A DNA stretch of 23,424 nucleotides from a virus: positions 1 through 23,424 of IMG/VR virus record IMGVR_UViG_3300009161_001533; one strand, given 5' to 3'. The position numbers and the translations under genes are program-made. Under the pieces are notes generated by a model. It searched no databases, was not told where the DNA came from, and saw only the letters and a list, made by a program, of their open reading frames with translations. Each line of letters opens with the position of its first letter. Position 1 is the stretch's first letter. This document shows, in pieces, positions 1-23,424 of this stretch.

Positions 1-1050
1 ATGATCTTCAGTTTCAATATCTTGTGCTACTGCGTTCAAATAATCCTGATTGAACGCCACTGGTGCTACCACTGGTTTGAGATCTTTGAAATGATCAAAT
101 TTATCCAAGTAAGGATATTGTTCATACATCCAACCCGGAGGATGAGGATCTTTGGGCAGTTCGTCAGCAAACAACGAACTGGTTTCAACTGTTTTACCGG
201 TGGGCTGTTCTAGTTCTGCTATCTTGCGCAGTTGTTCTATTTGTTCTTCTGACAATGGGCCATCATCGGCTTCGTAAGCAGGTTGTGATCTACGCTCACG
301 TTCCCACTTCAAACTCTCTGTGGCGGCCAACACCATCATGATGGCTAGTGGATCAAACACCACAACCAATATGATAATAACCCAACGCACAGCACGTTCT
401 AGTAGGTTGGCGTCTGGATTGTCGCCATAGACCAGGGCCGCGATGTATTTGATTGGGCCTACTTCTGCTTCTACTTTTCGTACTTCCGCCGCAATGGGCG
501 CACGTTCTTCACTAAGGGCGGTAATAGTTTTCTGTTCGGCCGCAATCTCAGATTGAAGGCGGACACGTTCTTTCTGCTGTGCTCTTCGGACTGCAACAGC
601 TTTGTCGGCACCTTTTTCATCACTGCTTCGACCCATAACCTGGTCCACAGCCTCATCCATTTGTTTAAGCGCCTTCCGGTTTGCATCAATATTGTCCTTT
701 GCTGTTTTGATCTTTTCATCATATACACTGATCTTTGCCAGGACATCACCTGATACTAGACTCTGGTCACTGTGTGCTTTTGACAGGAATCCAAAGATGC
801 CCATGCTGGTGATCACCATGAGCATGCCCACAGCAGGCACCAGATACACTTTCATCAACAATCTGCAACGGTGCCAGTATTCGTGCAACCATACTGTGAC
901 AGTGACCTTGGCTACTTCTAGGATAGAGCCCATGATAATGATAGGAACAACTGCTGATGCAAAAATAGCAGTAAGGCCCAAGATACTATACCAGGCCGCA
1001 ACCATGCTCAATGAAAGAGCGGTTAACAATGTGAAATAACTGAGGAACAT
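1..1050 (-). CDS. Membrane protein with central coiled coil (C-terminus cut by window edge)
   Basis: The frame is open from an ATG at 1050 to the left edge, giving 350 residues with no stop, so the C-terminus lies outside the window. Hydrophobic stretches at about residues 3-20, 22-47 and 66-90 suggest three N-terminal membrane segments. Residues about 100-198 are highly charged, Ala/Lys/Glu-rich and heptad-like, so probably a long coiled coil. Another membrane segment (about 222-244, containing VFDPLAIMMVLAA) follows, and then an acidic Pro-containing tail. I see no enzyme motif. This topology (membrane anchor, coil, membrane anchor) occurs in uncharacterised T4-like phage proteins. The ATG follows the stop of the 1055-1372 gene by four bases and has no clear Shine-Dalgarno, so expression may be translationally coupled. 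The gene is real by its length and coherent topology; its function is unknown. Confidence 0.85.
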   Translation of the reverse strand, partial: MFLSYFTLLTALSLSMVAAWYSILGLTAIFASAVVPIIIMGSILEVAKVTVTVWLHEYWHRCRLLMKVYLVPAVGMLMVITSMGIFGFLSKAHSDQSLVSGDVLAKISVYDEKIKTAKDNIDANRKALKQMDEAVDQVMGRSSDEKGADKAVAVRRAQQKERVRLQSEIAAEQKTITALSEERAPIAAEVRKVEAEVGPIKYIAALVYGDNPDANLLERAVRWVIIILVVVFDPLAIMMVLAATESLKWERERRSQPAYEADDGPLSEEQIEQLRKIAELEQPTGKTVETSSLFADELPKDPHPPGWMYEQYPYLDKFDHFKDLKPVVAPVAFNQDYLNAVAQDIETEDH

Positions 1051-1054
1051 AGAT

Positions 1055-1372
1055 TTATTTATTAGGTGGTATACGGACAGATACGGCTAGTTTAACTGCC
1101 AACCATGTGGCAATCTTCTCATCAGGAACATCAAACCAAACCCATATAGACTTGTCTGGATTCCAGATCAGATCTTCCAGGCGACGTCGAACATGATTTT
1201 GTCCCTGCCATTTGTTGGCACCAAAGGTCTGATTGAGTTCACGTATTACTGCATACCAGACTTTGATATCACGCAACTCAACCTGAATACGGTGCATGAC
1301 CAAGGGCGTTGATCTAAGAGAGTCAAGGGATTCAAACGTGCTCAACGCAGAGGTTTCAATTTCAACAGACAT
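1055..1372 (-). CDS. Conserved-type phage hypothetical protein, 105 aa
   Basis: I chose the ATG at 1372 (MSVEIETSAL) because an AGAAGGA Shine-Dalgarno sits about five bases upstream. A longer in-frame start at 1387 would place that ribosome-binding site inside the coding sequence. The protein is soluble, Trp-rich in its second half (GANKWQGQNH, SIWVWFDVPDEK) and has no signal peptide or membrane segment. I do not recognise a domain. It is the first clear gene downstream of the strong promoter at 1571-1599, so it would carry a roughly 190-nt structured 5' leader unless that leader is a separate RNA. Confidence 0.75.
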   Translation of the reverse strand: MSVEIETSALSTFESLDSLRSTPLVMHRIQVELRDIKVWYAVIRELNQTFGANKWQGQNHVRRRLEDLIWNPDKSIWVWFDVPDEKIATWLAVKLAVSVRIPPNK

Positions 1373-1387
1373 TACTATCCTTCTCAC

Positions 1388-1566
1388 TGTTTTTATCTAC
1401 AAGGCATACTCCACTGGGTACCAGCCAGTGTTTTGATCTGTTGCCAGATCTAGCCAGTGTCTCATCCTACGGGATTTACGTTTCTGATGCCACGGCACAC
1501 GGCAGGACCGGTTACAGATCTATTCCTACCGTGCCCATTAAACAACCCACCTCCCTGGTCATGCAC
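1388..1566 (-). ncRNA. Candidate structured RNA or 5' leader downstream of a consensus promoter
   Basis: No convincing gene lies in this 179-nt stretch, but a perfect sigma70 promoter points straight into it. Read on the minus strand it contains the following. A 12-bp bulged hairpin pairs 1524-1535 with 1494-1507 (GGCAC and GGTAGGA against TCCTGCC-GT-GTGCC, one G-U pair). A 5-bp closing stem pairs GGCAU (1487-1491) with AUGCC (1403-1407). Enclosed by that stem are a perfect 6-bp stem GAUCUG/CAGAUC (1445-1450 with 1435-1440) capped by GCAA, a GNRA-type loop, and a perfect 6-bp stem CACUGG/CCAGUG (1425-1430 with 1412-1417). The overall form is a branched fold. A GGGAGGU ribosome-binding-like site before a short MGTVGIDL reading frame could be a leader peptide. 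No U-tract terminator is obvious at the 3' end, so it may instead be the leader of the 1055-1372 gene. No known RNA family was recognised. Confidence 0.45.
1397..1465 (-). CDS. Possible 22-aa micro-ORF inside the structured leader
   Basis: The ATG at 1465 opens MRHWLDLATDQNTGWYPVEY plus two more residues before a TAG. The frame stays open upstream to a GTG at 1498, giving a basic N-terminal extension, but neither start has a well-spaced Shine-Dalgarno (only AGG directly abutting the ATG). The composition looks protein-like, yet the same bases form the hairpins of the candidate RNA at 1388-1566, so coding and structural readings compete. I lean to the RNA reading. Confidence 0.25.
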   Translation of the reverse strand: MRHWLDLATDQNTGWYPVEYAL

Positions 1567-1570
1567 AGTG

Positions 1571-1599
1571 ATTATACTGTGACTGCTAGGCGTTGTCAA
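1571..1599 (-). promoter_or_regulatory. Consensus sigma70 promoter (TTGACA-17-TATAAT) with dyad over the -10
   Basis: Minus-strand TTGACA (1594-1599) and TATAAT (1571-1576) are separated by exactly 17 bp. The -35 lies within the last codons of the 1586-2053 gene. An inverted repeat, CACAGT/ACTGTG (1576-1581 and 1564-1569), brackets the -10 box and could be an operator. The predicted start near 1563-1565 begins the structured region at 1388-1566. Confidence 0.8.
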
Positions 1600-2053
1600 T
1601 GTTTTTCTTGGTTAATTCACACACAAGGAGAAACTGCTCGTAGGCCAGTTTCACAGCAGGATTGGTTAATAATTGCTGGGCTTCCTTTTGCATGGCCTTG
1701 ACGCCAGCATCAACAATTTCCCTGGCACTGGCAATTTCAATGGTGTAGACGTCATCGCCCATGACCTTGTTCCACTGTTGCCAAGCCTGTTGTTGTTTTT
1801 GGGTAAGTGGATGCTGGCGTGGACGCATGGCACTGGCATCACGCACAGCCTCACTCATATTGTCTTCAGCCACACGTCCAGCCGCAATCATGGGTGCCAG
1901 TGCAGGATCAATGTTGTAGCGTGTGCTACGGCCGCCGGGATAGCACATGATCAAATGATTGCCTTTGGGCATGGCATCATGTAATTCGTAGTCATTCTCC
2001 ATTACAGGATAATACCTACGTCCACGTTTTTCGTAGTAGATCTTCTTGGTCAT
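1586..2053 (-). CDS. Phage hypothetical protein, 155 aa
   Basis: The start ATG at 2053 overlaps the TGA of the upstream gene (ATGA). The N-terminus is basic and Tyr-rich (KKIYYEKRGRRYYPV). The middle (about 35-55) has CYPGGRSTRYN, and the C-terminal half is helical, Gln-rich and Ala-rich, ending KKNIDNA. There is no membrane segment, signal peptide or catalytic motif that I recognise. It belongs to the early-type cluster of small genes that also carries the ligase. The next promoter (-35 at 1594-1599) is embedded in its 3' end. Function unknown. Confidence 0.8.
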   Translation of the reverse strand: MTKKIYYEKRGRRYYPVMENDYELHDAMPKGNHLIMCYPGGRSTRYNIDPALAPMIAAGRVAEDNMSEAVRDASAMRPRQHPLTQKQQQAWQQWNKVMGDDVYTIEIASAREIVDAGVKAMQKEAQQLLTNPAVKLAYEQFLLVCELTKKNIDNA

Positions 2054-2208
2054 TTACATACTTGTGCAATTTTATCTACATCCATGTTGGCGCGAATGGC
2101 TTCAATGCGGCATTGGCTGTTTTGATACTCTTTAAGAGCAAGTCCTGCCATTGGCGTGCCAATAATAACAATCATAACAATCGCATACCATTTCATATCA
2201 GTGCCCAT
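2050..2208 (-). CDS. Small single-pass membrane protein, 52 aa
   Basis: The chosen start ATG at 2208 is preceded by GGGAG with a 7-base spacer; an internal ATG at 2196 (MKWYAIVM) is the alternative. Residues about 6-25 (KWYAIVMIVIIGTPMAGLAL) form one hydrophobic segment, followed by a short charged tail with two cysteines (residues 33 and 51). The N-terminus overlaps the end of the 2198-2476 gene and the TGA overlaps the next ATG (ATGA), so it is inside a tightly coupled operon. It may be inserted in the host inner membrane. No family recognised. Confidence 0.65.
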   Translation of the reverse strand: MGTDMKWYAIVMIVIIGTPMAGLALKEYQNSQCRIEAIRANMDVDKIAQVCK

Positions 2209-2476
2209 CGTGTGTCTCCCAGGTGTTGGTTTCATAATCCCAGTGTCGAGTATCGTAGAAGTGTAGTTCAACATCAAACCCAAATACACCAAGCATGATT
2301 CTAGCGCCTCCGTGGTCACCTGCAGGCTTGAAATTAAAATCTACATTAATGATGTGATTGGTGCGATACCCATTGAATTCCACGGCCTTGTTCTTGCCAA
2401 TCATCTTGGTTTTATTCCAAAGAATAGTCCATCGACTGCTCCATGGATTGTAGATGTCGAAATTTAAATTAATCAT
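2198..2476 (-). CDS. Phage hypothetical protein, 92 aa, Trp/aromatic-rich
   Basis: The ATG at 2476 overlaps the TGA of the gamma-glutamylcyclotransferase-like gene (ATGA coupling). The sequence begins MINLNFDIYNPWSSRWTILW and has DFNFKPAGDHGGARIMLGV and HFYDTRHWDY further on, an aromatic-rich pattern I associate with an uncharacterised small family found in phages and bacteria. A compact beta-rich fold seems likely. There is no membrane segment or catalytic motif. Function unknown. Confidence 0.75.
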   Translation of the reverse strand: MINLNFDIYNPWSSRWTILWNKTKMIGKNKAVEFNGYRTNHIINVDFNFKPAGDHGGARIMLGVFGFDVELHFYDTRHWDYETNTWETHDGH

Positions 2477-2880
2477 TGTAGTTCCAAGTTTGCAATTAAT
2501 TGGTCTGTGGGCACACTGTTTTGCACATAGCCTTGTGCTACCATGTTGTAATAGTGACCGCTGGGTGGCTGTTCATAGGACTGGTCAGTCATTTGATACA
2601 CCAAGGCAGTGTCTGATCCGCGATCAGTATGCACCAAAACTGTGAACCGTGTGTAGTGCCAAGGATAGCCTTCTAACCGGTCCAGTGCCTGCAAGTTGTC
2701 GTCTGTGATTTCCCACAGCACACCATCACACCAGTTGCCGGCCTCAGGTTCAATGTCTGCAAAATGGCGGAACACCAATGCATAGTCCATGATCCATGCT
2801 GGGCCCAGACAAACAGCACCCGGACATCGGGCGGCCATTTGCTCTAGATTAGTGTTCATACCATATGCAAAATACTTCAA
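2473..2880 (-). CDS. Gamma-glutamylcyclotransferase-like (AIG2/GGCT fold) protein
   Basis: The 135-aa protein has the hallmarks of the GGCT/AIG2-like fold. The N-terminal substrate loop YFAYGMNTN (3-11) matches the YGxN signature. GVLWEITDDNLQALDRLEG (53-71) carries the Glu at position 70 that serves as catalytic acid/base in this family. Family members release 5-oxoproline from gamma-glutamyl amines or peptides such as glutathione derivatives. The phage substrate cannot be read from sequence. The ATG overlaps the ligase TGA (ATGA), so the two are co-translated. It may act on gamma-glutamyl metabolites or modified amines in the infected cell, but that is inference. Confidence 0.8.
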   Translation of the reverse strand: MKYFAYGMNTNLEQMAARCPGAVCLGPAWIMDYALVFRHFADIEPEAGNWCDGVLWEITDDNLQALDRLEGYPWHYTRFTVLVHTDRGSDTALVYQMTDQSYEQPPSGHYYNMVAQGYVQNSVPTDQLIANLELQ

Positions 2881-4265
2881 ACTTTTTCCCCAGCTTCGAA
2901 ATCTCTGAAACGTAAAAATCTAGGGAATCTCAAACTGTATGATCCGTCTTGGTTTTGCGTAACTGCATCAGCTTGCACTTCCACCAAGTGGCCAACCAGA
3001 TCTGCCCGGCTGTGCCAATACTCATCCCTATCGCTATCAGACAAACCGCTGCCAACATTAACACGAATATGTCGTCCATTGTCATCTCCTTCACAGATTA
3101 TAGCACCCAGCCGTCCCTCATTGCGACCTGTGCCTTCTTCAAATCCCACAATGTTGAGGTCAACTGTGATTGTGGGTTTCCATTTCATCCACGAATCAGT
3201 GCGTTTGCACAGATACGGAGCATCCATGCTCTTGATCATGATGCCTTCAAAGCCACCTTCCACAGCGGCTTCAGCATAGCGTTGCATGATGTCATGCCCT
3301 TCGGCTGTGTCCAAATCCACATCCAAGCCGTTCATGATCTGCAAAGGACCATCTTCGGGCAATCGAGCCCTAGCACGTTCCAGTTGTTCAATGCGTTTGT
3401 GTTGTTGTGCATTGTAGTGACCTTCTTGAAAACTGCCGAGGGGCAAGACGTCAAAGATGTGATAGGTCATGCCTGTGGTCACTGCATTGCTTTTGCGATG
3501 CGCTTGCTTCATGAGCTTCTGAAAACTCTCGCCCACAATCTCGCCATCCAGCACCATGCGTTGATGTATTCTGTTGCCGCCGCCTTCGCCAGCTGTAAAT
3601 TTTGTGCTGTGTTGGCGGATAGCATCCGCAATCTCAGGAAAGTTCTCAAACACTTTGCCATTGCGACTGTATAGTGTGACATCGCCATCTTCAATCACTG
3701 CCAACACACGCACACCATCCAACTTGCACTCCAGTCGCTTGATACCCTTTAGCTTTTTGGGTTGGTCTGTTGAGTCTTGTGCCAGTTGACAAGTAAACAC
3801 AGGAATCCGCCACTCTGTTCGGCCCAAGACCTTGTTCAAAGTTTTCTCTGAGATACCACAGCGCAGGTCTTTGATCAACACACGTCTACAGAGATTGTTC
3901 CACTCTACGCTGTCAAAGCGTTTCATTGTTTCTAAGATAGCGTCTCGAGCACGATGTCCTGAGAATGATCGTGTGCGCAGACCTTCCAGTAAGCCCCAGA
4001 ACACAGGCCAAGGATTTTCAGCATGCTCAATGCCCGAACTCTCGGGCACTTGTCGGACATGGAATGTGTAGTAGGGATTGTAGGCCTGGTAGCAGTTGAA
4101 CAAGAAACACTGTGCATTGGCACTGCCCAACTTTGCGGCCATCAAGGCTTTTTCAATCACCTTTTCTTTGTGCAGTCGGCTATCACTGGATTCAAGATCT
4201 CTTATCCAATCGGCTGCCACAGTAATACCGTTGAATTGTTTGTGTGTGAAGTCAATGTCATTCAT
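2877..4265 (-). CDS. ATP-dependent DNA ligase (T4 gp30-like)
   Basis: This 462-aa protein seals nicks in duplex DNA using ATP. The nucleotidyltransferase core is complete. Motif I ECKLDGVR has adenylated Lys181, followed by RNGKVF near 201-206, motif III-like LDGEIVGESF (239-248), motif IV EGIMIK (340-345) and motif V WMKWKP (359-364). The C-terminal OB-fold region ends near LRFPRFLRFRDF. The N-terminal 170 residues form the helical DNA-binding-type domain expected for T4-type ligases, and total length is close to T4 gp30 (487 aa). The start at 4265 lies 12 bases after the upstream stop with no good Shine-Dalgarno, so coupling is likely. It acts in phage replication, recombination and repair in the cytoplasm. 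Confidence 0.95.
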   Translation of the reverse strand: MNDIDFTHKQFNGITVAADWIRDLESSDSRLHKEKVIEKALMAAKLGSANAQCFLFNCYQAYNPYYTFHVRQVPESSGIEHAENPWPVFWGLLEGLRTRSFSGHRARDAILETMKRFDSVEWNNLCRRVLIKDLRCGISEKTLNKVLGRTEWRIPVFTCQLAQDSTDQPKKLKGIKRLECKLDGVRVLAVIEDGDVTLYSRNGKVFENFPEIADAIRQHSTKFTAGEGGGNRIHQRMVLDGEIVGESFQKLMKQAHRKSNAVTTGMTYHIFDVLPLGSFQEGHYNAQQHKRIEQLERARARLPEDGPLQIMNGLDVDLDTAEGHDIMQRYAEAAVEGGFEGIMIKSMDAPYLCKRTDSWMKWKPTITVDLNIVGFEEGTGRNEGRLGAIICEGDDNGRHIRVNVGSGLSDSDRDEYWHSRADLVGHLVEVQADAVTQNQDGSYSLRFPRFLRFRDFEAGEKV

Positions 4266-4277
4266 ATATTTACAGGG

Positions 4278-4703
4278 TTACCATGATGAGTTATAGAATA
4301 CTTTCAAACCCAAGAACATTTCTGCACGAGCCGCCTGGATGAATTTCAGATCACTAGGCTTGTAGTAGTCATCTGCTTCATTGCCAAAAAAGAATCCTGA
4401 CGTTGCAGGCAGTTGATCGTTTTGCACTGCATACTCTAGTTCATCCAAGTCCTCGGCAGTGAGTTCCATTTCAATGCCGTTGAAGTTGTCTGCTTCGCGT
4501 AGTTCATTGCCTTCACGCTTGAGCCACAGTTGGGCCATCCATCCATGCAGGTTAGGATGTTTGCGCCAGTAAGCCAGTTCACGTGGCTTATTGACATTGG
4601 GATTGCGGTGTTCTTTGTGATCTGGATCCCACTCTGCGCCTTCGTAGAATTCGTTTTGTTGGCCTGCTCGGGCGGCCACGTATGCATACATATCCAATCC
4701 CAT
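4278..4703 (-). CDS. MGLDMY-type phage hypothetical protein, 141 aa
   Basis: I chose the ATG at 4703 because it overlaps the upstream TAA (TAATG) and begins MGLDMYAYVA, the typical start of a widespread uncharacterised phage/bacterial family. A longer frame up to 4739 would overlap the neighbour without support. The middle has RELAYWRKHPNLHGWMAQLW, also typical, and the acidic C-terminal half contains GFFFGNEADDYYKPSDL. There is no membrane segment. No biochemical role is known to me for this family. Confidence 0.8.
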   Translation of the reverse strand: MGLDMYAYVAARAGQQNEFYEGAEWDPDHKEHRNPNVNKPRELAYWRKHPNLHGWMAQLWLKREGNELREADNFNGIEMELTAEDLDELEYAVQNDQLPATSGFFFGNEADDYYKPSDLKFIQAARAEMFLGLKVFYNSSW

Positions 4704-4984
4704 TATGCGGCCTCCAACATGTTGGCTGGCACCTTCCACAGCATCACACCGTCTTTGACCGTGACATACTTGATGGCAACCTTGGTCACTGTGCCTGTCA
4801 CTGTCACACCACGCTTGGTGCTGTGAAACTTCACAGTGTCACCTTTGGTAAACGAGCGGATCTTCACTGCACGAAGCTGGGCACGAGCATACTGCACCGC
4901 ATCATTGATGCTGTTGAGCTGTTCGTTTGAGAAATTGCTGAACATGATAGAAGTGTTGACTTCTTGAATTGTTGCGTATGTCAT
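4703..4984 (-). CDS. Small KOW/SH3-like early protein, 93 aa
   Basis: The ATG at 4984 is fixed by a strong AAAAAGGAG ribosome-binding site and by the promoter at 5016-5044, which would lie inside the gene if the longer frame to 5065 were used. The N-terminal half is helical (NFSNEQLNSINDAVQYARAQL). The C-terminal half (about 48-85: FTKGDTVKFHSTKRGVTVTG and onwards) is a beta-barrel-like segment resembling KOW/SH3-type nucleic-acid-binding modules. It is likely an early protein with its own promoter; a binding role is inference only. Confidence 0.8.
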   Translation of the reverse strand: MTYATIQEVNTSIMFSNFSNEQLNSINDAVQYARAQLRAVKIRSFTKGDTVKFHSTKRGVTVTGTVTKVAIKYVTVKDGVMLWKVPANMLEAA

Positions 4985-5015
4985 TTCGGGCTCCTTTTTG
5001 TTACAATATGTCCAT

Positions 5016-5044
5016 ATTATAGCATTTTGGCAATTATTGGTCAA
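5016..5044 (-). promoter_or_regulatory. Strong early promoter (TTGACC-17-TATAAT)
   Basis: Minus-strand TTGACC (5039-5044) and TATAAT (5016-5021) are 17 bp apart. The first ten spacer bases are AATAATTGCC, nearly the same as in the promoter at 5511-5539. The predicted start is near 5009, giving a leader of about 25 nt with AAAAAGGAG before the ATG at 4984. Upstream, the sequence AGTATTACTTTTT ends five bases from the -35. Confidence 0.85.
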
Positions 5045-5049
5045 CCGCC

Positions 5050-5072
5050 AAAAAGTAATACTCAAGTATTAC
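5050..5072 (-). terminator. Intrinsic terminator after the 5069-5344 gene
   Basis: Minus-strand GTAATACT-TG-AGTATTAC (5072-5055) is a perfect 8-bp inverted repeat with a 2-base centre, followed directly by TTTTT (5054-5050). The stop codon of the 5069-5344 gene lies within the first arm. The stem is A/T-rich, so termination may be partial. It abuts the next promoter, forming a terminator-promoter cassette. Confidence 0.6.
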
Positions 5073-5344
5073 ATGCTCCAGAATGATTCTGAGCTGGGTG
5101 AGCAGAAGCAAGGTGTGTTGACATCTTCTTCAAACTTTTCACCTGTCATGATGTTGGTCTTTTCGACCATGCGGGGTTGGTAGTGTTTGGTGTCTATAAT
5201 GCTGAGATCAGCCACACTCCAACCTTCTTTGCGGCACAGACGTGTCCGTGTTGCACGGGCGGCACCAAAAGTTTTGTAAGCACGGGTAGGATGAGGACCA
5301 TCTGAATGGATCATTCCAGTGCTTCGAACAATAATGTAATACAT
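5069..5344 (-). CDS. Small early-type phage protein, 91 aa
   Basis: The ATG at 5344 follows AAAAGGAGTCCAAG, a good Shine-Dalgarno, and its own strong promoter at 5374-5402. The protein begins MYYIIVRSTGMIHSDGPHPT, contains a basic central region (AYKTFGAARATRTRLCRKEG) and a Ser/Cys-rich C-terminus (CFCSPSSESF). No domain recognised and no membrane segment. Its promoter, leader and small size suggest an early host-interaction protein, but nothing in the sequence shows a target. Confidence 0.75.
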   Translation of the reverse strand: MYYIIVRSTGMIHSDGPHPTRAYKTFGAARATRTRLCRKEGWSVADLSIIDTKHYQPRMVEKTNIMTGEKFEEDVNTPCFCSPSSESFWSM

Positions 5345-5360
5345 CTTGGACTCCTTTTTA

Positions 5361-5504
5361 CTACAATAACTCTATTATATACAAAACGGAATTTTTGGTC
5401 AACCAAAATGTGAGCACTGCAATCACCAGCAGTTCTGCTACCGTAAACTTAGTACGATAGTATGCCTGTAATACTTTGTGTTTAAATTGGTTTACCCGGT
5501 TCAT
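5361..5504 (-). CDS. Small single-TM membrane protein, 47 aa
   Basis: The ATG at 5504 opens 47 codons ending in TAG. The N-terminal half is basic (MNRVNQFKHKVLQAYYRTKF). The C-terminal half is almost wholly hydrophobic (TVAELLVIAVLTFWLTKNSV, then seven more residues), a convincing membrane segment with a positive-inside N-terminus. No Shine-Dalgarno precedes the ATG. The -10 box of the promoter at 5511-5539 ends only six bases before it, so the predicted transcription start falls on or next to the ATG and the mRNA could be leaderless. The next gene's promoter is embedded in its 3' end. It is likely an early inner-membrane peptide; function unknown. Confidence 0.55.
   Translation of the reverse strand: MNRVNQFKHKVLQAYYRTKFTVAELLVIAVLTFWLTKNSVLYIIELL
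5374..5402 (-). promoter_or_regulatory. Strong early promoter (TTGACC-17-TATAAT)
   Basis: Minus-strand TTGACC (5397-5402) and TATAAT (5374-5379) are 17 bp apart, with AAAAATTCC opening the spacer. The whole element lies inside the 3' part of the small ORF 5361-5504. Its downstream leader shares ATTGTA-NN-AAAAAGGAG-Y-CC with the leader of the promoter at 5016-5044. Confidence 0.85.
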
Positions 5505-5510
5505 GCTGTT

Positions 5511-5539
5511 ATTATAGCACTAGGGCAATTTTTGGTCAA
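5511..5539 (-). promoter_or_regulatory. Strong early promoter (TTGACC-17-TATAAT)
   Basis: Minus-strand TTGACC (5534-5539) and TATAAT (5511-5516) are 17 bp apart, and the spacer begins AAAAATTGCC. Upstream, AGTAATACTTTTT ends five bases from the -35, the same spacing as at the 5016-5044 promoter. It marks the border between the structural block on its right and the early-type block on its left. Confidence 0.85.
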
Positions 5540-5544
5540 GCAGT

Positions 5545-5561
5545 AAAAAGTATTACTTTTT
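5545..5561 (-). terminator. A/T dyad after the 5561-6409 gene, possible weak terminator
   Basis: Minus-strand AAAAAGTA-A-TACTTTTT (8-bp arms, 1-base centre) begins at the stop codon of the 5561-6409 gene. As RNA the loop must open to about six bases (AGTAA/TTACT stem), so termination would be weak. The same A/T block sits upstream of the 5016-5044 promoter and may act partly as an UP-like element. Confidence 0.4.
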
Positions 5562-6409
5562 TAGCCTATCAACGCCCGGGCTTGTGCGGGTGTGTATTCA
5601 CTGCTACTCAGCGTGGCCTGCGGCGGCACTGCATCAGGTTGTTGAGGCACTGCATTGTCAATTTTCAAGTTGACAGCATTGAGTCCAGCAGTGTTGCGAC
5701 CTTCACGTAGCGCACCCACCATGGCTTGACCATACTGGTTGGCAGTGTTGGCAATGCTTTCCAAAAATTCAGCGGCCATTCCTGTTTGTGTTTCTTGACC
5801 GTAGCCGGCAAGTGCAGGAATAAAAGCAGTGATAGGCAACTGTGCGCCGGCGGTGAGTGTGCTGTAGTTGATTGATGCCAGCGATTGAAATGTGGACTCA
5901 TTGGCACTGTGTTTGGTCATTTCTGTCCAGGCAGTGTTCAAGGTGGCAGTAGCAGTGCCCATGGCAGTGATGGCTGTGCCGATGGCAGCATCAGCGGCTG
6001 TGACCAGGGCAGCAATGGCTGCATCGTATGTGGCATATACGCCTGCGGCTGACCCTGCCGGAATAGTAATAGTGGGCGGTGCACCGTATGTTCCAGACAC
6101 AACATTTTTCATTCGAGAATAGATGTCATTGAGTGTGGTGAGTGTGCCAGCGGTGAGTTGAGCATTGATTGTGCTGATAACTGTGGACAGGTCAGTGTTG
6201 TAGGGAATGCCGGCTGCTGACCCAAAAAAGTCTGTGGTCAAAAATGTGCCATTGGGCCCTGATCCCAATGCTATGTTTGTGGCGTAATATGTGGCCACCG
6301 CAGCAGGCACAGGTGTGGTGGTGTTGGCAATCAAATCTAGGCCTTTCAAGGTGCCTAGTTTTCTACTGTAGACTGCGGTCTCCGCGGCTGTTTGTGCTAG
6401 TGTGGTCAT
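5561..6409 (-). CDS. Ala/Thr-rich virion structural-type protein, 282 aa
   Basis: The ATG at 6409 overlaps the upstream TGA (ATGA). The protein is very rich in Ala, Thr and Gly with few charges and long low-complexity helical runs (AAIAALVTAADAAIGTAITA), then an Asn/Gln-rich C-terminal part (ANQYGQAMVGALREGRNTAG) and a Pro-rich tail. This composition is typical of tail or baseplate-associated proteins in large marine T4-like phages. It sits at the end of the PAAR operon, so I infer a role near the baseplate or spike. No enzyme motif or signal peptide was seen. The exact part is not recognised. Confidence 0.75.
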   Translation of the reverse strand: MTTLAQTAAETAVYSRKLGTLKGLDLIANTTTPVPAAVATYYATNIALGSGPNGTFLTTDFFGSAAGIPYNTDLSTVISTINAQLTAGTLTTLNDIYSRMKNVVSGTYGAPPTITIPAGSAAGVYATYDAAIAALVTAADAAIGTAITAMGTATATLNTAWTEMTKHSANESTFQSLASINYSTLTAGAQLPITAFIPALAGYGQETQTGMAAEFLESIANTANQYGQAMVGALREGRNTAGLNAVNLKIDNAVPQQPDAVPPQATLSSSEYTPAQARALIG

Positions 6410-7560
6410 TGCAATACCGCCGCTAGTTTGAGTGCCGATGTTCTAGTGATACCTTTGACTTGTTGGAATGCAATTTGCAGTGCGCGATTGGCTGCGGCAT
6501 TGGCTGCAGGTATTATCTTGCTCAAGTCATCACACCCCACCGGTGTCAACACGCCCGAATTCAATATAGGAGTAATCACACTGTTTACATCGCCATTGAC
6601 GTTGTATATCAACACAGGTCCATTGGGAGTGGGCAAGGTCAAACTTGAATAGCTTGTGGGGAATATTTTTACAGGATTCAACAGTTCACACATGGCTGCA
6701 ATATTGGGCAAAGTGCAACCCAGTATATCCAGCACTTCTTGCAAAGCTGTGCCAGTGACTTCGCACAGGCCAGGATATGCTAGTTTTTGCAGTGTGTCAA
6801 AGGCATTTTGTGTAAGTCCATCAGGACTGAACAAACTTTGCACGTTGAGGTTCACAAGGTCAGCAATGTTTTGATCAGTTAATCCCTGTGCTTTCAACGC
6901 CGCGGTCACTGCTGGGGTTGATCCGTTGAGCATGTTTCCCTTGGCGGCCAATTGATTTAACAATGCTGCCGGGGTGCCAAATATGTCAACATTTTCAAGA
7001 CTGAACAACTCACCACAGGCTTCAAGATCAGCACCAAATGCTGGAAATGCCAAATTGACCTTGGCAATGTCACCAGTGATCAAGTTGTTCATGTTGGAGA
7101 ATGTAGGACCAAGATAATTGTTGCTGTTGACATTTACTGCACTGTTGATCACATTGTTGGTCAACGCAATATAACCTTGTGCCGCACCAAACGCCTGTGC
7201 AAATTTGCTAAAGTCTCCTGACCCCAATTGGGTGCTGGCTGCTGTGGTAATTGTAGTGGCATAGCCTGCGTTGCCCACAGTCCAGGACACATTGCTAGGC
7301 ACACTGTCGCCCAGGGCAGGACAGTAGTTGCCTGCAACATTGGCTCCCAGAGTTTTGAGATTGGCTATTGTGCCTGCGCTGATTGCCAGTCCCACATTGC
7401 TTGTGGCCTGGCCTATGGTGTAGATCAAGTTGGCTATGGGTGCAAGAGCATTGTAGCTGGTAATGTTGTTGGCCAATTGTGTATTGGCTGTGATGGCATT
7501 GCCAGAATAGAAACCCACACCTGCTGTGAGCTGTAAGGGTGTTGCTGTTGACTCTGCCAT
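6406..7560 (-). CDS. Virion structural-type protein next to PAAR spike protein, 384 aa
   Basis: I chose the ATG at 7560 (MAESTATPLQLTAGVGFYSG) because it forms a TAATG overlap with the PAAR gene; a longer frame to 7608 would run back into that gene. The protein is low in charge and rich in Ala, Asn, Thr and Leu, with six cysteines scattered after residue 80 and no membrane anchor. The repeated ANxxxxAAN-type and NxxNxLxxL patterns suggest long helices and beta turns as in baseplate or tail-tube-end proteins. Its location between PAAR and another Ala-rich structural gene suggests it is a baseplate or spike-linked component. No named T4 homologue recognised. Confidence 0.75.
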   Translation of the reverse strand: MAESTATPLQLTAGVGFYSGNAITANTQLANNITSYNALAPIANLIYTIGQATSNVGLAISAGTIANLKTLGANVAGNYCPALGDSVPSNVSWTVGNAGYATTITTAASTQLGSGDFSKFAQAFGAAQGYIALTNNVINSAVNVNSNNYLGPTFSNMNNLITGDIAKVNLAFPAFGADLEACGELFSLENVDIFGTPAALLNQLAAKGNMLNGSTPAVTAALKAQGLTDQNIADLVNLNVQSLFSPDGLTQNAFDTLQKLAYPGLCEVTGTALQEVLDILGCTLPNIAAMCELLNPVKIFPTSYSSLTLPTPNGPVLIYNVNGDVNSVITPILNSGVLTPVGCDDLSKIIPAANAAANRALQIAFQQVKGITRTSALKLAAVLQ

Positions 7561-7844
7561 TATCCTGCTCTCACTGTGCTGGAACCTGCCACGCGACTGT
7601 GTCCACAAGTGTCTGCATCACCATCACGTATTACAGATTTCCCGCCAGCTCGTACTGTGCCCGAGCCACCTGAAGTCACTGCCGAACAATGTATGCCGCA
7701 ACCGGGTTGTCCACAGCAGGGATGTGGGGTCACAGATATACCAGGCACAACAATGGGGCGACCATTCACACGCACCGAGGCCACACCTGAAGTGTTGACA
7801 CCTCCCGAGCTGTTTGGATCACCTTGTCGTTGTGCTGCTGGCAT
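7560..7844 (-). CDS. PAAR-domain spike-tip protein
   Basis: The 94-aa protein is a single PAAR-type domain, the conical tip that caps the central spike of contractile tails and type VI secretion systems. Seen features are the N-terminal AAQRQGDPNS, VRVNGRPIVVPG (24-35), a Cys/His-rich centre (TPHPCCGQPGCGIHC, 39-53), and the repeated VRAGGKSVIRDGD and STVRAG elements with CGH (80-82). Cys43, 44, 49, 53 and 80 and His41, 52 and 82 are candidates for metal binding; this is richer in cysteine than most PAAR proteins. It overlaps the next gene by TAATG, consistent with co-expression of baseplate parts. Confidence 0.9.
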   Translation of the reverse strand: MPAAQRQGDPNSSGGVNTSGVASVRVNGRPIVVPGISVTPHPCCGQPGCGIHCSAVTSGGSGTVRAGGKSVIRDGDADTCGHSRVAGSSTVRAG

Positions 7845-7845
7845 G

Positions 7846-8145
7846 TTATCCCATTAAGATTTTACTGCGCACAGGTTTGATACCTGTTGTGGCTTCCAAA
7901 TAACTGTCCCCAACGTCTTCACGCACAGGAGCAATCATTGCCACACTAGATATATTTACCGTGACTTCTTGCTCAGGATCTGCGGTGAACAAACTGTTCA
8001 TTAACTGTATACCTTGCTGTCCGGGCACCACTGCAACAGGCTTGCTCAGGGTGAGAGTACTGCTGTCAAATGCTGTGACTTTGGCCACAATCTCTTCACC
8101 ATAGCCCATGCGCATGGTGTATGTTTTTCCTACTTCAACGCTCAT
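7846..8145 (-). CDS. Small beta-rich phage protein, 99 aa
   Basis: The ATG at 8145 overlaps the methyltransferase stop (ATGA), and the stop lies one base before the PAAR start. The protein is beta-rich with alternating hydrophobic residues (VGKTYTMRMGYGEEIVAKVT, then LTLSKPVAVVPG), acidic overall, with a basic C-terminus (GIKPVRSKILMG). It resembles small Sm/barrel-like phage proteins of unknown role. Co-location with PAAR suggests a baseplate assembly or virion part, but nothing decisive is visible. Confidence 0.7.
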   Translation of the reverse strand: MSVEVGKTYTMRMGYGEEIVAKVTAFDSSTLTLSKPVAVVPGQQGIQLMNSLFTADPEQEVTVNISSVAMIAPVREDVGDSYLEATTGIKPVRSKILMG

Positions 8146-8747
8146 TCTATTTCCTTTTTAACTATTGCCAACTGATAATTTACCAATCCCAACTTGAGCC
8201 TGTGATAAAACATGTTCACAAAGGCATCAATACTTTGTTTGCAACGACCCAAGTAATGTAGATCGTCTTCCCAAAGATAGTCGTCAAACAACATCACACC
8301 TCCAGGACGCAACAATCCAAAACACATCACAGCATCTGCTAGTGCATCATCTGCGTTGTGACTGCCGTCTACGTAGATAAAGTCATACTGACGTTGATCC
8401 ACAATTAGTTGTGCCAGAGCAGGGAAACTCATGTTGGCCACAACTTCAAGTGTTTGTCCAGGTTTTTTAACTTCTGCAGTGTTGGCCCGAAACACTTGTT
8501 CAATGCTACGATCCTCAGGTATTGAATCATAACTGAATGCTGTGACAGGACGATTGGCAAATGGATCTATACAGGTAATGGTGCCTGTGTCTGCCAGCAT
8601 GTTTTCCAATATCCAGCAGGTGCTGCGGCCTTCATGGCTGCCTATTTCTAGTATGCTATCAACTGTTTTTTGTTTTTGTAAGTAGTTGGTAATGTAATCA
8701 AAGTTGACCAGTGCATTGCTGAACCAATCAGATGTGAATTGTGGCAT
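8142..8747 (-). CDS. Class I SAM-dependent methyltransferase (Methyltransf_24-like), copy 1
   Basis: This 201-aa protein has a Rossmann methyltransferase core. Motif I is LEIGSHEGRSTCW (33-45, ExGxxxG), the acidic residue of motif II is in ITCIDPF (Asp61), motif IV is YDFIYVDGSHNADDAL, and LLRPGGVMLFDDY ends the core. The pattern fits TylF/CmcI-like O-methyltransferases that act on sugars or small molecules; the real substrate is not visible. It is clearly paralogous to the protein at 9252-9869, sharing FTSDWF at the N-terminus, LEIGSHEGRSTCW and the DDY region. The ATG overlaps the glutaredoxin stop (TAATG). Confidence 0.85.
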   Translation of the reverse strand: MPQFTSDWFSNALVNFDYITNYLQKQKTVDSILEIGSHEGRSTCWILENMLADTGTITCIDPFANRPVTAFSYDSIPEDRSIEQVFRANTAEVKKPGQTLEVVANMSFPALAQLIVDQRQYDFIYVDGSHNADDALADAVMCFGLLRPGGVMLFDDYLWEDDLHYLGRCKQSIDAFVNMFYHRLKLGLVNYQLAIVKKEIE

Positions 8748-8968
8748 TACATCAACCTTTGGCGCAGTTCCTGAAATCCGCCCACATACTCTTCATCCAA
8801 GAAAATTTGTGGAACTGATCGTGCCGTGGGCACCGACTCCAACAGTTGTTCACGTGTCCAGTCTTGACTGATGTTGCGTACTTCGTATTCGATGCCTTTC
8901 ATTTCCAACAAGTTTTTGGCTTGTTCGCAGAAGGCGCATTGGTCTTTTGACCATACTATTGCTTTCAT
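8747..8968 (-). CDS. Glutaredoxin
   Basis: I chose the ATG at 8968 (MKAIVWSKDQCAFC) because AAAGGA lies at good spacing and the ATGA overlaps the upstream stop; a longer frame to 9004 only extends into that gene. The 73-aa protein is a minimal thioredoxin fold with a dithiol CAFC active site (Cys11, Cys14), SVPQIF with the cis-Pro, and GGFQEL near the end, all glutaredoxin signatures. Phage glutaredoxins of this kind (T4 NrdC and relatives) re-reduce class Ia ribonucleotide reductase. The nrdA/nrdB pair lies a few genes upstream in the same direction, which supports that role. Confidence 0.92.
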   Translation of the reverse strand: MKAIVWSKDQCAFCEQAKNLLEMKGIEYEVRNISQDWTREQLLESVPTARSVPQIFLDEEYVGGFQELRQRLM

Positions 8969-9255
8969 TTTGTTTTTCCTTTGGGTTCTATTTTGATAAT
9001 GCATGGTGAATCAATGCGATCCGACATGGCTTTGACACCATCTGCCCAGGCGTGCATTTTTGCTGACAGCCAGTCTAAAAATTGCACTCGCAGACAGCGA
9101 TTCTTTTCTTCAATGCGTTCAAACTTTTGCATCACATTGCGAATGTTCTGAAAGTCTTCAGACTTTCGAATCGACTCTCGAATTGTGGAGTCTGACACTG
9201 GCTCTGCAATGTCTTTGATTTTCTTATAATCTTTGATCCAGGTTGTAGCTTTCAC
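8965..9255 (-). CDS. Small helical phage protein, 96 aa (GTG start)
   Basis: A GTG at 9255 is preceded by AAAGGA and overlaps the methyltransferase TGA (GTGA). The longer ATG frame to 9339 would bury itself in that gene. The protein is basic and helical with coiled-coil character (IRKSEDFQNIRNVMQKFERI), a Trp/Leu-rich centre (FLDWLSAKMHAWADGVKAMS) and a Lys-rich tail. No domain recognised. It is coupled between a methyltransferase and the glutaredoxin. Confidence 0.7.
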   Translation of the reverse strand: MKATTWIKDYKKIKDIAEPVSDSTIRESIRKSEDFQNIRNVMQKFERIEEKNRCLRVQFLDWLSAKMHAWADGVKAMSDRIDSPCIIKIEPKGKTK

Positions 9256-9869
9256 GTGTTTTCCTTTATTATTTTCTTTCCTATACCCAATTGATAGTTG
9301 AGTATATACCAATCTATTTGTCTTGTAAAACAAGTGCAAAAAGCATCTATAGCAATCTTGCCTCGATCCAGCACATCTGGCAGATCCTCATACAAGTAGT
9401 CATCAAACAACATGATACCACCTGGTTTGAGCATGCTCCAACTCATCACAGCATCGGCCAACACGTTGTCACAACAATGGTTGCCATCGATGTAGATAAA
9501 ATCAAATTGTTTCTTTTCTACAACCATTTGAGCCAAAGTAGGATAACTCAGCGCCACATGCACTGTGAGATTTTGGCTGGGTTTCTTTGCTTCAGCAGTG
9601 TTGCGTCTAAATCTCAATTCCCATTCGCTGCCTTGTGAGCCAATTTGATCTGTAAAAGGATTTATGTGATTGTTGGCGAATGGATCTACACAAGTGATTG
9701 ATCCTGTGTCACTCAACATGTTTTCCAACGCCCAACAAGTGCTGCGTCCTTCATGACTGCCAATTTCCAATATGTTATCAATGCTGCCTAAATTTTCAAT
9801 TAAATTTGTTTTGATGTGTTCAAAGTTTGGAATATTTTTAGTAAACCAATCCGATGTAAATTCTGCCAT
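9252..9869 (-). CDS. Class I SAM-dependent methyltransferase (Methyltransf_24-like), copy 2
   Basis: The 205-aa protein has the same architecture as the 8142-8747 product: FTSDWF at the N-terminus, LEIGSHEGRSTCW (motif I), ITCVDPF, DFIYIDGNHCCDN (motif IV) and LKPGGIMLFDDY. The similarity over the whole length and their separation by only two small genes point to a local duplication followed by divergence, especially in the substrate-side middle (HINPFTDQIGSQGSEW versus PVTAFSYDSIPEDRS). AAGGAAACACATG gives a good start. It is AT-rich at its 5' end. Likely a sugar or small-molecule O-methyltransferase; the target may be glycan or a nucleotide derivative (inference). Confidence 0.85.
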   Translation of the reverse strand: MAEFTSDWFTKNIPNFEHIKTNLIENLGSIDNILEIGSHEGRSTCWALENMLSDTGSITCVDPFANNHINPFTDQIGSQGSEWELRFRRNTAEAKKPSQNLTVHVALSYPTLAQMVVEKKQFDFIYIDGNHCCDNVLADAVMSWSMLKPGGIMLFDDYLYEDLPDVLDRGKIAIDAFCTCFTRQIDWYILNYQLGIGKKIIKENT

Positions 9870-9877
9870 GTGTTTCC

Positions 9878-10990
9878 TTAAAGATCGGGCAATTCATCAT
9901 AGTCCAAGCTGTCGCTCATGACGCCGATAACATAGTTAGTTGATTCGTTCTCTTGCAGTGCAGTTTGTTTCTTCGACGTGTCCACATGCTTCATGAACCA
10001 AGGAATTGGTGTGCTACGAGGTGCAGGCTCCAGATACTTGATGCCGATCTCTTTGAGTGCGCCCACTGCTGTGTAGTCCACAAAGTCCTTTAGGATCTGT
10101 GCGTTGAGTCCAATCACAGGACCTTTCTGGAACAAGTAATCTGCCCAGGCTTTTTCTTCACGGATCACATCCAAATACATTTGATATACTTCGGCTTCAC
10201 ATTCTGCCTTGGCAGCAGCAAAACGTGGATCTTCTTTGACTACTTGATTGATAATCCAAGCAGTCCAGTCCTTGTGCAGGATTTCGTCTTGCAAGATCAG
10301 GCTAATGATGTTGCCGTTGCCAATAAAGATACGATTCTCTACCATGGCTAGACTTGTAGCAAATGAAACCATGAAGCGGAACGCTTCTAGCGCATAACTG
10401 GCATTGAGTGCCAGCCAGATTGAGTTGATATGTTTTTGTTCGAGAACCATACCTGTCATTTCACTGCTGAGTTCTTTATGGCAATTTATTCTGTGCAGTT
10501 CGTCATAGTAGTTGCCCACACTTGATGCCATGTCCACAATCTCTTGTGTGTCGTGAATAGTGTTGAACACATCCTTGGGCACATTGTAGATGTTGCGAAT
10601 AATGTGGCTGTAACTTCTACTGTGAATGTTGGTTTCAAAAAAACTCCAGTTATACATCAATGCTTCCAATTCAGGTATGCTCACAACAGGAGTAAACACC
10701 TGTGCTGGTCCACGTCCTTGCAAACTATCCAAGGCTGTTTGACGCAACAAGTTTGATGTAAAGATATGTTTTACTGTTTCACTTGCATCTTTAAAGTCAT
10801 TGGCATCTTTGGTAAGACTGATTTCTTCTGGAATCCAAAAGAAACCACGTGCCTCTTGTTCAAACTTCACAAGTTTGTTGTATTTGACTTCTTCAAAGCG
10901 TTGGATTGTAACAGGACCTGCTGGGTCCAAAAACATCTTGCGATGCAGGTAATCAGTTTTGGTGGCGAGATTGTATTGTTCTTTGCTCAT
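9878..10990 (-). CDS. nrdB: Class Ia ribonucleotide reductase, beta (R2) subunit
   Basis: The 370-aa R2 protein houses the diiron centre and tyrosyl radical used by NrdA. Aligned by eye with E. coli NrdB, the residues found are Asp88 (ALDSLQGR), His123, radical Tyr127 (HSRSY), Glu202 (ALEAFRF), Glu236 and His239 (QDEILHK). The first carboxylate is Glu119 in FFETNIHSRSY, which lies four rather than three residues before the His, so there is one extra residue compared with E. coli ETIHSRSY. The C-terminus ends in an acidic tail (DSLDYDELPDL) expected to dock to NrdA. I chose the ATG at 10990 for the ATGA overlap with nrdA; MQIM three codons upstream is the alternative. It makes dNTPs for phage replication. 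Confidence 0.96.
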   Translation of the reverse strand: MSKEQYNLATKTDYLHRKMFLDPAGPVTIQRFEEVKYNKLVKFEQEARGFFWIPEEISLTKDANDFKDASETVKHIFTSNLLRQTALDSLQGRGPAQVFTPVVSIPELEALMYNWSFFETNIHSRSYSHIIRNIYNVPKDVFNTIHDTQEIVDMASSVGNYYDELHRINCHKELSSEMTGMVLEQKHINSIWLALNASYALEAFRFMVSFATSLAMVENRIFIGNGNIISLILQDEILHKDWTAWIINQVVKEDPRFAAAKAECEAEVYQMYLDVIREEKAWADYLFQKGPVIGLNAQILKDFVDYTAVGALKEIGIKYLEPAPRSTPIPWFMKHVDTSKKQTALQENESTNYVIGVMSDSLDYDELPDL

Positions 10991-13308
10991 AATTTGCAAC
11001 TTTCGCAGTCTTCTATATCATCAAAGTCTATGACTTCTAGTGGTGCTTCTTCTTTAGCGGCTTTGGCACCTTGTTTGTTGATTAAACTGTAATAGAATGT
11101 CTTGATACCCCAGTGATGTGCTTGCATTAGATTTTTAGCAATCAAGGTAGTGGGTACTTTGCGATCTGGCCAGTGTGCTGGATTGTAGAATGTGTTGGTT
11201 GAGATTGACTGATCAATATATGCTGCCAACACAGCGGCTGTTTTTAAATAACCAACGCAATCCTGTTGTTGCCACATCAGTTGATATTTGTTTTTGAGTC
11301 TGTGATACTCGGGCACCACTTGTGTCAAACTACCTGCTTTACTTTCTTTTACACTGATCAAGCTCATGGGCATTTCAATGCCATTGGTTGAATTGATAAC
11401 AACACTGCTAGACTCTACAGGTGCCACTGCCATCAAGGTGGCGTTTCGAACTCCGTATGCTTGCATGTTGCCACGCAGGGTATTCCAGTCCAACGCAGGA
11501 TCAGGTGTGAAGTCTGTCAATTCATTAACACCTTTGGCTCTGCGCTCCCACGGAAACTCGCCACGTCCATAACGTGTCTTGTCTGAGTCCTTGCAACGGC
11601 CACGTTCTTTGGCCAGTTCCACTGTGGCTTCGGTCAAGTAGTAGGCTTGGTGTTCCATCCAGCTTTTAACTTCTGCCAGTGCATCTTTCTCACCATACTC
11701 AAGTCCACGTTTGGCGTGCCAATAAGCCAAGTTTGTAATACCAATGCCCAGGGGCTGAATCTCATCATTGCTGAGTTGACTTTGTATACTCAAGAAGTCT
11801 TGATAGTCAAGTATGTTACACAGGCTGCGTTGTAGAATACGACAGGCTCTACGCATGTCTTCAGGATGTCTAAACGCACCCCAATTGATTGATCCCAATG
11901 TACACAATGCAATACGACCTTCGGCATCATCAAGACGTTTAAATGGTTTAGTAGGCAACAAGATTTCACAGCAAAGATTGCTTTGATAGATTGTGTGATA
12001 CTCAGGATCAAATGGTCCTTGGTCCATCACATTGTCAATGAACACTAGATAGATACGTCCAGTATCGGTTCGTTCCTTGAGAATACCACTTTTGAAAACT
12101 TCCTCCGCAGCCATCGTTTTCTTACGGAGGCTGGGCGACTTTTCATATTTGACATAAAGTTCTTCAAACAAAGCGGTGTTTTGATAAAATGCTTCATAAA
12201 GGTCTGGTACTTGGTTGGGGTCAAAGAATGTTATATTTTCTTTGTTTTTAAATCTGCGCCAGAAAAACGCAGATAGCACAACGCCGTAGTCCATGTGTCG
12301 CACTCGAGTCTCTTCTGTGCCTTGATTATTTTTAAGCACAATAAGATCATCGAACTGATGGTGCCATATGGGATAGAACACAGTGGCTGATGCATTGCGT
12401 ATGCCGCCTTGTGAACATGAACGTAGATCACCAAACCATTTCTTTAAGAAAGGAATCATACCTGTATGCATGATCTCGCCACCACGAATGGGTGAACCTA
12501 GTGGGCGCAGACGTCCAATTTCTAAACCAATACCAGCACGTTTGCTGGCATACTTGGCCATCATTTCACCGCTGGCGAAAATACTGTCCAAATCATCATC
12601 CGACCTAATAAGAACGCAACTACTAAACTGTTTAGTAGGAGTTCCAAGCCCTGCCAACACAGGCGTGGCCAACGTAAATAATCCGTCACTTGCGGCATTG
12701 TAGTATTCCTTTATATAACGCATTCTAGCCGTGTTAGGCTCTTCCTTGTGGAACACAGTGGCCGCTGCCACCATATATCTCACTTGAGGAGTTTCATATG
12801 TTTGTCCTGTGCTACGATTTTTTACTAGATATTTCTCGATCAACTGTTCTACTGCGGCATAACTGTATGACTCATCTTTGGCATGATCAATCATGTCATT
12901 CATCTTGTTCCAGTCATCTTCTGAATACCACTCCAACAGTTCAGGAGTGTATAAACCAGTGGCCACGTTGGTCTTCACAATCTCATACAAGTGGGGAGGA
13001 TCATAGGAACCGTAGACATCTTTGCGTAGCATGCTGAGTCGCTGTTTGCCTGCCACATACTGATAATTGGTGTGCCCCACATCCGGGTTAGACTCTACAT
13101 CAATTAGATCCACAATAGCACGTAGAGTAATGCCGTCAATTTCTTTGGTGGTAATACCATCGTAAAAGTGTAATTGTGCTTTGATCTCCACCATGCTCTG
13201 GCTAACGTCTGCTATGCCTGCACATACTTTGGCGATTTGGGTTTGCCATTTTTCCAAGGCGAGCGATTCTCTACGCCCACTGCGCTTTACAACTGTAATG
13301 CTTTTCAT
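10987..13308 (-). CDS. nrdA: Class Ia ribonucleotide reductase, alpha (R1) subunit
   Basis: The 773-aa catalytic subunit reduces ribonucleoside diphosphates. It has an N-terminal ATP-cone (about 1-95, VVKRSGRRESLALEKWQ), redox Cys231 (FSSCVLI) with Cys469 (ALCTLGSINWG), the active site N444-x-C446-x-E448 in NLCCEILLPTKPF, radical-transfer Tyr739/Tyr740 (KTFYYS), and a C-terminal shuttle pair CESC (768-771). The length is close to E. coli NrdA (761), so there is no intein. AGGATAAAATG gives the start. It overlaps nrdB by ATGA, and with the glutaredoxin it forms a complete dNTP-supply set. Confidence 0.97.
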   Translation of the reverse strand: MKSITVVKRSGRRESLALEKWQTQIAKVCAGIADVSQSMVEIKAQLHFYDGITTKEIDGITLRAIVDLIDVESNPDVGHTNYQYVAGKQRLSMLRKDVYGSYDPPHLYEIVKTNVATGLYTPELLEWYSEDDWNKMNDMIDHAKDESYSYAAVEQLIEKYLVKNRSTGQTYETPQVRYMVAAATVFHKEEPNTARMRYIKEYYNAASDGLFTLATPVLAGLGTPTKQFSSCVLIRSDDDLDSIFASGEMMAKYASKRAGIGLEIGRLRPLGSPIRGGEIMHTGMIPFLKKWFGDLRSCSQGGIRNASATVFYPIWHHQFDDLIVLKNNQGTEETRVRHMDYGVVLSAFFWRRFKNKENITFFDPNQVPDLYEAFYQNTALFEELYVKYEKSPSLRKKTMAAEEVFKSGILKERTDTGRIYLVFIDNVMDQGPFDPEYHTIYQSNLCCEILLPTKPFKRLDDAEGRIALCTLGSINWGAFRHPEDMRRACRILQRSLCNILDYQDFLSIQSQLSNDEIQPLGIGITNLAYWHAKRGLEYGEKDALAEVKSWMEHQAYYLTEATVELAKERGRCKDSDKTRYGRGEFPWERRAKGVNELTDFTPDPALDWNTLRGNMQAYGVRNATLMAVAPVESSSVVINSTNGIEMPMSLISVKESKAGSLTQVVPEYHRLKNKYQLMWQQQDCVGYLKTAAVLAAYIDQSISTNTFYNPAHWPDRKVPTTLIAKNLMQAHHWGIKTFYYSLINKQGAKAAKEEAPLEVIDFDDIEDCESCKL

Positions 13309-13314
13309 TTTATC

Positions 13315-13740
13315 CTAACGAATTTTTTGTTTTATTTGTTCTTGACTGACTTGCCGACGAGGTTTTGACTTCCCCAGGCTGATATTTACGACTTGATCAG
13401 GATCCCAATTCAGTATATATTTCTCTTGAGCAACTAGGACTAAATTGTCACTTTGATACTCGATCATACGGGCGTCTTGCAGGTCTTCACGGTCTAGCAT
13501 GCTAATAGTATACATGATTCCCAGGCCTCTAGCGACCGGACAATACTGATTGTCACTCAATAACTGCCAAGGATCAGGCCAATCTGCTTGATCGTCCCAG
13601 TGCAGGTGATAGGCAGTCCAAGGAGATTGAAACCACCAAGAATTGATTTTGATCAAGGCAAATTCTAAATCAATATCTGCACAATATTGTCTCAGAGTTG
13701 CCCAACTCTCCAGCCTTTCGGCAAAACTACGCGGCCACAT
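13315..13740 (-). CDS. Trp-rich phage hypothetical protein, 141 aa
   Basis: The ATG at 13740 begins MWPRSFAERLESWATLRQYC; a TTG directly upstream is an unlikely alternative start. The protein is rich in Trp and acidic residues (INSWWFQSPWTAYHLHWDDQ, ADWPDPWQLL), and the second half looks beta-rich (DNLVLVAQEKYILNWDPDQV) with a basic tail (SKPRRQVSQEQIKQK). I have the impression of a recurring T4-like phage family placed near nrdA, but I cannot assign a function. It sits between the tail fibre and nrdA with short gaps. Confidence 0.75.
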   Translation of the reverse strand: MWPRSFAERLESWATLRQYCADIDLEFALIKINSWWFQSPWTAYHLHWDDQADWPDPWQLLSDNQYCPVARGLGIMYTISMLDREDLQDARMIEYQSDNLVLVAQEKYILNWDPDQVVNISLGKSKPRRQVSQEQIKQKIR

Positions 13741-13747
13741 CAACTAG

Positions 13748-15556
13748 TTATGCGCCGAGATGAGTCAGACTGTAATAAATTTTTCCAGCACCTCGAGTGC
13801 TACTGCTGGAGTATTGCACTGTGATAACAGAACCAACATCAATCACACTGAGTGTGACATCTGGATCTGAATTTTGCACATAGTCATCAGTGTAGCTTAA
13901 TCCATCACCTGCTGAGTCATCAGCATCATTGACCACAATCAATGTGCCAGTGCGTACAGATGTTTCTCGAACTATGGTGTAGTTCATTGAAAACGCTGGC
14001 AACAACACTGTGCTCTTGGTAAACAGTGTGGTATTGCTTGCGCCAGCAGTGAGTGCGGCTTGCACTCCAGTTTCAATTATGTAACTGCCCAGTTGTGTTC
14101 TTGCCGCTGAGTCCACACCAATACTGGCAGGCACAGTGGCTGTGGAAATGTTGTATAGATAGATTCTTGGATAGGTAGAACTCTGTGCTGTGCTGCGTTG
14201 AAACATGTCTCCAACACTGATGTTGTTGTCAGCATCAATTGAAATGATTGGGCTGGCAGGAATAGTAACACCTTGAAAGTGATTGCCCACATCATAGAAC
14301 ACATTGTAACCAGTGGCATTCAAGCTCACACCATTGATCACCACACCTTCAACATAGATGTTGTCAAATTTGTTGTGCATGAGTCTAAAACCAGTGGGCC
14401 CACCGTTTACAGGTGCAGCACCGCCTAGATACACTCCTTGATACAGTGTGTCAAAACTGCTGTTGCCGATTGTGATGCCTTGCAGTTGCACATCTGTAGC
14501 GGTGCCATAGCTGAACCCACTGAACACACAATTGGTCCAGGAGATTTGCTTGGTCACCAAACTCACTGTGCTGGCCCAACGAATGGCAGCAATGTCATCC
14601 ACCGAAGTGTTTAGGTCTGCAGTGGTCAATGGGCCCACAATATTAACACAATCAAAATAGCATTCTTTTGCAGATTCTATCAGCACCGCATCATGCAGTT
14701 GATCAGTGTATACTGCCATGTCTGACACTTCGATGTTCTGCGGCGCAGTGGCTCCGTTGGTGCCAATGTTTGCTCCAGTCTGTTGCAGGCTGTCCGCAGT
14801 TCGTAATACATATTCAGGCAAACCATTGGCAGCATTGGTAAGTGTGTCTCCCCAATAATAATACAAATTGGCAGGAGAAACTTTTGAAGTGATCAATATG
14901 CCAGTTGCTGGTATGTCAAAGTTGGATCTATAATATCCAACTGTGCCGCCATACAATGCTTGACTGGCAGCACTGTAGTATACCAACACTCCGGCTGCAT
15001 AACTGGTATTTGGTGCCCAGTCCTGCACTGAAAAATTAATAATTGAACTGTTGGCACCTTCTCCGTAGAGCTTTGCATAAGGAGGAACAAGTATAGTGTC
15101 AGTGACTAGATACGTGCCTGCAGGGAAAAACAAACTGCGTCGAATGGCTGTGTTGTTTTGCACACAATACAGTTGTTCCAGCGCACGATTGATGGCCGCA
15201 GTGTCGTCAGTCAGTCCATCGCCTGTGGCCCCAAAATCTGTGACCACTGCGTAACTGTCCAGTCTGCTTTGTAGACTCTGAGTGATTGGTGCGCTGGGTG
15301 TTGTGCCAGTTTGCACAGCATACCCGGCTGCTTCACCTTTGTATGTGTATTGTGTAGCAAAACTCAATATGTCCGAAAATTCTGTAAGAACTTCGGTATT
15401 GCCCACAATAGGCGCACCTTCTTCCAGTGTGCCGTTGCCAATGAACAATCTGCGTTCATCTACGGCCCAGCCCAGTTCGGCACCAGCCAAGGGCTGTGGG
15501 AGGTCTTCTATTAGGCCCTTGCGGGAGGTGATTCTTGATACTTGTACGATTGCCAC
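13748..15556 (-). CDS. Tail fibre/spike protein with pectate-lyase-like beta-helix
   Basis: The start is a GTG at 15556, eight bases after AAGGA. In this 602-aa protein, residues about 1-60 (RRLFIGNGTLEEGAPIVGN) resemble the N-terminal virion-attachment module seen in many phage fibres. Residues 104-122 (VVTDFGATGDGLTDDTAAIN) are the classic start of a pectate-lyase-3 superfamily right-handed beta-helix. The helix probably runs through about 480 with the usual Asn/Ile/Val ladder (IEVSDMAVYTDQLHDAVLIE), and a beta-rich C-terminal domain follows. Such proteins bind host surface polysaccharide and often cut it; depolymerase activity is inferred, not shown. A GCTAAATA late-promoter-like box lies 24 bases upstream. 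Confidence 0.9.
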   Translation of the reverse strand: MAIVQVSRITSRKGLIEDLPQPLAGAELGWAVDERRLFIGNGTLEEGAPIVGNTEVLTEFSDILSFATQYTYKGEAAGYAVQTGTTPSAPITQSLQSRLDSYAVVTDFGATGDGLTDDTAAINRALEQLYCVQNNTAIRRSLFFPAGTYLVTDTILVPPYAKLYGEGANSSIINFSVQDWAPNTSYAAGVLVYYSAASQALYGGTVGYYRSNFDIPATGILITSKVSPANLYYYWGDTLTNAANGLPEYVLRTADSLQQTGANIGTNGATAPQNIEVSDMAVYTDQLHDAVLIESAKECYFDCVNIVGPLTTADLNTSVDDIAAIRWASTVSLVTKQISWTNCVFSGFSYGTATDVQLQGITIGNSSFDTLYQGVYLGGAAPVNGGPTGFRLMHNKFDNIYVEGVVINGVSLNATGYNVFYDVGNHFQGVTIPASPIISIDADNNISVGDMFQRSTAQSSTYPRIYLYNISTATVPASIGVDSAARTQLGSYIIETGVQAALTAGASNTTLFTKSTVLLPAFSMNYTIVRETSVRTGTLIVVNDADDSAGDGLSYTDDYVQNSDPDVTLSVIDVGSVITVQYSSSSTRGAGKIYYSLTHLGA

Positions 15557-15575
15557 AGTGTGATTCCTTGAGGTA

Positions 15576-16298
15576 TCACATATTTAGCAAGTAATACTGT
15601 TCAACCTTTTTCCACCACAAGTCACGATAGTGTTCAAATTCCCGGCCTTCCAACACAAATTCCTGGTATTCAGGCGGCTTGATCATGTTCATTTGTTCAT
15701 CGAGCTCAGGTTTTACACACATCAAAATCACGCCTTTTTTGATCTGAGTGCCGTGTAATTCATTGTGCGCTTCTGCATAGGCACATAACTGCATGAAATA
15801 GTCGTCAATCCATTCGCGCTTTTTGGGCTTGTTGGTTTGTTTGTAGTCCAAGATGGCTTCTTGGTTTAGGTGTATGCCTGCGCCATCTGTAGTGCCTGCG
15901 TATACTCGGGGGAAATACAGTGGAACTTCAATGCCCCAAAACTCCGTCACATTCTTTAGTCCATGCTCCACAACCTTGTGTGCCATGGCATGACTTGCCC
16001 AGGAGAATGGATTAGAACCACGTTCCTTGATTGCGCCTTCTTTCACATACTGTTCAAGGTAGGTGTGCATTCTTGTGCCACGATTGGCTGCTTCTGTTGT
16101 GATGGCTTGAGCTTGATCATGCCCTACCCTGTTGCGCCAGTTTTGCAGTGCTGCTTTTTTTTCTTCGCTTTTGGTAGCTTCTAAAATTGTAGTAACACTG
16201 GGCAACTTGTTGCCGTCGGGAGTGGCATACAGTCTGCGTCCGTTGACGTTTTCTCTAGGAACTGGTTGGTAATTAAATTTTTCTACAAATTTTGCCAT
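15576..16298 (-). CDS. PD-(D/E)XK superfamily nuclease (RecB/Cas4-like exonuclease fold)
   Basis: The 240-aa protein shows the family core: LPSVTTILEA (32-41), ANRGTRMHTYLEQY with His78, TTDGAG with Asp138, AILDYKQ with Asp151 and Lys153, and DYFMQLCAYAEA with Gln170. This H-D-DxK-Q order matches RecB-type nucleases found in many phages, usually placed in recombination or host-DNA degradation. No helicase part is present. The start at 16298 gives a 26-base overlap with the upstream gene, longer than other overlaps here, but no later Met precedes the conserved core (the first is at residue 77). It is the last gene of the iscU operon. Confidence 0.88.
   Translation of the reverse strand: MAKFVEKFNYQPVPRENVNGRRLYATPDGNKLPSVTTILEATKSEEKKAALQNWRNRVGHDQAQAITTEAANRGTRMHTYLEQYVKEGAIKERGSNPFSWASHAMAHKVVEHGLKNVTEFWGIEVPLYFPRVYAGTTDGAGIHLNQEAILDYKQTNKPKKREWIDDYFMQLCAYAEAHNELHGTQIKKGVILMCVKPELDEQMNMIKPPEYQEFVLEGREFEHYRDLWWKKVEQYYLLNM
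15581..15588 (-). promoter_or_regulatory. Late-promoter-like box GCTAAATA before the tail fibre gene
   Basis: Minus-strand GCTAAATA matches six of eight bases of the T4 late promoter TATAAATA and lies 24 bases before the GTG at 15556. The same octamer lies at the same distance before the gene starting at 21091. It overlaps the last codons of the 15576-16298 gene, so chance from codons is possible. Confidence 0.45.
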
Positions 16299-17310
16299 AT
16301 ATTGATTGGTTGTGTTTAGCTATGTCGTTGAGTTGGTCGATTTTAGTTTGCTTGTCAGGACTGTGATACAGATCTTTAAGACTTTGCATCATAGCAGTCA
16401 TTCTGCTGTGCGGCGTGGTTTCAAGATCATAACTCTCATCAATCACACTGTGGTATGTGGTAAATCCAATGTCTTGCAATCTTTTCAAACTGCCGGGCCC
16501 AGACATTACCACAAACGGTTTGGCACTGATCAAACACTTGGCTGTTTTTTCTGTGAGAAAAGAATTGGAAAATATATCAGTTTCAGACACGCACTCAATT
16601 TGATACTTGGGCCACAATGCATGATATGCTTTGCAAGCTTCTATCCACGGAAGGAATCCTTCTGCAAGTCCAATATTGACCAACGTGTTATCAACATCAA
16701 ATTTTTTGCTGGCAAGCCAATTGAGTTGATCTTGATACTCCTGGTATATCACATCTATTGTGGGATCAATCATGGAGTAAAAATTTTTACCAGATCCGTT
16801 TATGTCATTGACATTTCTGAATGTTAAAAAATTGTCCCTAGGAAATGTTTTGTCAATTTGATATGCCAGTTTGAGTCTGCTGGGTGTGAATCTACTGATC
16901 AAGCATCCTACAAATTTTGCATCGTTGTCGATTTCTGGAATGTTACCAAACTCTACGTATCGGTCTTGACGTGTAAACGCAGGATGCCACCCTAGCTTTT
17001 TGTGATTGAAATTTGAGTCCCAATCAAGATCATATGACGCAAACGTCACAAGTTCTCTGTCTAACACTCCTTGTTGGCAGAGTTGTTCAAAAAAACTCAC
17101 TATGCCTCGACGTATTAGATTTTCTCCATCGCTGGCAACTATCACAATTGGCTGGCCTTGGTAGCCTGCACAAAAGAAATCAACCAAAAAGTCTTCGTGG
17201 TATTGGTTGAATGCAAAGCCCAGAAAGTGACTTTGAATGTATATGGTGTTGTCATATACACTTATTAGTTTTTCAAAACTTGGTAGGTATACTGCTGTAT
17301 TGTCCGACAT
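16273..17310 (-). CDS. Glycosyltransferase-like protein, 345 aa
   Basis: The C-terminal third has a layout seen in GT-B type transferases of phages and marine bacteria: an acceptor-side Glu/Asp segment (SETDIFSNSFLTEKTAKCLI), then AKPFVVMSGPGSLKRLQDIG, a pattern like the sugar-nucleotide-binding region of GT10/exostosin-like enzymes, then DESYDLETTPHSRM. The N-terminal half is aromatic-rich (SFEKLISVYDNTIYIQSHFL) with IVIVASDGEN as a probable Rossmann strand. The gene is AT-rich. It lies three bases after iscA and upstream of the tail fibre gene. A role in glycan decoration of virion or host surface is inference; the enzyme class itself is moderately supported. Confidence 0.5.
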   Translation of the reverse strand: MSDNTAVYLPSFEKLISVYDNTIYIQSHFLGFAFNQYHEDFLVDFFCAGYQGQPIVIVASDGENLIRRGIVSFFEQLCQQGVLDRELVTFASYDLDWDSNFNHKKLGWHPAFTRQDRYVEFGNIPEIDNDAKFVGCLISRFTPSRLKLAYQIDKTFPRDNFLTFRNVNDINGSGKNFYSMIDPTIDVIYQEYQDQLNWLASKKFDVDNTLVNIGLAEGFLPWIEACKAYHALWPKYQIECVSETDIFSNSFLTEKTAKCLISAKPFVVMSGPGSLKRLQDIGFTTYHSVIDESYDLETTPHSRMTAMMQSLKDLYHSPDKQTKIDQLNDIAKHNQSIYGKICRKI

Positions 17311-17313
17311 TGA

Positions 17314-17637
17314 TTAGACCCTAAAACTTTCTCCGCAACCACAGCGGTCACGTTCATTGGGGTTGGTAAATTCAAAGCCTTCGTTAAGGCCTTGACGCAC
17401 ATAGTCTACTTGTGTGCCTGACAAATACACATCGTGTTTTTTATCAACCAGCACACAAAAATCATTCTGAGCATAATTTATGGTGCCAGCATCAGGCACA
17501 TATTCTTTTACATATTCTAACACATAAGCGAGCCCAGAGCAACCAGTGGTTTTTACTCCAAGACGTATGCCAGCATAGCCTTTGAGTTCAACTAGTTTTT
17601 GTATTTTGGTTCGTGCTCGATCAGTTAATGATATCAT
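17314..17637 (-). CDS. iscA: A-type Fe-S carrier (IscA/HesB family)
   Basis: The 107-aa protein has the three conserved cysteines of A-type carriers: Cys33 in KTTGCSGLAYVLEY and Cys99/Cys101 in CGCGESF. The typical start (ISLTDRARTKIQKLVE) and NPNERDRCGCGESF end are also present, and the length equals cellular IscA/SufA. Such proteins take Fe-S clusters from the scaffold and pass them to apo-enzymes, including radical SAM proteins. It lies three bases after the radical SAM gene and one gene after iscU, so scaffold, client and carrier are in one operon. The AT-rich coding suggests an origin different from the virion genes. Confidence 0.92.
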   Translation of the reverse strand: MISLTDRARTKIQKLVELKGYAGIRLGVKTTGCSGLAYVLEYVKEYVPDAGTINYAQNDFCVLVDKKHDVYLSGTQVDYVRQGLNEGFEFTNPNERDRCGCGESFRV

Positions 17638-17640
17638 ATT

Positions 17641-19404
17641 TTAAAATTCTACATCCAGAGTTTCTTTAAATTCTTTAAACGCACATTTGCTGTCTGGAGA
17701 ATCTAATGTTTTTTTTAAGTCTTTTGGCAAAGATTTTGTAACAATTTTTTCATAAATTTTGGGTTGGTAAAAAAGACGATATGCAAACGCTTCAACTGCT
17801 GATTGTGCAGATCTGTCATCGTTGGGGCCATAAAAATAAAAATTGTTGTCTTGTGTCCAGTTTTTAAAAAGTTGTGTTTGTAATTTCTTATAGTAGGTGC
17901 TTGACATCAAGTCATTGATCATGGGTGTGATATCAATACTCTGTTTTAAATAAACCAAACAGAACAATTTTATTTCTGCACACACTGTGTATATGGTGCT
18001 CAACATTACCATTTCAACCAAGTCTTTGGGAGAAAAACTATAACAGTGTCTTGGAATCACAATGGAATCAATTTGTCTGCCAAAGTCTACCACATTACTT
18101 CTAACATACTCAAACTGAAACTTATCTTGATATTCAGGATCAAGCATTGCAGGACTAGCTGGCAATGGATAGTTTATGCTGATCTCAGGTATCATATTTT
18201 TTTCAGTGACTTCTATCAAAGTTTGATGCCAAGATTCTACATTTTGTCCCGGCAGTCCAACAATTAATTGTGCTCGAATAACAATCTCCGGATGACGCCG
18301 TGTTAGTTTGTTAGCTATGACCTTGTGCGCTTCCCATCCCACATCAGGACGATTGATATTTTCTAAAATTTTTTTGTTGGTGTCTTGTATTGCAAAAATC
18401 ACAAATTTTTTCACCAACTGAGTAGAAATCATTATACGCCAGAGTTGGTAGACCACGTCCTTTTTTAATTTGGCAAAATTGCCCACAATACGAAACCCAG
18501 CATTATACTGTGTGTTTTTTTTGCCAAAATATTCCATGATATCAACATCTTCCTCATATTGGCCAAAGTTAGCATCTGCCAAAATAACATGTTTGATGTT
18601 TAACTCATGAAACAAATCAATTTCTTCTTGATAGGTATTTTTTCTTCTTGACACTTTGTTATCAAATCCGCTGTTCCAATCACAAAACGTGCAGGCATAA
18701 GGACATCCACGAGTAAGAATATATGGTAACCACACTGCATCATTGTTTTGTTGCAAATCTTTTACCATTTCTGAAAACAGTTCTTTGCAGTGCAAATAAG
18801 GACTGGTGTTCAGCATTTTGACAAACTGATAGTCTGCAACTACTCTTTCTTTGGTGAGCGGGTGTTTCCATGCACAATTAGTTGCAGTGGTCTTAGCCAG
18901 TGGTTTTTGTAAAATTAAATGATCCAAAATGTTTGCAAATGCTTGTTCACCTGGGCCATACACCGCATAGTCAACAAAAGGATATTCTACAAAAAAATTT
19001 TTGTTGTAATAAACATCAATGTTTGGACCGCCAACAATAATTTTTATCTGATCTCCCAGTTCCTTTTTAACTGCACTGAGTTGATTCATTAACAATCCAT
19101 GATTCCAGATAAAATGTCCAGTGCATGCAATGTCGACCCGGTTTGCTTTTATATAATCTATCAGTTCAGTCTGATCGACCACCTGTTGTATTGGCTTGCA
19201 CCAGGTGACATAGCGCGAGAGAGTTGGATACAAAATATCTATATAGGTTTTTAAAGATAAAATTGTGGTATACAACCAGGCTTTTTGTTTTGCCCCAGCA
19301 TTGTAAAACAATATTCTTACACTATTACCGGATATATTATCATCTACTTGTTCATCGCGCTTTAAACTAATACTGATAGGGTATGGACCATTTTCATGCA
19401 GCAT
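17641..19404 (-). CDS. B12-binding-type radical SAM protein, 587 aa
   Basis: The radical SAM core starts at TRGCPYACTFCDW, with the CxxxCxxC cysteines at 234, 238 and 241 that hold the [4Fe-4S] cluster. DANFGQYEEDVDIM and the GFRIVGNFAKL and LIVGLPGQ segments fit the following barrel strands. Residues about 30-165 resemble a cobalamin-binding Rossmann domain (VDIACTGHFIWNHG, IKIIVGGPNIDVYY, YAVYGPGEQAFANIL), but the DxHxxG motif is missing, as in many class B members. C-terminal 180 residues are helical and unassigned. Class B enzymes often methylate or rearrange unactivated carbons; the substrate here is unknown. The gene is strongly AT-rich. Its ATG lies inside the iscU end (11-base overlap), implying coupled synthesis of enzyme and Fe-S scaffold. 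Confidence 0.88.
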   Translation of the reverse strand: MLHENGPYPISISLKRDEQVDDNISGNSVRILFYNAGAKQKAWLYTTILSLKTYIDILYPTLSRYVTWCKPIQQVVDQTELIDYIKANRVDIACTGHFIWNHGLLMNQLSAVKKELGDQIKIIVGGPNIDVYYNKNFFVEYPFVDYAVYGPGEQAFANILDHLILQKPLAKTTATNCAWKHPLTKERVVADYQFVKMLNTSPYLHCKELFSEMVKDLQQNNDAVWLPYILTRGCPYACTFCDWNSGFDNKVSRRKNTYQEEIDLFHELNIKHVILADANFGQYEEDVDIMEYFGKKNTQYNAGFRIVGNFAKLKKDVVYQLWRIMISTQLVKKFVIFAIQDTNKKILENINRPDVGWEAHKVIANKLTRRHPEIVIRAQLIVGLPGQNVESWHQTLIEVTEKNMIPEISINYPLPASPAMLDPEYQDKFQFEYVRSNVVDFGRQIDSIVIPRHCYSFSPKDLVEMVMLSTIYTVCAEIKLFCLVYLKQSIDITPMINDLMSSTYYKKLQTQLFKNWTQDNNFYFYGPNDDRSAQSAVEAFAYRLFYQPKIYEKIVTKSLPKDLKKTLDSPDSKCAFKEFKETLDVEF

Positions 19405-19771
19405 GCTTTTTACGATAGTCCTCTACGGCTGCTCGTATAGCATCTTCAGCAAGAATAGAACAATGAATCTTGACTGGTGGCAATGCGAGTTCCTGAGCAA
19501 TCTCTGAATTTTTAAGAGCTGCTGCTTGGTCAAGCGTTCGTCCTTTAACCCACTCGGTAACAAGAGAGGATGAGGCAATGGCACTTCCGCATCCGTATGT
19601 TTTGAACCTGGCATCTGTTATAATTCCGTTTTCAACTTTGATTTGCAATTTCATCACGTCACCACAGGCAGGTGCTCCCACCATGCCTGTGCCAACAGTG
19701 TCATCAATTTCAAACTTGCCCACGTTGCGTGGATTTTCGTAGTGATCAATTACTTTTTCTGAATAGGCCAT
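19394..19771 (-). CDS. iscU: Fe-S cluster assembly scaffold IscU
   Basis: The 125-aa protein is a full-length, near-canonical proteobacterial-type IscU. Cluster ligands and partners are present: Cys36 and Asp38 (GAPACGDVM), Cys61 (TYGCGSAIASSS), His103 and Cys104 (KIHCSILAEDA). The LPPVK motif (97-101) recognised by the chaperone HscA is intact, and the N-terminus MAYSEKVIDHYENPRNVG is typical. No IscS desulfurase, HscA or HscB gene lies nearby, so it would need host partners. It is the first gene after the perfect promoter at 19789-19817, with AAGGA before the ATG and a predicted 10-nt leader. Its GC content is close to the structural genes, unlike the AT-rich genes that follow. Confidence 0.96.
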   Translation of the reverse strand: MAYSEKVIDHYENPRNVGKFEIDDTVGTGMVGAPACGDVMKLQIKVENGIITDARFKTYGCGSAIASSSLVTEWVKGRTLDQAAALKNSEIAQELALPPVKIHCSILAEDAIRAAVEDYRKKHAA

Positions 19772-19788
19772 GTGATATTCCTTCGCTG

Positions 19789-19817
19789 ATTATAGCGTAT
19801 TTACTTATTGATGTCAA
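19789..19817 (-). promoter_or_regulatory. Perfect sigma70 promoter of the iscU operon (TTGACA-17-TATAAT)
   Basis: Minus-strand TTGACA (19812-19817) and TATAAT (19789-19794) are 17 bp apart. The predicted start lies near 19782, ten bases before the iscU ATG at 19771. The spacer contains AGTAAATA (19798-19805), a six-of-eight match to the late box, so the site might also serve late transcription. No operator is evident. Confidence 0.85.
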
Positions 19818-19826
19818 CCGGAACGG

Positions 19827-20180
19827 TTATACGCCGCGTTCTTTGCCGGCAGCTTGTTTGGCCGAGGCGGCCACAATGTCTTGCGCCTTGTTTACAGGCA
19901 TTTTGGTTGCACCAGTGTCAGATCCTTTGTACATGATCACACCTGGGTTGTTTGGGTCAATAGGTTCTAGCACTGAGTCCAAGGGAGGCTGGCTCACTAC
20001 ACTTACGATGTTTCTATCATTGATTGGAAATCCCAAACTTCGTGCGGTGCTAATGAATGCATCTGTGCTGATTTGCTTTTGTGCATTTTGGTCATCGGCG
20101 CGGCCAGAAAGAAAATTCACTAGACCCATAAGTTTGTTTGGATCTAGTGAACTGGTGTTTTCGACTTCGTCGATTCTCAT
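19827..20180 (-). CDS. Conserved-type phage structural/hypothetical protein, 117 aa
   Basis: The ATG at 20180 overlaps the upstream TAA (TAATG). The protein contains MGLVNFLSGRADDQNAQKQI, then an NDRNIVSVVSQPPLDSVLEP segment and a flexible Ala/Lys-rich C-terminus. The SQPPLxxxxEP motif recurs, as I recall, in uncharacterised T4-like cyanophage proteins. It is the last gene of the 21803-19827 chain, which argues for a virion assembly role, but no catalytic motif or membrane segment is present. Confidence 0.7.
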   Translation of the reverse strand: MRIDEVENTSSLDPNKLMGLVNFLSGRADDQNAQKQISTDAFISTARSLGFPINDRNIVSVVSQPPLDSVLEPIDPNNPGVIMYKGSDTGATKMPVNKAQDIVAASAKQAAGKERGV

Positions 20181-21091
20181 TATCTACGTGCTCGTCCCAG
20201 TGCAGCTTTAGGAGGAGGAGCACCTGTTTCAAGATCGGCTCCAACATCAGCACCCACATCAGCTCCAATGTCGGCACCCATCTCTGCACCCATCTCTGTG
20301 CCCGGTGCTGGAGGAGGAGTTGCACCAGGCACACCACTGGCAGCCATGCTGGTGTCAAGTGGAGCAGGTTGACCGGTTACCACACCCAAGGCTGTTTCTA
20401 ATTGTTGTTTAGCACCTTGGAGATTTTGCACAAGCCCTTGCAATGCACCAGTGACGTCACTGTTGAATTGTGTGGCTTGTTCAATGCCAATTTGATTGCG
20501 AATACTGTCGACCAGTGCAGGTAGCTCTTTGAATTGCATCTCTGTTGTGTCTTCCAACATTGATTGCATTTTGTCTACCATGTCTTGTGCAGCCAATACC
20601 ACTTGTGCTTGCTGAACTTCTGATTCTTTTAAGAACTGGTATGCTCTACGCAAACGGCTTTCAGCAGTCATTGTGGCTTGTGCATTGATCAATTGTTGTT
20701 CATCCGGAGCAAGAGTTTGTCCTTTTGCCAGTTTGTCTTTGGCTGCTTTGAGTTTGGCTGCGGCTGCTGGATCAGGCGTTGCTGGCGCAGCGCCGGCTGC
20801 TGGTGCACCGGGTTTTGGTGCTGCGGCTGCTGGCGGAACCATGTCTTCACTGACTCTGGCCGTTAATGCTTGTTCCATCATCACAAGTTTGAGATAGGCA
20901 GGATTGCGTTCACTGGTGTGACGGGTTGTGCTACGCTGATGTTCAGCAATCACACCGCGCACACGTTTTAGCATGACCTGTGCTTCTCGCACTGTGAGCT
21001 TGTTCACAGGCATTTTGGTCCCGAAGTAACTTTCAAATACTTTGGCTACTTGGCGGCTCTTTTTTGGTGTGGCCAGTTCGGTTAATTTCAT
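20180..21091 (-). CDS. Helical scaffold/virion-type protein with Gly-Ala-Asp repeat tail, 303 aa
   Basis: The ATG at 21091 overlaps the upstream TGA (ATGA), with AGAGGA upstream. Residues 1-85 are basic and helical (SRQVAKVFESYFGTKMPVNK, RVRGVIAEHQRS, NPAYLKLVMMEQAL). An Ala/Pro-rich linker follows (about 86-115), then a long helical region (about 115-240), and finally a tail with repeats GAEMGADIGADVGADVGADL. The architecture resembles phage prohead core/scaffold or structural proteins of T4-like marine phages; the exact role is unknown to me. It sits in a cluster with late-type promoters. Confidence 0.75.
   Translation of the reverse strand: MKLTELATPKKSRQVAKVFESYFGTKMPVNKLTVREAQVMLKRVRGVIAEHQRSTTRHTSERNPAYLKLVMMEQALTARVSEDMVPPAAAAPKPGAPAAGAAPATPDPAAAAKLKAAKDKLAKGQTLAPDEQQLINAQATMTAESRLRRAYQFLKESEVQQAQVVLAAQDMVDKMQSMLEDTTEMQFKELPALVDSIRNQIGIEQATQFNSDVTGALQGLVQNLQGAKQQLETALGVVTGQPAPLDTSMAASGVPGATPPPAPGTEMGAEMGADIGADVGADVGADLETGAPPPKAALGRARR
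20233..20302 (-). repeat. Short in-frame tandem repeat coding Gly-Ala-Asp units
   Basis: Degenerate 12-base units of the type ATCAGCACCCAC (plus strand) repeat about six times and encode the MGAE/IGAD/VGAD tetrapeptides at the C-terminus of the 20180-21091 product. Such repeats can change length by slippage. The repeat is in frame, so it would alter only tail length. Confidence 0.6.
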
Positions 21092-21540
21092 TTGGCAAAT
21101 CCTCTTAGTTGTAGATATTTAGCCGAATTTAAACATTTTTCAAGTTCTTGATTCAGCAGGGTAAGGTTTTCAATTTTAGGCGCAAGTTTGGTGCGCACCA
21201 TTTCACGAAAGTCGGGTCTCGTACTACAATCTGCTTGCCCACGGCGGCAATAGATGTCAGCGGTCAGTGTTTGTTTTTTGTTGTCTAGTATGCGAATATT
21301 TTGTGCTAGTCGGTATTGTTGCAGGTGATCTGCCACGCACCAACTCATGGCAGTTTTTTTACTGCTGAATGCGCTCACTAGATCATCATTGTGATATACA
21401 GCAAAGCCTGAATTTTCAGGACGCAAATGATAACGCCCAAATGCCACATAGCCACCTTGTTCATCATCAATGATGAGTTCAGTGTAAACACGCTTGAGTT
21501 CACGCTCGGCAAAGCGTTCTAATTTTTGATCACGAGTCAT
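21088..21540 (-). CDS. Phage hypothetical protein, 150 aa
   Basis: I chose the ATG at 21540 (MTRDQKLERFAERELKRVYT) for the ATGA overlap with the upstream gene; the longer frame to 21570 runs into that gene. The N-terminal part is charged and helical. The middle has a beta-like segment with aromatic residues (GGYVAFGRYHLRPENSGFAV, YHNDDLVSAFSSKKTAMSWC). The C-terminal part is helical (LAPKIENLTLLNQELEKCLN). No domain recognised. It is coupled on both sides within the late-type operon. Confidence 0.75.
   Translation of the reverse strand: MTRDQKLERFAERELKRVYTELIIDDEQGGYVAFGRYHLRPENSGFAVYHNDDLVSAFSSKKTAMSWCVADHLQQYRLAQNIRILDNKKQTLTADIYCRRGQADCSTRPDFREMVRTKLAPKIENLTLLNQELEKCLNSAKYLQLRGFAK
21116..21123 (-). 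promoter_or_regulatory. Late-promoter-like box GCTAAATA before the 20180-21091 gene
   Basis: Minus-strand GCTAAATA lies 24 bases before the ATG at 21091, exactly the spacing seen for the box before the tail fibre gene at 15556. It lies inside the preceding gene (codons for Ala-Lys-Tyr), so it may be coincidence. Match to TATAAATA is six of eight. Confidence 0.4.
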
Positions 21541-21803
21541 AGTGTTTTGATGTAATGAGCTGTGAGCCACCCCACAATGCCCAGCAGCACGCCAATGATG
21601 CCTATGCCCCAGGCAATCAGTTGGTCATTGCGTTTTTCGCCCATTTGGCGCACAATGCCATGCACTTCTGTCACCATGTGTTTGACTTCGCCAACTTCTT
21701 GTTCCACTGTTTCTATTTTGAGTTCCAGCATGCGGTATCGTTCGGCACACAGCTCAACGTGGGCTTCAAGACTTTTCTTTTCAATGTCGGTGGTATCAAC
21801 CAT
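21537..21803 (-). CDS. Coiled-coil plus C-terminal TM protein, holin/XhlA-like, 88 aa
   Basis: Residues about 5-58 are charged and heptad-like (VELCAERYRMLELKIETVEQ, EVKHMVTEVHGIVRQMGEKR), a clear coiled coil. Residues about 63-85 (LIAWGIGIIGVLLGIVGWLT) form a single membrane segment at the C-terminus. This layout matches XhlA-type and other small phage holin or spanin-associated proteins, but it is also used by other phage membrane proteins. The ATG at 21803 has GGAG seven bases upstream, and a CATAAATA late box lies 18 bases upstream. No endolysin is seen nearby, so a lysis role is only a suggestion. Confidence 0.75.
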   Translation of the reverse strand: MVDTTDIEKKSLEAHVELCAERYRMLELKIETVEQEVGEVKHMVTEVHGIVRQMGEKRNDQLIAWGIGIIGVLLGIVGWLTAHYIKTL

Positions 21804-22239
21804 TATGGGGCTCCAATGCGTTATTTATGGCGGTAAACCAAATGTTTTGATTGGCTCCTTGAGCATGCAGTGTTGCTGTGATTGCTTCTGCTTCATTTAG
21901 TCCGGTGACCATGGGCACGCCTTCGCAATCACCTACTAGCCCGGCCAGGTCATCGCTGCCAAATTCACTGCTGAGTACCCCCTCAGCTTCTACTTCAAAT
22001 TCAAAGTGCCAGCCATCTTTGTGCTTGGTAGGATACACAACATTCATGGGTTGTGTCCGTAAACTGGCAATCTGCAACAGGCTTTCCCAGTTGCGTTGTT
22101 GATTTCTGGCACGATTCCAATCTTCTATGGTTTCCAGTCGCAATCCACTCTTGGTAGTATACGGCAGTTGTTGGGCACGGAAATGTCCTGTGACACCAGT
22201 GAAGGTACAATCAAAAAGGGTGCGGCACAAGACTTTCAT
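21796..22239 (-). CDS. T4-like phage hypothetical protein, 147 aa
   Basis: I chose the ATG at 22239 (MKVLCRTLFDCTFTGVTGHF), because that N-terminus looks like the usual start of this T4-like family. Upstream Met codons at 22248 and 22260 have no ribosome-binding site, but neither has 22239. The region WNRARNQQRNWESLLQIASL and the following LRTQPM also look conserved. The C-terminal half is acidic (FEFEVEAEGVLSSEFGSDDL). Early Cys5 and Cys11 with Thr/Gly pattern might bind metal. The stop overlaps the next ATG by eight bases. Function unknown. Confidence 0.75.
   Translation of the reverse strand: MKVLCRTLFDCTFTGVTGHFRAQQLPYTTKSGLRLETIEDWNRARNQQRNWESLLQIASLRTQPMNVVYPTKHKDGWHFEFEVEAEGVLSSEFGSDDLAGLVGDCEGVPMVTGLNEAEAITATLHAQGANQNIWFTAINNALEPHNG
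21822..21829 (-). promoter_or_regulatory. Late promoter CATAAATA before the holin-like gene
   Basis: Minus-strand CATAAATA matches seven of eight bases of TATAAATA and ends 18 bases before the ATG at 21803, which leaves room for the GGAG ribosome-binding site. It lies inside the 3' end of the 21796-22239 gene. It would lead the chain of genes down to 19827. Confidence 0.55.
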
Positions 22240-22247
22240 TATGTGCA

Positions 22248-22255
22248 TATTTAAT
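22248..22255 (-). promoter_or_regulatory. Possible late-promoter box ATTAAATA
   Basis: Minus-strand ATTAAATA (six of eight match) ends eight bases before the ATG at 22239. A promoter is expected here because a strong terminator lies just upstream. The distance would give an almost leaderless mRNA, consistent with the lack of a Shine-Dalgarno, but the match is weak. Confidence 0.3.
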
Positions 22256-22265
22256 GCCAAAAGGA

Positions 22266-22292
22266 AACCCCGGATTTTTTACGTCCGGGGTT
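22266..22292 (-). terminator. Strong GC-rich intrinsic terminator
   Basis: Minus-strand AACCCCGGA and TCCGGGGTT (9-bp perfect arms, 22284-22292 and 22266-22274) enclose a 9-base loop CGTAAAAAA and are followed by TTTCCTTTT-type sequence. It lies 20 bases after the stop of the 22312-22746 gene and isolates that gene as its own unit. The hairpin could also work on the other strand. Confidence 0.85.
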
Positions 22293-22311
22293 GGTGTTAA
22301 TCCGTGTTAGA

Positions 22312-22746
22312 TTAAACTGTTGTGAAGCTTGCAGTTGCGCTGACGTTGCCAGTTGGGATACCAATGTTCAAACCGCCTGTGGCGTTGGCTGTTTGAGCAG
22401 CGGCAACCAAGGTAGCAGTGGTGTAAGCGCCTGTGGGGTAGATAGCAATACTGATAGTGCCAGCTGTTGCACCTGCTTGGTACATAGCGATTGTGCCGCC
22501 TGCGCCGCCACTTGCGATGCCTGCACCAGACTGGATAGCTTGCAACACATTGTTCAAGTAGCCGTTGACATTACCAGCATTGGTAAGGGCAGCGTTGGCT
22601 GTCAATGAGAAGAAGTCCAGTTTTGGACCTGCCATTTGAACTGGGCCTTGGGCCGCAACGTTGGCTGTTCCAGAGATACTGCCGTTAGCAACGTCCAGTG
22701 CAAATACTGGTTGTGTAGTTCCATTTGTTTTTGTAAAAACTGCCAT
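22312..22746 (-). CDS. Probable abundant virion protein, Ala/Gly/Thr-rich, 144 aa
   Basis: The ATG at 22746 follows AAAGGAAATTATC. The protein starts MAVFTKTNGTTQPVFALDVA and is rich in small residues (GGAGGTIAMYQAGATAGTIS, VAAAQTANATGGLNIGIPTG) with very few charges, a composition typical of small capsid-decoration or tail proteins. It is a separate transcription unit: a perfect TATAAATA late promoter upstream (22789-22796) and a strong terminator downstream. This arrangement is typical of highly expressed late structural genes. Which virion part it forms cannot be read from the sequence. Confidence 0.8.
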   Translation of the reverse strand: MAVFTKTNGTTQPVFALDVANGSISGTANVAAQGPVQMAGPKLDFFSLTANAALTNAGNVNGYLNNVLQAIQSGAGIASGGAGGTIAMYQAGATAGTISIAIYPTGAYTTATLVAAAQTANATGGLNIGIPTGNVSATASFTTV

Positions 22747-22788
22747 GATAATTTCCTTTAAGTTAAGTGGTCTCGGTGGACCTGCTTT

Positions 22789-22796
22789 TATTTATA
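22789..22796 (-). promoter_or_regulatory. T4-type late promoter TATAAATA
   Basis: Minus-strand TATAAATA is an exact match to the T4 late promoter recognised by the gp55-type late sigma factor. It lies 42 bases before the ATG at 22746 and just after the stop of the 22810-23424 gene. The predicted start near 22782 leaves a 35-nt leader that carries AAAGGA. Confidence 0.85.
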
Positions 22797-22809
22797 CAAT
22801 CGGTAAAAA

Positions 22810-23424
22810 TCATGCCGGTTGAGGATTATTTTGTGCCGCATTTCTTGCTGTAAAGTCAAATCTATTTACTGCTTTGGCATAGCCTGCAGGGGTGGCCATG
22901 ACCCAGCCCTCGTGTCCAGGATCTTTCAAATCCAGCTGGCGCAGTATGTCCAGTTTCAAGTCATGCAACAACAAGAACAAAGTAAATGCTGCTGACAGCG
23001 CACCTGCATTGCTGGCTGGACTGTTCAAGTATTCCACAATGTTGGCAAATTTCTTGGGCGTGACCTTGGTCTGTAGCCACTCGCCAAATCCCGGCAACAA
23101 GTCGTCGAAGTTTCCGCTGGGCTGTTTGATTCTAAAATTGATGTAGTCCACACACAGTTTGGCTAGATCTGTGATCTGTTGTGCTCGCAGTTCGGCAGGG
23201 TTGAACAAGGTGGCAATGGCACGACCATCCCCACTGTTGGCCACAGATTTGATTTGTTTGATCAGGCCAGCATCGGGCGCAATTTCTTTGCCGCCAATGG
23301 GTTCAATCAACAGCAGGCCAGGCACTTCGTTAAAGCGCACACCACTCAAGGGTTGACGTGCATCTCCTGCATCTGCATACATGGAGTGCATGGCTATACC
23401 TGTAGTGCTGGCGCCGATGCGCTG
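22810..23424 (-). CDS. Phage protein, partial (N-terminus cut by window edge)
   Basis: The frame stays open through the right edge (QRIGASTTGIAMHSMYADAG), so the Met at 23391 is probably internal and the true start lies outside. The visible 204 residues include VPGLLLIEPIGGKEIAPDAG, a helical charged middle, LLPGFGEWLQTKVTPKKFAN and the C-terminal HEGWVMATPAGYAKAVNRFD. The IGxSxTGIAxHxMY start is reminiscent of an uncharacterised marine T4-like phage family (the DUF6267 type, from memory). No catalytic motif recognised. The TGA lies 14 bases before the TATAAATA late box. Confidence 0.75.
   Translation of the reverse strand, partial: QRIGASTTGIAMHSMYADAGDARQPLSGVRFNEVPGLLLIEPIGGKEIAPDAGLIKQIKSVANSGDGRAIATLFNPAELRAQQITDLAKLCVDYINFRIKQPSGNFDDLLPGFGEWLQTKVTPKKFANIVEYLNSPASNAGALSAAFTLFLLLHDLKLDILRQLDLKDPGHEGWVMATPAGYAKAVNRFDFTARNAAQNNPQPA

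Follow-up and report, generated by a model that had tools for sequence, protein, structure and literature searches.

A 47-codon open reading frame (ORF) on the minus strand of a 23.4-kb IMG/VR virus record, hereafter the window, is probably expressed from a leaderless mRNA. Judging from sequence comparisons, we think it probable that promoter 1, directly ahead of this ORF, yields a leaderless mRNA, that the product is a small peptide, that the ORF and its promoters form a cassette, and that the ORF is one case of a leaderless class of genes specific to certain families. The leaderless start, proposed in an earlier note on this DNA, is well supported by the sequence: the transcription start predicted from a CAT signature falls on the start codon, the spacing between -10 and ATG was kept in 18 of 18 contigs, and the same layout was found in unrelated gene families.

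Layout of the locus

Other genes in the window encode the large subunit of ribonucleotide reductase, an ATP-dependent DNA ligase and a tail-fibre-like protein. The features of the locus are as follows.

5542 to 5557, minus strand: weak stem-loop with 5 bp (AGTAA...TTACT) immediately ahead of promoter 1, a variant of the GTAnTAC box
5511 to 5539, minus strand: promoter 1, with -35 TTGACC (5539-5534), a 17-nt spacer and -10 TATAAT (5516-5511)
5505 to 5510, minus strand: AACAGC between the -10 and the ATG; the predicted +1, seventh base after the -10, coincides with the A of the start codon
5361 to 5504, minus strand: 47-codon ORF without Shine-Dalgarno (SD) sequence, predicted to be leaderless (ATG 5504-5502, TAG 5363-5361)
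5374 to 5402, minus strand: promoter 2, in the 3' end of the ORF where residues 35-44 are encoded, upstream of the SD-led 91-aa gene
5351 to 5356, minus strand: AAGGAG, the SD sequence of the 91-aa gene, right behind the stop of the ORF
5069 to 5344, minus strand: SD-led 91-aa gene, the partner that follows the ORF here and in most relatives
5016 to 5044, minus strand: promoter 3, of the same type, ahead of the SD-led 93-aa gene (4984-4703); it serves as the leadered comparison

Direct reading of the sequence bore out that the -10 of promoter 1 ends six bases ahead of the ATG and that the ORF lacks an SD sequence; it also placed the feature on the minus strand, which the earlier note had left unsaid. 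Both the 91-aa and the 93-aa gene have AAGGAG leaders. The promoter pattern occurs in 3 copies in the window and in 0 of 100 shuffles. A relaxed scan of the window (promoter, 5-7 nt, ATG and at least 25 codons) returned the site of the 47-codon ORF and a much poorer match at 13214 on the plus strand. By their sequence, the promoters fit a host sigma-70-like type compatible with early expression. The 91-aa gene had no match in Pfam or PHROGs.

The shortness of the ORF had been held responsible for its being missed by the usual gene callers. Their usual minimum ORF length lies below 47 codons, however, and the missing ribosome-binding site (RBS) is the likelier reason for overlooking it.

Leaderless starts in related phages

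Loci fetched by the promoter pattern alone provided a first set of 299 distinct TTGAC-17..19-TATAAT contexts from at least 120 contig stretches. We counted the offset of ATG codons in nucleotides after the -10. Among the matches listed (n = 299), an ATG occurred 7 times at offset 5, 58 times at offset 6 and 0 times at offset 7, with a second main peak near offset 30, where the SD-led starts lie, and a third, of 30 ATGs, at offset 0, which is still within the promoter. TATAAT controls without a -35 had an ATG at offset 6 in only 14 of 542 cases. An ATG at offset 0 would fall upstream of +1 and is therefore probably no start; these 30 of the 299 promoters, among the matches listed, come from loci L084-L203 and mostly have it in TATAATATGG.

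The trimer at +1 was strongly associated with the presence of a downstream ATG preceded by an SD sequence (SD-ATG). Among the matches listed, 51 of the 58 promoters with ATG at +1 had no downstream SD-ATG, and 44 of these 51 opened a frame of at least 40 codons; ATA at +1, by contrast, was followed by an SD-ATG in 131 of 134 cases (Fisher p = 5e-35 for ATG versus ATA, treating related phages as independent), and the remaining trimers at offset 6 in 68 of 107. The 51 ATG promoters without SD were spread over 40 loci, and the 46 leaderless candidates (offsets 5-7, ORF of at least 30 codons) fell into 17 sequence clusters of up to 22 members each, again among the matches listed. A replicate set consisted of promoters around the loci of the 91-aa gene; removal of those in the first set and those adjacent to the 91-aa gene reduced it from 136 to 76. 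In this set, an SD sequence was lacking in 17 of 18 promoters with ATG versus 0 of 32 with ATA.

Because ATG differs by one base from the usual ATA at +1, a few of the ATGs at this position will be accidental, and 7 of the 58 promoters with ATG at +1, among the matches listed, do have a downstream SD-ATG. Mere drift from the ATA consensus was nevertheless rejected as the origin of the ATGs at +1, both by the largely exclusive occurrence of ATG and SD-ATG and by the promoter-blind layout described below (80 of 80 loci, the best 80 of 127, and 45 of 47 loci).

The position of +1 can be placed without using the leaderless genes. CAT is the usual start-site signature of E. coli, and in the SD-led promoters it was the commonest trimer at offsets 5-7 (98 of 199 among the matches listed of the first set; 29 of 44 in the replicate set), which puts +1 at offset 6. 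This CAT-predicted +1 coincides with the A of the ATG of the 47-codon ORF; from the -10 spacing and the CAT signature we infer the exact +1 of promoter 1. No-SD ORFs of at least 40 codons at offset 6 began with ATG in 44 cases (among the matches listed) and in 13 cases in the respective sets, and with GTG or TTG in 0; the exceptions were two ATA readings in the first promoter set, among the matches listed. A leaderless mRNA is expected to need an AUG start in E. coli, according to the summary in PMC9031893.

For a promoter-blind test, we fetched relatives of two leaderless families by their protein sequence only. Every one of the 80 GIY-YIG-like loci (the best 80 of 127 relatives) proved to be leaderless, as did 45 of 47 loci of the DUF6552-like family, where the exceptions L390 and L391 (69% identity) lack such a promoter. 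TTGA at a 17-nt spacing was found in 79 of 80 (best 80 of 127) and 44 of 47 loci, respectively, and none of the leaderless contexts of either family had an SD sequence near the start. Of 38 GIY-YIG-like copies, 32 came from loci not fetched with an ATG-containing pattern, and all were leaderless. In two neighbouring families that served as controls, every context had an SD leader (56 of 56 and 48 of 48). The GGACT-like genes were mixed, with 4 of 14 contexts leaderless. A gamma-glutamyl-cyclotransferase-like protein (43 records in phages) also occupies a leaderless position; its domain starts at residue 3, so that the leaderless ATG must be near the true start. These comparisons make it probable that leaderless expression is a habit of particular gene families in these phages, and that the 47-codon ORF is a member of this group.

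The names GIY-YIG and DUF6552 are used as labels of convenience, because the GIY-YIG-like protein and one DUF6552-like protein score below the curated cut-off of Pfam. A search of phages found no match to the GIY-YIG-like protein, and the DUF6552-like match in Pelagibacter phage Mosig overlaps the upstream gene, so that it does not look leaderless. Sinorhizobium phage Phosso and Stenotrophomonas phage DLP_6 gave only partial matches to the 91-aa gene. The nearest ribonucleotide reductases of isolated phages are from Xanthomonas and Stenotrophomonas phages, at no more than 59% identity, a possible hint at the host. The source waters may be freshwater. One further candidate, the 453-aa gene of L100, is doubtful as a leaderless gene: an SD sequence with GTG lies a few codons into it, and 8 of 10 contexts of its family are SD-led.

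Several other genes were seen at this type of promoter. A putative 165-aa protein beginning MNIYLDMDD, phosphatase-like by eye, is leaderless after TATAATACAGC in L237, L238 and L246, where TTGAC is not at its usual place. Leaderless ORFs of 16-19 codons (MNSKKQQDQ...), possibly peptides or leader ORFs, follow the same promoter type in L243, L245, L248, L249, L251 and L257. This promoter type also lies directly ahead of putative tRNA genes in L152 (minus strand, 8513) and L191 (plus strand, 7533).

Conservation of the ORF and its product

A profile search found the 47-codon ORF in 18 viral contigs at 66-100% identity, with 15 distinct nucleotide sequences among the copies. A search with a 20-mer from the 3' end of the cassette, blind to the reading frame, likewise retrieved 18 stretches, in all of which the ORF was intact. 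All 18 copies start with ATG; the search pattern for the 5' end contained this ATG and that for the 3' end did not. Between the -10 and the ATG lay 6 nt in 14 of the contigs and 5 nt in the remaining 4. Promoter 1 had a 17-nt spacer in 18 of 18 contigs, with TATAAT as its -10 in 16 and TACAAT in 2, and promoter 2 was at the same place in all 18. A nine-way alignment had 0 indels within the ORF and one-base indels on either side of it. The check for frameshifts in close relatives that the earlier note had suggested was run, and it found 0 in the 18 contigs.

Selection on the ORF appears weak, yet in the right direction. The Nei-Gojobori dN/dS over codons 1-33 was 0.41, the two alternative frames gave 0.51 and 1.17, and 17 of 49 distinct changes were synonymous versus 14.6 expected (p = 0.23). 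The chance probability of seeing no stops in the ORF copies was 0.17. Changes in codons 2-33 were conservative by BLOSUM scores (p = 0.03), and a codon model with free omega fitted better than omega 1 for codons 1-33 (p = 0.04); the p value was 0.07 for the whole ORF, the 3' third of which is constrained by promoter 2. With a selection p of about 0.04, the predicted ORF is likely to be translated.

The product had been described as basic, then hydrophobic, and as a credible membrane peptide. The basic part stood, with 5 K/R in residues 1-20; the hydrophobic part contains the break TKNS, and promoter 2 (5402-5374) encodes the final third of it. The best 19-residue Kyte-Doolittle mean, with TKNS inside, was 1.79, close to the 90th percentile of 1.75 among 5085 ATG ORFs of 40-55 codons from related loci. 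All 15 variants have a basic N-terminus and are hydrophobic beyond residue 22, with a best 19-residue hydropathy of 1.79-2.39, and AlphaFold2 predicted a single helix over residues 2-46 (mean pLDDT 82.7). A membrane-associated product is plausible but borderline from these predictions, and a clean transmembrane span would be putative. We found no match for the 47-aa protein in Pfam, PHROGs or a viral fold library, none by tblastn against phages, and no near DNA match in phages; a profile search of genome_contigs returned 266 pattern matches, none of them a relative. Hence, these searches (Pfam, PHROGs, phage tblastn and fold search) yielded no relative of known function, and the immediate effect on the host envelope that the earlier note imagined is speculative.

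The unit of promoter, ORF and promoter precedes three different genes in the 18 contigs: the next gene belongs to the 91-aa family in 13 of them, to a 90-aa family (MTALVEY) in 4 and to the 93-aa family in 1. From these three downstream genes only, we infer recombination at the promoters. The cassette would be dispensable, because only 11 of the best 80 of 154 loci with a relative of the 91-aa gene carry it.

Upstream of the -35, GTAnTAC occurred in 79 of 306 40-mers among the matches listed versus 3.3 expected after shuffling, often in pairs (loci L084-L203). The window has such regions at 5045-5078 and 5540-5575. The boxes may act as an operator or form a short stem that terminates transcription. 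The 5-bp stem upstream of promoter 1 was no better than shuffles (z = -0.34); the stem before promoter 3 has 7 bp and a U run (z = -1.6).

Proposed mechanism, alternatives and known systems

In the mechanism that we propose, promoter 1 would be a strong host-type (sigma-70-like) promoter whose transcript starts at the A of the ATG. An mRNA beginning with 5'-AUG would then undergo leaderless translation, by a 70S ribosome or by a 30S subunit with initiator tRNA, without an SD sequence. The product would be a small, basic-then-hydrophobic helical peptide, probably associated with the membrane. Transcription may continue into the next gene, which has its own promoter in the 3' end of the ORF and its own SD sequence. 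The promoter-ORF-promoter unit would be a cassette put ahead of various genes, and one case of a gene-family-specific leaderless class.

One alternative is that conservation serves the two promoters, about 137 bp apart, and that the intervening ORF is a by-product. The ORF and promoter 2 do overlap, all 18 contigs retain the two promoters, and the synonymous excess is by itself not significant; still, the copies carry no stop or indel despite the one-base indels on either side, the changes are conservative (BLOSUM p = 0.03, codons 2-33), free omega beats 1 (p = 0.04), and real protein families occupy the same position elsewhere, all of which makes this reading unlikely. An inert peptide whose leaderless translation tunes the downstream gene, as in a regulatory upstream ORF, would suit a stop that ends 5 nt ahead of the next SD sequence, and bacterial leaderless small ORFs controlling downstream genes have been described, as outlined in PMC9031893. 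This we regard as very unlikely, as the promoter of the downstream gene itself sits past most of the ORF, three unrelated genes follow the cassette, and the amino-acid changes are conservative. Read-through RNA may also exist, since the upstream gene ends nearby, and the ORF could be read from such a leadered mRNA by canonical or scanning initiation, or not be translated at all. The ATG has no SD, however, and the -10-ATG spacing is held at 5-6 nt in every copy, as it is in unrelated leaderless families. A leadered mRNA would not need such a fixed spacing, and this reading is highly improbable.

Beyond the leaderless mRNA of the 47-codon ORF, one promoter type might support two translation classes, in which the first trimer decides between ATA with an SD leader and ATG at +1, and the class is a selected family trait. 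We put this forward tentatively, as a somewhat doubtful extension. If true, the two-class design would let a phage shift its output as the state of initiation factors and ribosomes changes during infection, and the 47-aa gene would share a leaderless set with the genes of GIY-YIG-like proteins and of small membrane proteins.

Gene families that appear committed to leaderless starts, beside SD-led neighbours with the same promoter type, offer a ready-made matched comparison of the conditions under which, and the reasons why, leaderless initiation is of advantage in infection. Annotation may overlook such genes when they are short or lack an RBS, or may misplace their starts, which are predictable from the -10 spacing.

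Leaderless phage mRNAs are already known, and it looks as if the mixed layout is new: in titles and the opening parts of abstracts, we found no plain description of a mixed leaderless and SD-led class in such phages. In the same literature, leaderless phage translation is so far represented by the repressor genes of lambda and PY54 and by a single Thermus phage. The cassette resembles the PeSL cassettes of T4-like phages, which PMC4503421 mentions as an early promoter and stem-loop that act as mobile gene-shuffling units, in that one unit stands ahead of different genes (13, 4 and 1 of 18 contigs). It differs in that the stem-loop is weak and, before promoter 1, no better than shuffles. Thermus phage phiYS40 is likewise a phage that uses leaderless mRNA widely, in its middle and late transcripts, with a rise in IF2 and a fall in IF3 put forward as the mechanism (review PMC3594737). 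Those are middle and late genes in a host phylum rich in leaderless mRNA, whereas the promoters described here are host-type and also serve SD-led genes. In Deinococcus-Thermus, a -10 a few bases ahead of the start codon gives leaderless mRNA, as summarised in PMC12340547; there the motif is TANNNT and a -35 is unneeded, in contrast to the full TTGACC-17-TATAAT promoters in phages. The cI gene of lambda and the cI and cro genes of the telomere phage PY54, the latter demonstrated by RACE (PMC4488713), share with our genes an mRNA that starts at the AUG. They are single repressor genes of temperate phages, whereas here many unrelated families of environmental phages are involved. Moreover, unlike in lambda and PY54, two of these families are nearly always leaderless beside SD-led genes with the same promoter type.
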